Positions 1 to 64,000 of a stretch of DNA of 64,000 nt are shown piece after piece. Both the position numbers and the translations under genes were made by a program. Origin of the DNA: Actinotalea subterranea (GTDB lineage Bacteria > Actinomycetota > Actinomycetes > Actinomycetales > Cellulomonadaceae); contig NZ_VTTP01000006.1 in NCBI RefSeq assembly GCF_008364845.1, positions 1-64,000 on the forward strand. Reading direction: 5' to 3'. The notes under the pieces are model-generated. The model was not told the origin of the DNA, ran no database searches, and worked only from the letters and a program-made list of their open reading frames with translations. The stretch's first letter is position 1. Each line of letters starts with the position of its first letter.

Positions 1-1
1 G

Positions 2-130
2 CCCGCTCCGGCTCCCGCAGCCGCGCCCGCTCCGGCGCCCGCGCCCGCTCCGGCTCCCGCACCCGCTCCGGCTCCCGCACCCGCTCCGGCACCCGCTCCG
101 GCTCCGGCTCCGGCGCCCGCACCGGCCCCC
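2..130 (+). repeat. Pro-Ala coding repeat
   Basis: Imperfect tandem six-base units (ccngcn) encode alternating Pro and Ala in the frame of the FHA protein. A second, shorter Pro/Ala run lies at about 242-330. Such tracts are typical of rigid extended linkers and may vary in length by slippage. Confidence 0.8.
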
Positions 131-838
131 GCGCCGCCGGTGCCCGCTCCCGGCCCGACCGCTCCCCCCAGCGCACCACCGGTCCCCGGGATCATCTCGT
201 CGGTACCCGGTGTCCGGAGCGCCTCCGCGGACGACGCCCCGGCGCCGCTACCGGCGCCCGCACCTGCCCCCGCGCCTGCTCCGGCGCCCACACCCGCTCC
301 TGCCGCGGCCCCCGCGCCCGTGGCGGCCGCGGACCTGAACCGACCGACGCCCGCACCCGACAGCGACGGCCATCCGGCCACGCGCCCGCAGCCGGTCATC
401 GCACCGCCCGCAGCCGCGGAGCTCGAGGACGACGTCGAGCACACCCGCCTGTCCTCGGCGAGCCGCCGCTCGGTCCCTGAGGTCCAGCACGGCGGCCGGG
501 GGAGCGGGCCCCGTGCGACGCTCCAGCTGTGGGACGACCGCCGGCTCACGCTCGAGGGCGTGGCGCTCATCGGCCGCAACCCGGCCCCGCGCGAGAACGA
601 GTCGACGCCCGACCACCTCCTCGCGGTGCCGGACCCGGGCCGGTCGGTCTCCAAGACCCACCTCGTGCTCGGCGTCGACGCGAACGGCGTGTGGCTCCAG
701 GACCGCAACTCGACGAACGGCACGGTCGTGACGCTGGGCGACGGTCAGCAGATCCTGTGCGCACCCGAGCAGAAGGTTCGCGTGCCGGCCCAGGCGTCGG
801 TCGCGTTCGGGGACTTCTGGCTCACCGTCGTCGACTGA
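2..838 (+). CDS. FHA domain protein, 5' end outside window
   Basis: The reading frame is open from base 2 with no upstream start, so the gene is cut by the window edge. The visible N-terminal part is a long low-complexity Pro/Ala stretch (PAPAPA units), then a linker, then a C-terminal FHA domain of about 100 residues. The FHA signature is clear: GRNP, then SVSKTH, then DRNSTNGT, which are the phosphothreonine-binding loops. FHA domains bind phosphothreonine peptides, usually made by Ser/Thr kinases. The Pro/Ala linker probably separates the FHA domain from an N-terminal module not seen here. A GTG at 140 could be taken for a start, but it lies inside the repeat. The gene is convergent with the RarD gene and overlaps its 3' end by 17 bases. 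Confidence 0.85.
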   Translation, partial: PAPAPAAAPAPAPAPAPAPAPAPAPAPAPAPAPAPAPAPAPAPAPPVPAPGPTAPPSAPPVPGIISSVPGVRSASADDAPAPLPAPAPAPAPAPAPTPAPAAAPAPVAAADLNRPTPAPDSDGHPATRPQPVIAPPAAAELEDDVEHTRLSSASRRSVPEVQHGGRGSGPRATLQLWDDRRLTLEGVALIGRNPAPRENESTPDHLLAVPDPGRSVSKTHLVLGVDANGVWLQDRNSTNGTVVTLGDGQQILCAPEQKVRVPAQASVAFGDFWLTVVD

Positions 839-1784
839 CGGGCCGCCCCGCGCGCAGGCCGTCCGCGGTGAGCACCACGAGCGCGAGCCAGACGAGCCCG
901 AAGCCCAGCCACCGCGCGGGCGGCATCTCCTCGCCGAACCACAGCACGCCCACGAGGAACTGGATGGTGGGTGCCACGTACTGCAGCAGCCCGACGACGC
1001 TGAGCGGCAGGCGCCGGGCCGCGGCCCCGAAGAGCAGCAGGGGCACGGCCGTGATGACGCCGACGCCGACCGTCGCGGCGACGTGCCCGGGCCCCTCGGC
1101 GCCGAACGCGGCCACGCCGGTCGCCGTGAGCCACACCAGGTAGGCGACCGCGAGGGGCGTCAGGACGGCCGTCTCGACCGCGAGGCTCGCGACGGCGGGC
1201 ACGGTGCGGCCCACGCGGTTCTTGATGAGCCCGTACACGCCGAACGTGGCCGCGAGGGTCAGGGCGATCCACGGCAGGCGCCCGACTCCCGCGGTGATCA
1301 CGACGACGGCACCCGCGCCGATCCCGAGGGCCACCCACTGCGCCGCGCGCAGCCGCTCACCGAGCGCGACCACGGCGAGCCCGACGGTCAGCAGCGGGTT
1401 GATGTAGTAGCCCAGCGCCGTGTCGACCGTGTGCCCCGTGAGCACCCCGAACACGAACACGAGCCAGTTCGTCGCGACGAGGACGCCGGCGAGCGCGAGG
1501 GTCCGCAGCGTGCGGCGGTCGGCGACGGCGGCACGGAAGGCGCTCCACGTCCCCGTGACCCGCAGCAGCAGGAGGCAGAAGAGGAGCGACCACACGACGC
1601 GGTGGGCGATGATCTCGACCGGGCCGGCCGGTGCGAGGAGCGGGAAGTACAGCGGCAGGAAGCCCCAGAGCAGGTAAGCACCCAGGCCGAGAGCCACACC
1701 ACGCGTGTCGAGCCCGGCCGGGCGGGTGGGCCCGGCGGGCGTGGTGGGCCCGGCGGCCACGGGTTCACGTCCTGGGTGCGGCAC
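822..1784 (-). CDS. rarD: EamA/RarD-family membrane transporter
   Basis: A 320-residue polytopic membrane protein of the drug/metabolite transporter superfamily. After a 28-residue Pro/Gly-rich head it shows the RarD-type opening GLGAYLLWGFLPLYF, then about ten hydrophobic segments arranged as two EamA halves, including LATNWLVFVFGV-like and GYYINPLLTVGLAV stretches typical of RarD. The substrate is not known for this family. The GTG start is supported by a TAGGTT -10 box six bases upstream (leaderless arrangement). It is divergent from the ferredoxin reductase gene and tail-to-tail with the FHA gene. Confidence 0.85.
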   Translation of the reverse strand: MPHPGREPVAAGPTTPAGPTRPAGLDTRGVALGLGAYLLWGFLPLYFPLLAPAGPVEIIAHRVVWSLLFCLLLLRVTGTWSAFRAAVADRRTLRTLALAGVLVATNWLVFVFGVLTGHTVDTALGYYINPLLTVGLAVVALGERLRAAQWVALGIGAGAVVVITAGVGRLPWIALTLAATFGVYGLIKNRVGRTVPAVASLAVETAVLTPLAVAYLVWLTATGVAAFGAEGPGHVAATVGVGVITAVPLLLFGAAARRLPLSVVGLLQYVAPTIQFLVGVLWFGEEMPPARWLGFGLVWLALVVLTADGLRAGRPVSRRR

Positions 1785-1790
1785 CCCGCG

Positions 1791-1812
1791 AACCTACGCC
1801 CCCGCCTACACT
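1791..1812. promoter_or_regulatory. compact divergent -10 boxes, rarD / fprA
   Basis: On the minus strand TAGGTT (1791-1796) lies six bases before the rarD GTG. On the plus strand TACACT (1807-1812) would start transcription near 1819, giving the reductase gene a leader of about 95 bases. Only ten bases separate the two boxes, so polymerase binding should be mutually exclusive. No good -35 is seen for either. Confidence 0.45.
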
Positions 1813-1914
1813 GGCGGCAGCGTCCTGGTGGGGCGCGCCGTCGTCGTGCCGGTCTTCGTCGGGCGCACGGCAGGCAGGGACCCACCGCCCCCTTCCGGAA
1901 GGCGTCTTCTCTCC

Positions 1915-3276
1915 GTGAGCACCACCCGCCCGCTCCGCGTCGCGATCGTCGGCGCAGGCCCGGCCGGCATCTACGCCGCCGACATCCTGTCCAAGTCCGG
2001 CCTCGAGGTCTCGATCGACCTCTTCGAGCGGCTCCCCGCGCCGTTCGGGCTGGTGCGCTACGGCGTCGCGCCCGACCACCCGCGGATCAAGCAGATCATC
2101 GTCGCGCTGCACAAGATCCTCGACCGCGGTGACATCCGGCTGCTGAGCAACGTGGACTACGGGACGGACATCGGTCTCGCCGACCTGCGGCGCTTCTACG
2201 ACGCCGTGATCTTCTCGACCGGAGCGATCCGGGACGCCGAGCTCCCGATCCCGGGGATCGACCTGCCCGGGTCGTACGGCGCCGCCGACTTCGTCTCCTG
2301 GTACGACGGGCACCCGGACGTGCCGCGCACCTGGCCGCTCGAGGCCCAGCACGTCGCGGTCATCGGTGCGGGCAACGTCGCGCTCGACGTCGCGCGGATC
2401 CTGTCCAAGCACCCCCAGGATCTGCTGCCCACCGAGATCCCGGACAACGTGCACCAGGGCCTGCTCGCGAACCCGGTGACCGACGTCCACGTCTTCGCCC
2501 GCCGGGGGCCCGCGCAGGTCAAGTTCAGCCCGCTCGAGCTGCGCGAGCTGGGCCACGTCCCCGACGTCGACGTGATCGTCTACCCCGAGGACTTCGACTT
2601 CGACGAGGGCTCGATGGCCGCGATCCACTCGTCGAACCAGACCAAGCAGGTCGTCAAGACCCTGACGGACTGGACGCTCAAGGAGCCCGAGGACCTCACG
2701 GCGAGCCGCCGCATCCACCTGCACTTCCTGCACCGGCCCGTCGAGGTGCTGGGCGAGGACCGGGTCACGGGCCTGCGCACGGAGCGCACGGTGCTCACGG
2801 GCGACGGGTCCGTCGCCGGCACCGGCCAGCTGCACGACTGGCCCGTCGAGGCCGTCTACCGGGCCGTCGGCTACTTCGGCTCGCCGCTCGCGGACCTCCC
2901 GTTCGACGACGTCGCGGGCGTCGTGCCCAACCGCGAGGGCCGCGTCGTCCAGCCCGACGGCGAGCACCTCCCCGGCGTGTACACGACGGGCTGGATCAAG
3001 CGGGGTCCCGTCGGCCTCATCGGCCACACCAAGTCGGACGCGACGGAGACCATCAAGCACCTCGTCTCCGACGTCGCGGGCCTGGAGCGTGCGACCGAGC
3101 CCGACCCGTCGGCGGTGACCGCCTTCCTGGCGGAGCGCGGTGTCGGTCACGTCGAGTGGGCCGGCTGGATGCTCCTGGACGCGTACGAGCAGTCGCTCGG
3201 CACCCCGCACGGCCGTGAGCGCATCAAGGTCGTGCCGCGCGAGGACATGCTCTCCGTCATCCGCGGCGAGCGCTGA
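1915..3276 (+). CDS. fprA: ferredoxin/flavodoxin--NADP+ reductase, FprA (adrenodoxin reductase) type
   Basis: This 453-residue flavoprotein matches the glutathione-reductase-fold ferredoxin-NADP reductases (FprA/adrenodoxin reductase), which move electrons between NADPH and ferredoxin. The FAD-binding GAGPAG is at residues 13-18, followed by LPAPFGLVRYGVAPDHP, typical of the family. The NADPH-binding GAGNVA is at 151-156. The C-terminal part has GWIKRGPVGLIGHTKSDA, which contacts FAD. The GTG start at 1915 begins right before the FAD motif and has GGAAGG 12 bases upstream. An open frame extends further upstream to 1705 but would encode non-homologous low-complexity sequence. Likely cytoplasmic and monocistronic. 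Confidence 0.9.
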   Translation: MSTTRPLRVAIVGAGPAGIYAADILSKSGLEVSIDLFERLPAPFGLVRYGVAPDHPRIKQIIVALHKILDRGDIRLLSNVDYGTDIGLADLRRFYDAVIFSTGAIRDAELPIPGIDLPGSYGAADFVSWYDGHPDVPRTWPLEAQHVAVIGAGNVALDVARILSKHPQDLLPTEIPDNVHQGLLANPVTDVHVFARRGPAQVKFSPLELRELGHVPDVDVIVYPEDFDFDEGSMAAIHSSNQTKQVVKTLTDWTLKEPEDLTASRRIHLHFLHRPVEVLGEDRVTGLRTERTVLTGDGSVAGTGQLHDWPVEAVYRAVGYFGSPLADLPFDDVAGVVPNREGRVVQPDGEHLPGVYTTGWIKRGPVGLIGHTKSDATETIKHLVSDVAGLERATEPDPSAVTAFLAERGVGHVEWAGWMLLDAYEQSLGTPHGRERIKVVPREDMLSVIRGER

Positions 3277-3450
3277 CCGAGCAGGCCCACGCAGGCCGCT
3301 GCGGCCGGAGCGCCGGGAACGCAGCGGCTGGCAGGAGCGTTGTCCCAGGCAGGGCAGCAGGCGCGACCAGGCGTCGGCAGTGCGTGTGCAGGCCCGTGCA
3401 GGCCGGTCGGCGCCGCCGCCGGGGACCGTCGAAGGAGCGCGAGGACGAGG

Positions 3451-4323
3451 GTGGGACGTCGGCACTACAACGGCCTGAAGACCGCCGGGCTGTTCGGTCT
3501 CATGTGGGCGCTGGTCCTGGCGATCGGGGCGGTCGTCGACGGCGGGCGGTACATCTTCCTGTTCGCCGCCGCCGGGCTCCTCATGACCGCGTTCAGCTAC
3601 TGGAACTCGGCGGCGATCGCGATCCGGTCGATGCACGCCTACCCGGTCAGCGAGCTCGACGCCCCGGAGATGTACCGGATCGTCCGCGAGCTCTCGACTG
3701 CCGCGCGCCAGCCCATGCCCGCGCTGTACGTGTCGCCCACGGCGGCGCCCAACGCCTTCGCGACCGGCCGCAACCCACGCAACGCGGCCGTGTGCTGCAC
3801 CGAGGGGATCCTGCGCCTGCTCGACGAGCGTGAGCTGCGCGGGGTCCTCGGCCACGAGCTCATGCACGTGTACAACCGGGACATCCTCACGTCCTCGGTC
3901 GCGGCCGCGTTCGCGGGCATGATCACGTCCGTCGCGCAGTTCCTCATGTTCTTCGGCGGCGGCGACCGCGAGCGCGGCGGGAACCCGATCGCGATGCTCG
4001 CCATGGCGTTCCTCGCGCCGGTCGCAGCGATGGTGATCCAGCTCGCGATCAGCCGCACCCGGGAGTATGACGCCGACGAGGACGGCGCCAGGCTCACGGG
4101 CGACCCGATGGCCCTGGCGTCGGCGCTCGCGAAGCTCGAGCGGGGCACGCAGCGCGCGCCCCTGCCGGCCAACCGGGACCTGGTCGACGTCTCGCACCTG
4201 ATGATCGCGAACCCGTTCCGGGGCGGCGGCATGGCCAAGCTGTTCGCGACGCACCCGCCCATGGCCGAGCGCATCAAGCGCCTCCAGCACATGGCCGGCG
4301 AGGGCGGCGTCACCCGCTACTGA
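3451..4323 (+). CDS. htpX: zinc metalloprotease HtpX
   Basis: A 290-residue M48-family membrane protease that degrades damaged membrane proteins. Two hydrophobic segments follow the short NGLKTAGLF head. The zinc motif HELMH has ligands H135 and H139 with catalytic E136. The third ligand is E205 in [11 protein letters not shown]. Further hydrophobic segments lie between these sites, and the C-terminal [12 protein letters not shown] is typical of HtpX. The GTG at 3451 gives the usual family length; GAAGGAG lies 13 bases upstream. Upstream in-frame starts would add sequence unlike HtpX. It is convergent with the YajQ gene. Confidence 0.92.
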
Positions 4324-4341
4324 GCGCCGGCTGCCCGGCGC
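4324..4341. terminator. small hairpin between htpX and yajQ
   Basis: GCGCCGG, loop CTGC, CCGGCGC forms a seven-base-pair GC stem in the 24-base gap between two convergent genes, where a bidirectional terminator is expected. There is no T tract. Confidence 0.45.
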
Positions 4342-4347
4342 CCTGCC

Positions 4348-4839
4348 TCAGCGGTAGTTGACGAACTGCAGCGCGACGTCGAGGTCGGCGTCCTTGAGGA
4401 GTGCGATCACGGCCTGGAGGTCGTCCCGGCTCTTCGCGGAGACGCGGAGCTCGTCGCCGGTGATCTGCGTCTTGACGCCCTTGGGGCCCTCGTCGCGGAT
4501 GACCTTCGAGATCTTCTTCGCGTTCTCGCTGCTGAGCCCCTCCTTCACGGCGGCCTCGAGACGGAACTCCTTGCCGGAGGCCTTGGGCTCGCCCGTGTCG
4601 AGAGACTTGAGCGAGATGCCGCGTCGGATGAGCTTCGTCTCGAACACGTCGAGGACCGCCTTGACCCGCTCCTCGGAGTTGGCCGTCATGACGATCGACT
4701 CGCCGCTCCAGGCGATGGACGCCCCGACGTTCTTGAAGTCGTACCGCTGCGAGATCTCCTTCGCGGCCTGGTTGAGGGCGTTGTCGACCTCCTGCCGGTC
4801 GACCTTGCTGACGACGTCGAACGAGGACTCGGATGCCAT
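4348..4839 (-). CDS. YajQ-family nucleotide-binding protein (UPF0234)
   Basis: A 163-residue cytoplasmic protein that matches the YajQ/UPF0234 family along its whole length ([20 protein letters not shown] at the start, [23 protein letters not shown] at the end). Family members bind nucleotides and some bind cyclic di-GMP; the role in actinobacteria is unclear. The ATG start has a strong Shine-Dalgarno AGGAGG about five bases upstream. It is convergent with htpX and transcribed away from the tRNA cluster. Confidence 0.9.
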
Positions 4840-4924
4840 GCGTCTCCTCCTGGGTCCGTGGCGCGGGCGAGGGGCTCGCGCGGTGGGCGGGCCGTCCGTG
4901 TGCGGATGGGCCCTGCAGAGTTGC

Positions 4925-4930
4925 TATCCT
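4925..4930 (+). promoter_or_regulatory. candidate -10 box for tRNA-Tyr
   Basis: TATCCT lies about 54 bases before the tRNA-Tyr gene in the gap after the divergent yajQ gene. It fits TANNNT and would start transcription near 4937. No convincing -35 hexamer was found. Confidence 0.35.
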
Positions 4931-4983
4931 TCCATCCGCACCTGAACCGCACGAGCAGTCGTCGCGGGGCGGGCGCAGCACCT

Positions 4984-5068
4984 GGCAGGTTGCCCGAGCG
5001 GCCAAAGGGAGCTGACTGTAAATCAGCCGCGTCATGCTACGGGGGTTCGAATCCCTCACCTGCCACCA
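4984..5068 (+). tRNA. tRNA-Tyr (anticodon GTA), CCA encoded
   Basis: A class II tRNA. Acceptor arms GGCAGGT and ACCTGCC pair fully, the discriminator is A5065, and CCA follows. The anticodon stem CTGAC/TCAG frames GTA. A long variable arm (about CGCGTCATGCTACG) precedes the TTCGAAT T-loop, as expected for tRNA-Tyr. Confidence 0.95.
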
Positions 5069-5071
5069 CCG

Positions 5072-5112
5072 AGGCGCCTCGCCTCCGGCCCACGGGCCGG
5101 GGCGGGGCGCCT
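5072..5112 (+). terminator. terminator after tRNA-Tyr
   Basis: Arms beginning AGGCGCC and ending GGCGCCT, with GCCTCCGGCCC pairing to GGGCCGGGGC, form a near-perfect stem of about 19 pairs with a three-base loop directly behind the tRNA. Only CTTC follows, so the U tail is weak. Confidence 0.6.
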
Positions 5113-5240
5113 TCGTCGTGAGCGGCGCCGCACGGGCGAGCGCGGGCCGGCCTGGCGGGCCGCAGGCGCGGCCGACGGCCGGGGTGGCGCAGCCGACGGC
5201 GGGGTGGCGCCTCGATTTCGCGAGGGCCCCGCGGCCCGTG

Positions 5241-5246
5241 TACCCT
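5241..5246 (+). promoter_or_regulatory. candidate -10 box for tRNA-Thr
   Basis: TACCCT ends ten bases before the tRNA-Thr gene, so the precursor leader would be only a few bases. TTTCGC at 5216-5221 is a poor -35. Confidence 0.45.
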
Positions 5247-5256
5247 GGCACGCGCT

Positions 5257-5329
5257 GCCCCGATAGCTCAGTCGGCAGAGCGTCTCCATGGTAAGGAGAA
5301 GGTCAAGGGTTCGATTCCCTTTCGGGGCT
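5257..5329 (+). tRNA. tRNA-Thr (anticodon GGT)
   Basis: Acceptor GCCCCGA pairs with TCGGGGC; discriminator T5329; CCA is not encoded. The anticodon stem TCTCC/GGAGA carries loop ATGGTAA with anticodon GGT. D and T arms are canonical (TTCGATT T-loop). Confidence 0.95.
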
Positions 5330-5340
5330 CTGTTGGTGCC

Positions 5341-5380
5341 TGGTGGTCATGACGACGGTTCGTCCGTCCCGTGACCACCA
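5341..5380 (+). terminator. hairpin between tRNA-Thr and tRNA-Met
   Basis: TGGTGGTCA (5341-5349) pairs with TGACCACCA (5372-5380), and inside it GACGG pairs with CCGTC around TTCGT. It may terminate the tRNA-Thr transcript or act as a processing signal between the tRNAs. There is no T tract. Confidence 0.45.
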
Positions 5381-5392
5381 CGGCGCCGATGC

Positions 5393-5469
5393 GGCGGGGT
5401 AGCTCAGCTGGTCAGAGCGCACGACTCATAATCGTGAGGTCGCGGGTTCGAGCCCCGCTCCCGCTACCA
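5393..5469 (+). tRNA. tRNA-Met (anticodon CAT), CCA encoded
   Basis: Acceptor GGCGGGG pairs with TCCCGCT with G-U pairs at both ends; discriminator A5466, then CCA. Anticodon stem CACGA/TCGTG with loop CTCATAA and anticodon CAT. The paired first base and the absence of three G-C pairs at the anticodon-stem base argue for an elongator rather than initiator tRNA. A lysidine-modified tRNA-Ile(CAT) cannot be strictly ruled out. Confidence 0.9.
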
Positions 5470-5483
5470 GATGTGGACACAGG

Positions 5484-5504
5484 GAGTACCGGCCGGCGGT
5501 ACTC
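5484..5504 (+). terminator. hairpin between tRNA-Met and rpmG
   Basis: GAGTACCG, loop GCCGG, CGGTACTC: an eight-pair perfect stem 15 bases after the tRNA-Met CCA. It may separate the tRNA from the L33 message. No T tract. Confidence 0.4.
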
Positions 5505-5555
5505 GCTCATGACGGACCAGGGCGCTGCACGAGCGGCGCGAGAGGTGGCAAGACC

Positions 5556-5726
5556 GTGGCCAGCAAGTCTCAGGATGTTCGCCCCAAGATCACGCTCGCA
5601 TGCGTCGAGTGCAAGGAGCGGAACTACATCACCAAGAAGAACCGTCGGAACGACCCCGACCGCCTGGAGATGAAGAAGTTCTGCCCGCGCGACGGCCGTC
5701 ACACGGTCCACCGCGAGACCCGCTGA
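5556..5726 (+). CDS. rpmG: 50S ribosomal protein L33 (bL33)
   Basis: A 56-residue protein, GTG start with GAGGTGG upstream. The sequence ([20 protein letters not shown], then [15 protein letters not shown]) is a clear bL33. Cys16, Cys19 and Cys43 of the zinc ribbon are present, but the fourth position, normally Cys in a CPxC pair, is Asp46 (FCPRDGRH). It is therefore a three-cysteine ribbon whose zinc binding is doubtful, or which uses a nearby His (49 or 52). It heads the MaoC pair, as in many actinobacteria. Confidence 0.95.
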
Positions 5727-5789
5727 CCCAGCTGTCGCACAGGTCCTCCCGCGGGTCGCACGCGGCCACGGGTGGACGCTGACGAGCTC

Positions 5790-6275
5790 ATGGTCAACCT
5801 CGCCTACGCCGGCCGCACGTACCCGCCGACCGCGCCCTACGCGGTCGGCCGTGAGCACGTGCGCGACTTCGCCCGGGCCGTGGGTGCGACGCACCCGGCG
5901 CACCACGACGTCGCGGCGGCGCGCGCACTCGGTCACCCCGACGTGATCGCGTCCCCCACCTTCGCCGTGGTCGTGGCGCAGCGGGCCGAGGCCCAGCTGA
6001 TCGAGGACCCGGACGCGGGCATCGACTTCTCCCGCGTGGTCCACGCCGAGGAGCGCTTCACGCACCACCGGCCCATCCACGCCGGCGACGAGCTCGTGAC
6101 CGTGCTCCACGTCGACGGCATCGTCGAGCGGGCCGGCCTGTCCATGGTCACCACGCGCTGCGAGATCGCGGCGGCGGACGGGGAGCCCGTGGCGACGGTC
6201 GTCTCCACGCTCGCCGTCCGTGGGCCGGAGCAGCCCGTCCGTGGGCCGGAGCAGCCGACCGGGGCGCCGGCATGA
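5790..6275 (+). CDS. MaoC-like N-terminal hot-dog dehydratase subunit (HadA/HadC type)
   Basis: A 161-residue single hot-dog protein of the FAS1-dehydratase-like group, opening AGRTYPPTAPYAVGREHVRD. With the next gene it resembles the HadA/HadC-HadB (R)-3-hydroxyacyl dehydratases found beside rpmG in actinobacteria, where they act on fatty-acyl intermediates. This subunit lacks the hydratase motif and is expected to pair with the catalytic partner. Start: ATG 5790 fits the family N-terminus; an in-frame GTG at 5772 is possible. The C-terminus has a duplicated VRGPEQP from a 21-base tandem repeat. It overlaps the next gene by four bases. Confidence 0.8.
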   Translation: MVNLAYAGRTYPPTAPYAVGREHVRDFARAVGATHPAHHDVAAARALGHPDVIASPTFAVVVAQRAEAQLIEDPDAGIDFSRVVHAEERFTHHRPIHAGDELVTVLHVDGIVERAGLSMVTTRCEIAAADGEPVATVVSTLAVRGPEQPVRGPEQPTGAPA

Positions 6276-6697
6276 CGCGCCCCCTGCTCGCCGACCTCGA
6301 GGTCGGTCAGGTCGTCGCCACCCGGACCCTGACGTTCGCGCGTGCCGACCTGGTCCGGTACGCCGGCGCGAGCGGCGACCTCAACCCGATCCACTGGAAC
6401 GACCGGTTCGCCGGCGAGGTGGGGCTCCCAGGCGTCATCGCGCACGGCATGCTCACGATGGGCGCCGCGGTGGACGTCGTCGTCGACTGGGCGGGCGACC
6501 CCGGTGCCGTCCTCGACTACGGCGTCCGGTTCACGCGCCCCGTCCCCGTGCCGGACCCCGGCGCCGCGACCGTGGACGTGAGCGCCGCCGTCGGCGCCGT
6601 CGACGTCGAGGCGGGGACCGCACGCATCGACCTGACCGTGACGGCCGACGGTGCCCGGGTCCTGGGCAAGGCGCAGGTGCTCGTCCGCCTGGCCTGA
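6272..6697 (+). CDS. MaoC-family dehydratase, catalytic subunit (HadB type)
   Basis: A 141-residue hot-dog protein with the hydratase-2 motif: D36 and H41 in GDLNPIHWNDRFA are the expected catalytic pair, followed by GLPGVIAHGMLTMG. It likely forms a heterodimer with the preceding gene product and hydrates or dehydrates (R)-3-hydroxyacyl thioesters. Translational coupling by the ATGA overlap supports this. In related genomes murB normally follows; here it lies 5.2 kb downstream. Confidence 0.85.
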   Translation: MTRPLLADLEVGQVVATRTLTFARADLVRYAGASGDLNPIHWNDRFAGEVGLPGVIAHGMLTMGAAVDVVVDWAGDPGAVLDYGVRFTRPVPVPDPGAATVDVSAAVGAVDVEAGTARIDLTVTADGARVLGKAQVLVRLA

Positions 6698-6720
6698 GCA
6701 GCCTGGCCTGAGCCGTCAGG

Positions 6721-7785
6721 TCAGGCCGGCGGGGGGCCGGTCGTCGTCCCCACGCGCAGCTCGACGTCGAGCTGGACGGGCTCAGGCACCTGACCCGCGA
6801 GCAGCCCCGCGACGGCGTGCCCGAGGGCCTCGCCCTTCGCGGCGAGCGGCTGGCTCACCGTGGTCAGCACGTCGGGCGCGAGCCACGGCAGGTCGAGGCC
6901 GTCGAAGCCCGCGACGGAGACGTCCTGCGGCACCCGCAGGCCCAGGTCGCGTGCCGCGAGGAGCACGCCGGCGGCGAGCAGGTCGGACTGCGCGACGACG
7001 GCCGTCGGCCGGTCGGGGCCCGTAAGGAGCTGGCGGCCGGCCTCGTGACCCTCCTCGACGAGCGACGCGTTGGTCTCGATGATGCGCACGGGCGTGACCC
7101 CCGCGTCGGTGAACCCGGCGAGGCGGTGCCGCGTGGGCGGCCAGTCGAGCTGGCTCATGCGCTCGTCGTCGACCGGCCCGCAGCGGCGCGGCCCGCCGAA
7201 CGGGAGGGTGACCGAGCCGATGCGCTCGTGGCCCAGGTCGAGGAGGTGGCGGACGAGCTCGGCGGTGCCCTGCCTGTCCCGGATGCCGACGACGGGCACG
7301 CCCTCGATCTCGGGGCCCTCGCCGATGACCACCGGGACGCCGCGCTGCTGGAGGGCCGCGAGGACCGGGTCGCCGCTGCGCGCGCCCCAGATGAGGACGG
7401 CGACGTCCATGGGTGCGCTCGCGAGCAGCGGGTCGAGCTCGATGCCGCCGTCGGCGGCCGGCATCCCGGGGATGAGCAGGACCCCGAGGCCCATCGTGCC
7501 GAGCGTGCCGACGAGCCCGTCGAGCACCTGGACGGAGACCGGGTCCCGGAAGCTGCGGCGCAGCTGGTCGCCGATCACGACGGCGACGATCCCGGAGCGA
7601 CCGCTGCGCAGCGAGCGGCCGAGCGGGTTGGGCCCCGCGTAGCCGAGCGACGCCGCAGCCGCCAGCACGCGCTCGCGCGTCTCGGCCGCGATGGGCCCGG
7701 CGCCCGAGAACGCGAGGGATGCGGTCGAGACGGAGACGCCTGCGGCGCCCGCGACGTCGGCCAACGTCGGCCTGCTGTGTGCCAT
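6721..7785 (-). CDS. LacI-family transcriptional regulator
   Basis: 354 residues: an N-terminal helix-turn-helix (TLADVAGAAGVSVSTASLAF) with hinge helix, then a periplasmic-binding-protein-like sensor domain. LacI proteins usually repress transport or catabolic genes until a sugar or related ligand binds. The ATG has AGGTGA as ribosome binding site. It is divergent from the MFS transporter gene, with a candidate operator between them, so it probably controls the three transporters. The ligand is not evident. Confidence 0.92.
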   Translation of the reverse strand: MAHSRPTLADVAGAAGVSVSTASLAFSGAGPIAAETRERVLAAAASLGYAGPNPLGRSLRSGRSGIVAVVIGDQLRRSFRDPVSVQVLDGLVGTLGTMGLGVLLIPGMPAADGGIELDPLLASAPMDVAVLIWGARSGDPVLAALQQRGVPVVIGEGPEIEGVPVVGIRDRQGTAELVRHLLDLGHERIGSVTLPFGGPRRCGPVDDERMSQLDWPPTRHRLAGFTDAGVTPVRIIETNASLVEEGHEAGRQLLTGPDRPTAVVAQSDLLAAGVLLAARDLGLRVPQDVSVAGFDGLDLPWLAPDVLTTVSQPLAAKGEALGHAVAGLLAGQVPEPVQLDVELRVGTTTGPPPA

Positions 7786-7811
7786 CTCACCTGCTCGGGA
7801 AGGGAACTCGG

Positions 7812-7840
7812 TTGACGGGTCGTCAGCCTATCGGCACACT
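7812..7840 (+). promoter_or_regulatory. candidate promoter for MFS operon
   Basis: TTGACG (7812-7817) is a strong -35; 17 bases on is CACACT (7835-7840), a weak -10. Transcription would start near 7847, just before the palindromic operator. Confidence 0.4.
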
Positions 7841-7852
7841 TGTGGGTCGAAC

Positions 7853-7868
7853 CTCGAATCGTTTCGAG
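7853..7868. promoter_or_regulatory. candidate LacI-type operator
   Basis: CTCGAATC followed by GTTTCGAG is a 16-base palindrome with one mismatched pair and a central CG, the usual symmetry of LacI-family operators. It sits between the divergent lacI and MFS genes, just downstream of the proposed start of transcription, where binding would block the transporters. Confidence 0.55.
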
Positions 7869-7960
7869 AAGCCCGACGGCCCGCCGTCCTCCCGGCACGA
7901 CGAGGTCGCGAGCCCCGCGTCGTGCCGCACCGCAGCCAGAACCGTCCCGGATCGAGTGCC

Positions 7961-9412
7961 ATGTCTCTGCCCCGCCCCACCCGGGCCGCCGTCGCGCGCC
8001 CCGACGTGGTGAGCCCCGCCCCCGAGGTGCGCCGCGCGCGCCTCAACCTCCTCGGCCTCTACCTCCTGCTGGGTGTCACCGTCTCGAGCTGGCTCGCGCG
8101 CCTGCCCACCGTGCGCACGTCGCTCGACCTCTCGACCGGGGACCTCGGCACGGTCCTCCTCGTCGGCGCCCTCGGCTCGCTCGCGACGGTGCTCGTCGCC
8201 GGCGGCGTCGTCACGCGCTGGGGCAGCCGCGCCACGCTCATGACCGCCGCCGTCGTGTTCTCCGTCGCGAACGTCCTGCTGGGGCTCGCGCCCACGATCG
8301 GCAGCCGGCCCGTCCTCGTGGCCGGTGTGGTCCTCCTGAGCGCCTCGTTCGCGCTCGGCAACGTCCCGATGAACGTCGAGACCGTCGTGATCGAGCGCGC
8401 GATGGGGCGCACCGTCGTGCCCCAGTTCCATGCCGCGTTCTCCGTCGGCAGCGTGCTCGGATCAGGGCTCGGGGCCCTCGCCTCCTGGGGCGGCGTCCCG
8501 CTGCTCGCCCAGTTCGGCGCCGTGAGCCTCGTGACCCTCGTGTGGCGCGCCGTGGCCGTCCCGGGCGCCGTGCTGCCCGCACCCCCCGCAGCCCCCGGGC
8601 CCGGGCAGCCGGGCGAGGACCCCGACGACCGGCCGACGCCCGCGCGTCGGGGTGCCGGCATGCGCACCGCGCTCGCGGCCTGGCGCGAGCCGAGGACGCT
8701 CGTCGTCGGCGTGGTCGTCATGGCGGCCGCGCTCTCCGAGGGCTCCGCGAACAACTGGCTGGCGATCTCCGTCGTCGACGGGTTCGGGCAGACCGAAGCC
8801 GTCGCGGCCCTCGTCTTCGGCACCTTCGTCGCCGCGATGACCGTGGCGCGACTGCTCGGCACGTTCCTCATCGACCGGTTCGGTCGCGTCGCGGTGCTCA
8901 CGGCCTCGGGCGTCTCGTCCCTCGTCGGCCTCGCCGCGTTCGGCCTCGCGTCGAGCCTCCCGCTCTCGGTCGTCGGCGTCGTGGCCTGGGGCCTGGGCGC
9001 CGGCCTCGTCGTGCCGATCGGCATGGCGGCCGTCTCCGCCGACCGGTTGCGCGCGGCGGGGCGCGTCGCGGTCGTGTCCGCGTTCGCGTCGGTCGCCTCG
9101 ATCACCGCGCCACCGCTCATCGGGCTCGCGGCCGAGCGGATGGGGGCACGGCACGCGCTCCTCCTCATCGCCGTCGTCCTGCTCGCGGGCACACTGCTGT
9201 CCCGTCGGGTCGACGAGGTGGCGCCGGCGCCCACGGCCCGCGAGGATGCGGGCGAGCCCGCTGTCCGCACCGGGCCCGCCGAGACCCTCCGGGGGACGGG
9301 TGACGACGACGGCACCACGCCCCCCGAGACCATCCTCGTCGAGGCCGTCGGCCTCGCAGGTCCACCCGGACGGGTAGCCCCGTCCACGCTCCTCAGCGAG
9401 GCACACCGGTGA
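7961..9412 (+). CDS. MFS transporter 1
   Basis: A 483-residue major facilitator protein with about twelve hydrophobic segments. The first loop SSWLARLPTVRTSL resembles the SWAARLPAVRD motif of its two neighbours, so all three are paralogues, this one the most divergent. It has a longer cytoplasmic loop and a polar C-terminal tail of about 60 residues rich in acidic residues and Pro. ATG at 7961 precedes the first membrane segment; frame remains open upstream but without homology. Substrate unknown; the LacI neighbour suggests a sugar or nucleoside-like compound, which is an inference. Confidence 0.85.
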   Translation: MSLPRPTRAAVARPDVVSPAPEVRRARLNLLGLYLLLGVTVSSWLARLPTVRTSLDLSTGDLGTVLLVGALGSLATVLVAGGVVTRWGSRATLMTAAVVFSVANVLLGLAPTIGSRPVLVAGVVLLSASFALGNVPMNVETVVIERAMGRTVVPQFHAAFSVGSVLGSGLGALASWGGVPLLAQFGAVSLVTLVWRAVAVPGAVLPAPPAAPGPGQPGEDPDDRPTPARRGAGMRTALAAWREPRTLVVGVVVMAAALSEGSANNWLAISVVDGFGQTEAVAALVFGTFVAAMTVARLLGTFLIDRFGRVAVLTASGVSSLVGLAAFGLASSLPLSVVGVVAWGLGAGLVVPIGMAAVSADRLRAAGRVAVVSAFASVASITAPPLIGLAAERMGARHALLLIAVVLLAGTLLSRRVDEVAPAPTAREDAGEPAVRTGPAETLRGTGDDDGTTPPETILVEAVGLAGPPGRVAPSTLLSEAHR

Positions 9413-10671
9413 GCACGTCCCCCGCAACCCCGACCGTGGTCCGCTCGCGCACGGCACAGGTGGCCGCCACCGCCGTGTTCGTGACCTTCTTCCTCAACGG
9501 GTTCAACTTCGCGAGCTGGGCCGCGCGGCTGCCCGCCGTCCGGGACGGCCTCGGCATGCGGCCCGAGCAGATCGGGCTCCTGCTCCTCATCGGCTCGATC
9601 GGGTCGCTCGCCGCGCTCCCGCTCTCGGGGCTCGTCGTCGTCAGGCTCGGGGCCCGCCGCACCATCCTCACGTTCGCGACCGCCAACGTCGCAGGCCTCC
9701 TCCTGGCCGCCGTCGGCGTCTCGATGGGCCAGGTCTGGTTCGTCGTGCCTGCCCTCGTGCTGTTCGGCATCGGGACGGGCGTGTGGGACGCCGCGATGAA
9801 CCTCGAGGGTGCGGCCGTCGAGCAGCGCCTGGGGCGCGCGATCATGCCGTGGTTCCACGCGGGATTCTCCTTCGGGACGATGGCGGGAGCCGCCCTGGGC
9901 GCGGTCGCGGCCCGGATGGGCGCGCCGGTCCTCGCACACCTCGCCGTCGCCCTCACGCTGAGCATGGTGGGCGTCGTCGTCTGCTCCCGGTGGTTCCTGC
10001 CCGAGGGCACCCACCGGCCCGACGGCGCCGATGACGCCGGCAGCACGGCGGCCGACGGCACCCGCGAGGGCGCGGGCCGCACGTTCAACGCGTGGCTCGA
10101 GCCGCGCACCCTCATGGTCGGGCTCGTGGTGCTCGCGGCCGCGCTCACCGAGGGTGCCGCGAACGACTGGGTCGCGCTCGCCGTAGTCGACGGGTTCGAC
10201 GCGCCCGACGAGACGGGCGCGCTCGCGTTCGGCGTCTTCGTCACGGCCATGACGGGCATGCGTCTGCTGGGCACGATGCTCCTCGACCGGTGGGGCCGCG
10301 TCGTCGTCCTGCGGCTCTCCGCCGCGCTGTCGCTCGCCGGCCTGGTGGTCTTCGGGCTCGTCCCGTCGCTCGGCCTCGCGCTCGCGGGCGCGGTCCTGTG
10401 GGGCATGGGCGCCGCCCTCGGCTTCCCGGTCGGGATGAGCGCCGCGTCGGACGACCCGCGCCGCGCCGCGCCGCGCCTCGCCGTCGTCGCGACCATCGGC
10501 TACAGCGCCTTCCTCGCCGGACCGCCGCTCCTCGGTCTCCTCGCGGAGCACGTGGGCTACCGGCACGCCCTGCTGGCCATCGCGGTGCCGGTCGTCATCG
10601 GCCTCTTCGTGATCCCGGCCGCGCGGCCGCTGCCCACCGCCCTGGGTGCCGCGGACGCCGAGGAGCGCTGA
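9409..10671 (+). CDS. MFS transporter 2
   Basis: 420 residues, twelve predicted membrane segments, start GTG overlapping the previous stop by four bases. Signature NFASWAARLPAVRDGL near the N-terminus and GTGVWDAAMNLEGAAVEQRL in the first half. It is the closest paralogue of the next gene, with the same length and the same motifs throughout, and so likely arose by tandem duplication. Substrate not identifiable. Confidence 0.88.
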   Translation: MSTSPATPTVVRSRTAQVAATAVFVTFFLNGFNFASWAARLPAVRDGLGMRPEQIGLLLLIGSIGSLAALPLSGLVVVRLGARRTILTFATANVAGLLLAAVGVSMGQVWFVVPALVLFGIGTGVWDAAMNLEGAAVEQRLGRAIMPWFHAGFSFGTMAGAALGAVAARMGAPVLAHLAVALTLSMVGVVVCSRWFLPEGTHRPDGADDAGSTAADGTREGAGRTFNAWLEPRTLMVGLVVLAAALTEGAANDWVALAVVDGFDAPDETGALAFGVFVTAMTGMRLLGTMLLDRWGRVVVLRLSAALSLAGLVVFGLVPSLGLALAGAVLWGMGAALGFPVGMSAASDDPRRAAPRLAVVATIGYSAFLAGPPLLGLLAEHVGYRHALLAIAVPVVIGLFVIPAARPLPTALGAADAEER

Positions 10672-10677
10672 CGGCCC

Positions 10678-11940
10678 ATGGCTCCCGCTCCCGCCGACGA
10701 CGCCGGGCCGGCTGACGTGGACGCACGCGACGGGTCCGTCGAGCCGTCGATCCGCCTCGCGTCGGTCGCCGTGTTCGCGACCTTCCTGCTGAGCGGCCTC
10801 AACTTCGCGAGCTGGGCCGCACGCCTGCCGGCCGTGCGTGACCGCCTGTCGCTCGCGCCCGACGAGGTCGGCCTCCTGCTCCTGGTCGGCGCCGTCGGGT
10901 CGGTCGTGGCGCTGCCCCTGTCGGGCGTCGTCGTGCAGCGGTGGGGAGCGCGCCGGACGGTGCGCGTCTCGGCGTCCCTCAACTCGGGCGGGCTCGCGCT
11001 CGCCGCGGTCGGCGCGAGCGCGGGCTCCGTGTGGCTGACGGCGGCGGGGATGCTCGTCTACGGGGTGGGCACGGGCGTGTGGGACGCGGCGATGAACCTC
11101 GAGGGCGCGGCCGTCGAGCAGCGCCTGGGACGGTCCCTCATGCCCCGCCTGCACGCGGGCTTCTCGATCGGCACCATGGCGGGCGCGGGGCTGGGCGCGC
11201 TCGCCGCGTGGCTGGGCATCCCCGTGGGCGCGCACCTCGGGGCCCTGCTCGCGGTCTCGCTGGCCATCGTCCTCCTCGCCACGCGCGCGTTCCTGCCCGA
11301 GGGCGTGCACGACGCGCCACGGCCGAGCGACGGTGGTCGGCAGGGCGGCGCCCTGCGCGCGTGGGGCGAGCCGCGGACCCTGCTCCTCGGGCTCGTCGTC
11401 CTGGGGGCGGCGCTCACGGAGGGCGCCGCGAACGACTGGGTGGGCCTGTCGGTGGTCGACGGCTTCGCGACCTCCGACGCCACGGGCGCGGCAGCCCTGG
11501 CGGTCTTCGTCACGGCCATGACCGGCATGCGCCTGCTCGGCACGCGTCTGCTCGACCGGTGGGGGCGCGTCGTCGTGCTGCGTCTCGCGGCGAGCCTCGC
11601 GCTGGTCGGGCTCGTCCTGTTCGCCCTGGGCCCGACGCTCGCGGTCGCGCTCCTGGGGGTCGTGGCGTGGGGCGCCGGTGCGGCGCTCGGCTTCCCGGTC
11701 GGGATGAGCGCGGCGTCGGACGACGCGGTGCGCGCACCGGCCCGCGTCGCCGTCGTCTCCACCATCGGTTACAGCGCCTTCTTCGTCGGGCCCCCGCTGC
11801 TGGGCATGCTCGCCGAGCAGGTGGGCTACCGCCACGCGATGCTCGCGATCGCGGTGCCCGCGGTGCTGAGCCTCGCGGTCGCCGGTGCCGCGGCACCCCT
11901 GCGCGCGGGCCGGGGGAGCGGGCCTAGCCTGGAGCCGTGA
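10678..11940 (+). CDS. MFS transporter 3
   Basis: 420 residues, same length as its upstream neighbour and sharing NFASWAARLPAVRD, GTGVWDAAMNLEGAAVEQRL, LTEGAANDW and SAASDD motifs with it. ATG six bases after the previous stop, so co-transcribed. Its 3' end overlaps murB by four bases (GTGA) and seems to hold the murB -10 box. Confidence 0.88.
   Translation: MAPAPADDAGPADVDARDGSVEPSIRLASVAVFATFLLSGLNFASWAARLPAVRDRLSLAPDEVGLLLLVGAVGSVVALPLSGVVVQRWGARRTVRVSASLNSGGLALAAVGASAGSVWLTAAGMLVYGVGTGVWDAAMNLEGAAVEQRLGRSLMPRLHAGFSIGTMAGAGLGALAAWLGIPVGAHLGALLAVSLAIVLLATRAFLPEGVHDAPRPSDGGRQGGALRAWGEPRTLLLGLVVLGAALTEGAANDWVGLSVVDGFATSDATGAAALAVFVTAMTGMRLLGTRLLDRWGRVVVLRLAASLALVGLVLFALGPTLAVALLGVVAWGAGAALGFPVGMSAASDDAVRAPARVAVVSTIGYSAFFVGPPLLGMLAEQVGYRHAMLAIAVPAVLSLAVAGAAAPLRAGRGSGPSLEP
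11925..11930 (+). promoter_or_regulatory. candidate -10 box for leaderless murB
   Basis: TAGCCT lies six bases before the murB GTG, inside the end of the MFS gene. This spacing puts the transcription start at the start codon and would keep murB expressed independently of the LacI-controlled transporters. Confidence 0.45.
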
Positions 11941-13097
11941 CCTCACCTGCACCCGTGAACGCCGGAGCCCTGCGCGCGCCCGGTCCGCTGCTGTCCGGTC
12001 TCACGACGCTGCGCCTGGGCGGGCCCGCGGGTCGCTACGTGGAGGCGGCCTCGGAGGCCGAGCTCGTCGAGGCGGTCCGCTCGGCCGACGACGCGGGGGA
12101 GCCGCTCCTCGTCCTGGGCGGCGGGTCGAACGTCGTGGTGCCCGACGCCGGGTTCGAGGGGCTCGTCGTCCGCGACGGCCGGTCCGGGCTCACCGTCGAG
12201 GACGCGGGGACGTGCGCCGGGGCGAGCATCCGGGTGCCGGCGGGCACGCCCTGGGTGGACCTGGTCGACAGGGCCGTCGCCGAGGGCTGGGTCGGCGTGG
12301 AGGCGCTCGCCGGCATCCCGGGATCCGCGGGCGCGACACCGGTCCAGAACGTCGGCGCCTACGGCCAGGACGTCGCGGGCGTGCTCTCGACCGTCCGGGT
12401 GTGGGACCGCGCCGAGTCGCGCGTGCGGACCCTCGCGCTGGTCGACCTCGAGCTCGGCTACCGGACGTCGCTCCTCAAGCGGTCCCTGCGGGGACCCGAC
12501 GGCGCACCGTCGCCGTTCGCGCCGACCCCGCGGTACGTGGTCCTGGACGTCGGCTTCCAGCTGCGCCTCGGCACCCTGTCGGCGCCCGTCGCGTACACGG
12601 AGCTCGCCCGGCGCCTCGACGTGGCCGTCGGCGCGCGCGCACCCCTGACCGAGGTGCGCCAGGCCGTGCTCGAGCTCCGCGCAGGCAAGGGCATGGTGCT
12701 CGACGCGGCCGACCCGGACACGTGGAGCGCCGGCTCGTTCTTCACGAACCCGGTGGTGGCCGCCGACGTCGCCGACCGGCTCCCCGAGGGCGCGCCGCGC
12801 TTCGCCGTCCGCTCCGCCCGCCCGGAGCGGACCACGGGCCCGAGCCTCGGCGCGGTCGACGAGACGCTCGTCAAGACGAGCGCGGCCTGGCTCATCGAGC
12901 ACGCCGGGTTCGGCAAGGGGTACGGCCTGCCCGGACCGGTCGGGCTGTCGACCAAGCACGCCCTCGCGCTGACCAACCGGGGCGAGGGCACGACGGCGGA
13001 GCTCCTGGCTCTCGCGCGCACGGTGCGCGACGGCGTGCGCGACACGTTCGGCATCGTGCTCGAGGCCGAGCCCGTCCTCGTGGGCTGCGCGCTCTGA
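11937..13097 (+). CDS. murB: UDP-N-acetylmuramate dehydrogenase
   Basis: 386 residues. MurB reduces UDP-N-acetylglucosamine enolpyruvate to UDP-N-acetylmuramate with NADPH and FAD, in the cytoplasm. FAD-binding GGGSNVVV starts at residue 61; GIPGSAGATPVQNVGAYGQ follows; the proton-donor serine is S267 in GSFFTNPVV; a C-terminal Glu in EAEPVLVG completes the site. Type I length plus an actinobacterial C-terminal domain. The neighbourhood (MaoC pair upstream) is the usual actinobacterial one, here interrupted by transporters. Confidence 0.95.
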   Translation: MTSPAPVNAGALRAPGPLLSGLTTLRLGGPAGRYVEAASEAELVEAVRSADDAGEPLLVLGGGSNVVVPDAGFEGLVVRDGRSGLTVEDAGTCAGASIRVPAGTPWVDLVDRAVAEGWVGVEALAGIPGSAGATPVQNVGAYGQDVAGVLSTVRVWDRAESRVRTLALVDLELGYRTSLLKRSLRGPDGAPSPFAPTPRYVVLDVGFQLRLGTLSAPVAYTELARRLDVAVGARAPLTEVRQAVLELRAGKGMVLDAADPDTWSAGSFFTNPVVAADVADRLPEGAPRFAVRSARPERTTGPSLGAVDETLVKTSAAWLIEHAGFGKGYGLPGPVGLSTKHALALTNRGEGTTAELLALARTVRDGVRDTFGIVLEAEPVLVGCAL

Positions 13098-13119
13098 GGT
13101 CAGCGCGGCCGGGTCGGCC

Positions 13120-14163
13120 TCAGGCGTCCGAGGGCGCCGGCCCGTCCGGCGCCGCGAGCCACGCGTCGACGTCCCGTAGGAGCCGCGCCTTCGTCGACCC
13201 GCCGGCGCGCGACGCCCTGATCGACCCGCGGGCCAGCTCGGCGAGCTCCGCGTCGCTGAACCCGTGGACGTGCCGCGCCGCCTCGTACTGGGCGACCAGG
13301 CGCGAGCCGAACAGCAGGGGGTCGTCCGCGCCGAGCGCGACGGTAGCGCCGGCGACCGCGAGGGTGCGCAGCGGGACGTGGTGGTCCTCCGCGTACACGC
13401 CGAGCGACACGTTCGACGCCGGGCACAGCTCGAGCGCGACGCCCCGGCTCACCACGTCGTCGAGCACGCGCGGGTCCTCCGCGGAGCGCACCCCGTGGCC
13501 GAGGCGGTCCGGGCGCAGGTGCTCGAGGACCTCCGCGACGTGGCCCGGGCCCAGCAGCTCCCCACCGTGCGGGACCGACGCGAGGCCCGCGCGTCGTGCG
13601 ATGTCGAACGCCGGGGCCCAGTCGACGGTGTCTCCGCGGCGCTCGTCGTTGCTCAGGCCGAACCCGACGACCTGACCCGGCCCGTCGCCCGCGTAGCGCG
13701 CGGCGAGGCGCGCGAGCGTCCGTGCGTCGAGCGGGTGCCGGGTGCGCGAGGACGCGACGACGACGCCGACCTCGACGCCCGTGCGTGCGCTCGCCGCCGT
13801 GGCCTCGTCGAGCACGATCTCGAGGGCCGGCGTGATCCCGCCGACGAACGGGGCGTAGGAGGTCGGGTCCACCTGGATCTCGAGCCGCCGGGAGCCCTCG
13901 GCCGCGTCGTCCGCGGCCGCCTCGGCGACGATGCGGCGCATGTCCGCCTCGGTCCGCACGCAGGCGCGCGCGGCGTCGTACAGCCGCTGGAACCGGAACC
14001 AGCCCCGCTCGTCCGCGGGCGGCCGCACGGGCTGCTCGTCGAGGAGAGCCTGGGGGAGCCGCACGCCGCGCGCGGCAGCCATGTCGGCGAGCGTCGTCAC
14101 GCGCATCGACCCGGTGAAGTGAAGGTGGAGGTGGGCCTTGGGCAGTCCCACCAGGTCGCGCAT
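13120..14163 (-). CDS. adenosine deaminase family protein
   Basis: A 347-residue amidohydrolase matching actinobacterial adenosine deaminases, which convert adenosine to inosine. Zinc ligands H13 and H15 lie in AHLHLHFTGSM; GGELLG holds the catalytic Glu region; RLGHGVRS, LCPASNVSLGV and LGADDPLLF are the remaining ADA motifs, with the zinc-binding Asp in the last. The canonical Asp after HxHL is Thr17, as in this subfamily. ATG 14163 is preferred: it begins MRDLVGLPKAH and has CACACT six bases upstream; a GTG at 14205 would add 14 residues. It follows the response regulator gene but may have its own start. Confidence 0.85.
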   Translation of the reverse strand: MRDLVGLPKAHLHLHFTGSMRVTTLADMAAARGVRLPQALLDEQPVRPPADERGWFRFQRLYDAARACVRTEADMRRIVAEAAADDAAEGSRRLEIQVDPTSYAPFVGGITPALEIVLDEATAASARTGVEVGVVVASSRTRHPLDARTLARLAARYAGDGPGQVVGFGLSNDERRGDTVDWAPAFDIARRAGLASVPHGGELLGPGHVAEVLEHLRPDRLGHGVRSAEDPRVLDDVVSRGVALELCPASNVSLGVYAEDHHVPLRTLAVAGATVALGADDPLLFGSRLVAQYEAARHVHGFSDAELAELARGSIRASRAGGSTKARLLRDVDAWLAAPDGPAPSDA

Positions 14164-14205
14164 CGGGTCAGTGTGCCAGGCCGTGCCGGGCCGGACGCGG
14201 TCCAC

Positions 14206-14835
14206 TCACGGTGATCGCAGGATGCCGCGCTCGTAGGCGAGCGTCACGGCGCGTGTGCGGTCGTCGACCCCGAGCTTCGCGAAGATGCGCAGCAGGTGCG
14301 TCTTGACGGTCGCCTCGGCGATGAACAGCTCCGCGCCGACCTGCGCGTTGCTCGAACCGCGCGCGACGGCCGCGAGGACCTCGAGCTCACGGGCCGTGAG
14401 GCGCTCGCCGCCACCGTCGCGCAGCTGCGAGACGAGGCGCCGGGCGACCGACGGCGCGAGCACGGTCTCCCCGCGCGCGGCCGCCCGGACGGCCTCGACG
14501 AGGTCCTGCTGGGGTGCGTCCTTGAGCAGGTAACCCGTGGCCCCGGCCTCGACGGCGCGCAGGATGTCCGCGTCCGACTCGTACGTCGTCAGCACCACGA
14601 CGCGCACGCCCGGCGTGGTCGCGAGGATCTGGCCCGTCGCGGTCGCGCCGTCCATCACGGGCATCCGCAGGTCCATGAGCACGACGTCGGGGACCACGCG
14701 TGCCACCAGCTCGACGGCCTGCGCGCCGTCGGCGGCCTCGCCGACGATCTCGAGGTCCGGCTCGCCCGCGAGCAGGCCGACGATGCCTGCGCGGACCACG
14801 GGGTGGTCGTCGACGACGACGAGGCGGACGGTCAT
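14206..14835 (-). CDS. NarL/FixJ-type response regulator
   Basis: 209 residues: receiver domain with acidic pocket D9/D10, phospho-acceptor D55 in VLMDLRMP, and the conserved Lys in YLLKDAP; then a LuxR-type helix-turn-helix (LTARELEVLAAVARGSSNAQVGAEL). It overlaps the kinase gene by four bases, so it is its cognate regulator. It probably acts on the ABC exporter operon upstream. Confidence 0.93.
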   Translation of the reverse strand: MTVRLVVVDDHPVVRAGIVGLLAGEPDLEIVGEAADGAQAVELVARVVPDVVLMDLRMPVMDGATATGQILATTPGVRVVVLTTYESDADILRAVEAGATGYLLKDAPQQDLVEAVRAAARGETVLAPSVARRLVSQLRDGGGERLTARELEVLAAVARGSSNAQVGAELFIAEATVKTHLLRIFAKLGVDDRTRAVTLAYERGILRSP

Positions 14836-16148
14836 GACGTGCCCTCCCGGGGCTCGGGGTTCCGGTGCTCAGGCTGCCGTGCCTCCGCGGGCAGGGACAC
14901 CCGGACGCGGGTGCCGCCCGCCGCGCCGCCGCTCACGGCGAGCTCGCCGCCGCCCGAGGTGACGCGCTCGCGCATGCCCCGCAGGCCGAAGCCCTCGGCC
15001 GCGGCCGGGTCGATGCCGCGTCCGTCGTCGACGACCTCGAGCGCGATGCTCCCGTGGCGCGTCCCGTCGGGGTCGCCGACGAGCACGAGCTGGACGTGCC
15101 GCGCGTCCGCGTGCCGCCTGACGTTCGCGAGCGCCTCCTGGGCCGCGCGCAGGAGGATGACCTCGCGGTCGCGGCCGATCGCCTGCTCCGTCGCGTCGTC
15201 GGGCAGGACGACCTCGACCTGGACGCCCGTCTCCTGCTCGAAGCGCGCCGCGAGCCGTCCCAGCGCCTGGCCGAGCGTCGCGCCGTCGAGCCCCACCGGA
15301 GCGAACGCAGCGACGAGCGCCCGCGCCTCGGCGAGGTTGTCGCGTGCCGTCTGCTCGACGAGGGCCATGCGCTCCGCGGCCCGCTCGGGCTCGCCCCGGC
15401 GCACGTCCGACGCAGCGGTCTGGGCGAGCATCACGATGCTCGTGAAGCCCTGCGCGAGGGTGTCGTGGATCTCGCGGGCCATGCGCTCGCGCTCGGCGGC
15501 GACGCCCGCGGCGTGGTGCGTGCGGCCCAGCTCGGCCTGTGCGTCGCCGAGGCGCGCGAGCAGCTCGGCACGCTCCTCGCTCTGCTCCGCGACCTCCGTG
15601 ATCCACAGCCCGAGGAGGACCGCGAACGCCAGGGCCAGGGCGCCCTGGGCCAGGGCCTCGGGGAGGTTCGCCGAGTCGGGCCCCTCGTGCGCGACGGTCG
15701 CGACGGTGATGCCGACGGTGAGGAGCACCGAGGCGACCACGCCCGCGCGTCGGCTCTCGGAGAAGAACCAGATCTGGCTGTACGCGACGAACAGCAGGAT
15801 CGAGCCGATCGGGCTGATCCGCACGATCACCACCGTCACCACGACCAGCAGCACCACGTACACGAGCGCGAGACGCCGGTCACCCGTGCGTGCGGCACGG
15901 TGACCGACGGCGGCGTACGCGGCCGTGAGCGCCGCGAGGAGCGCGAGCACCGCGGCCAGCGCCGGGCCCCGGGTGTCGAGGACCAGCGCGACGGCCGCGA
16001 TGACCACCATCAGGTAGAACGCGACGTCCCAGCCGCGCAGCGCCCGCAGCCAGAACTGCCTGCGCTGCGAGGCGAGCCACGCGGGCGAGGCGCTGAGCTC
16101 TGCGGGCGGGGCGCTGAGCCCCGCCCGCGGCTCGGGCTCAGCCGTCAT
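14832..16148 (-). CDS. sensor histidine kinase (HisKA_3 / NarL-partner type)
   Basis: 438 residues. About five to six N-terminal membrane segments (residues 40-185), then a coiled region, a HisKA_3 dimerization domain with phospho-acceptor H228 in MAREIHDTLAQG, and a HATPase domain (NVRRHADARHVQL, DDGRGID, GFGLRGMRERV). There is no extracellular sensor domain, as in DesK-like kinases that sense membrane or transporter state. Overlaps the permease gene by 11 bases and the regulator gene by four. Confidence 0.93.
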   Translation of the reverse strand: MTAEPEPRAGLSAPPAELSASPAWLASQRRQFWLRALRGWDVAFYLMVVIAAVALVLDTRGPALAAVLALLAALTAAYAAVGHRAARTGDRRLALVYVVLLVVVTVVIVRISPIGSILLFVAYSQIWFFSESRRAGVVASVLLTVGITVATVAHEGPDSANLPEALAQGALALAFAVLLGLWITEVAEQSEERAELLARLGDAQAELGRTHHAAGVAAERERMAREIHDTLAQGFTSIVMLAQTAASDVRRGEPERAAERMALVEQTARDNLAEARALVAAFAPVGLDGATLGQALGRLAARFEQETGVQVEVVLPDDATEQAIGRDREVILLRAAQEALANVRRHADARHVQLVLVGDPDGTRHGSIALEVVDDGRGIDPAAAEGFGLRGMRERVTSGGGELAVSGGAAGGTRVRVSLPAEARQPEHRNPEPREGTS

Positions 16149-17040
16149 CGCGGCGCTTCCACCGGAACGTCTTGGCGCCGACGACGACGCTCGCGAGGAG
16201 CCAGGCGGCCAGCACGGCGGCCGTCATCGGGTGCTGCCACGAGCCGGACACCTCGAACGACTCGGCCTGCTCGGGCAGGAACACCGAGCGCATGCCCTGC
16301 GCCATCCACTTGAGCGGGAACACCTCGGCGACGCGCTGCATCCACGTGGGCAGGTCGCTGTAGACGAAGAAGACGCCGGAGATGAACTGCAGCACGAGCA
16401 CGATCGGGATGACCACGGCGGAGACGCTCTTGCCGCTGCGGGGCACCGACGAGAACGCGATGCCGCACATGGCGCCGGTGGCCGTGCCGAGACCGAACAC
16501 CCAGGCGAAGGTGAGCCACGGGCCGGCCGTCGTCGGCAGGTCGATGTCGAAGAGCACCGCGCCGGCCCCGAGCAGCAGCGCCATCTGGACGAGGCTCGAG
16601 ATCAGCACCGACGCGATCTTCCCGATGAAGTAGGAGACCGCGGGCATCGGCGTGCCGCGCAGGCGCTTGAGCCCGCCCTCGTCGCGCTCGACGGCGATCG
16701 AGATCGCGAGGTTCTGGAAGCTCGAGAGCATCACGCCGGTCGCGATCATCCCGGGCAGGAAGTACTGCGCGAAGGGGATGCCGGGCTCGGGCCCGACGGT
16801 CGCGCCGTCCTGGCCGAACACCGTGGCGAAGATCGCGAGCATGATCACCGGGTAGGCGAAGATGAACACGACGGCGTCGCGCTCGCGGAAGAACTGCTTG
16901 AGCTCGATGCCGGTGCGCGCGAGGCCGAGGGCGAGGACCGAGGGCAACGCCCCGGTCCCGGAGCGTCCGCGCGCCGTGGGCGAGCCACCGACGGGCCCGG
17001 TGTGCGTGGGTCCGGCGTGCGTGGGTGCGGCGGCGCTCAT
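16138..17040 (-). CDS. ABC-2 type transporter permease
   Basis: 300 residues with six hydrophobic segments, the first after a 45-residue cytoplasmic head. LKRLRGTPMP before a membrane segment is characteristic of ABC-2 export permeases. With the ATPase gene, which it overlaps by four bases, it forms an exporter, possibly for a drug, peptide or lipid. The co-encoded two-component system suggests self-regulated resistance or envelope-stress response; this is inferred from gene order. Confidence 0.9.
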   Translation of the reverse strand: MSAAAPTHAGPTHTGPVGGSPTARGRSGTGALPSVLALGLARTGIELKQFFRERDAVVFIFAYPVIMLAIFATVFGQDGATVGPEPGIPFAQYFLPGMIATGVMLSSFQNLAISIAVERDEGGLKRLRGTPMPAVSYFIGKIASVLISSLVQMALLLGAGAVLFDIDLPTTAGPWLTFAWVFGLGTATGAMCGIAFSSVPRSGKSVSAVVIPIVLVLQFISGVFFVYSDLPTWMQRVAEVFPLKWMAQGMRSVFLPEQAESFEVSGSWQHPMTAAVLAAWLLASVVVGAKTFRWKRRDDG

Positions 17041-17981
17041 CGCACGGCCTCCTCGGTGGTCTCGGCCGTCCGGGCGTCCTGGGCGTCCTGGTCGGGCAGG
17101 TCGGGTGACGTGGTCGCGTCGGTGAGCGTGGTCCGGCCCTCGCCGATGAGGCTGAGGTACACGTCCTCGAGCGTGGGGCGTCGCACCTCGAGGCCGGGGA
17201 CCTCACCGGGGGCGAAGCGCGCGGCGAGCTGGGCGACGACGGCGGTCGGGCTGTCGGTCGGCCGGCTCCGGGGGACCCCGTCCTCGGTCCAGTGCACGAC
17301 GGCGTCGTGCGCGCGCCGGCCGCCGAGCGCGGAGGGCGTGTCGAGAGCGACGACCCGGCCGTCGCGCACCACGGCGCACCGGTCGGCCAGGTGCTCCGCC
17401 TCGTCCAGGTAGTGCGTGGTCAGCAGGATCGTCGTGCCCTCGTCGCGCAGGCCCGCCACGAGGTCCCAGAAGTCGCGGCGCGCCTCGGGGTCGAAGCCGG
17501 TCGTGGGCTCGTCGAGGAACAGGAGCTCCGGCCGCCCGACGATGCCGAGGGCCACGTCGAGACGACGGCGCTGCCCGCCGGAGAGCTGCCGCACCCGCGT
17601 GCGGGCCTTCTCGGTCAGCCCCACGGCCGCGATGAGCTGCTCGGGGTCGCGCGAGCTCGGGTAGTACCGGGAGAAGTGGTGCACGAGCTCGGCCACCGTG
17701 AGCTCGGCCTGGTCGTTCGCCGTCTGGAGCACGACGCCGATGCGGCTGCGCCAGGTGCGGTCGCCGCCCCAGGGGTCGACCCCCAGGACGCGGACCTCGC
17801 CGCGGTCGCGGTGGCGGTAGCCCTCGAGGATCTCGATCGTGGTCGTCTTGCCGGCGCCGTTCGGGCCGAGCACCGCGAAGATCTCGCCGCGCTCGACGGT
17901 CAGGTCCAGGCCGTCGACGGCGCGCTTGGCGCCGTAGTGCTTGTGCAGGTCCCGTACATGGACCGCCACGTCAGGTGTCAT
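17037..17981 (-). CDS. ABC transporter ATP-binding protein
   Basis: 314 residues with Walker [11 protein letters not shown], signature LSGGQRRRLDVALGIVG, Walker B LLFLDEPTTGFD and H-loop LTTHYLDEAEH, typical of DrrA-like export ATPases. The C-terminal extension after the nucleotide-binding domain is also DrrA-like. ATG 17981 begins just before the domain and has CAGGCT six bases upstream; the open frame continues to 18194 through the palindrome but with no homology. First gene of the ABC-kinase-regulator operon. Confidence 0.92.
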   Translation of the reverse strand: MTPDVAVHVRDLHKHYGAKRAVDGLDLTVERGEIFAVLGPNGAGKTTTIEILEGYRHRDRGEVRVLGVDPWGGDRTWRSRIGVVLQTANDQAELTVAELVHHFSRYYPSSRDPEQLIAAVGLTEKARTRVRQLSGGQRRRLDVALGIVGRPELLFLDEPTTGFDPEARRDFWDLVAGLRDEGTTILLTTHYLDEAEHLADRCAVVRDGRVVALDTPSALGGRRAHDAVVHWTEDGVPRSRPTDSPTAVVAQLAARFAPGEVPGLEVRRPTLEDVYLSLIGEGRTTLTDATTSPDLPDQDAQDARTAETTEEAVR

Positions 17982-18030
17982 GGCTCCAGCCTGGCGCAGC
18001 GGCCGCCGGCCCGGCAGGCCCGGGTGGTGG

Positions 18031-18064
18031 GACCTGGTGTCCACCGATCGGTGGACACCAGGTC
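18031..18064. repeat. perfect 34-bp palindrome
   Basis: Arms GACCTGGTGTCCACC and GGTGGACACCAGGTC flank a central GATC, so the full 34 bases equal their own reverse complement. It lies 50-83 bases upstream of the ABC ATPase start and 21 bases past the aspartate aminotransferase stop. It could be a terminator of the aminotransferase (15-pair stem, four-base loop, no T tract) or an operator of the ABC operon. Confidence 0.9.
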
Positions 18065-18084
18065 GGGTGCCCGCGTCGTCGGCG

Positions 18085-19323
18085 TCAGCGCGCCTCGGCC
18101 AGCAGCGACTGGATGCGGCCCACGCCCTCGGCCAGGTCGGCGTCACCCAGGGCGTAGGACAGGCGCAGGTAGCCGCTGGGGCCGAACGCCTCACCGGGGA
18201 CGACCGCGACCTCGACCTCGTCGAGGATGAGCGACGCGAGCTCGGCCGACGTCGTCGGGGTGGTGCCGCGGATGGTCCGGCCGAGCACCCCGCGCACGCT
18301 CGGGTAGGCGTAGAACGCGCCCCGGGGCGTGGGGCACACGACGCCGTCGATCGCGGACAGCATCTCGACCATCGTCCGACGACGACGGTCGAAGGCGGTG
18401 CGCATCTCGTCCACGGCCGACAGGTCGCCCGTGAGCGCCGCGACGGCCGCCCGCTGGGACACGTTCGCGACGTTGGACGTCAGGTGGGACTGCAGGTTGG
18501 TCGCGGCCTTCGTCACGTCGGCGGGGGAGATCATCCAGCCCACGCGCCAGCCCGTCATCGCGTAGGTCTTCGCGACGCCGTTGAGCACGATCGTGGTGTC
18601 CGCGAGCTCAGGGACTGCCCGCACGATCGGCGTGGACACGGCGTCGTCGTAGACGAGGTGCTCGTAGATCTCGTCGGTGACGACCCAGATCCCGTGCTCG
18701 AGCGCCCAGCGGCCGATCTCCGCCGTCTGCTCGGGGGAGTACACCGCGCCCGTGGGGTTCGACGGCGAGCAGAAGAGCAGTGCCTTGGTGCGCTCGGTGC
18801 GCGCGGCCTCGAGCTGCTCGACCGTGACGAGGTAGCCCTGCGCGTCGTCCGCGAAGACCTCGACGGGAACCCCGCCGGCCAGGCGGATGGCCTCCGGGTA
18901 GGTGGTCCAGTACGGCGCGGGCAGCAGGACCTCGTCGCCCGGGTCCACGATCGTCGCGAACGCCTGGTAGACGGCCTGCTTGCCCCCGTTCGTCACGAGC
19001 ACCTGGCTCGGCTGGACCTCGTACCCGGAGTCGCGCAGCGTCTTGGCGGCGATCGCCTCGCGCAGGTCCGGCAGGCCCGCGGCGGGCGTGTAGCGGTGGT
19101 TCGCGGGGACCGAGCACGCGGCGACGGCGGCGTCGACGATGTACTGCGGCGTCGGGAAGTCGGGCTCGCCGGCTCCGAATCCGATGACGGGACGGCCGGC
19201 GGCCTTGAGGGCCTTGGCCTTCGCGTCGACGGCGAGGGTCGCGGACTCGGCGATCGCGCCGATGCGGCGCGAGACGCGACGCGCGGGCTGGGACGGGTGC
19301 GGGGCGGCGGGAGTCTGGCTCAC
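18085..19323 (-). CDS. aspartate aminotransferase (class I PLP-dependent)
   Basis: 412 residues, fold type I. Motifs: [15 protein letters not shown] near residue 50, [22 protein letters not shown] for the PLP-ring Asn, and the Schiff-base lysine in [16 protein letters not shown]. It interconverts aspartate/2-oxoglutarate with oxaloacetate/glutamate. GTG 19323 gives [10 protein letters not shown] and has CAGTAT six bases before it. The aminotransferase next to tRNA-Trp-secE-nusG is a conserved actinobacterial arrangement. Confidence 0.92.
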
Positions 19324-19380
19324 CCGCCCATACTGGCACCCGGTGCTCACGGGCGCGCCGGCATGTCCACGAGGCGCCGT

Positions 19381-19410
19381 CCGGGGGCCGTCCGGGGGCC
19401 GTCCGGGGGT
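19381..19410. repeat. 11-base tandem repeat
   Basis: The unit CCGGGGGCCGT occurs twice exactly and a third time in part, in the gap between the aminotransferase and tRNA-Trp. No function is apparent; it may be a slippage product. Confidence 0.7.
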
Positions 19411-19414
19411 CCCG

Positions 19415-19444
19415 TTCGACCCGGCGCCGCGGACCACGTACACT
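19415..19444 (+). promoter_or_regulatory. candidate promoter for tRNA-Trp-secE-nusG
   Basis: TTCGAC (19415-19420), 18-base spacer, TACACT (19439-19444). Transcription would start near 19451, about 90 bases before the tRNA. A TTGACG at 19458 is not followed by a good -10. Confidence 0.45.
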
Positions 19445-19541
19445 CGACCGCTGGTGGTTGACGCCCGCCATGATGTGCCATGCCCGCACGAGCCGACGTG
19501 CTCGACGGGCCGGCGCGTCGGGGTGGGTGGCGGCGACCTGA

Positions 19542-19614
19542 AGGGCAGTGGCGCAATTGGTAGCGCACCGGTCTCCAAAACCGGCGGTTGTGGGTTCGAG
19601 TCCCGCCTGCCCTG
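19542..19614 (+). tRNA. tRNA-Trp (anticodon CCA)
   Basis: Acceptor AGGGCAG pairs with CTGCCCT; discriminator G19614; 3' CCA not encoded. Anticodon stem CCGGT/ACCGG with loop CTCCAAA and anticodon CCA. It stands just before secE, as in most actinobacteria. Confidence 0.95.
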
Positions 19615-19722
19615 CGTGAACGGCCGAGCCCGGTGGGCGCGGCGGCACGGGCGAACGAGTACGCCAGGCAACCGAGCCGAGCCGGGTCTCTCGGCGGCAC
19701 GGACGAGACGTAGGGACGAACT

Positions 19723-20010
19723 GTGAGCGATTCCGCACGAGCTGCGGCCGCCGGTGCCGAGGGCACGGGTCGCGAGGGCTCGCGCCCTGCTCGCGGTGGC
19801 AAGCAGGAGGAGCGTCGCGGGTTGTTCGCGCGTATCGCCCTGTTCTTCCGCCAGGTCGTCGCCGAGCTCAAGAAGGTCGTGCGGCCGACGCGCGCGGAAC
19901 TGCTGCGCTACACCGCCGTCGTCCTCGTCTTCGTGGCGGTCGTGATGGCGTTCGTCACCCTCGTCGACCTGGGCGTGGGTTCCCTGGTCGGCTGGGTCTT
20001 CGGCGGTTAG
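19723..20010 (+). CDS. secE: preprotein translocase subunit SecE
   Basis: 95 residues: a charged, Ala/Gly-rich head, the conserved amphipathic segment [20 protein letters not shown], then one C-terminal membrane helix. SecE clamps the SecY channel. GTG start with AGGGA upstream. Located before nusG as in nearly all bacteria. Confidence 0.93.
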
Positions 20011-20078
20011 CCGACCGGCCGGACCGCCCCGCACGTCCCGAGCAAGACATCACAGTCGTCAGAAAGCAGGTTCTCCCC

Positions 20079-20909
20079 GTGTCGCACGAGTCGCTGGAGC
20101 CGACCGAGCAGGACGAGACGCAGGTCGCCGACGCCGCCGTCGAGGACGGTGCGTTCGCGCAGGTCGACACCGACGCCGCGCCCGAGCTCGAGCCGGCCGA
20201 CGGTGACGAGGCCACGGACGAGGCGGCCGAGGACGAGGCGGCCGAGGACGAGGCGGCCGACGAGCCGATCGCCGACGCCGACGCCGACCTCGATGCGTCC
20301 GACGACGACGAGGACGCCGACCCGGTGGCCGCGTTCAAGGCCGAGCTGCGGCGTCAGCCGGGCGACTGGTACGTGATCCACTCCTACGCGGGCTACGAGA
20401 ACCGCGTGAAGGCGAACCTGGAGAACCGCACCCAGAGCCTGAACATGGAGGACTACATCCACCAGGTGGAGGTCCCCATGGAGGAGGTCACGGAGATCAA
20501 GAACGCGCAGCGCAAGGTCGTGCGCCGCGTCCGGATCCCGGGTTACGTCCTCGTCCGCATGGACCTGACCGACGAGTCGTGGGGCGCGGTCCGGCACACG
20601 CCGGGCGTCACGGGCTTCGTGGGGCACACGCACCAGCCCGTCCCGCTCACGCTCGACGAGGTCTTCTCGATGCTCGCGCCGTCCCTGGCGCCGGCCACGG
20701 AGAAGGCCAAGGGCCAGGCGGCCGCCCCGCAGATCGCCGTCGACTTCACGGTCGGCGAGTCGGTCACCGTCACCGACGGACCCTTCGACACGCTGCCCGC
20801 GACGATCTCCGAGATCAACGCCGAGGGTCAGAAGCTCAAGGTCCTCGTCTCCATCTTCGGCCGGGAGACCCCGGTCGAGCTGTCGTTCAACCAGGTCGCC
20901 AAGATCTGA
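20079..20909 (+). CDS. nusG: transcription termination/antitermination protein NusG
   Basis: 276 residues. The NGN domain begins near residue 92 ([20 protein letters not shown]) and binds RNA polymerase; the KOW domain is at the C-terminus ([29 protein letters not shown]). Before them is an unusually acidic extension of about 85 residues with DEAAEDEAA repeats and a run of Asp/Glu. NusG couples transcription to translation and helps Rho. GTG start after AGCAGG. Confidence 0.95.
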
Positions 20910-20992
20910 GCTGAGCCAGGCCCACGGGCCAGCGGCAGCACTGCAACCGGGTCATCGCCCACGGCGTCGGCCCACGAACAACGGAAGGCATC

Positions 20993-21424
20993 ATGCCCCC
21001 CAAGAAGAAGGTCTCCGGCCTGATCAAGCTCCAGATCAACGCTGGGGCTGCCACGCCGGCGCCGCCCATCGGTCCCGCGCTGGGCCAGCACGGCGTCAAC
21101 ATCATGGAGTTCTGCAAGGCGTACAACGCGGCGACCGAGTCGCAGCGCGGCAACGTCATCCCGGTCGAGATCACGGTCTACGAGGACCGCTCGTTCACCT
21201 TCATCACCAAGACCCCGCCGGCCGCCGAGCTGATCAAGAAGGCCGCCGGCGTCGCCAAGGGCTCGCCGACGCCGCACACCGTCAAGGTCGCGACGCTCAC
21301 GCAGGCCCAGGTCCGCGAGATCGCGCAGACGAAGCTCGAGGACCTCAACGCCAACGACCTCGAGGCCGCCGCGAAGATCGTCGCCGGCACCGCCCGCTCG
21401 ATGGGCATCAAGGTCGAGGGCTGA
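20993..21424 (+). CDS. rplK: 50S ribosomal protein L11 (uL11)
   Basis: 143 residues, full length. [19 protein letters not shown] head and the proline-rich [15 protein letters not shown] are diagnostic; the C-terminal domain binds the GTPase-associated region of 23S rRNA, where L11 supports factor binding and the stringent response. ATG with GGAAGG upstream. First gene of the L11-L1 pair. Confidence 0.97.
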
Positions 21425-21447
21425 CCTCACCGGTACCACCAGCACGA

Positions 21448-21471
21448 CCCCGCGGCCGGACGGCCGCGGGG
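21448..21471 (+). other. GC hairpin in rplK-rplA gap
   Basis: CCCCGCGGCC and GGCCGCGGGG form a ten-pair stem with a four-base loop between the L11 stop and the L1 ribosome binding site. It may tune L1 translation or partly terminate; no T tract follows. Confidence 0.5.
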
Positions 21472-21528
21472 CACCCAGTGGCAGGGCCCTTGGCGGCCCG
21501 TCGACCACGACTGCCGAAGGAGCAGAGC

Positions 21529-22251
21529 ATGGCCAAGCACAGCAAGGCGTACCGCAACGCGGCCGCGACCATCGACAAGGAGCGCGTGTACGCGCCCCTC
21601 GAGGCGATCCGGCTCGCGCAGAAGACGTCGTCCACGAAGTACGACGCCACGGTCGAGGTGGCCTTCCGCCTCGGCGTCGACCCGCGCAAGGCGGACCAGA
21701 TGGTCCGTGGCACGGTCAACCTGCCGCACGGCACGGGCAAGACCGCGCGCGTCCTCGTCTTCGCGACGGGTGAGCGTGCCGAGCAGGCCCGCGCGGCCGG
21801 CGCCGACGAGGTCGGTGGCGACGAGCTCATCGAGAAGGTCGCCGCCGGCTACACGGACTTCGACTCCGCCGTCGCGACGCCCGACCTCATGGGCAAGGTC
21901 GGTCGTCTGGGCAAGGTGCTGGGCCCGCGTGGCCTGATGCCGAACCCGAAGACGGGCACCGTGACGATGGACGTGGCCAAGGCCGTCTCCGAGATCAAGG
22001 GCGGGAAGATCGAGTTCCGCGTCGACAAGCACGCGAACCTCCACTTCATCATCGGCAAGACGTCGTTCTCCGACATCGCGCTCACCGAGAACTACGCGGC
22101 GGCGCTGGACGAGATCCTGCGTCTGAAGCCGGCGTCCTCGAAGGGCCGCTACATCGCGAAGGCGTTCGTCTCCACCACGATGGGCCCGAGCATCCCGCTC
22201 GACCAGAACAAGACGCGCAACCTCACGGTCGAGGAGACCGACGAGGGCTGA
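21529..22251 (+). CDS. rplA: 50S ribosomal protein L1 (uL1)
   Basis: 240 residues, standard L1 length, with [16 protein letters not shown] and the two-domain layout of L1, the stalk protein near the E site. ATG at 21529 has GAAGGAG eight bases upstream; an upstream in-frame start at 21478 is not supported. A strong terminator follows, so L11-L1 is a closed transcription unit. Confidence 0.97.
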
Positions 22252-22293
22252 GCCCGCACAGCGGCGCCACGCGCGCCCGCGTCGTCCAGGAGG

Positions 22294-22324
22294 GCCCGGC
22301 AGCTTCGGCTGCCGGGCTCTTCTG
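22294..22324 (+). terminator. rho-independent terminator after rplA
   Basis: GCCCGGCAGC, loop TTCG, GCTGCCGGGC followed by TCTTCTG. A ten-pair stem with a stable UUCG tetraloop and a short pyrimidine tail. It separates rplKA from the following sigma/protease island. Confidence 0.85.
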
Positions 22325-22415
22325 CGTCCCCGGCGGCCGCCGCAGGAAGGTTCTCGTCGTCGGGCCGTCACAGACGCGACGTGGCGTGCTCCTGAGATGT
22401 CGGCAGGGGCGATCC

Positions 22416-22445
22416 TTGTCGGACCGTGACGTGGCGCACTACGTT
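22416..22445 (+). promoter_or_regulatory. candidate promoter of the sigma/S8/CHAT island
   Basis: TTGTCG (22416-22421), 18-base spacer, TACGTT (22440-22445). Transcription would begin near 22452, which leaves ATG 22480 as the first usable start of the sigma gene and excludes the GTG at 22426. It resembles housekeeping promoters rather than an obvious ECF-type element. Confidence 0.5.
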
Positions 22446-22479
22446 GGGGCCCCCGACGGACCCGAGAGGGCTCAGGTCG

Positions 22480-23115
22480 ATGAACCGGACGACGGACAGC
22501 GCGACCGACGACGTCGGCGCGACGGCCTCGACGCTGGGCCGACGCGCGGGCGCGGCCCTCGCTGCGTACCGCGCCGGGGACCCGCAGCCGCTGGCCGGGC
22601 TCGTCCGCGAGGCCACCCCGCTCCTCTGGCACGTCGTGCGTGCGCAGGGCGTCGAGCGCGACGAGGCCGAGGACGTGGTGCAGGGCGTCTGGCTCGCGCT
22701 CGTGCGCAACGCGGCGACGATCCGGGAGCCCGACGCCGTGCTCGCCTGGCTCCTCGTCAGCGCACGCCGAGCCGCGTGGCAGGTGGTCAGGCGCCGCCGT
22801 GACGCCCAGCGCCGCACAGCCGCCCTCCCGGAGCCGGAAGGACCACGGGGCGGCGACCTGGCGTCCACGGACCCGCCGGTGGAGGCCCCGGTGCTCGTCG
22901 CCGAGCGCGACACGGCGCTGTGGCGCAGCTTCAGCGCCCTCCCGGAGCGCTGCCAGCAGATCCTGCGGTTCGTCGCGATGGCGGACCGGCCGGACTACCG
23001 GGCCATCGCGACCGTCACCGGGCTGCAGGTCACCGCGGTCGGCGTGACGCGCGGCCGGTGCCTGGCGAAGCTGCGGACGCTGCTGGACCGCGACGAGGGG
23101 TGGGTGAGCACATGA
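22480..23115 (+). CDS. ECF-like sigma-70 family RNA polymerase sigma factor
   Basis: 211 residues with only sigma regions 2 and 4. Region 2: LWHVVRAQGVERDEAEDVVQGVWLAL-like stretch (residues about 50-75) and PDAVLAWLLVSARRAAWQVV; region 4: LPERCQQILRF and YRAIATVTGLQVTAVGVTRGR as the -35-binding helix-turn-helix, residues about 150-200. It is expected to direct polymerase to a small regulon. No anti-sigma factor with a membrane segment is adjacent; the next, overlapping gene may play that part. Start ATG 22480 chosen over GTG 22426 on promoter position. It is head of an operon with two proteases, not linked to the ribosomal genes in function. Confidence 0.85.
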   Translation: MNRTTDSATDDVGATASTLGRRAGAALAAYRAGDPQPLAGLVREATPLLWHVVRAQGVERDEAEDVVQGVWLALVRNAATIREPDAVLAWLLVSARRAAWQVVRRRRDAQRRTAALPEPEGPRGGDLASTDPPVEAPVLVAERDTALWRSFSALPERCQQILRFVAMADRPDYRAIATVTGLQVTAVGVTRGRCLAKLRTLLDRDEGWVST

Positions 23116-23621
23116 GCGACGAGGGGCTGTCGGCCGACGTGCCGATGGACGCGGACGACCTGGCCGTCCTGGCCGAGCTGGCCCGGCTGTTCGAGCGGGT
23201 GGACCCACCCCCGCGGGGCCTCGTGGACCGGACGCTGTTCGCGCTCACGCTCGAGGCGCTGCAGACGCAGGTCATGGAGCTCCAGCACCTCGAGCAGCCT
23301 GCGCTCAGCGTGCGCGGGGACGGTGGCGCGCCCGGTCGGGAGTCGGTCGAGGCCCGCACGATCACCTTCACCGCGGACGCCGTGACCGTGATGATCACCC
23401 TGTCCGAGGGGCCGCACGGCGGGGTCCGGATCGACGGCTGGAGCGCCCCGGCCACCCGGTTCGTCGTCGACCTGTACCGGCCCGACGACCACCTGCAGAC
23501 GGAGTCCGACGACGACGGCGCATTCGTCATCCCGGACGTCCCGCCGGGGCTGGCGAGCCTCGTGCTGCGGCGCGCGGACGGCGCCGGCCCGGCCGTGAGC
23601 ACGCCGGTCATCGAGCTGTGA
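23112..23621 (+). CDS. unknown two-part protein coupled to the sigma factor
   Basis: 169 residues, ATGA overlap with the sigma gene, so translationally coupled. Residues 1-60 are acidic and probably helical (DDLAVLAELARLFERVDPPP, then LVDRTLFALTLEALQTQVMEL). Residues 75-169 look like a beta-sandwich similar to carboxypeptidase-regulatory-like domains (FVVDLYRPDDHLQTE, DDDGAFVIPDVPPGLASLVL). There is no signal peptide or membrane helix. The helical part could bind the sigma factor and the sandwich could sense or dock a ligand; both are guesses from position and layout. Confidence 0.75.
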   Translation: MSDEGLSADVPMDADDLAVLAELARLFERVDPPPRGLVDRTLFALTLEALQTQVMELQHLEQPALSVRGDGGAPGRESVEARTITFTADAVTVMITLSEGPHGGVRIDGWSAPATRFVVDLYRPDDHLQTESDDDGAFVIPDVPPGLASLVLRRADGAGPAVSTPVIEL

Positions 23622-23696
23622 GCAGACAGTGACGCGTCCGGGGGCGAGCCGGTCCGCCGGGCCGTCGTCGCGCACGCCTCGAGGCGAGGGGACGAG

Positions 23697-25445
23697 ATGA
23701 CCGAGGGTACGTACGGCCGGCCGGGCGACGGGCGGGGGAAGGACCCGGGCGACGGGGCGCAGGGCCCGCCGGACGGCGGGACCGACCTGACGTGGCGCAT
23801 CCGGGTCCTGGACCCGCGGACCGCGGTGCGACGCGGGGACGCGCCGCCGCCGGCCCCGACCACGTACGTCGCCGACCGCGTCCTCCTCGCGGGCGGGGAG
23901 GGTGCCAAGGCGGAGCTCGCTGCCGAGCTCGGGCGTGCCGCTGCGGAGCGCGGGTGGATGGTGACCGTCGAGCCGGGCGTGGACCAGGATGCGGCGCTGC
24001 TGCGCCGCGCCGACCTCCGTCCGGAGCTGCTCGCCGGCGTGGTGCCGGCGTTCTCGGCAGTGCGCCTGGCGCCCGCGGACGCCGCGGGTCCTCCGCCCGA
24101 CGCCTGGGAGCTCGTCGAGGCCGTCGGCGGGCGTGCCGCGGCGACGGGTGCGACCGTCGCGCTCGACCACGTGCTGGTCGCGTCGATCGGGCCGTCGATC
24201 GGTGGGTCGCCGTACACGCAGCCGCACCCCTACACGCAGCCCCACCCGTACACCCAGCCCCACCCGTACACCCAGCCGCACCCGTACACGCAACCGCACC
24301 CCTCGGCCGCGCTCGCCGAGTACGGCTCCGCGGGCCGCGGCGGCCGCAGCCCCGTGACCTGGGTGGGCCCGCGGCCGGCCCGACGCCACGCGTCGGGCAA
24401 GAGCGCCTTCGTCACGGCCGACGGCATGGCCCGGCCGGTCGTGGCCGTCCTGGACACCGGCACCGGCGAGCACCCGTGGTTCGACGGGGACGTCGTCGTG
24501 CGTGACCCGGAGGTCCTCGGCGTCCCCGTCGGCCCCTACCCGCGGCCCGCCGTCGCGCTGCACGACCCCGAGGTCGGCGGCATGGCCGTCGACCCGCTGA
24601 CCGGGGGCCTCGACCCGGCCGCCGGGCACGGCACGTTCATCGCGGGCCTGGTCCACCAGCGCTGCCCGGACGCCGTCGTCCTCTCGTGCCGGCTCTACGG
24701 GGGCGAGGGCATCGTCTCCGAGTGGGACCTGCTGCGTGCGCTCCGACGCCTCCTCCTCTTCCACGTCCTGGGCCTGCACGGACGCGCCGGCCACCACCCC
24801 GTCGACGTGGTCAACCTGTCCCTCGGCTACTACCACGAGCGTCCCGGCGACGCGGTGTTCGACGGCCCCTTCGGCGCATGCCTCGCGGCGCTGCGTCGGC
24901 ACGGGGTGGCGGTCGTCGTCTCCGCGGGGAACGACGCCGACCCGCGCCCGTCGTACCCGGCTGCGTTCGCCCCGCGGCTGGACCCCGCGACGGCCCCGCC
25001 GACCCCGCTCGACCCCGCGTCCCTGACGTGGGCCGAGCCCTGCGTCGTGAGCGTGGGCGCCCTCAACCCGGACGGCACGACGGCGCTGTTCAGCAACGAC
25101 GGCGCGTGGGTCACGTGCCGACGGCCGGGCGCGGCCGTGGTGAGCACGCTGCCCGTGACGCTCGCCGGGTCGCTCACGGCGTCACGCAGGCTGCGGGGCC
25201 GGGTGCCGGACGAGCGCCGGGCCACCATCGACCCGGACGGGTTCGCGGGCGGCTTCGGGGTGTGGAGCGGGACGTCGTTCGCGTCCCCCGTGCTCGCGGG
25301 TGATTTGGCCGCCGCGGTCCTGGCGGCCCGGGAGGCGGGGAGCACCGTGGCGGCTGGCACGACCTGGGACGACGCCCTCGCCGCGCGGTGCGTGCACACC
25401 TGGGAGGCGATCACCGCGACGACGGGGCTCGCGCCGCACCCGTGA
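23697..25445 (+). CDS. cytoplasmic S8 (subtilisin-like) serine peptidase
   Basis: 582 residues. A 240-residue N-terminal region without recognised domain, including five YTQPHP repeats (173-202), precedes a complete subtilase domain: D253 in AVLDTGTGEHPW, H311 in GHGTFIAGLVH, oxyanion N412 in VVSAGNDAD and S527 in WSGTSFASP. All four catalytic positions are intact. No signal peptide is present, unlike most subtilases, so it probably acts inside the cell. ATG 23697 follows GAGGGG. Belongs to the sigma/CHAT operon and may be processed by, or process, the CHAT protein (inference). Confidence 0.9.
   Translation: MTEGTYGRPGDGRGKDPGDGAQGPPDGGTDLTWRIRVLDPRTAVRRGDAPPPAPTTYVADRVLLAGGEGAKAELAAELGRAAAERGWMVTVEPGVDQDAALLRRADLRPELLAGVVPAFSAVRLAPADAAGPPPDAWELVEAVGGRAAATGATVALDHVLVASIGPSIGGSPYTQPHPYTQPHPYTQPHPYTQPHPYTQPHPSAALAEYGSAGRGGRSPVTWVGPRPARRHASGKSAFVTADGMARPVVAVLDTGTGEHPWFDGDVVVRDPEVLGVPVGPYPRPAVALHDPEVGGMAVDPLTGGLDPAAGHGTFIAGLVHQRCPDAVVLSCRLYGGEGIVSEWDLLRALRRLLLFHVLGLHGRAGHHPVDVVNLSLGYYHERPGDAVFDGPFGACLAALRRHGVAVVVSAGNDADPRPSYPAAFAPRLDPATAPPTPLDPASLTWAEPCVVSVGALNPDGTTALFSNDGAWVTCRRPGAAVVSTLPVTLAGSLTASRRLRGRVPDERRATIDPDGFAGGFGVWSGTSFASPVLAGDLAAAVLAAREAGSTVAAGTTWDDALAARCVHTWEAITATTGLAPHP
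24213..24302 (+). repeat. five 18-base repeats coding YTQPHP
   Basis: Five head-to-tail in-frame copies with silent differences among them (for example ACG or ACC for Thr, CAG or CAA for Gln). They form a 30-residue Pro/His/Tyr-rich hinge between the N-terminal region and the catalytic domain, possibly a flexible linker or a cleavage or metal-binding segment. Confidence 0.9.
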
Positions 25446-25482
25446 CGACGGGCGTCGGGTCCGTGGCGCCCCGGCCGTCGGC

Positions 25483-28242
25483 GTGGCCGAGGTGACCACG
25501 GGGCGCACCGGGCGGTCCGGACGCCCCGTGCGGCCGGCGCGCGTCCCGGCCGGCGTGCCCGCGCGTGACCTGCGCAGGGCACGCGGCGCGCTCGAGGCCG
25601 GGCTCCTGCAGAACGCGGCCGGGCACCCGGTGCGCGCGTCGCAGCGCTTCCGGTCGGCGCTGCGCCTCCTCGGTCAGGTGGCGGACGACGGGCCGGGCCG
25701 GGCAGGTGACGGGCCGACGCCCGGTGGGGCTCGCGGGGTGCCGGGCGCTGACCCGGACACGGCGTACGTGCGGGCGCGGGCCCTGCTCGGTCTGGTGATG
25801 AGCGACTTCGAGCTGCGGGCCGACGTGGCCGCGAGCGCGACCGCGCTCGACGAGGCGGAGCGCTGGGCCCGGGTGGCCGGGGCGAGCGCCGTCGAGGTCG
25901 CCGTCCTGGGCCAGCGGGGGCTCCTGGCGATGCGCGCCGGGAACCCGGCGGCGGCTCTGCGGGCGCTCGACCGTGCGGTCGCGCGGATCGGTCGGGCCGA
26001 GCCTGTCGACGCGTGCGTGCTCCTGCTCAACCGGGGCTCCCTGCACCTCGACGCGGGCCGCCTCGCCCAGGCCCGTGCAGATCTCGAGGAGTGCGCTGCC
26101 CGCGCCGGCGCAGCGGGGGACGTGATGCTGCTCTTCAAGGCCCGTCACAACCTCGGCTACCTCGCGTTCCTCGAGGGCGACCTGCCGGCCGCGCTGGCCG
26201 CGATGGCGGAGGCGGCGCAGATCGAGCACGGCGGGTCGCCGGCCGTCGCGCTCCTCGACCGTGCCCAGGTGCTGCTCGAGGCGGGGCTCACCACGGACGC
26301 CGACCGGAGCCTGGGGCGGGCGGCGGAGCTGTTCGCCGGCCAGGGGCTGTCCCACGACCTGGCGGAGGTCGAGCTGGCCCGCGCGCACTGCGCGCTCCTC
26401 GCCCGTCGACCCGAGGCTGCGCTGCGCTGGGCGCGCTCCGCCCGGCGGCGGTTCGTCCGGCGCGGCAACAAGCCCTGGTCGGCCCGCGCGGAGCTCGCGG
26501 TGTGCCGGGCCCGTGTCGCCGTCCTGCTCATGACCGAGCCGCGGCCCGTCGCGTCGCTCGTCCGGGTCGGCGAGCGCGCGGCTGCCCTCGGTGCGCGCGC
26601 CGGCGGGGGAGCGCCGCCCGGCGGGGTCGCCCGCGCAGCCTCGGTCACGGCGGCCGAGGCCTTCGTCGCGGCGGGGCGCGTCGACCGCGCACGTGCCGCG
26701 CTCGACGCCGCCGGTCGGCTGGGCCGCCACGACCCGCTCTCGCTGACGGTCCAGGCCCGGGTCGTCCGCGCCCAGCTGGCGTTCGCCGCGGGGCAGGACG
26801 CGCTCGCCCGCCGGCATGTGCGCGCGGGGCAGGCGGCGCTCGCCCTGCACCGTCGTCAGCTCGGGTCCGTCGAGGCCGTCGTGGCGGCTGCCGTGCACGG
26901 CGACCGCCTCACGGAGGTCGACGTGGGCGCCGCCCTGCGTCGCGGGGACGCCGCGGCAGTGCTCGACGCGGTCGAGCGTGGTCGTGCGACCTTCGCCGGG
27001 CCCGCGCGCGTGCGGCCGCCCGGGGACCCGGTGCTCGCCGAGCTCCTCGCGGACCTTCGCCGCTGCCTCGAGCGTGAGCGCGCGCTCCCGCTGGACGGCG
27101 GGCCGGCGGTGCGTGCGGAGCGTGAGGCGTCGCGACGGGAGGCGGACCGCCTGCGGACGCTCGCCCGCGAGCAGGCCTGGCGCCTCGGCGAGGGGACGAC
27201 GGCGCCGACGGCCGTGCGCGCCCGCGACCTCCGCGGAGCGTTCGAGCGGGCCGGACGCTCCGCGGGCCCGACAGTGGTGGACTACCTCGTCGACCGGGGC
27301 GTCGTGCACGCGGTGGTGGTCGACCCGGCCGGTGCGCGCCTCCTGCACCTCGCGGACGTGACCGAGACCGACGAGGTGGCGCGGCGGCTGGCCGCGGACC
27401 TGCGGGTCCTGGCGAACCCGCTCCTGCCCGCCCCGCTGCGTGAGGTCGCCGAGCGTTCGTTGGCCCGCGGGCTCGAGCGGCTCGACGCCCTCCTCGTGCG
27501 GCCCGTGGGGTGCACGGGACCCCTGCACGTCGTGGCGGGAGGGTGGATGGTGACCCTGCCGTGGGGTCTCGTGCCGTCCCGGGTCGGTCGCCCGACGAGT
27601 GTCGGCGAACGGCTCGAGCTGTCGGCCGGTCCGCCCATGGCGGCCCGCGACGTCGTCGCGTTCGCCGGCCCCGACCTCCCGCACGCCGAGGCCGAGGCCC
27701 GGGCCGTCGTCGAGGCGTGGTCCGGCGGCACGCTCCTCTCCGGTGAGGACGCCCGGTGCTCGGCTGCCGCGACCGCGCTGCGCACCGCGCGCGTCGTGCA
27801 CCTCGCGGCGCACGGTCGGCACGAGACGGACAACCCGCTGTTCTCGTGGGTGCGTCTGGCGGACGGCCCTCTGTTCGCGCACGAGCTCGACGGGCGGCCG
27901 CTGCCCGCGACCGCCGTCGTGCTGTCCGCGTGCGAGGTGGGGCGTGCGTCGGCCCGGCCGGGGGAGCAGGTGCTGGGCCTCGCGAGCGTCCTGCTGCGAC
28001 TCGGTGCGTCGTGCGTCGTCGCGGCCCTGGCCCCGCTGCGGGACGACCTGGCGGCCCGCGTCATGCCGGCGCTGCACGAGCGGCTCGCGGCAGGTGCGGG
28101 GCCTGCCGCAGCGCTCGCGGCCGCGGCCTCAGGCGTCGACGAGGTGGTCCCGGTCGCGTGCTTCGCGCCGTGGGCGCCCCTGGGCGCGGTCGGGCACGTA
28201 GGGCACCTCGGGGACACCGGGCTCGCCCGCCCAGGCGGCTGA
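25483..28242 (+). CDS. TPR-like CHAT domain protease (caspase fold)
   Basis: 919 residues. The first two thirds (about 25-600) are Ala/Arg/Leu-rich helical repeats of TPR type (ALRALDRAVARIG, LAQARADLEECAARAG, LLFKARHNLGYLAFLEGDLP). The C-terminal third is a CHAT domain with catalytic H777 in VHLAAHGRHE and C817 in VLSACEVGRA, followed by GEQVLGLASVLLRLGASCVV. CHAT enzymes are cysteine proteases of the caspase clan; in known bacterial systems (Craspase TPR-CHAT, gasdermin-linked proteases) the TPR part senses an activator. No signal peptide. Start uncertain: GTG 25483 or 25492; the frame is open further upstream into the S8 gene. The 3' end overlaps a gene on the other strand by 114 bases. 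Confidence 0.88.
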   Translation: MAEVTTGRTGRSGRPVRPARVPAGVPARDLRRARGALEAGLLQNAAGHPVRASQRFRSALRLLGQVADDGPGRAGDGPTPGGARGVPGADPDTAYVRARALLGLVMSDFELRADVAASATALDEAERWARVAGASAVEVAVLGQRGLLAMRAGNPAAALRALDRAVARIGRAEPVDACVLLLNRGSLHLDAGRLAQARADLEECAARAGAAGDVMLLFKARHNLGYLAFLEGDLPAALAAMAEAAQIEHGGSPAVALLDRAQVLLEAGLTTDADRSLGRAAELFAGQGLSHDLAEVELARAHCALLARRPEAALRWARSARRRFVRRGNKPWSARAELAVCRARVAVLLMTEPRPVASLVRVGERAAALGARAGGGAPPGGVARAASVTAAEAFVAAGRVDRARAALDAAGRLGRHDPLSLTVQARVVRAQLAFAAGQDALARRHVRAGQAALALHRRQLGSVEAVVAAAVHGDRLTEVDVGAALRRGDAAAVLDAVERGRATFAGPARVRPPGDPVLAELLADLRRCLERERALPLDGGPAVRAEREASRREADRLRTLAREQAWRLGEGTTAPTAVRARDLRGAFERAGRSAGPTVVDYLVDRGVVHAVVVDPAGARLLHLADVTETDEVARRLAADLRVLANPLLPAPLREVAERSLARGLERLDALLVRPVGCTGPLHVVAGGWMVTLPWGLVPSRVGRPTSVGERLELSAGPPMAARDVVAFAGPDLPHAEAEARAVVEAWSGGTLLSGEDARCSAAATALRTARVVHLAAHGRHETDNPLFSWVRLADGPLFAHELDGRPLPATAVVLSACEVGRASARPGEQVLGLASVLLRLGASCVVAALAPLRDDLAARVMPALHERLAAGAGPAAALAAAASGVDEVVPVACFAPWAPLGAVGHVGHLGDTGLARPGG

Positions 28243-29013
28243 CGCGTCGGGCAGGGCGTCCGGGCGGCCGAGGAGGCCCGCCCAGGCGCCGGCGGCGAGC
28301 ACCGCGGCGGGTGCGGAGCCCGTGAGGCGTACGGGGCCGTCGGGGCCCGCGGCCGGCACGTCGCGGCCCGGTGCGGCCAGGTGCGCGAGGTGGCTGCTGC
28401 TCGGCAGCATCGCGGCGCGGTCGTGCCCCGTCACAGCAGCGACGCCGCTCACCGAGGCGGGGAACGTCAGCGTGTGGCTCCCGGCGGTCTCGGCGGCGAC
28501 GAACACGCGCGTCCCGCCCTCGGCGGCGGCGCGCACGGTCACGGCGACGCGGCGGGCCGGCCGGACCCGGACGAACGGGAGCACGAGGACCTGGGCGCCC
28601 GCGTCGAGCGACCACCGGACCGCGCTCACGATGCGCTGGTCCGCGCACGCGCCGTCGACGTCGTGCACCGGTGCGACGAGGAGCTGCGCCTCGGGGACCA
28701 GGCCGCGCACGTGCGCGGCGCCCTGACCGACGAGGAGCGACGCGAGCGCGGTTCCGCCGGCCGTGTGCTCGTGCGAGGCGCGCCCGCGACCCGCGGGGCG
28801 GGTCGTCACCCGGGCGCCGCGCAGGTCGGGGTGGCGCAGGTCGGGATACCCGGCGAGCAGGGCGATGCGGGTGCCGGCCCCCGAGCGGTCACGGCCGAGG
28901 ACGGAGTACTCGAGCAGGGGGACCGGGCCCGGCGGCCGACGACGGTCCGCGAGCCAGCGCACGGCCAGCCAGCGGGAGAGGTCCACCACTGCCACGCCCA
29001 CGGGGTCGGACAT
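28129..29013 (-). CDS. subtilisin-fold pseudoprotease (S8-like, catalytic residues lost)
   Basis: 294 residues that follow the S8 fold but lack every catalytic residue. Asp is A54 (IALLAGYPDLRHPDL for the usual DTG...HPDL), His is G86 (AGGTALASLLVG for GHGT), oxyanion Asn is T176 (VAAETAG for AAGN), Ser is A234 (TGSAPAAVLAAGAWA for GTSMAxP). The fold markers HLAAPG and the HPDL turn remain. The frame is intact, so it is not a recent pseudogene. ATG 29013 has GAGGAGG five bases upstream; an earlier start at 29034 is possible. Convergent with the CHAT gene. It may be a binding partner, inhibitor or decoy for the proteases next to it. Confidence 0.82.
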   Translation of the reverse strand: MSDPVGVAVVDLSRWLAVRWLADRRRPPGPVPLLEYSVLGRDRSGAGTRIALLAGYPDLRHPDLRGARVTTRPAGRGRASHEHTAGGTALASLLVGQGAAHVRGLVPEAQLLVAPVHDVDGACADQRIVSAVRWSLDAGAQVLVLPFVRVRPARRVAVTVRAAAEGGTRVFVAAETAGSHTLTFPASVSGVAAVTGHDRAAMLPSSSHLAHLAAPGRDVPAAGPDGPVRLTGSAPAAVLAAGAWAGLLGRPDALPDASAAWAGEPGVPEVPYVPDRAQGRPRREARDRDHLVDA

Positions 29014-29095
29014 CACGCCTCCTCGTCCGGGCACGGGGTGCGCCCTCGTCCCTCAGGAGCGAGCGGTGCGCGCCGTGTGACGGCGGGGTCGTGAT

Positions 29096-29124
29096 TTGGT
29101 TCCCCTGACCACCTCGCGTACGCT
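29096..29124 (+). promoter_or_regulatory. promoter of the L10-L12 operon
   Basis: TTGGTT (29096-29101), 17-base spacer, TACGCT (29119-29124). Start near 29131, exactly where the L10 leader begins. The same -10 hexamer is used by rpoB. Confidence 0.6.
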
Positions 29125-29130
29125 GTCAGG

Positions 29131-29293
29131 GCCCAAGACCGCAGGTTGTCGGCTGCCCCGCTCGCGGGGTGGTGGACCGAAGTCCCGCTCTCGAGCGGAG
29201 GCCGGCGCAGGCGAGACTCATCGATGGTGTGCTGTGCCCTGCGGGGCAGGTGCGCCGCTGCGAGCCCCGCGCCTGCGCGGGGCTCTTCTCTTT
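29131..29293 (+). ncRNA. L10 (rplJ) leader, autoregulatory 5' UTR
   Basis: The stretch before rplJ contains CAAGACCGCAGG and nested GC hairpins, as in bacterial L10 leaders that bind the L10(L12)4 complex. It ends in an attenuator-like terminator at 29263. The segment 29205-29213 (GCGCAGGCG) is perfectly complementary to 29270-29278 inside that terminator, so an antiterminator fold is possible. It fills most of the 331 bases between the pseudoprotease gene and rplJ. Confidence 0.7.
29263..29293 (+). terminator. attenuator in the rplJ leader
   Basis: AGCCCCGCG, loop CCTG, CGCGGGGCT, then CTTCTCTTT. A perfect nine-pair stem with the best T-rich tail in the window, placed between promoter and rplJ start. 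Confidence 0.75.
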
Positions 29294-29344
29294 GTCCGGA
29301 CCCGGTGCCTCGACGACGGCGGTACGACCACCGGAAGGATTGCC

Positions 29345-29875
29345 ATGGCGAGGCCGGACAAGGCAGCCGCAGTCTCCGAGCTCACGGACCAGTTCCGTGA
29401 CTCGAACGCTGTCGTGCTGACCGAGTACCGCGGGCTCACCGTCGCGCAGCTCAAGCAGCTGCGTCGCGCGCTCAGCGGCAACGCAACCTACGCCGTGGTG
29501 AAGAACACGCTGTCCGCCATCGCGGCCAAGCAGGCTGGCGTCGAGATCTCGGACGACCAGCTCGCGGGCCCCTCGGCCGTCGCCTTCGTGACCGGTGACC
29601 CGGTCGAGGCGGCCAAGGGCCTGCGTGACTTCGCCAAGGCCAACCCGCAGCTCGTCATCAAGGGCGGTGTCCTCGACGGGCGCCCCCTGACGGCCGCGGA
29701 CATCACCAAGCTCGCGGACCTCGAGTCCCGCGAGGTCCTGCTGGCCAAGCTGGCCGGCGCAATGAAGGCGTCGCTCTTCGGGGCGGCTTACCTGTTCACC
29801 GCGCCTGCGGCCAAGGCCGTGCGCACCATCGATGCCCTGCGCGAGAAGCGGGCGACCGAGGAGCAGGCCGCCTGA
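29345..29875 (+). CDS. rplJ: 50S ribosomal protein L10 (uL10)
   Basis: 176 residues, normal length. [16 protein letters not shown] and [20 protein letters not shown] are typical; the C-terminal helix anchors L12 dimers to form the stalk. ATG 29345 with GGAAGGA upstream; the open frame upstream runs through the leader RNA and is not coding. Expected to repress its own operon by binding the leader. Confidence 0.97.
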
Positions 29876-29964
29876 CCTCGGTCAGGCACCCGCCCCTCGA
29901 CACACCACCCCACCTGCTCGCCGACCCGTCGTCGGCGCAGGGCAACTAGGAAGGACACGCCACC

Positions 29965-30351
29965 ATGGCGAAGCTCACCACCGAGCAGCTGCTCGACGCG
30001 TTCAAGGAGCTCACGCTCATCGAGCTCTCCGAGTTCGTGAAGGCCTTCGAGGAGACCTTCGAGGTCACCGCCGCCGCCCCCGTCGCTGTCGCCGGCCCCG
30101 CCGTCGCCGGTGCCGCTGCCGCCGAGGAGGTCGAGGAGAAGACGGAGTTCGACGTCGTCCTCGAGGCCGCCGGCGACAAGAAGATCCAGGTCATCAAGGA
30201 GGTGCGCGCGCTGACGAGCCTCGGCCTCAAGGAGGCCAAGGACCTCGTCGACGAGGCCCCCAAGGCCGTCCTGGAGGGCGTCAACAAGGAGGCCGCCGAG
30301 AAGGCGAAGGCCGCTCTCGAGGGTGCCGGCGCGACCGTCACCGTCAAGTGA
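29965..30351 (+). CDS. rplL: 50S ribosomal protein L7/L12 (bL12)
   Basis: 128 residues: N-terminal dimerization part, Ala/Val-rich hinge, and C-terminal domain ([35 protein letters not shown]) that recruits elongation factors. ATG after AGGAAGGA. Last gene before a strong hairpin. Confidence 0.97.
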
Positions 30352-30407
30352 CTCGCTGCCTCTGAGGCATCCGGCGCGTCCGCGCGCCACGCAGTGACAT
30401 GAGTGCC

Positions 30408-30444
30408 GTCGAGGCCCGTGCCCCATCGGGGTGCGGGCCTCGAC
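30408..30444 (+). terminator. terminator after rplL
   Basis: GTCGAGGCCCG pairs with CGGGCCTCGAC and is extended by G-U and GC pairs to 17 pairs around a three-base loop. No T tract. It separates rplJL from the rpoB promoter. Confidence 0.7.
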
Positions 30445-30497
30445 GCGTCGAGCGGGGCGGTCGCCGGGGTGCCCGTCAAGTCGTCGGATGACCCTGC

Positions 30498-30526
30498 TGG
30501 ACAGTCGGAGACAGACCGGGTACGCT
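30498..30526 (+). promoter_or_regulatory. promoter of rpoBC
   Basis: TGGACA (one mismatch to TTGACA), 17-base spacer, TACGCT. Start near 30533, leaving a leader of about 145 bases. With the terminator before it, this explains the 325-base gap between rplL and rpoB. Confidence 0.65.
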
Positions 30527-30676
30527 AGCGCTTTGCGCTGGCTTGTGCCTGCCCACCCCTCAACCCGCCCTCGGTCCCGAGCTCTGCCCGGTCCCGAACC
30601 GATCGCCATGGGCTGGTAGAGCAGGGTAGGCCAAAGACCGGCGCGCGTGCACTCGATCCGCAGGGAAGGACCCCTC

Positions 30677-33600
30677 TTGGCTGCCTCGCGCACCCCTTCT
30701 GCTCCTCATGCCGACGCTATCGCGAACCGCACCGCGTCTCGCCGCGTCTCTTTCGCCAAGATCCACGAGCCTCTCGAGGTCCCTGACCTTCTGGGTCTGC
30801 AGACGGAGAACTTCGACTGGCTGCTCGGCAACGCCGCGTGGCAGGAGCGCGTCGCCGCCGCCGTCGAGGCGGGCCGGCAGGACGTCCCGGAGACCTCCGG
30901 TCTGGAGGAGATCTTCGAGGAGATCTCGCCGATCGAGGACTTCGGCGGGAGCATGTCCCTCTCGTTCCGGGACCACCGCTTCGAGCCGCCGAAGTACACG
31001 GCGGAGGAGTGCAAGGAGAAGGACTTCACGTACGCCGCGCCGCTCTTCGTGACGGCGGAGTTCGTGAACTACACGACCGGTGAGATCAAGAGCCAGACGG
31101 TCTTCATGGGCGAGTTCCCGCTCATGACCGAGCGCGGCACCTTCATCATCAACGGCACCGAGCGCGTCGTCGTCTCCCAGCTCGTCCGCTCGCCGGGCGT
31201 GTACTTCGAGCGCACCGCCGACAAGACGTCCGACAAGGACATCTTCACGGCCAAGATCATCCCCTCGCGAGGCGCCTGGCTCGAGTTCGAGATCGACAAG
31301 CGCGACGCCGTCGGCGTCCGCGTCGACCGCAAGCGCAAGCAGTCCGTCACGGTGCTGCTCAAGGCCCTCGGCCTGAGCGACGCGCAGATCCGCGAGGAGT
31401 TCGCGCTCTTCCCCGCCGTGCTCGAGACCCTCGAGAAGGACCACGTCCAGACCGAGGACGAGGCGCTGCTCGACATCTACCGCAAGATCCGCCCGGGCGA
31501 GCCGCCCACGGTCGAGGCCGGCCGCGCGCTGCTCGACAACTTCTACTTCAACCCCAAGCGCTACGACCTCGCGAAGGTCGGCCGCTACAAGGTGAACAAG
31601 AAGCTCGGCATCGACGCGCCCCTGTCCGACTCGGTGCTGTCGGTCTCGGACATCGTGGCGACGATCAAGTACATGGCTGCCCTGCACGCCGAGGTCGCGA
31701 ACATCCCGGGCACCCGCGCCGGCGAGGCCGTCGACGTCCGCGTCGAGGTCGACGACATCGACCACTTCGGCAACCGCCGCATCCGCGCGGTCGGCGAGCT
31801 CATCCAGAACCAGGTGCGCACCGGCCTGTCGCGCATGGAGCGCGTCGTCCGTGAGCGCATGACGACGCAGGACGTCGAGGCGATCACGCCGCAGACCCTG
31901 ATCAACATCCGCCCCGTGGTGGCGTCGATCAAGGAGTTCTTCGGCACCTCGCAGCTCTCGCAGTTCATGGACCAGAACAACCCGCTGGCGGGCCTGACGC
32001 ACAAGCGTCGCCTGTCCGCGCTCGGCCCGGGCGGTCTGTCCCGTGACCGCGCCGGCATGGAGGTCCGTGACGTCCACCCGTCGCACTACGGCCGCATGTG
32101 CCCGATCGAGACCCCTGAGGGCCCGAACATCGGCCTCATCGGCTCGCTCGCCACGTACGGGCGCATCAACCCGTTCGGCTTCGTGGAGACCCCGTACCGC
32201 AAGGTCACCAAGGGTCGAGTCACCGACGAGGTGCACTACCTCACGGCCGACGACGAGGACCGCTACGTCATCGCCCAGGCGAACGCGCCCCTCAAGGAGA
32301 ACGGCCAGTTCGCCGAGGAGCGCGTGCTCGTCCGCACCAAGGGTGGCGAGGCCATCGACGTCGCGGGCGACGCCGTGGACTACATGGACGTCTCGCCGCG
32401 CCAGATGGTCTCGGTCGCGACCGCGATGATCCCGTTCCTCGAGCACGACGACGCCAACCGTGCCCTCATGGGCGCGAACATGCAGCGCCAGGCGGTCCCG
32501 CTGGTCCGCTCCGAGGCGCCGCTCGTCGGCACCGGCATGGAGCGTCGTGCCGCCGTCGACGCGGGTGACGTCATCGTCGCCACGAAGCCTGGTGTCGTGA
32601 CCGAGGTCTCCGCCGACCTCATCACGGTGAGCAACGACGACGCGACGACGTCGACCTACCGGGTCGCGAAGTTCCGTCGTTCCAACCAGGGCACGTCGTA
32701 CAACCAGCGCGTCCTGGCCGACGAGGGCGACCGTGTCGAGGTCGGCTCCGTGCTGGCCGACGGCCCGGCGACGGACGAGGGCGAGCTGGCCCTGGGCCGC
32801 AACCTCCTCGTCGCGTTCATGTCGTGGGAGGGCCACAACTACGAGGACGCGATCATCCTGTCGCAGCGCCTCGTGCAGGACGACGTGCTGTCCTCGATCC
32901 ACATCGAGGAGCACGAGGTCGACGCGCGCGACACCAAGCTCGGGCCCGAGGAGATCACGCGGGACATCCCGAACGTCTCCGAGGAGGTCCTCGCCGACCT
33001 CGACGAGCGCGGCATCATCCGCATCGGCGCCGAGGTCTCCGCGGGCGACATCCTGGTCGGCAAGGTCACGCCCAAGGGCGAGACCGAGCTGACCCCGGAG
33101 GAGCGCCTGCTCCGTGCGATCTTCGGCGAGAAGGCGCGCGAGGTCCGCGACACGTCGCTCAAGGTGCCCCACGGCGAGTCCGGCACGGTCATCGAGGTCC
33201 GCACGTTCAACCGTGAGGACGGCGACGAGCTGCCCGCCGGCGTCAACGAGCTGGTCCGCGTCTACATCGCCGCCCGACGCAAGATCACCGACGGCGACAA
33301 GCTCGCCGGGCGTCACGGCAACAAGGGCGTCATCTCGAAGATCCTGCCCGTCGAGGACATGCCGTTCCTCGAGGACGGCACGCCCGTCGACGTGGTGCTC
33401 AACCCGCTCGGCGTGCCCGGCCGCATGAACGTCGGCCAGGTGCTCGAGACCCACCTCGGGTGGGTCGCCAAGCAGGGCTGGGACATCAAGCTCGCGGACC
33501 AGTCGGCGAGCTGGATCAAGGACGTCCCGTCCGCGGCCGAGCGCAGCGCGCCCGGTACGCCCGTGGCGACGCCGGTGTTCGACGGCGTCCCCGAGAACGT

Positions 33601-34183
33601 GCTGACGGGTCTCCTCGACGCGACGCACCCCAACCGCGACGGCGACCGCATGGTCGGCTCGGGCGGCAAGGCGCGTCTGTTCGACGGCCGCTCCGGCGAG
33701 CCGTTCCCCGACCCGATCGCGGTCGGCTACATGTACATCCTCAAGCTGCACCACCTGGTCGACGACAAGATCCACGCGCGCTCGACCGGCCCGTACTCGA
33801 TGATCACGCAGCAGCCGCTGGGTGGTAAGGCGCAGTTCGGCGGTCAGCGGTTCGGTGAGATGGAGGTGTGGGCCCTCGAGGCGTACGGCGCTGCCTACAC
33901 GCTCCAGGAGCTCCTCACCATCAAGTCCGACGACGTCCCCGGACGCGTCAAGGTGTACGAGGCCATCGTCAAGGGCGAGAACATCCCGGACTCCGGCATC
34001 CCCGAGTCCTTCAAGGTGCTCCTCAAGGAGATGCAGTCGCTCTGCCTGAACGTCGAGGTGCTGTCCTCGGACGGCGTCTCCATCGACATGAAGGAGAACG
34101 ACGACGAGGTCTACCGGGCCGCGGAGGAGCTGGGCATCGACCTGTCCCGCCGCCCGAACGCCTCGAGCATCGAAGAGATCTGA
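30677..34183 (+). CDS. rpoB: DNA-directed RNA polymerase subunit beta
   Basis: 1168 residues. The start is TTG at 30677, decided by GGGAAGGA six bases upstream and the usual [14 protein letters not shown]-type head; an upstream GTG at 30647 has no ribosome binding site. The rifampicin region reads [18 protein letters not shown] followed by [13 protein letters not shown], with the Asp, His and Ser found in drug-sensitive enzymes. Catalytic and flap regions are complete. Confidence 0.97.
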
Positions 34184-34291
34184 TCTCGCCGGTCCGGCGG
34201 GGGAGTCGTGTCGACGACCCCGCCGGGCCCGGCCCACGGCTCTCACCGGCCAGTCACGGTGAACATGGACAGACGAAGGAAGTAGGACACC

Positions 34292-38170
<3,879 letters not shown>

Positions 38171-38188
38171 TCGAGTCCTCACAGGCTG

Positions 38189-38223
38189 ACGAGGGGGCCC
38201 ACCGCACCGGTGGGCCCCCTCGT
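38189..38223 (+). terminator. terminator after rpoC
   Basis: ACGAGGGGGCCCACC and GGTGGGCCCCCTCGT form a perfect 15-pair stem with a five-base loop, 18 bases after the stop. No T tract. Confidence 0.8.
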
Positions 38224-38240
38224 GGCCACCGGGCCTCGCT

Positions 38241-38270
38241 TTGACGGCCCGCGGGAGCAGCAGGTAACGT
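38241..38270 (+). promoter_or_regulatory. promoter of the str operon
   Basis: TTGACG (38241-38246), 18-base spacer, TAACGT (38265-38270). The start near 38277 gives rpsL a 280-base leader, unusually long, and accounts for the 388-base gap after rpoC. Confidence 0.65.
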
Positions 38271-38428
38271 AAATCCCTGTGCCCGCGCCGTCGGGCCCTC
38301 GCGCGTGCTTCGCATGCGGCGCCGCCTCCCAGTGAGGGACCGCGTCGCGGTGATGCCGGGTGGTGGATTCATCGCCGCGCTGTCCCACCGACCAGAGCTC
38401 TGGCGGTGGGTGCCGCGCTCAGGTGGGT

Positions 38429-38453
38429 CGACACGCCCGGGTGCGGGGGTCGG
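38429..38453 (+). promoter_or_regulatory. shared leader hairpin element, str operon copy
   Basis: In the rpsL leader. CGAC pairs with GTCG outside and CCCG with CGGG inside, around the loop GGTG, with an ACG / G internal bulge. It matches 24 of 25 bases of an element in the S10 leader; the only change is in the loop. It ends 105 bases before the rpsL start. The rest of this leader shows no other clear element. Confidence 0.6.
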
Positions 38454-38558
38454 TGTCGACGGCGCAGGACGAAAGATCCCAGGTCCGGCAGCAGCCGGAC
38501 CTCATGACCGGTCAACCGCCGGTCGACCAGAGACAGACCCGACGAAGACGGAGATGTA

Positions 38559-38930
38559 GTGCCCACGATCCAGCAGCTCGTGCGCAAGGGACGGACGTCC
38601 AAGACGACGTCCTCCAAGACGCCGGCCCTCAAGGGGAGCCCGCAGCGGCGCGGTGTGTGCACCCGCGTCTACACCACCACGCCCAAGAAGCCGAACTCCG
38701 CGCTCCGCAAGGTCGCGCGCGTCAAGCTCTCCAGCCAGGTGGAGGTCACGGCCTACATCCCCGGCGTCGGCCACAACCTGCAGGAGCACTCGATCGTGCT
38801 CGTCCGCGGCGGTCGTGTGAAGGACCTGCCCGGTGTCCGCTACAAGATCGTCCGCGGTGCGCTCGACACGCAGGGCGTGAAGAACCGCAAGCAGGCGCGC
38901 AGCCGTTACGGCGCGAAGAAGGGTAACTGA
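38559..38930 (+). CDS. rpsL: 30S ribosomal protein S12 (uS12)
   Basis: 123 residues, GTG start ([11 protein letters not shown]). The streptomycin-site lysines are wild type in [12 protein letters not shown] and [11 protein letters not shown], so no classic resistance change is seen. Decoding-centre protein, first gene of the str operon. Confidence 0.97.
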
Positions 38931-38931
38931 G

Positions 38932-39402
38932 ATGCCTCGCAAGGGTCCGGCCCCGAAGCGGCCGCTCATCGTCGACCCCGTCTACGGGTCGCCTGTCGTC
39001 ACGCAGCTCGTGAACAAGGTCCTTCTCGACGGCAAGAAGTCGGTCGCCGAGGCGATCGTCTACGGCGCCCTCGAGGGTGCCCGTGAGAAGACCGGTGGCG
39101 ACCCCGTCGTCGTGCTCAAGCGCGCGCTCGACAACGTGCGCCCCGCGCTCGAGGTCAAGTCCCGCCGCGTCGGTGGCGCGACGTACCAGGTGCCCGTCGA
39201 GGTCCGCCCGGTCCGGGCGACCACCCTCGCGCTCCGCTGGCTCGTCGACTACTCCCGCGCGCGTCGTGAGAAGACCATGACCGAGCGGCTCATGAACGAG
39301 ATCCTGGACGCGAGCAACGGCCTCGGTGCCGCGGTCAAGCGTCGCGAGGACATGCACAAGATGGCCGAGTCGAACAAGGCGTTCGCGCACTACCGCTGGT
39401 AG
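38932..39402 (+). CDS. rpsG: 30S ribosomal protein S7 (uS7)
   Basis: 156 residues, starts one base after the S12 stop. [20 protein letters not shown] head and [14 protein letters not shown] are typical. Primary binder of the 16S 3' domain and the known regulator of the str operon in other bacteria. Confidence 0.97.
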
Positions 39403-39467
39403 TCCCGGCCGGCGCCCGCGGGGCGACCCGCGGCCACAACCGACTGCTCCAAGAAGGGCTTCACACC

Positions 39468-41570
<2,103 letters not shown>

Positions 41571-41685
41571 TCCCACAGGTCGGTCACCAGTAAGTTCACA
41601 CACAACCTGTAGCGACCCGCACGCCCCGCAGGAGTCACCCGGCACCTGCATCGTTCGGAACTACCCAAGTCCGAGGAGGACCCCA

Positions 41686-42876
41686 GTGGCGAAGGCCAAG
41701 TTCGAGCGGACCAAGCCGCACGTCAACATCGGGACCATCGGTCACGTCGACCACGGCAAGACGACGCTGACCGCTGCCATCTCGAAGGTGCTGCACGACA
41801 AGTACCCCGACCTGAACCCCTTCACGCCGTTCGACGAGATCGACAAGGCGCCCGAGGAGAAGCAGCGCGGTATCACGATCAACATCGCGCACGTCGAGTA
41901 CCAGACGGAGAAGCGCCACTACGCGCACGTCGACGCGCCGGGTCACGCTGACTACATCAAGAACATGATCACGGGTGCCGCGCAGATGGACGGCGCGATC
42001 CTCGTGGTCGCCGCGACGGACGGCCCGATGGCCCAGACGCGTGAGCACGTCCTGCTCGCCCGTCAGGTCGGCGTGCCGTACCTGCTCGTCGCGCTCAACA
42101 AGTCCGACATGGTCGACGACGAGGAGATCCTCGAGCTCGTCGAGATGGAGGTCCGTGAGCTCCTCTCCGCCCAGGGCTTCGACGGGGACAACGCCCCCGT
42201 CGTGCGCGTCTCGGGCCTCAAGGCGCTCGAGGGCGACCCGAAGTGGACCGAGTCGGTCCAGGAGCTGCTCGACGCCGTGGACGAGTCCGTCCCGGAGCCG
42301 GTCCGCGACATGGACAAGCCGTTCCTCATGCCCATCGAGGACGTCTTCACCATCACGGGCCGTGGCACCGTCGTGACCGGCAAGGTCGACCGCGGCAAGC
42401 TCGCGATCAACTCCGAGGTCGAGATCGTCGGCATCCGTCCGGCGCAGAAGACCACGGTCACGGGCATCGAGATGTTCCACAAGCAGATGGACGAGGCGTG
42501 GGCCGGCGAGAACTGTGGCCTCCTGCTCCGCGGCATCAAGCGTGAGGACGTCGAGCGCGGCCAGGTCGTCGTGAAGCCGGGCTCGATCACGCCCCACACG
42601 AACTTCGAGGCGCAGGTCTACATCCTGGCCAAGGACGAGGGCGGGCGTCACAACCCGTTCTACTCGAACTACCGCCCGCAGTTCTACTTCCGCACCACCG
42701 ACGTCACCGGCGTCATCACGCTGCCCGAGGGCACCGAGATGGTCATGCCCGGCGACAACACCGAGATGTCGGTCGAGCTGATCCAGCCGATCGCCATGGA
42801 GGAGGGCCTCGGCTTCGCCATCCGTGAGGGTGGTCGGACCGTCGGCTCCGGCAAGGTGACGAAGATCCTGAAGTGA
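41686..42876 (+). CDS. tuf: elongation factor Tu
   Basis: 396 residues, GTG at 41686 after GAGGAGGA. G1 [15 protein letters not shown]2 [13 protein letters not shown]3 [13 protein letters not shown]4 NKSDMVDD. Delivers aminoacyl-tRNA. The frame is open upstream to 41416 but that is the end of fusA. A 14-pair terminator closes the str operon right after it. Confidence 0.97.
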
Positions 42877-42881
42877 CCTGT

Positions 42882-42914
42882 GCGAGGGCCCGGGCGTGAT
42901 GCCCGGGCCCTCGC
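42882..42914 (+). terminator. terminator after tuf
   Basis: GCGAGGGCCCGGGC, loop GTGAT, GCCCGGGCCCTCGC: a perfect 14-pair stem five bases after the stop. No T tract. Confidence 0.82.
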
Positions 42915-42990
42915 CATGTCCGGCGTGGTCCGCCGGCCGGCGCTCCAGCGCCGCCGAACGGCCCGCCGGATCAGCCCGCTCGGCCCCCGA

Positions 42991-43020
42991 TTGGAATTCG
43001 GGCGCCGTGTCTGGCACACT
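42991..43020 (+). promoter_or_regulatory. candidate promoter of the S10 operon
   Basis: TTGGAA (42991-42996), 18-base spacer, CACACT (43015-43020). Start near 43027, leader about 265 bases, which explains most of the 415-base gap after tuf. Confidence 0.5.
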
Positions 43021-43229
43021 GTTCAGGTTGCCTGCGCCGCCGTGCGCCATGCAGCGCTGGGGCTCGTCCCCGGGTCGGCTGCTCGGACACGGTGTGAGAT
43101 CGGCAGCCACGTACGACAGACGTTGAGGGCCATGTGCCTCACCCCGAGCGGGTGCCGAGCACGGGGTCCACACAGCATCCAACGACCTCGTGCCTCACGG
43201 TGCGCAGCGCGAAGGTGTGCCGCACAGAG

Positions 43230-43254
43230 CGACACGCCCGAGTGCGGGGGTCGG
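43230..43254 (+). promoter_or_regulatory. shared leader hairpin element, S10 operon copy
   Basis: In the rpsJ leader, 37 bases before the start codon. CGAC/GTCG and CCCG/CGGG stems around loop AGTG; identical to the str-leader element except A for G in the loop. The remaining leader (about 43027-43229) is GC-rich and has no other recognised feature. Confidence 0.6.
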
Positions 43255-43291
43255 ACAGCTAGCGGTTCGAGAGAGAGAGTCAGACGACGCC

Positions 43292-43600
43292 ATGGCGGGA
43301 CAGAAGATCCGCATCCGGCTCAAGTCCTACGACCACGAGGTCATCGACAGCTCGGCGCGCAAGATCGTCGACACGGTGACGCGCGCTGGTGCAACGGTCG
43401 TGGGTCCGGTGCCGCTGCCGACGGAGAAGAACGTGTTCTGCGTCATCCGGTCGCCTCACAAGTACAAGGACAGCCGCGAGCACTTCGAGATGCGCACGCA
43501 CAAGCGCCTCATCGACATCATCGATCCCACGCCGAAGGCGGTCGACTCGCTCATGCGTCTCGACCTGCCCGCGGACGTGAACATCGAGATCAAGCTCTGA
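43292..43600 (+). CDS. rpsJ: 30S ribosomal protein S10 (uS10)
   Basis: 102 residues, exact family length ([20 protein letters not shown]). ATG 43292; an upstream open frame to 43190 is leader. First gene of the S10 operon; also NusE, the transcription antitermination partner of NusB and NusG. Confidence 0.97.
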
Positions 43601-43616
43601 GGCTCAGGAGATCACG

Positions 43617-44279
43617 ATGACCACCCTTCCCCAGAACGCGAAGCCGATCACGGCGGTGCTGGGCACCAAGCTCGGCATGACCCAGGTGTGGGACGAGGCC
43701 GGACGCCTCGTGCCCGTCACGGTCGTGCAGGTCGGCACCAACGTCGTCACGCAGGTCCGCAGCACGGAGACCGACGGCTACGCCGCGGTCCAGCTGGCCT
43801 ACGGCCCGATCGACCCCCGCAAGGTGACGCAGCCCCTCAAGGGCCACTTCGAGAAGGCCGGCGTCACGCCGCGCCGTCACGTGGCCGAGATCCGGACGTC
43901 CGACGCCGCCGAGTTCACGCTCGGCCAGGAGATCACCGCCGAGGCGTTCGCCGCCGGCCAGGTGGTCGACGTCGTCGGCACGACCAAGGGCAAGGGCACC
44001 GCGGGCGTCATGAAGCGTCACGGCTTCCACGGTGTCGGCGCCTCCCACGGTGCCCACCGCAACCACCGCAAGCCCGGCTCGATCGGTGGCGCATCGACGC
44101 CGTCGCGTGTCTTCAAGGGTGTGCGGATGGCCGGCCGGATGGGTCACGTCCGTCAGACCACCCAGAACCTGACCGTTCACGCGGTCGACGCCGAGCGCGG
44201 TCTGCTGCTCGTCAAGGGTGCCGTCCCCGGCCCCAAGAACGGCGTCGTCCTCGTGCGTACCGCCGCGAAGGGGGCGTGA
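43617..44279 (+). CDS. rplC: 50S ribosomal protein L3 (uL3)
   Basis: 220 residues. [20 protein letters not shown] opening and the loop [20 protein letters not shown], which reaches toward the peptidyl-transferase centre. Follows rpsJ by 16 bases. Confidence 0.97.
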
Positions 44280-44284
44280 GTCTC

Positions 44285-44983
44285 ATGACGACGCTGACCG
44301 TTGACGTGATCGACGCCAAGGGCAAGAAGGCCGGCACCGCCGACCTTCCCGCCGAGGTGTTCGACGTCCAGACGAACGTTCCGCTGATCCACCAGGTCGT
44401 CGTCGCGCAGCTCGCGGCGGCCCGGCAGGGGACCCACTCCACCAAGACGCGTGGCGAGGTCCGCGGTGGCGGCAAGAAGCCCTACAAGCAGAAGGGCACC
44501 GGCCGTGCCCGTCAGGGCTCGACCCGCGCGCCCCAGTTCGCCGGTGGTGGCGTGGTGCACGGCCCGACGCCGCGTGACTACAGCCAGCGCACGCCCAAGA
44601 AGATGAAGGCCGCCGCCCTGCGCGGTGCCCTGTCCGACCGGGCCCGTGCCGGCCGCGTGCACGTCGTCGACGGCTTCGCTGTCGATGGTGCGCCGTCGAC
44701 CAAGAACGCCATCGCGACGCTCGCCGCGATCTCCCCTCGTCGCCACGTGCTCGTGGTGCTCGAGCGGGGCGACGAGCTCACGTGGAAGTCGCTGCGCAAC
44801 GCCGAGCAGGTCCACCTCCTGCTGGCCGACCAGCTCAACACCTATGACGTGCTGATCTCGGACGACGTCGTGTTCACGCGCGGCGCCCTCGAGGAGTTCC
44901 TGGCGCGTCCCGCGGGCCGCACGGTCAAGGCCGTCGCGACCTCGACCGAGGCGTCCGCGCTCGATGCGGAGGAGACCAAGTGA
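44285..44983 (+). CDS. rplD: 50S ribosomal protein L4 (uL4)
   Basis: 232 residues, ATG 44285. [20 protein letters not shown] is the tunnel loop that contacts 23S rRNA and macrolide sites. In other bacteria L4 represses the S10 operon; here any target leader is unproven. Overlaps rplW by four bases. Confidence 0.97.
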
Positions 44984-45282
44984 GCACTGTTGACAAGAAC
45001 CCGCGCGACATCCTGATCGCGCCGGTCGTCTCCGAGAAGAGCTACGGCCTCCTCGACGAGGGCAAGTACACCTTCGTCGTCGACCCGCGGTCGAACAAGA
45101 CCGAGATCAAGATCGCCGTCGAGCAGGTCTTCGGCGTCAAGGTCGCGAGCGTCAACACGGTCAACCGCAAGGGCAAGGTTCGTCGGACCCGGTTCGGGCT
45201 CGGCAAGCGCAAGGACACCAAGCGCGCGATCGTGACGCTGCGCGAGGGCACCATCGACATCTTCGGCGGGCCGGTCGGCTGA
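44980..45282 (+). CDS. rplW: 50S ribosomal protein L23 (uL23)
   Basis: 100 residues, GTG start overlapping rplD stop. [20 protein letters not shown] and [20 protein letters not shown] are typical. Lies at the tunnel exit and docks trigger factor and SRP. Confidence 0.96.
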
Positions 45283-45319
45283 CCGCCGGACCGACGAGAC
45301 AGATCAAGGACTGACCTCC

Positions 45320-46162
45320 ATGGGAATCCGTAAGTACAAGCCGACGACGCCCGGCCGTCGTGGCTCGAGCGTCGCCGACTTCGTCGAGATCACGCGCTCC
45401 GAGCCCGAGAAGTCGCTGGTCCGGCCGCTGCACAAGACCGGTGGCCGCAACAGCACCGGTCGCGTGACGACGCGCCACCAGGGCGGTGGCCACAAGCGCG
45501 CCTACCGTGTCATCGACTTCCGTCGCCACGACAAGGACGGCGTGCCGGCCAAGGTCGCGCACATCGAGTACGACCCGAACCGCACGGCGCGCATCGCGCT
45601 GCTGCACTACGCGGACGGCGAGAAGCGCTACATCATCGCGCCGAACAAGCTGTCGCAGGGCGACATGGTCGAGAACGGGCCGGGCGCGGACATCAAGCCG
45701 GGCAACAACCTGCCGCTGCGCAACATCCCGACCGGTACCGTCATCCACGCCATCGAGCTCAAGCCCGGTGGCGGCGCGAAGATGGCGCGCTCGGCGGGTG
45801 CCTCGGTGCAGCTCGTCGCGAAGGACGGGCCGTACGCGCAGCTCCGTCTGCCGTCCGGCGAGATCCGCAACGTCGACCTGCGCTGCCGCGCCACGGTCGG
45901 CGAGGTCGGCAACGCCGAGCAGTCGAACATCAACTGGGGCAAGGCCGGCCGCATGCGCTGGAAGGGCAAGCGCCCGACCGTCCGCGGTGTCGCCATGAAC
46001 CCGATCGACCACCCGCACGGTGGTGGCGAGGGCAAGACGTCCGGTGGTCGTCACCCGGTGAGCCCCTGGGGCCAGCCGGAGGGCCGCACGCGCCGTCCGA
46101 ACAAGCCGAGCGACAAGCTCATCGTCCGTCGCCGCCGTTCCGGCAAGAACAAGAAGCGCTGA
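45320..46162 (+). CDS. rplB: 50S ribosomal protein L2 (uL2)
   Basis: 280 residues. [19 protein letters not shown] at the start, and [20 protein letters not shown] with the essential His near the peptidyl-transferase centre. Confidence 0.97.
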
Positions 46163-46177
46163 GAAGGAGCCTGACAG

Positions 46178-46459
46178 ATGCCACGCAGCCTGAAGAAGGG
46201 CCCCTTCGTGGACGACCACCTTCAGAAGAAGGTGGATGTCCAGAACGAGAAGGGGACCAAGACGGTCATCAAGACCTGGTCCCGTCGGTCGATGATCACC
46301 CCCGACTTCCTCGGACACACGTTCGCCGTGCACGACGGCCGCAAGCACGTCCCGGTCTTCGTGACCGAGTCGATGGTCGGCCACAAGCTCGGCGAGTTCG
46401 CCCCGACGCGGACGTTCCGCGGCCACGAGAAGGACGACCGCAAGGGACGTCGTCGCTGA
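46178..46459 (+). CDS. rpsS: 30S ribosomal protein S19 (uS19)
   Basis: 93 residues, [18 protein letters not shown] to [14 protein letters not shown]. Binds S13 in the head of the small subunit. ATG after GAAGGAG. Confidence 0.97.
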
Positions 46460-46526
46460 CCTCGGGTCGGTGACGACGGAACTCGCAGGAAGTCTTCCCA
46501 TGACGACACAAGAAGGCAGGACAGCA

Positions 46527-46895
46527 ATGGAAGCCAAGGCGCAGGCGCGGTTCGTCCGTGTCACGCCCCAGAAGGCCCGGCGCGTCGTGGACCTCATCCG
46601 TGGCAAGCAGGCCGAGGAGGCCGTGGCGACGCTGAAGTTCGCGCCGCAGGCCGCGGGCGAGACCGTCCGCAAGGTCGTCGAGAGCGCGATCGCGAACGCC
46701 CGCGTCAAGGCGGACCGCGCGAACGAGGCTTTCGACGTCTCGACGCTCGTGGTCTCCGCGGCGTACGTCGACGAGGGCCCCACCCTCAAGCGGTTCCGCC
46801 CCCGTGCACAGGGCCGCGCGAGCCAGATCCTCAAGCGCACGAGCCACATCACCGTGGTCGTCGCGCCGGTCGAGAAGAAGGAGAGGACCCGATAG
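46527..46895 (+). CDS. rplV: 50S ribosomal protein L22 (uL22)
   Basis: 122 residues from ATG 46527, which fits [19 protein letters not shown] and has AGGCAGGA upstream; the frame continues to 46470 but without family similarity. The beta-hairpin [13 protein letters not shown] lines the exit tunnel. Confidence 0.95.
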
Positions 46896-47722
46896 TGGGC
46901 CAGAAGGTCAACCCGCACGGGTACCGCCTCGGCATCACCACCGACCACCGGTCGCGTTGGTTCGCCGACAGCACCAAGCCCGGGCAGCGCTACCGCGACT
47001 ACGTCCGCGAGGACGTCCAGATCCGCAAGCTCATGTCCACGGGCCTGGAGCGCGCAGGCATCGCCAAGGTCGAGATCGAGCGCACGCGTGACCGCGTCCG
47101 TGTCGACATCCACACCGCGCGTCCCGGCATCGTCATCGGTCGCCGCGGCGCCGAGGCCGACCGGATCCGCGGCGAGCTCGAGAAGCTCACGGGCAAGCAG
47201 GTCCAGCTGAACATCCTCGAGGTCAAGAACGCCGAGATCGAGGCCCAGCTGGTCGCCCAGGGCATCGCCGAGCAGCTCGCGAGCCGTGTGTCGTTCCGTC
47301 GTGCGATGCGCAAGGGCATGCAGTCCGCCCAGCGTGCCGGCGCCAAGGGCATCCGGGTCCAGTGCTCGGGTCGCCTCGGCGGCGCGGAGATGAGCCGGTC
47401 GGAGTTCTACCGCGAGGGGCGCGTGCCGCTGCACACCCTGCGCGCGAACATCGACTTCGGCCTCTTCGAGGCCAAGACGACCTTCGGCCAGATCGGCGTG
47501 AAGGTCTGGATCTACAAGGGCGACATGACCGAGAAGGAGTTCGCTCGCGAGCAGGCCACGGCCGGCCCGCGTGCTCCTCGCGGTCCGCGCAGCGACCGTG
47601 GCGACCGCCCGGCCCGCGGCGGCGCTCGTCGCGACCGTGCCGAGGCCACCACCGACGCGCCGGCCCAGCCGGCTGCCGAGGCGGCGACCGCAGGTGCGCC
47701 CGAGTCCGGAACGGAGGCCTGA
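46895..47722 (+). CDS. rpsC: 30S ribosomal protein S3 (uS3)
   Basis: 275 residues, GTG sharing one base with the L22 stop. [20 protein letters not shown], a KH domain ([17 protein letters not shown]) and the C-terminal S3 domain. The last 55 residues are a low-complexity Arg/Gly then Ala/Glu-rich tail, longer than in E. coli. Confidence 0.97.
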
Positions 47723-47724
47723 GC

Positions 47725-48144
47725 ATGCTGATCCCGCGCAGGCTCAAGCACCGCAAGCAGCACCACCCCTCGCGCTCCGGCGCGGCGACCGGTGGCACCG
47801 CGATCTCGTTCGGTGAGTACGGCATCCAGGCTCTCGAGCCCGCCTACGTCACGAACCGGCAGATCGAGGCTGCTCGTATCGCCATGACCCGCCACATCAA
47901 GCGTGGCGGCAAGGTCTGGATCAACATCTACCCCGACCGTCCGCTGACCAAGAAGCCGGCGGAGACCCGCATGGGTTCTGGTAAGGGTTCCCCCGAGTGG
48001 TGGATCGCGAACGTCAAGCCGGGCCGCGTGCTCTTCGAGCTCGCCGGCGTCCCGGAGCCCCTCGCCCGTGAGGCGATGCGGCGCGCGATGCACAAGCTCC
48101 CGATGAAGTGCCGTTTCGTGGTACGCGAGGGTGGTGGCAACTGA
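47725..48144 (+). CDS. rplP: 50S ribosomal protein L16 (uL16)
   Basis: 139 residues, [18 protein letters not shown] to [14 protein letters not shown]. Needed for A-site tRNA binding. The stop shares one base with the rpmC ATG. Confidence 0.97.
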
Positions 48145-48386
48145 TGGCTATCGGGTCGAAGGAGCTCGCTCCGGTCGAGCTGGACGGCATGGACGACGAC
48201 ACGCTCGTCGCCGAGCTGAAGAAGGCCAAGGAGGAGCTGTTCAACCTCCGCTTCCAGTCCGCCACCGGTCAGCTCGAGAGCCACGGGCGTCTCAAGGCCG
48301 TTCGCCGCGACATCGCGCGGATCTACACGATCCTGCGCGAGCGCGAGCTCGGCATCCGTACCGCACCCAGCTCCAGCGCTGAGTGA
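48144..48386 (+). CDS. rpmC: 50S ribosomal protein L29 (uL29)
   Basis: 80 residues, a helical hairpin ([20 protein letters not shown]) ending in [17 protein letters not shown]. Tunnel-exit protein. Confidence 0.96.
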
Positions 48387-48400
48387 GCGAGAGGTCACAC

Positions 48401-48697
48401 ATGAGCACCGAGACGAACAAGGTCGAGGCCGCCGCGGCGGCCGACCACCGGCCGTACCGCAAGACGCGGCGCGGCTACGTGGTGAGCGACAAGATGGACA
48501 AGACCGTCGTGGTCGAGGTCGAGGACCGGGTCAAGCACCCGCTCTACGGCAAGGTCCTGCGACGCACGAGCAAGGTCAAGGCGCACGACGAGGCCAACGC
48601 GGCCGGCGCGGGCGACCTTGTCCTCATCATGGAGACCCGTCCGCTGTCGGCGACCAAGCGCTGGCGTGTGGTGGAGATCCTGGAGAAGGCGAAGTAG
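48401..48697 (+). CDS. rpsQ: 30S ribosomal protein S17 (uS17)
   Basis: 98 residues from ATG 48401 (GAGAGGT upstream); a GTG at 48383 would overlap rpm[21 protein letters not shown] and [20 protein letters not shown] are diagnostic. A 122-base gap with no visible promoter or hairpin follows. Confidence 0.95.
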
Positions 48698-48819
48698 TCC
48701 GACCTCAGTCCCGGGGCCTCGGCACCGGGTCCGGTCCGCAGCCCGACCACACACATCCGTTCGGCCAGGCTCGCAGGCGACAAGCGCAGCGAGAACCAGC
48801 AGACGACAGGAGTAGGTAG

Positions 48820-49188
48820 ATGATCCAGCAGGAGTCGCGACTCAAGGTCGCCGACAACACGGGAGCGAAGCAGATCCTCTGCATCCGTGTTCTCGGTGGC
48901 TCTGGCCGTCGCTACGCCGGTATCGGCGACGTCATCGTCGCGACCGTCAAGGACGCCATCCCCGGCGGCAACGTCAAGAAGGGCGACGTCGTCAAGGCCG
49001 TGGTCGTGCGCACCACCAAGGAGCGCCGCCGTCCGGACGGTTCGTACATCAAGTTCGACGAGAACGCGGCCGTGATCCTCAAGGGTGACGGCGAGCCTCG
49101 TGGGACGCGCATCTTCGGCCCGGTGGGCCGCGAGCTGCGCGACAAGAAGTTCATGAAGATCATCTCGTTGGCTCCGGAGGTGCTCTGA
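48820..49188 (+). CDS. rplN: 50S ribosomal protein L14 (uL14)
   Basis: 122 residues, [20 protein letters not shown]. Inter-subunit bridge protein; opens the spc part of the cluster. Confidence 0.97.
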
Positions 49189-49190
49189 CC

Positions 49191-49532
49191 ATGGCCAAGA
49201 TCAAGAAGGGCGACCTCGTCGTCGTCATCTCGGGACGTGACCGTGGCAAGCAGGGTCGTGTGCTCGAGGTCGTCAAGGACTCCGACCGCATCGTCGTCGA
49301 GGGTGTCCAGCGCGTCACGAAGCACGTCAAGGCGGGTCAGACGAACCGCGGGACGCGCACCGGTGGCATCGAGACCGTCGAGGCCCCGATCCACGTCAGC
49401 AACGTGATGCTCGTGGACCCGGAGACCAAGCAGGGCACCCGGGTCGGGTACCGCACCGAGGAGATCGAGCGCGACGGCCGGACCCGCACGGTCCGTGTCC
49501 GGGTGGCCAAGCGCTCCGGTAAGGACATCTGA
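49191..49532 (+). CDS. rplX: 50S ribosomal protein L24 (uL24)
   Basis: 113 residues with KOW motif [20 protein letters not shown]. Assembly initiator of the large subunit. Stop overlaps rplE start (TGATG type). Confidence 0.97.
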
Positions 49533-50116
49533 TGAGCACCCAGACCACTGACGCGACCACCGAGCCGTCGGTCGCCCCGCGCCTCAAGACGCGCTACGCC
49601 GAGGAGATCCAGTCGGCGCTGCGCGAGGAGTTCGGCCACAGCAACGTCAACGAGGTCGCACGCCTCGTGAAGATCGTGGTCAACATGGGCGTCGGCGAGG
49701 CCGCGCGCGACTCGAAGCTGATCGACGGGGCCATCAAGGACCTCACCGCGATCACCGGGCAGAAGCCGCAGGTCACGAAGGCCCGCAAGTCGATCGCCCA
49801 GTTCAAGCTGCGCGAGGGCATGCCGATCGGCGCCCACGTGACGCTGCGCGGCGACCGGATGTGGGAGTTCGCGGACCGCCTGGTCTCGCTCGCGCTCCCG
49901 CGCATCCGTGACTTCCGTGGGCTCTCGCCCAAGCAGTTCGACGGTCACGGCAACTACACCTTCGGCCTGACCGAGCAGGTGATGTTCCACGAGATCGACC
50001 AGGACCGTACGGACCGGGTTCGTGGCATGGACATCACCGTCGTGACGACCGCGACCACCGACGACGAGGGCCGCTCGCTGCTCCGCCGTCTGGGCTTCCC
50101 CTTCAAGGAGAACTGA
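49532..50116 (+). CDS. rplE: 50S ribosomal protein L5 (uL5)
   Basis: 194 residues; a short acidic head then [19 protein letters not shown] and [19 protein letters not shown]. Binds 5S rRNA. Confidence 0.97.
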
Positions 50117-50117
50117 C

Positions 50118-50303
50118 ATGGCGAAGACTGCCCTGATCCAGAAGGCGGCGCGGAAGCCGAAGTTCGGCGTGCGTGCCTACACCCGGTGCCAGAAGTGCGG
50201 TCGCCCGCACTCCGTGTACCGCAAGTTCGGGCTGTGCCGCATCTGCGTGCGCCAGATGGCGCACCGTGGCGAGCTTCCCGGCGTGACCAAGAGCAGCTGG
50301 TAA
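50118..50303 (+). CDS. rpsN: 30S ribosomal protein S14, zinc type (uS14)
   Basis: 61 residues with the zinc ribbon C24-x2-C27 and C40-x2-C43 ([18 protein letters not shown]). The short zinc-binding form, usual for the spc locus of Gram-positive bacteria. Confidence 0.97.
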
Positions 50304-50370
50304 CAACTACGTCGCAGGTCCCGCACGCGCTCAGCGTGGGGATACCGCGTCGAGGAAGGGCACAAGCCCG

Positions 50371-50769
50371 ATGACGATGACCGACCCGATCGCAGACATG
50401 CTGACCCGTCTGCGGAACGCGAACTCCGCGTACCACGACTCCGTGACGATGCCGTTCTCCAAGCTCAAGGGCAACATCGCGGACATCCTGCAGGCCGAGG
50501 GCTACATCGCCGGCTGGTCCGTCGAGGACGCCCCGGTGGGCAAGAGCCTCACGATCCAGCTCAAGTTCGGCCCCAACCGCGAGCGTTCGCTCGCCGGCGT
50601 CCGCCGCGTGTCCAAGCCTGGTCTGCGCGTGTACGCCAAGTCCACCAACCTGCCCCGCGTGCTGGGCGGCCTCGGCGTGGCGATCCTGTCCACGTCCTCC
50701 GGGCTGCTCACCGACAAGCAGGCCGCCAAGAAGGGCGTGGGTGGGGAAGTCCTCGCCTACGTCTGGTAA
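50371..50769 (+). CDS. rpsH: 30S ribosomal protein S8 (uS8)
   Basis: 132 residues, [20 protein letters not shown] to [20 protein letters not shown]. Central-domain assembly protein; S8 is the spc-operon repressor in E. coli. Confidence 0.97.
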
Positions 50770-50793
50770 CCCGAGAACCGAGAGGAGAGAGCC

Positions 50794-51333
50794 ATGTCTC
50801 GAATCGGCAAGGTCCCCGTCCCGGTCCCGGCCGGCGTGGACGTCACGATCGATGCGTCCCTGGTGACCGTCAAGGGCCCCAAGGGCACCATGACGCACAC
50901 CATCCCCAGCCCCATCCAGGTCACGCGCGCCGACGACGGCTCGCTCGTCGTGGCCCGGCCCGACGACGAGCGCGCGTCGCGTTCGCTCCACGGCCTGACC
51001 CGCACGCTGCTGTCCAACCTGGTCACCGGTGTCACCGAGGGCTACACGAAGAAGCTCGAGATCGTCGGTACCGGTTACCGCGTTACCGCGAAGGGCTCGG
51101 ACCTCGAGTTCGCCCTCGGCTTCAGCCACCCCGTGGTGGTCTCCGCCCCGGACGGCATCACCTTCACGGTCGAGGCGCCCACGCGGTTCTCGGTCAGCGG
51201 CATCGACAAGCAGCAGGTCGGCGAGGTCGCCGCGAACATCCGCAAGATCCGCAAGCCCGAGCCCTACAAGGGCAAGGGTGTGCGCTACGCCGGCGAGGTA
51301 GTCCGCCGCAAGGCCGGAAAGGCTGGTAAGTAA
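50794..51333 (+). CDS. rplF: 50S ribosomal protein L6 (uL6)
   Basis: 179 residues, [18 protein letters not shown] head and [20 protein letters not shown] tail, full length. Confidence 0.97.
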
Positions 51334-51334
51334 C

Positions 51335-51706
51335 GTGGCACTCACGATCCGTGGCAAGGGCAAGGCAGTCGCCCGGGCTCGCCGCCACCTGCGTCTTCGC
51401 AAGAAGGTCGCCGGCACGGCTGTGCGCCCGCGCCTGGTCGTCACCCGGTCGACCCGACACATGGTCGCCCAGGTCGTCGACGACTCCGTCGGTCGCACCC
51501 TGGCGTCCGCGTCCACCCTCGAGGCGGACCTCCGGTCGTTCGACGGTGACAAGACCGCCAAGGCCAAGCGCGTCGGCGAGCTCATCGCCGAGCGCGCCAA
51601 GGCCGCTGGCATCGAGGCCGTCGTGTTCGACCGCGGCGGCAACAAGTACCACGGTCGGGTCGCGGCGGTTGCCGACGGTGCCCGCGAGGGCGGGCTGGTC
51701 CTGTGA
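51335..51706 (+). CDS. rplR: 50S ribosomal protein L18 (uL18)
   Basis: 123 residues, GTG start directly after rpl[21 protein letters not shown] and [20 protein letters not shown]. Binds 5S rRNA with L5. Confidence 0.96.
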
Positions 51707-51749
51707 CCGCTCACCGAGTCCTGTCCGTACGGAAGCAGAGGATTATCTG

Positions 51750-52394
51750 ATGGCTGCACCGCAGCGCAGCAACACCGGCGCCCAGGCTGGCGGCCCCCCC
51801 GCCGGCGGCGGCGACCGGCGTGAGCGCGGCGAGCGTCGTGGCGGAGGCCGTGGCGACGCCGACAAGAGCGCCTTCCTCGAGCGGGTTGTGACCATCAACC
51901 GCGTGTCGAAGGTCGTCAAGGGCGGTCGGCGCTTCAGCTTCACCGCGCTGGTCGTGGTGGGCGACGGCGACGGCACCGTCGGCGTCGGCTACGGCAAGGC
52001 CAAGGAGGTGCCCGCCGCGATCGCGAAGGGTGTCGAGGAGGCGAAGAAGAGCTTCTTCCGCGTCCCCCGCATCCAGGGCACGATCCCTCACCCCATCACG
52101 GGTGAGGCCGCGGCCGGAGTCGTCTTCCTGCGCCCCGCGTCCCCCGGTACCGGTGTCATCGCCGGTGGTCCGGTCCGCGCGGTCCTGGAGTGCGCCGGGA
52201 TCCACGACGTGCTGTCGAAGTCGATGGGGTCGAGCAACGCGATCAACATCGTCCACGCGACCGTCGAGGCCCTGCGCAACCTCGAGGAGCCCGAGGCGGT
52301 GGCTGCACGTCGCGGCCTGAGCCTCGAGCACGTCGCCCCCGCCTCGATGCTCCGGGCGCGTGCCGCGGGCATCGCCGCGAAGGCAGGTGCCTGA
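51750..52394 (+). CDS. rpsE: 30S ribosomal protein S5 (uS5)
   Basis: 214 residues from ATG 51750. A Gly/Arg-rich head of about 40 residues precedes [20 protein letters not shown], the double-stranded-RNA-binding part. The spectinomycin loop [10 protein letters not shown] looks wild type. Confidence 0.96.
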
Positions 52395-52576
52395 TGGCCC
52401 GGCTCAAGGTGACCCAGACCAAGTCCGCCATCGGCGGCAAGCAGAACCAGCGCGACACGCTGCGGACCCTCGGCCTCAAGCGCATCGGCGACGTCGTCGT
52501 CAAGGAGGACCGTCCGGAGATCCGCGGCATGGTCGCTACGGTGACGCATCTCGTCGCCGTCGAGGAGGTCGAGTGA
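52394..52576 (+). CDS. rpmD: 50S ribosomal protein L30 (uL30)
   Basis: 60 residues, [20 protein letters not shown] then [14 protein letters not shown] shares a base with the rpsE stop. Confidence 0.96.
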
Positions 52577-52578
52577 CC

Positions 52579-53274
52579 ATGGCAGAGACCAAGAAGGACA
52601 AGGACGCCGCGGCTGCCGCGGAGTCCGCGCCCGCCCCCAAGAAGGCGTCGACCAAGGCTGCTGCCGAGAAGGCTCCGGCCAAGGCTGCCGCCAAGGCCGA
52701 CAAGCCCGCGAAGGCCGAGAAGCCGGCCGCCAAGGCCCCGGCCAAGGCGAGCGCCAAGGCGTCCGCCGCGGCGGACAAGCCCGCCGCGTCGTCCACCAGG
52801 GCGAAGGCCAAGGCTCCCGCCGAGGGTGCCGGTGGCACGCTCAAGCTGCACCACCTGCGTCCGGCTCCCGGCGCGCACACCGCCAAGACGCGAGTCGGCC
52901 GTGGTGAGGCGTCCAAGGGCAAGACGGCCGGTCGTGGCACCAAGGGCACCAAGGCCCGCTACCAGGTGCCCGAGCGGTTCGAGGGTGGTCAGATGCCGAT
53001 GCACATGCGTCTGCCGAAGCTGCGCGGGTTCAAGAACCCGTTCCGCACGGAGTACCAGGTCGTGAACCTGGACACCCTCGCGGTGCTCTACCCCAAGGGC
53101 GGCGACGTCACGGTCGAGGACCTCGTGGCCAAGGGTGCGGTCCGCAAGGGCGCACCGGTCAAGGTGCTCGGCAACGGTGACGTGAGCGTCAAGCTCACGG
53201 TCTCCGTGCAGAAGGTCTCGGCATCGGCGCAGGAGAAGATCCTCGCTGCCGGTGGCTCCATCAGCCAGGACTGA
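52579..53274 (+). CDS. rplO: 50S ribosomal protein L15 (uL15) with Lys/Ala-rich N-terminal extension
   Basis: 231 residues against about 147 in most bacteria. The canonical protein begins near residue 85 ([20 protein letters not shown]). Before it stands an 84-residue stretch of Lys, Ala and Pro ([23 protein letters not shown]) like a histone-H1 or actinobacterial HupB tail. ATG 52579; GTG 52573 also possible. The frame is continuous, so the extension is part of the protein. It may bind rRNA or DNA nonspecifically. Confidence 0.93.
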
Positions 53275-53282
53275 CGCTGGAC

Positions 53283-53315
53283 CAAGGGCCGGGCCGCATC
53301 GCGACCCGGCCCTTG
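53283..53315 (+). terminator. terminator/attenuator between rplO and secY
   Basis: CAAGGGCCGGG and CCCGGCCCTTG form an 11-pair stem with an 11-base loop, then TGCC. It marks the end of the S10-spc ribosomal unit before secY. Confidence 0.7.
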
Positions 53316-53427
53316 TGCCGCCCGGTGGCCGGTCTCGGTTAGGGTTCGCAGGGGCCCGCGGGCATGGGCCCGCACGTCGGGTCACCGACGCGACGACACA
53401 ACCGCCGTCGGCGGAGCAGGAGGACAG

Positions 53428-54726
53428 GTGCTCAGCGCATTCGTTCGGGCGTTCCGGACCCCAGATCTGCGGCGCAAGCTGCTGTTCACGATCGCGATCA
53501 TGACGGTCTTCCGCGTCGGCTCGTTCCTCCCGACGCCCGGCGTCGACTACGGGAACGTCCAGCAGTGCGTGGCCGAGACCCAGGGTGCGAACGACCTCCT
53601 CGGGCTCGTGAACCTCTTCAGCGGTGGCGCGCTGCTCCAGCTCGCCGTCTTCGCGCTCGGCATCATGCCGTACATCACGGCGAGCATCATCGTGCAGCTG
53701 CTCCGCGTCGTCATCCCGCACTTCGAGGCCCTGCACCAGGAGGGCCAGTCCGGGACCGCGCGCCTGACGCAGTACACCCGGTACCTGACCATCGGCCTCG
53801 CGATCCTGCAGTCCACGACCATCATCACGGTGGCGCGCAACGGACTGCTCTTCCAGGGCTGCTCGGTGGACGTGATCCCCAACGACGGCGTGACCACGAT
53901 CCTCATCATGGTCGTCACCATGACCGCGGGCACAGCGCTGATCATGTGGCTCGGCGAGCTCATCAGCGAGCGCGGGATCGGCAACGGCATGTCGCTCCTG
54001 ATCTTCACGCAGATCGCCGCGACGTTCCCGACGGCCATGTGGTCCATCGCGGGCGGCGACAACGGCGTGACCAAGTTCATCATCGTGCTGGGCATCATCG
54101 TGCTCGTCATCGGGCTCGTGGTGTTCGTCGAGCAGTCCCAGCGGCGGATCCCGGTGCAGTACGCGAAGCGCATGGTCGGACGCAAGATGTACGGGGGCTC
54201 GAGCACCTACATCCCCATCAAGATCAACATGGCCGGCGTGATCCCGGTGATCTTCGCGTCGTCGCTCCTCGCGATCCCGGGCCTCATCGCCCAGTTCGCC
54301 GACCAGACGGCCGGCTGGGTCATCTGGATGGTCAACAACGTGGCCGACCCGGCGAGCCCCCTCAACATCGGGCTCTACGTCCTGCTCATCATCTTCTTCG
54401 CCTACTTCTACACGGCGATCACGTTCAACCCGGACGAGGTCGCGGACAACATGAAGAAGTACGGCGGCTTCATCCCCGGCATCCGTGCGGGCCGCCCGAC
54501 AGCGGAGTACCTCGACTACGTCATCTCGCGCATCACGGCGCCCGGCTCGGTGTACCTGGCGTTCGTCGCGATGATCCCGCTGATCGCGTTCATCCTCCTG
54601 GGCGTCGGCACCAACATCCCGTTCGGCGGTGCGTCCATCCTCATCGTCGTCGGCGTCGGCATGGAGACCGTCAAGCAGATCGAGTCCCAGCTCCAGCAGC
54701 GGCACTACGAAGGGTTCCTGCGGTGA
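53428..54726 (+). CDS. secY: preprotein translocase subunit SecY
   Basis: 432 residues, ten membrane helices. FRVGSFLPTPGVD, GIMPYITASIIVQLL and KYGGFIPGIRAGRPTAEYL are SecY signatures. GTG start after AGGAGGA. Overlaps adk by four bases. Confidence 0.97.
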   Translation: MLSAFVRAFRTPDLRRKLLFTIAIMTVFRVGSFLPTPGVDYGNVQQCVAETQGANDLLGLVNLFSGGALLQLAVFALGIMPYITASIIVQLLRVVIPHFEALHQEGQSGTARLTQYTRYLTIGLAILQSTTIITVARNGLLFQGCSVDVIPNDGVTTILIMVVTMTAGTALIMWLGELISERGIGNGMSLLIFTQIAATFPTAMWSIAGGDNGVTKFIIVLGIIVLVIGLVVFVEQSQRRIPVQYAKRMVGRKMYGGSSTYIPIKINMAGVIPVIFASSLLAIPGLIAQFADQTAGWVIWMVNNVADPASPLNIGLYVLLIIFFAYFYTAITFNPDEVADNMKKYGGFIPGIRAGRPTAEYLDYVISRITAPGSVYLAFVAMIPLIAFILLGVGTNIPFGGASILIVVGVGMETVKQIESQLQQRHYEGFLR

Positions 54727-55313
54727 CAGCACGTCTGGTGATCATGGGTCCGCAGGGAGCCGGCAAGGGCACCCAGGCCGCCCGTCTCGCGGAGCACCTC
54801 GCGGTACCGGCGATCTCCACGGGCGACATCTTCCGGGCCAACATCAAGGGCGGCACGCCGCTCGGCGAGCTCGCGCAGAGCTACACGGCCCGCGGCGAGC
54901 TCGTGCCCGACTCCGTGACCAACGACATGGTCCGTGACCGGCTCGCGCAGGCGGATGCTGCCGAGGGGTTCATCCTCGACGGGTATCCCCGCAACGCCGC
55001 GCAGGTCGCCGAGCTGGACGCGATCCTGGCTGGCCACGAGGTGGCGCTGGACGCGGTCGTCGAGCTCACGGCGGACCGTGCCGAACTGCTCGAGCGGCTC
55101 CGGCTGCGGGCGCAGGTCGAGGGCCGTGAGGACGACACCGAGGAGTCGATCGCTCGCCGCCTGGACATCTACGACGAGCAGACGGCGCCGCTGACGGCCG
55201 CCTACGCCGAGCGTGGCCTCCTCGTGCGCATCGACGGCATCGGCGAGATCGACGAGGTCGCGGACCGCATCGCGGTCGCGCTCGACGACGCCCTCGCCCA
55301 CCGCGCGGTCTGA
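54723..55313 (+). CDS. adk: adenylate kinase
   Basis: 196 residues. P-loop GPQGAGKGTQA, AMP site STGDIFRANI and LDGYPRN. The LID region (RAQVEGREDDTEESI) is short and lacks zinc cysteines, the short-LID form seen in actinobacteria. GTG start. Confidence 0.96.
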   Translation: MTARLVIMGPQGAGKGTQAARLAEHLAVPAISTGDIFRANIKGGTPLGELAQSYTARGELVPDSVTNDMVRDRLAQADAAEGFILDGYPRNAAQVAELDAILAGHEVALDAVVELTADRAELLERLRLRAQVEGREDDTEESIARRLDIYDEQTAPLTAAYAERGLLVRIDGIGEIDEVADRIAVALDDALAHRAV

Positions 55314-55323
55314 GAGGCCGCAG

Positions 55324-56163
55324 GTGTTCGGGCGCGAGAAGATCGAGTACAAGACGGCCGAGCAGGTCCAGGTGATGCGGCGCGCAGGACTCGTCGTCGC
55401 CGCAGCGCACGCCGCCGTGCGTGACGCGGTGCGGGCCGGCGTGACGACCGCCGACCTCGACGCCGTCGCTGCCGAGGTCATCCGCGAGGCCGGCGCGACG
55501 CCGTCGTTCCTGGGCTACCACGGCTACCCCGCGACGCTCTGCGTCTCGGTCAACGACGAGATCGTCCACGGGATCCCAGGACCGCGGGTCCTCGAGCCCG
55601 GCGACGTCGTGTCGGTGGACTGCGGCGCCATCGTCGACGGGTGGCACGGCGACGCGGCGTTCACCGTCGTGCTCCCCGAGGCCGACCCGGCCGACGTCGC
55701 CCTCAGCGACGCGACGGAGCAGGCGATGTGGGCAGGCATCGCGGCGCTCGCCAAGGGGGAGCGCGTCGGAGAGGTCGGGGACGCCGTCGAGGACGTCGTC
55801 GCCGCGTCGGGGACGCCCTACGGCATCGTGCAGGAGTACGTCGGGCACGGCATCGGGAGCGCGATGCACCAGCCGCCCGAGGTCCTCAACTACCGCACGC
55901 GCGAGCGCGGGCCGCGTCTGCGCGCGGGTCTGTGCGTCGCCGTCGAGCCGATGCTCACGCGCGGGTCGCGCGCGACCCAGGTCCTCGAGGACGACTGGAC
56001 GGTCGTGACCGAGGACGGGTCCCGGGCGGCGCACTGGGAGCACACCGTCGCCATCGGGCCGGACGGCATCTGGGTCCTGACGGCGCCGGACGGCGGTGCC
56101 GCGCGGCTCGCCGAGCTCGGCGTCACCGTCGCGCCCTGGAACTCGACGACCGGGCCGGTCTGA
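55324..56163 (+). CDS. map: methionine aminopeptidase, type I
   Basis: 279 residues. Metal ligands lie in [29 protein letters not shown] and AVEPML; catalytic His in SFLGYHGYP. Removes N-terminal Met. GTG 55324 after the adk stop. Confidence 0.95.
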
Positions 56164-56190
56164 GCACAGCACGGGGCCGACGACGCCGGT

Positions 56191-56219
56191 TTTCGCCCGC
56201 GTCGTCCATGCCGTAGGAT
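56191..56219 (+). promoter_or_regulatory. candidate promoter of infA operon
   Basis: TTTCGC (56191-56196), 17-base spacer, TAGGAT (56214-56219). Good -10, weak -35. Leader about 150 bases. Confidence 0.45.
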
Positions 56220-56377
56220 GGCCCGTTGGGTGCGTGTGCCCTCGTCGACCTCGCCCGGACTCAGGTCCGCGCGTCGCCGGCGGGACTCGGCATCCGATCC
56301 CTGTTCGGACGCCCGTAGGCCCGCGCCGACGGTCGCCCGGGCACGGACGTCCTGTCACCACACAGTTAGCGGAGGAA

Positions 56378-56599
56378 ATGGCAAAGAAGGACGGTGTCAT
56401 CGAGATCGAGGGCAGCGTGGTCGAGGCCCTGCCGAACGCGATGTTCCGCGTGGAGCTGGCGAACGGCCACAAGGTTCTCGCTCACATCTCGGGCAAGATG
56501 CGTCAGCACTACATCCGGATCCTCCCCGAGGACCGGGTCGTGGTGGAGCTGAGCCCGTACGACCTGTCCCGCGGCCGGATCGTGTACCGCTACAAGTAG
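56378..56599 (+). CDS. infA: translation initiation factor IF-1
   Basis: 73 residues, S1-like OB fold ([20 protein letters not shown] to [20 protein letters not shown]). ATG after GGAGGAA. Confidence 0.97.
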
Positions 56600-56686
56600 C
56601 CCGCCGGTGATCGTCCGGATCACCCCCGATCGACACTGCCGCCCGTCGCACGCTCGTGCGCGCGTGCGGCGGCGGAGGAACGAGCA

Positions 56687-56800
56687 ATGAAGGTCAAGCC
56701 CAGCGTCAAGAAGATCTGCGACAAGTGCAAGGTGATCCGCCGGCACGGTCGTGTGATGGTCATCTGCGACAACCTGCGGCACAAGCAGCGCCAGGGCTGA
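56687..56800 (+). CDS. rpmJ: 50S ribosomal protein L36 (bL36)
   Basis: 37 residues, too short for most open-frame cutoffs. Zinc ligands C11, C14, C27 and H32 are present (CDKC, ICDNLRH), the zinc-containing form. GGAGGAA upstream. A 200-base gap to rpsM contains small GC hairpins only. Confidence 0.97.
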
Positions 56801-57000
56801 GCCCCGGCGTCCCGGCCCTCGGGCCGGGGTGCACCAGGTCGACGCGGTCGACCCCCGGCCTCGCACGCGCGAGCGCCGGACCAGCGTACGGTCAGCGCCT
56901 TCCGACCCCAGGGTCGGGACGCAACCCCCGGTCGGAGGCCGGGGCCCGCAGCAGCGGGAGGACCGTGCGGAGGACCTCCGAGGCAGTACAGGAGCAGTGA

Positions 57001-57381
57001 ATGGCACGTCTCGTCGGCGTCGACCTCCCCCGTGACAAGCGGCTCGAGGTTGCGCTCACCTACATCTACGGCGTCGGTCGCACCCGCGCCCAGCAGACGC
57101 TCGCGGCCACCGGCATCAGCCCGGACCTGCGCGTCAAGGACCTCGGCGACGCTGAGCTCGTCGCCCTGCGCGACCACCTCGAGAACAGCTACAAGCTCGA
57201 GGGTGACCTGCGCCGCGAGGTCGCTGCGGACATCCGCCGCAAGGTCGAGATCGGCAGCTACGAGGGCATCCGGCACCGTCGCGGCCTGCCCGTGCGCGGT
57301 CAGCGGACCAAGACCAACGCCCGCACCCGCAAGGGCCCGAAGCGCACCGTGGCCGGCAAGAAGAAGGCCGGGCGCAAGTAG
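57001..57381 (+). CDS. rpsM: 30S ribosomal protein S13 (uS13)
   Basis: 126 residues, [20 protein letters not shown] to [20 protein letters not shown]. Contacts the P-site tRNA with its basic tail. Confidence 0.97.
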
Positions 57382-57462
57382 CCACCCTCGCGGACGCCCG
57401 CACGGTACGCACCGTGCGGCGGCGTCCGCGGCCGACGACCTCAGACCTAGACAAGGAACGCA

Positions 57463-57870
57463 ATGCCTCCCAAGACCCGTACTGCCGGCGCTGCGCGCAA
57501 GCCGCGGCGCAAGGAGAAGAAGAACATCGCTGTGGGCGTCGCCCACATCAAGAGCACGTTCAACAACACGATCGTCTCGATCACGGACCCGTCCGGCGCG
57601 GTCGTCGCGTGGGCCTCGTCCGGCCAGGTCGGCTTCAAGGGCTCGCGCAAGTCGACGCCCTTCGCGGCGCAGCTCGCCGCCGAGGCCGCCGCGCGTCGTG
57701 CCCAGGAGCACGGCATGAAGAAGGTCGACGTCCTGGTCAAGGGCCCCGGCTCGGGCCGTGAGACCGCGATCCGCTCGCTCCAGGCCACGGGCCTCGAGGT
57801 CGGCTCGATCCAGGACGTGACGCCCCAGGCGCACAACGGCTGCCGTCCGCCGAAGCGCCGCCGCGTCTGA
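57463..57870 (+). CDS. rpsK: 30S ribosomal protein S11 (uS11)
   Basis: 135 residues, [15 protein letters not shown] and [16 protein letters not shown]. The next gene is rpoA; rpsD, found here in some other actinobacteria, is absent and must be elsewhere. Confidence 0.97.
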
Positions 57871-57878
57871 TCTCGTCG

Positions 57879-57909
57879 CCGGGGCGGGCGGGTCTCCCGC
57901 CCGCCCCGG
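57879..57909 (+). terminator. GC hairpin between rpsK and rpoA
   Basis: CCGGGGCGGGCGGG, loop TCT, CCCGCCCGCCCCGG: a perfect 14-pair stem right after the S11 stop. No T tract; may reduce read-through into rpoA or protect the 3' end. Confidence 0.55.
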
Positions 57910-58034
57910 CCGCACGTCCCGCGTGACCCGCCCTGCGGGCCGCGCGGACCAGAAGGACCCTGCCCGGTGGACCGAGACCGCGCAGGCCCGCGTGATGCGT
58001 CATATGGCGGACGCACACTGAGAGGACACCCACC

Positions 58035-59039
58035 GTGCTCATCGCACAGCGCCCCACCCTGACCGAAGAGGTCATCTCCGAGTACCGCTCGCGGTTCGTC
58101 ATCGAGCCGCTCGAGCCGGGCTTCGGCTACACGCTCGGCAACTCCCTGCGTCGCACGCTGCTCTCGTCCATCCCGGGCGCGGCCGTGACGTCGATCCGGA
58201 TCGACGGCGTGCTGCACGAGTTCAGCACCGTCACCGGCGCCAAGGAGGACGTCACCGAGATCATCCTGAACATCAAGGAGCTCGTCGTCTCCTCGGAGAA
58301 CGACGAGCCCGTCGTGATGTACCTGCGCAAGCAGGGCCCCGGCACGGTCACGGCCGCTGACATCACGCCGCCGGCCGGCGTCGAGGTCCACAACCCCGAC
58401 CTGCACATCGCCACGCTCAACGGCAAGGGCAAGCTCGAGGTCGAGCTCACGGTCGAGCGCGGCCGCGGCTACGTCTCCGCGCAGCAGAACAAGGCCTACG
58501 ACGCCGAGATCGGCCGCGTGCCGGTCGACTCGATCTACTCGCCGGTCCTCAAGGTGACCTACAAGGTCGAGGCCACGCGTGTCGAGCAGCGCACCGACTT
58601 CGACAAGCTCATCGTCGACGTCGAGACCAAGCGGGCCATCACGCCGCGCGACGCGCTCGCCTCCGCGGGCAAGACGCTCGTCGAGCTCTTCGGCCTCGCC
58701 CGTGAGCTCAACGTCGAGGCCGAGGGCATCGAGATCGGGCCGTCGCCGACGGACGCCGCTCTCGCCGCCGACCTGGCCCTGCCGATCGAGGAGCTCCAGC
58801 TCACGATCCGCTCCTACAACTGCCTCAAGCGCGAGGGCATCCACTCGGTGGGCGAGCTCGTGGCACGCAGCGAGGCCGACCTCCTGGACATCCGCAACTT
58901 CGGTGCGAAGTCCATCACCGAGGTCAAGGAGAAGCTCGCCGGGCTCGGCCTGTCGCTCAAGGACAGCCCGATCGACTTCGACCCCACCGCGGCCGCCTAC
59001 TACGACGACGCCGACTTCCCCGAGGACGAGCTGTCCTGA
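58035..59039 (+). CDS. rpoA: DNA-directed RNA polymerase subunit alpha
   Basis: 334 residues, GTG start. The N-terminal dimerization domain has [20 protein letters not shown]; the C-terminal domain has [20 protein letters not shown], which binds UP elements and activators. An acidic tail follows. Confidence 0.97.
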
Positions 59040-59106
59040 CGCCGTGGCGGACCGGACGGTGAACCCGACCGGTCCCGCGATCTTCGAGAACTGAGGAGTA
59101 CAGACC

Positions 59107-59661
59107 ATGCCTACGCCCACCAAGGGTCCGCGGCTCGGCGGCGGTCCGGCGCACGAGCGGCTCATCCTCGCCAACCTGGCGACGAGCCTGTTCGAGCACC
59201 GTCGGATCACCACGACCGAGGCCAAGGCGAAGCGGCTCCGCCCGCTCGCCGAGCGCCTGATCACCTTCGCCAAGCGCGGCGACCTGCACGCGCGTCGCCG
59301 TGTGCTGACGACCGTCCGCGACAAGAGCGTCGTGCACGTGCTCTTCACGGAGATCGCGCCGGCCATGGCCGAGCGCCACGGTGGCTACACGCGCATCACC
59401 AAGATCGGCCCGCGCAAGGGTGACAACGCACCCATGGCCGTGATCGAGCTCGTGCTCGAGCCCGTCAGCCCGAAGCAGGCGACCGTCCGCGAGGCCGAGA
59501 AGGCCACGAAGAAGGCCGCCGCACCGAAGAAGGCCGAGAAGGCCGCAGCTCCGGTCGAGGAGGCGCCGGTCGAGGAGACCGAGGCCGTCGAGACCCCCGC
59601 CGAGGAGACCGTGGACGCGACCCCGGCCGAGGAGACCACCGAGGGCTCCGAGAAGGCCTGA
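59107..59661 (+). CDS. rplQ: 50S ribosomal protein L17 (bL17) with acidic C-terminal tail
   Basis: 184 residues against about 120 in E. coli. The core ([20 protein letters not shown] to [13 protein letters not shown]) is complete. The last 60 residues start Lys/Ala-rich and become Glu/Ala/Pro/Thr-rich ([19 protein letters not shown]). Last gene of the alpha operon. Confidence 0.96.
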
Positions 59662-59686
59662 CGCACCACGCACCACGGACGACCAC

Positions 59687-59720
59687 GCAGGGCCCGGACC
59701 GATCACGGTCCGGGCCCTGC
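59687..59720 (+). terminator. terminator after rplQ
   Basis: GCAGGGCCCGGACCG, loop ATCA, CGGTCCGGGCCCTGC: a perfect 15-pair stem, no T tract. Ends the ribosomal supercluster. Confidence 0.82.
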
Positions 59721-59724
59721 GCCG

Positions 59725-59730
59725 TAGGCT
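59725..59730 (+). promoter_or_regulatory. -10 box of leaderless hydrolase gene
   Basis: TAGGCT lies five bases after the rplQ terminator and six bases before the ATG, so transcription should begin at the start codon. Confidence 0.5.
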
Positions 59731-59736
59731 GGACGG

Positions 59737-60510
59737 ATGACCTCGCGTGACACGCACGGTGCGGGCGCCGTCCCCGTCGTCCTGCTGCACGGCGCACGTG
59801 TCTCACGCACGATGTGGGGGACGCAGCTCGAGGCCCTGCGGCGGACCGGCCGCGAGGCGCTCGCGATCGACCTGCCCGGGCACGGGCGACGTGCGGGGGA
59901 GACGTTCACCGTCGAGGGCAGCCTCGAGGCGATCGACGACGCGGTCGACGCCGTCGGTGGACGCGCCTGCCTGGTCGGTCTGTCGCTCGGCGGCTTCCTC
60001 GGGATCACCTACACGGCCCGCAGGCCCGAGCGCGTCGTCGGCCTCGTCGCCGCCGGGTGCAGCACCGACCCGGGCAACCCGCTCACGGACGCGTGGCGGC
60101 TCGCCGCGGGCATGATCGGGAGGCTGCCGGACCGGGGGGAGTGGCTCAACCAGGCCCTCGTGGACCGTGCGCTGCCGACCGAAGGGGCGAAGATGCTCGC
60201 CGAGGGTGGCTTCGCCCTCGACGTCATGGTCGACCTCCTCACGCAGATGCGCACCGTCCGGACGCTCGACGACCTCCGGCGCATCCACTGCCCGGTGTGG
60301 CTCGTCAACGGCCGGTGGGACCACTTCCGCACGCAGGAGAGGCGCTTCCTGCGCGCCTGCCCGTCGGCCCGGCTCGTCGTCGTGCCGGGTGCGACGCACC
60401 TCGTCAGCGTCGTGCGCCCGGTCGCCTTCAACCGGGTGATGCTCGGGGCGCTCGACGAGCTCGACCGGCTCGAGCGTGCGGACCGGGCGGCTCAGCCCGC
60501 GCCCGGGTGA
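59737..60510 (+). CDS. alpha/beta hydrolase
   Basis: 257 residues. Oxyanion HG in VVLLHGARVS, nucleophile S83 in GLSLGGFLG, acid D195 in VNGRWDHFR and H221 in PGATHLVSV complete the triad. No signal peptide. Substrate unknown; it has the general fold of esterases and carboxylester or lactone hydrolases. Its 3' end overlaps the convergent kinase gene by 19 bases. Confidence 0.85.
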   Translation: MTSRDTHGAGAVPVVLLHGARVSRTMWGTQLEALRRTGREALAIDLPGHGRRAGETFTVEGSLEAIDDAVDAVGGRACLVGLSLGGFLGITYTARRPERVVGLVAAGCSTDPGNPLTDAWRLAAGMIGRLPDRGEWLNQALVDRALPTEGAKMLAEGGFALDVMVDLLTQMRTVRTLDDLRRIHCPVWLVNGRWDHFRTQERRFLRACPSARLVVVPGATHLVSVVRPVAFNRVMLGALDELDRLERADRAAQPAPG

Positions 60511-61295
60511 TGCGCCGAGCCCGCCCGTAGCGCCCAGGCCCGCACGCCGCCGACGATGCCCGCGGAGTTCGGCACCACGACGACGTCGTCGCCCAGCGCG
60601 TCGAGCGTGACCGGCCGGATGCGGCGAGAGTTGCCCCCGCCCAGGTAGAGGCGGTCCCAGTGGAACACCGGCCGCAGGCCGTCGACGGCGCGACGCACGC
60701 GGCGTGACCAGGCGGCGTCGCCGAGCCGCCGTCGCTCGTGCTCGCCCAGGTAGGCGTCGTACGTCACGCCCCACCGGACGGGCGCGTGCGACAGCTCGAG
60801 GTGCGGGGACAGGACGCCGCCGTCGAAGAGCGCGGAACCGAGGCCGGTCCCGAGGGTGAGCACGAGCTCGAGACCGCTGCCCGAGACGACGCCCGCGCCG
60901 TGGACCTCCGCGTCGTTGAGCACCAGGGTCGGGCAGCCGAGCGCCGTGCCGAGGGCCGCCGCCATGTCCTTGCCGGCCCATGCGGCGACGAGCTCCGGGT
61001 CGACCCGGCTCCGCGGCCCCGAGCGGGTCACGTAGTGCGGCGTCGCGATGACGACGCCGTGGCGGATCATGCCCGGCATGCCCACGGTCGCGCGCTCCGC
61101 GGGCGGGAGGCCCCGGGCGATCTCGACGATGGTCGCCACGAGCCGCTCGGGCGGCAGGGGGTAGGGCGTCGGCACCCGGACCGGGGGCACGTGGAGCGTG
61201 CCCGCGGCGTCCAGCACGGAGGCCTTGATGCCGCCGCCGCCGCAGTCGACCGCGAGCGTGCGTCCCGCCCCCGGTGCGTCCGTGCTGGTGCTCAC
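60492..61295 (-). CDS. ROK-family kinase, polyphosphate-glucokinase-like
   Basis: 267 residues. Phosphate-binding [14 protein letters not shown] at the N-terminus, [21 protein letters not shown] with the catalytic Asp, and [12 protein letters not shown]. The ending [14 protein letters not shown] / [11 protein letters not shown] / [12 protein letters not shown] resembles polyphosphate glucokinases more than zinc-type ROK repressors, and the ROK cysteine cluster is missing. It probably phosphorylates glucose with polyphosphate and/or ATP; substrate not proven. GTG start with TAGGGT six bases upstream. Confidence 0.82.
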
Positions 61296-61301
61296 GCGGC
61301 G

Positions 61302-61307
61302 ACCCTA
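61302..61307 (-). promoter_or_regulatory. -10 box of leaderless ROK kinase gene
   Basis: TAGGGT on the minus strand, six bases before the GTG. Confidence 0.45.
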
Positions 61308-61418
61308 GGCCCGTGCGGCCCGCGCTCGCCACACGGCGAGGCCCGTGCGGCCCGCGCCCGCCACGCGGCCGAGGCCCCGCCGGCCCGTCGACGTGCGGCC
61401 GGGACGCGCAGGGCTCAG

Positions 61419-61424
61419 TACCGT
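61419..61424 (+). promoter_or_regulatory. -10 box of leaderless truA
   Basis: TACCGT, six bases before the truA GTG, no Shine-Dalgarno between. Confidence 0.45.
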
Positions 61425-61430
61425 GTGCAC

Positions 61431-62387
61431 GTGAGTGCCGAGCAGCAGGTCAGCGCCGAGCCCGAGGAGGGGCGGTCCTCCCGGTCCGAGGGGTCCGCTG
61501 GTCTGCGCGTCCGGCTGGACCTGTCCTACGACGGGACCGCGTTCGCCGGCTGGGCGACGCAGCCCGGTCTGCGCACGGTGCAGGGCACGCTCGAGGCGGC
61601 GCTCGGGACGGTCCTGCGCTGCGCCGAGCCGCGCCTGACCGTCGCCGGCCGCACGGACGCCGGCGTGCACGCGCGCGGTCAGGTCGCGCACGTCGACCTC
61701 GACCCGGACGTGTGGGCGGCCGTCCGCGGTCGGATGACCGGGGAGCCCGGCGTCGCGCTCGTCCGCAGGCTCGCCGGCGTCCTGCCGCCCGACGTCGTGG
61801 TGCACAGGGCACAGCCCGCCCCTGAGGGCTTCGACGCGCGCTTCTCCGCGTTGCACCGCCGGTACACCTACCGGTTGGCCGACGACGCGGTCCGGGTCGA
61901 CCCGCTGCGCCGCAGCCACGTCGTGCGCAACCGCCTGCCGCTCGACGTGGGGCCGATGAGCGAGGCCGCCGCGGACCTCGTCGGGCGGCACGACTTCGCC
62001 GCGTTCTGCCGCCCGCGACCGGGGGCCACGACGATCCGCACGTTGCAGGTCCTCGACGTCGTGCGGCCCTCGACGGGCCAGGACGCCGGTCTCGTCGTCG
62101 TCGTCGTGCAGGCCGACGCGTTCTGCCACAGCATGGTCCGCGCCCTCGTCGGTGCGCTCGTGGCCGTCGGCGAGGGCCGCCGGTCTGCCGGGTGGCCCGC
62201 GGAGCTCCTCGCAGGCCGCGCCCGGGACCCCGGGAGCGCCGTCGCGCCCGCGCACGGGCTCGTGCTCGAGGAGGTCGTCTACCCTCGTGCGGCCGACCTC
62301 GCCGAGCGGGCCCGGCAGACGCGCGCGCGCCGCGACCCCGCGGACGTCGACGACGCGCACGCGCACCGGGAAGAGGAGGACGGATGA
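61431..62387 (+). CDS. truA: tRNA pseudouridine(38-40) synthase TruA
   Basis: 318 residues. A polar 25-residue head precedes [20 protein letters not shown]; the catalytic Asp is D76 in [18 protein letters not shown] and [20 protein letters not shown] are family motifs. Modifies the anticodon stem-loop of tRNAs. GTG 61431 is set by the -10 box; the frame upstream is antisense to the ROK gene. Overlaps the next gene by four bases. Confidence 0.93.
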
Positions 62388-63133
62388 CCGACGAGCAGCA
62401 CGGCGCCGACCCCGTCGCGGTCGCGCAGGTCTTCGTGGACCTGGCCGCGACGCTCGTCGGGCCCTACGCGGTCCCGGACCTCGCGCAGCGGCTCGTCGAC
62501 GGGTGCGTCGAGGTCCTCGACGTCTGGGCGGCGGGCCTGCTCCTGGCGGACCCGGGGTCGACCCCCAAGGTGCTCGCGGCGAGCACCCACCAGGCCGAGC
62601 TCCTCGAGCTCGTGCAGGTGCGCTCGGGCCAGGGCCCGTGCCTCGAGGCGATGCGCCGCGACGAGCTCGTCGTGGTCGACGACGTCCCGGCGCGCCAGGA
62701 GGACTGGCCCGACTGGGTCGCGGGGGCGCAGGCGCTCGGCATCGACCGGGCCTACGGCATCCCGCTGCACCACGAGGGCGAGACGATCGGTGCGCTCAAC
62801 CTCTTCCGGCGTGACGCCGGACCGCTCGGCGCGGGCGGCCTCGCCGTCGCTCGCTCGCTCGCGGACATGGCCACGCTCGCGATCCTCCAGCACCGTGCGA
62901 TGGACGAGGCGACGACGGTGGCGGTGCAGCTCCAGCGCGCGCTCGACAGCAGGGTCGTGATCGAGCAGGCCAAGGGCGTGCTCGCCGAGCGGGAGGGCGT
63001 GTCCGTGGGTGACGCCTTCGCGCGGCTGCGCGCACAGGCTCGGGCGGGCTCGAGGCCGATCAGCGCGGTGGCGCACGACGTCGTCGCAGGGGCCGCGGCG
63101 CCCTCGACATCCGCGGGCGCGGACGGGGCCTGA
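62384..63133 (+). CDS. GAF-ANTAR domain transcription antitermination regulator
   Basis: 249 residues. A GAF sensor domain (about 20-165, with [19 protein letters not shown] and [17 protein letters not shown]) is followed by a C-terminal ANTAR RNA-binding domain ([20 protein letters not shown], about 185-240). ANTAR proteins bind two-hairpin RNA motifs to prevent termination. ATG coupled to truA, with GAGGAGGA upstream. Signal unknown. Confidence 0.88.
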
Positions 63134-63154
63134 CGGGGCGGCGACCGTGACGGG

Positions 63155-63664
63155 TCACCGCTGCGGGCGGGGGACCTCGTCGGGTGCGGTCAGGTCGGCG
63201 TCGAACCCCTGGTCGAACCCGTCGTCGTCGAGCTCGTCCTCGTCGGGCACGAGGTGCACGGCGGCCTCCTCGGCGCTCGCGCCGCTGCCGGCGATGCCGA
63301 CGTCCTGGGCCATGAGGCTCGTGGCGGACAGGCCGCCGGACTCCGCGACCGCGGGCGCGAGCCGTCCGGCGCGGTCCGGGTCGCTCGCCCCGGCGTCGGG
63401 CCCGTCGGCGGTGTCCCAGACCTCCGGCTGCTCCTGGGCGAGCCGCTCGTCGAGGGACTCGCCCTCGTACTGCTCGAGCTCGGTCTCGAGGCGGTGGCCG
63501 CTCGGGTGGTCGGGCGGGGAGTAGCCCTCGTCGAGCACGTTCTCGACGCCCCTGTCGAGGAGCGTGTCGTCCTGCTCGAGCTGGTTGCTGTCGCCCTCGG
63601 CCCCGGACTCCGGGTCCGGGGACGTGCCGGTGGTGTCGCCGTAGCCGCCCGTGTCGCTGGTCAT
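63155..63664 (-). CDS. DUF5709 family protein
   Basis: 169 residues, acidic, no membrane segment. [20 protein letters not shown] and the [16 protein letters not shown] region match the actinobacterial DUF5709 family, of unknown function. ATG 63664 has CACGGT six bases upstream and AGGGG beside it. Upstream open frame to 63991 is not conserved. Confidence 0.78.
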
Positions 63665-63820
63665 GCCCCTACCGTGGCACCGGGCCGTGGCGCACGCATC
63701 CGGGACCTGTGCGGTCGCCGCGACGGGGCCGGCCCACGGCGGGCCGCGCGAGGGGCGCCCGTCCCCGGGGCGCGCGCAATGCCGTCGCGGCGGCGCCCGG
63801 TGGCACGGGACACTCGTGCG

Positions 63821-64000
63821 GTGGGACACCTGGACATCAACGGCATCGGCTACGTGCTGCCCGACGGCCGCCCCCTGCTGGCCGGCATCGACCTGCGGGT
63901 CGCGGACGGCGCCAAGACCGCGCTCGTCGGACCCAACGGGGCGGGCAAGACGACGCTGCTGCGGATCGTGGCGGGCGACGAGCAGCCGCATGCGGGCACG
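63821..64000 (+). CDS. ABC-F family ATPase, 3' end outside window
   Basis: The first 60 codons are visible: [20 protein letters not shown], then Walker [14 protein letters not shown]. The opening and the absence of membrane segments fit ABC-F proteins, which act on ribosomes and in some cases give antibiotic resistance. GACACT six bases before the GTG suggests a leaderless message. Class is uncertain without the second ATPase domain. Confidence 0.8.

What the first reader, a model, noticed from the sequence alone, without database searches (positions are those of the whole stretch)
22416..29013. Sigma factor / subtilase / CHAT protease / pseudosubtilase island inside the ribosomal supercluster
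Between the L1 terminator and the L10 leader lie five genes unrelated to ribosomes: an ECF-like sigma factor, a coupled small unknown protein, an intact S8 protease, a TPR-like CHAT protease and a convergent S8-like protein. The first four run co-directionally from one candidate promoter. All lack export signals. A caspase-fold protease plus a serine protease plus a dedicated sigma factor suggests an intracellular proteolytic signalling or defence-like relay, with the TPR part as sensor. CHAT proteases with TPR sensors are known from Craspase and gasdermin systems; this combination, to my knowledge, has no assigned function.
Basis: partly seen in the sequence, partly recalled or inferred. Interest (0 to 1): 0.85.

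Follow-up and report, generated by a model that had tools for sequence, protein, structure and literature searches.

The report
Self-switched two-protease module with coded repeats
Between two ribosomal protein genes lies a small self-regulating switch of five genes (a sigma factor, its likely inhibitor, two active proteases and a probably dead one), and one protease carries a short peptide repeated five times whose sequence changes from genus to genus, partly in step with the other protease that may read it.

Summary
The five genes are real and the combination recurs: 82 of 104 neighbourhoods examined hold the sigma factor, small protein, TPR-CHAT protease and an S8 or trypsin-like protease. 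A review already notes subtilase, carboxypeptidase and CHAT proteins beside ECF54 sigma factors (PMC8999054, passages), so the combination is not new.

Not found in my literature searches: (1) a promoter motif, YGT(AT/CA)CW-N16-CTCY. The 64-kb window holds exactly two sites, before sigma and before the S8-like gene, so all five genes look like one regulon. (2) The S8 protease carries a tandem hexapeptide array (PYTQPH x5 here) between pro-domain and catalytic domain. In 44 of 49 S8 arrays all units are identical in amino acids although their DNA differs, yet the unit changes between genera. (3) Array divergence tracks the CHAT protein's TPR region best overall, the S8 catalytic domain second. 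(4) In relatives, trypsin-like proteases replace or join S8, some beside lanthipeptide enzymes.

Best reading: a sigma/anti-sigma switch like that of Craspase, in which the two proteases recognise each other through the array. Binding, cleavage order and trigger are inferred. A defence role is neither shown nor excluded.

The parts
22366..22392 (+). candidate sigma-dependent promoter, CGTCACA-N16-CTCC, before the sigma-small-S8-CHAT genes
   Evidence: aligned with equivalent sites in L002, L006 and L041; one of only two exact motif sites in the 64-kb window; 7 such sites in the whole genome, 1 in the reversed-pattern control
22480..23115 (+). ECF-type sigma factor, 211 aa
   Evidence: TIGR02937 46.2 bits over cut-off 42.9; Sigma70_r2 34.1 bits
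23112..23621 (+). small sigma-coupled protein, 169 aa, putative soluble anti-sigma: two N-terminal helices (low confidence) and a C-terminal beta domain
   Evidence: follows sigma on the same strand in 87 of 95 small genes, overlapping it in 75; AlphaFold2 mean pLDDT 69.3
23697..25445 (+). intracellular S8 serine protease, 582 aa, with an N-terminal domain that resembles a subtilase pro-domain
   Evidence: Peptidase_S8 60.4 bits; catalytic residues kept in 80 of 81 rows; residues 55-162 predicted as a beta-alpha domain, the rest of the model poor
24210..24299 (+). tandem hexapeptide array PYTQPH x5 (residues 172-201 of the S8 protein)
   Evidence: TRF; five different DNA units, one amino-acid unit; P[YF]T[QE]P occurs elsewhere in this genome only as 3 single hits, with 2 control hits
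25483..28242 (+). TPR-CHAT caspase-like protease, 919 aa; His777 codon 27811-27813, Cys817 codon 27931-27933
   Evidence: CHAT 93.5 bits; His and Cys in 86 of 88 rows, 2 gaps
28129..29013 (-). S8-like protein without a catalytic triad (probable pseudo-subtilase), convergent, overlapping the CHAT 3' end by 114 nt
   Evidence: catalytic columns; relatives in L002, L006, L007
29056..29082 (-). candidate promoter of the same type, CGTCACA-N16-CTCC, before the S8-like gene
   Evidence: second of two sites in the window; equivalent sites before the S8-like gene in L002, L006 and L007

Best explanation
A self-amplifying cytoplasmic protease switch. The sigma factor transcribes its own operon (sigma, small protein, S8, CHAT) and the S8-like gene. 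The translationally coupled small protein holds the sigma factor in check (anti-sigma). The TPR half of the CHAT protein recognises the short peptide repeated in tandem on the S8 protease. A signal received by this pair sets off proteolysis (most simply: CHAT docks on and cuts the S8 pro-linker, active S8 removes the anti-sigma) and frees sigma, which makes more of the module. The S8-like protein would be a decoy or brake made by the same sigma. Shown by sequence: gene content, recurrence, catalytic residues, shared promoter motif, array conservation and its covariation. Inferred: anti-sigma role, array-TPR binding, order of cuts, role of the S8-like protein. Unknown: the trigger.
For: Co-occurrence in 82 of 104 loci. 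Small protein directly behind sigma in 87 of 95, overlapping in 75; 14 further loci hold sigma and small without CHAT or protease in the stretch read, some cut by contig ends. Both proteases keep their catalytic residues. Promoter motif: GTATC[AT] in 46 of 90 upstream regions against a shuffle mean of 1.7 and maximum of 5; 82 full sites in 1.91 Mb of loci, reversed control 0; two sites in the window, before sigma and before the S8-like gene. Array: in 49 of 81 S8 proteins, 0 of 88 CHAT, 0 of 95 small, 31 of 1544 genes outside the S8 and trypsin groups; amino-acid identical in 44 of 49, DNA differing in 49 of 49. Two genomes with two S8-CHAT sets each keep one unit per set (PFTSGG; HPMYDG or HPLYDG). 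Array distance against component distance, sigma distance partialled out, 42 loci: TPR half 2 0.62, S8 catalytic 0.51, CHAT_mid 0.46, TPR half 1 0.40, CHAT_core 0.37, small 0.34, S8 pro-domain 0.21; TPR half 2 top in 290 of 300 subsamples; within-family permutation p 0.002, difference from S8 catalytic p 0.018. A trypsin-like protease in the S8-less relative L005 carries TQPF repeats that share 5 residues with the S8 array of L007 and 4 with L004, L038 and L039.
Against: No binding or cleavage data. Among within-family pairs alone the S8 catalytic domain covaries most (0.60), then TPR half 1 (0.56), TPR half 2 only 0.44. 32 of 81 S8 genes had no detectable array, including 6 of 6 in f21 and 6 of 6 in f34. 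In the AT form the motif is close to background genome-wide (159 hits against 118 control hits over 40 genomes, my sum), and the window's CA form lies two bases from the common form. Anti-sigma function rests on position and analogy; no anti-sigma family match. L006's S8-like protein may be active.
Confidence: 0.5

Rival explanations
1. The array serves only the S8 protease itself: a self-inhibiting or self-cut linker between pro-domain and catalytic domain, matched to its own active-site cleft. CHAT does not read it.
For: The array lies after the domain that resembles a subtilase pro-domain; the S8 catalytic domain is the second-best covariate overall and the best among within-family pairs; many units hold Pro or Gly next to an aromatic or Leu residue, as in classic subtilisin substrates (recalled).
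Against: Trypsin-like proteases with an unrelated active site carry arrays of similar sequence in the same family, at the C-terminal end; array divergence tracks the TPR region of another gene better overall.
Confidence: 0.25
2. The arrays are multi-core precursors of a modified peptide (RiPP) built into proteases that release their own product.
For: L056, L059, L069 and L105 carry APH, HopA1 and LanC-like genes directly behind a trypsin-like protease with repeated Thr-Arg...Cys segments; L071 has APH and LanC called and a HopA1 hit in the gap between them. In 10 of the 12 genomes with HopA1 (61 searched) it lies in the module stretch. PMC9415263 (passages) links HopA1-like proteins to dehydroamino acids in class V lanthipeptides. 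Several of these protease genes have the sigma motif in front.
Against: 49 of 61 searched genomes, this one included, lack HopA1, and this genome lacks LanC-like proteins; the S8 array units printed hold no Cys and many hold neither Ser nor Thr; the window product has no tailoring gene among its five.
Confidence: 0.1
3. The module is an anti-phage or self-killing system in which CHAT or S8 kills or arrests the infected cell.
For: CHAT proteases act in Craspase (PMC10028731, passages) and with bacterial gasdermins (recalled); fast change of the array and insulated paralogous sets could fit an arms race.
Against: PADLOC matches are weak (at most 13.7 bits); fixed chromosomal place in 21 loci; nearly absent from plasmid and phage records; no toxic effector recognised among the five.
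Confidence: 0.15
4. The array is a neutral spacer made by replication slippage.
For: Short perfect tandem repeats arise by slippage.
Against: Units differ in DNA but not in amino acids in 44 of 49 S8 arrays; the same place in many genera with a rebuilt unit.
Confidence: 0.04

Closest known systems
ECF54 sigma factors with their conserved neighbours (subtilase, CHAT, carboxypeptidase; review PMC8999054, passages only)
   Same: Actinobacterial ECF sigma factor beside subtilase and CHAT genes; the small protein's weak CarboxypepD_reg match fits the 'carboxypeptidase' of that description.
   Different: [quoted passage not shown] here the small protein is proposed as one. The array, the promoter motif, the trypsin replacement and the lanthipeptide link are not in the passages seen. 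I had no ECF54 model to test group membership.
Craspase / type III-E CASP (Cas7-11, Csx29 TPR-CHAT, Csx30, CASP-sigma; PMC10028731, passages only)
   Same: TPR-CHAT protease, a sigma-bound inhibitor and an ECF-type sigma factor; the sigma factor has binding motifs in its own locus.
   Different: No significant similarity beyond the CHAT core (Csx29 model 16.5 bits against cut-off 300; PDB Csx29 chains E 0.005-0.017); a second, array-bearing serine protease is present and the small protein is not an evident Csx30.
RRNPP peptide-receptor systems (Rap, PlcR, PrgX; recalled)
   Same: A TPR domain paired with a short linear peptide of 5-9 residues that diverges with its receptor (proposed here).
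   Different: The peptide sits in tandem in a protease, not in a small exported precursor; the TPR is fused to a protease. One PDB hit to a Rap protein is not significant (E 0.48).
Class V lanthipeptide synthetase genes (APH kinase, HopA1 lyase, LanC-like cyclase; PMC9415263 passages, otherwise recalled)
   Same: All three types beside the module in L056, L059, L069 and L105.
   Different: Absent from this genome (HopA1, LanC); the candidate substrate would be part of a protease.

Membership tests
ECF54-type locus | ECF sigma factor | tested here: met
   TIGR02937 over its cut-off
ECF54-type locus | subtilase and CHAT genes in the neighbourhood | tested here: met
ECF54-type locus | carboxypeptidase-type protein in the neighbourhood | tested here: inconclusive
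   CarboxypepD_reg 18.1 bits, below its cut-off 32.3
ECF54-type locus | assignment by the ECF54 model | not testable with these tools
   no ECF group models held; the classification paper is not held
Craspase (type III-E) | TPR-CHAT protease with His-Cys dyad | tested here: met
Craspase (type III-E) | protease is a Csx29 | tested here: not met
   16.5 bits against cut-off 300
Craspase (type III-E) | Cas7-11 and CRISPR array in the genome | not tested
   no search made
Craspase (type III-E) | inhibitor that binds the sigma factor and is cut by CHAT | not testable with these tools
   needs binding and cleavage assays; position only
IetAS-type S8 defence | S8 protein matches the IetS models | tested here: not met
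   best 13.7 bits over a short stretch (PADLOC); NCBIfam IteS_antiphage 12.1 bits against cut-off 900
Class V lanthipeptide locus | HopA1 lyase and LanC-like cyclase in the window's genome | tested here: not met
   HopA1 0 hits in G000, LANC_like 0 hits
RRNPP-type peptide sensing | TPR receptor binds a specific short peptide | tested here: inconclusive
   covariation only

The most novel reading that the evidence does not exclude
The array is an intracellular multi-copy peptide signal: the protease releases many copies of one hexapeptide from its own linker, and the TPR domain of the CHAT protease is the receptor for exactly that peptide, so every genus runs a private peptide code inside the cell that gates a caspase-like protease and, through it, a sigma factor. 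In some lineages the peptide part would also be lanthionine-modified.
Probability: 0.18. Interest if true: 0.93.

Novelty: new variant of a known kind. Interest (0 to 1): 0.74.

Why it matters
A sigma/CHAT/subtilase neighbourhood was on record without a mechanism. The promoter motif defines a closed regulon to test, the array names a recognition element, and the paralogous sets in one genome give a natural swap experiment. If the array is read by TPR-CHAT, this would be a bacterial protease cascade with an evolving peptide code, and it would show a Craspase-like sigma switch outside CRISPR.

Tried and rejected
Neutral linker: unlikely, because units are identical in amino acids but not in DNA. 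Array copies in partner proteins (as shared amyloid motifs would need): 0 of 88 CHAT and 0 of 95 small proteins carry an array, and P[YF]T[QE]P occurs in this genome outside S8 only as three single hits, with two control hits. Lanthionine chemistry as the general role of the array: rejected, since this genome lacks HopA1 and LanC-like proteins and 49 of 61 searched genomes lack HopA1. Plasmid- or phage-borne defence island: not supported. The S8 structure model is too poor to place the array (mean pLDDT 42.8, no Foldseek match at E 0.001 or below); the small protein's model gave no confident fold match either. The consensus fold of the candidate RNA was weak (-2.22 kcal/mol, covariation term 0.51), Rfam gave only two tRNAs, and a strict scan for clusters of three GGGG-loop hairpins found only one candidate site, L089 5405, among 7 clusters.

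Own errors found: alignment A4 took eight rows on the wrong strand and was replaced by A5. A repeat-rich gene end in L086 was clustered with the trypsins; it is not one and is left out of my trypsin counts.
Full report
What is there. The stretch 22366-29082 between the genes for L1 and L10 holds an ECF-type sigma factor, a small protein whose start overlaps the sigma stop by four bases, an S8 protease, a TPR-CHAT protease and, convergent, an S8-like protein without a catalytic triad. CHAT occurs once in this 4.03-Mb genome.

Recurrence. Six named relatives (Actinotalea, Oerskovia, Cellulomonas) hold the module in the same L1-L10 gap. The small protein was found in 65 of 297 genomes of the order (E up to 0.001, some matches weak) and 44 of 396 of the phylum (E up to 1e-5); the congener shown (G263) lacks it. 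I read 58 stretches from 58 of the 64 other order genomes and 39 stretches from 36 of 40 new phylum genomes; the ten left out were among the weakest matches. With the window and the six named loci this gives 104 loci; L005 and L040 seem to be the same contig (equal lengths). Of these, 82 hold sigma, small, CHAT and a protease: 71 with S8 only, 6 with trypsin-like only, 5 with both. The other 22 lack one or more parts, several at contig ends. In all 21 loci with both L1 and L10 in the stretch, the module lies there with them.

Prior work. PMC8999054 (passages) states that ECF54 sigma factors have proteins with carboxypeptidase, subtilase and CHAT domains in their context and proposes control by proteolysis without an anti-sigma factor. 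The library held no other relevant paper with that group name. The two classification papers I tried are not held, so more may be in print.

Promoters. Upstream of the modules GTATC[AT] occurs in 46 of 90 regions (shuffle mean 1.7, maximum 5; reverse strand 10), with a second box CTC[CT]T mostly 16 bases on (20 of 23 spacings). The full motif gave 82 sites in 1.91 Mb of these loci, none for the reversed pattern; they precede sigma (21), S8 (18) and trypsin-like genes (9, of which L005 and L040 are one contig); 22 had no called gene within 300 bases and 12 precede other genes. These loci were chosen for the module. Over 40 whole genomes the motif gave 159 hits against 118 for the reversed control (my sum), so most sites elsewhere are probably background; this genome had none of that AT form. 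In the window's lineage the first box reads GTCACA: aligned sites stand before sigma in L002, L006 and L041. Counting both forms, the 64-kb window has exactly two sites, at 22366 (+) before sigma and 29082 (-) before the S8-like gene; L002 and L006 show the same pair, L007 only the second. This genome holds seven GTCACA-form sites, control one; the genes behind the other five were not worked out.

The array. At residues 172-201 the S8 protein reads PYTQPH five times. It follows an N-terminal domain predicted as beta-alpha-beta with weak ferredoxin-like matches, which I read as a pro-domain because its last strand (ALDHVLVAS) stands where relatives such as L135 have the usual EPNY strand. At that place relatives have other units: PYTQGH, PYTQPF, PFTQPL, PLTDPH, PFTQSH, GYGDGV, GWGQGV, PYWDPV, NPYGRT, PFIETN, PFTSGG, NPAYQG and more. 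In 49 of 49 S8 arrays the DNA units differ; in 44 all amino-acid units are identical, the exceptions being L050, L051, L090, L105 and L106. In the first set the differences lie almost wholly at third positions. So the unit is held constant inside a protein and rebuilt between genera. Arrays were detected in 49 of 81 S8 genes, 0 of 88 CHAT, 0 of 95 small and 31 of 1544 genes outside the S8 and trypsin groups. S8 copies without one include 6 of 6 in family f21, 6 of 6 in f34, 8 of 17 in f13 and 5 of 15 in f1; some of these keep two spaced copies of a motif, such as TPYTIPH in L052.

Who reads it. In two genomes with two S8-CHAT sets (L106, L108) each set has its own unit, kept between the genomes (PFTSGG in one, HPMYDG or HPLYDG in the other). 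In L005 the S8 gene is missing and a trypsin-like protease carries TQPF repeats, which share five residues with the S8 array of L007 and four with those of L004, L038 and L039; against 39 S8 arrays of other families one shares four and none more. Of the 992 S8-S8 pairs from different families, 24 share four or more. Across 42 loci, array distance (sigma distance partialled out) tracks TPR half 2 of CHAT (residues 250-500) at 0.62, S8 catalytic domain 0.51, CHAT_mid 0.46, TPR half 1 0.40, CHAT_core 0.37, small protein 0.34, S8 pro-domain 0.21; TPR half 2 is first in 290 of 300 subsamples. With arrays permuted within families the p values are 0.002 for TPR half 2, 0.010 for S8 catalytic, 0.012 for TPR half 1, 0.042 for CHAT_core, and above 0.1 for the rest. 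Against this reading: among within-family pairs alone the S8 catalytic domain leads (0.60), then TPR half 1 (0.56), TPR half 2 0.44. These tests are not tree-aware. I take TPR-CHAT as the likelier reader because it is a separate gene, but the S8 active site remains a serious rival.

The small protein. It follows sigma directly in 87 of 95 cases, overlapping it in 75. Alone with sigma it is found in further loci. It has a helical N terminus and a beta domain, no confident fold match and no significant anti-sigma family match. I call it a putative anti-sigma by position and by analogy with Csx30 (PMC10028731, passages).

Mechanism. The most economical reading is given under best explanation. The anti-sigma role, array binding, order of cuts and trigger are inferred, not shown.

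Branches in relatives. In L056, L059, L069 and L105 a trypsin-like protease with Cys-rich Thr-Arg repeats is followed by APH, HopA1 and LanC-like genes. HopA1 occurs in 12 of 61 searched genomes, in 10 of them in the module stretch. This genome has neither HopA1 nor LanC-like proteins. In several relatives a motif site is followed by no clear gene but by G-rich hairpins: of 16 such sites that I picked (13 of the 22 without a called gene, plus three with a distant or doubtful call), 9 have two or more TGGGG in 153 bases against 0.9% of random stretches and 0 of 16 sites before genes. This is a lead only.

Noticed in passing
L075 9139+, L076 5484-, L077 5543-, L079 14471+, L080 5510-, L081 5472-, L082 18539+, L089 5457-, L122 10358+: Sigma-motif sites followed by no clear gene but by G-rich hairpins with repeated TGGGG: a possible sigma-dependent non-coding RNA beside the CHAT gene, not matched in Rfam; consensus fold weak.
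   Followed up: partly
L056, L059, L069, L105 (also L071, L052-L055, L118): APH, HopA1 and LanC-like genes (all three, or HopA1 with LanC-like) next to the module; the trypsin-like protease in front carries Cys-rich Thr-Arg repeats.
   Followed up: partly
L005 6871-8529 -, L042 11159-13006 +, L043 11261-13060 +, L048 11176-12996 +: Nal1-like trypsin-type proteases with long TQPF or FTEP arrays and a C-terminal FWxGYxAA-type segment in place of the S8 gene.
   Followed up: partly
L106, L108: Genomes with two S8-CHAT sets but one called sigma gene and three small genes, each set with its own array unit.
   Followed up: partly
L126 15213-17153 -, L128 2953-4776 +, L131 2881-4674 +: In family f21 a LuxR-type regulator with an AAA-like ATPase part (Pfam run on the L126 copy) has the sigma motif directly in front.
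   Followed up: no
phage record MT838002.1, 3-947: An unannotated 7.5-kb record labelled Bacteriophage sp. (human fecal samples) encodes a piece 42% identical to residues 206-531 of the S8 protein; it may be bacterial DNA.
   Followed up: no
plasmid record NZ_LT559118.1: The only plasmid-collection match to the small protein is an 11.85-Mb Nonomuraea record, probably a chromosome filed as a plasmid.
   Followed up: no
L003 10001-12509: The CHAT gene of Oerskovia turbata is read in two overlapping frames, a frameshift or a sequencing error.
   Followed up: no
L106, L108, L126-L131: Genes of one cluster (the L106 copy is an MscS-type mechanosensitive channel by Pfam) lie near the module in 8 loci of two families.
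   Followed up: no
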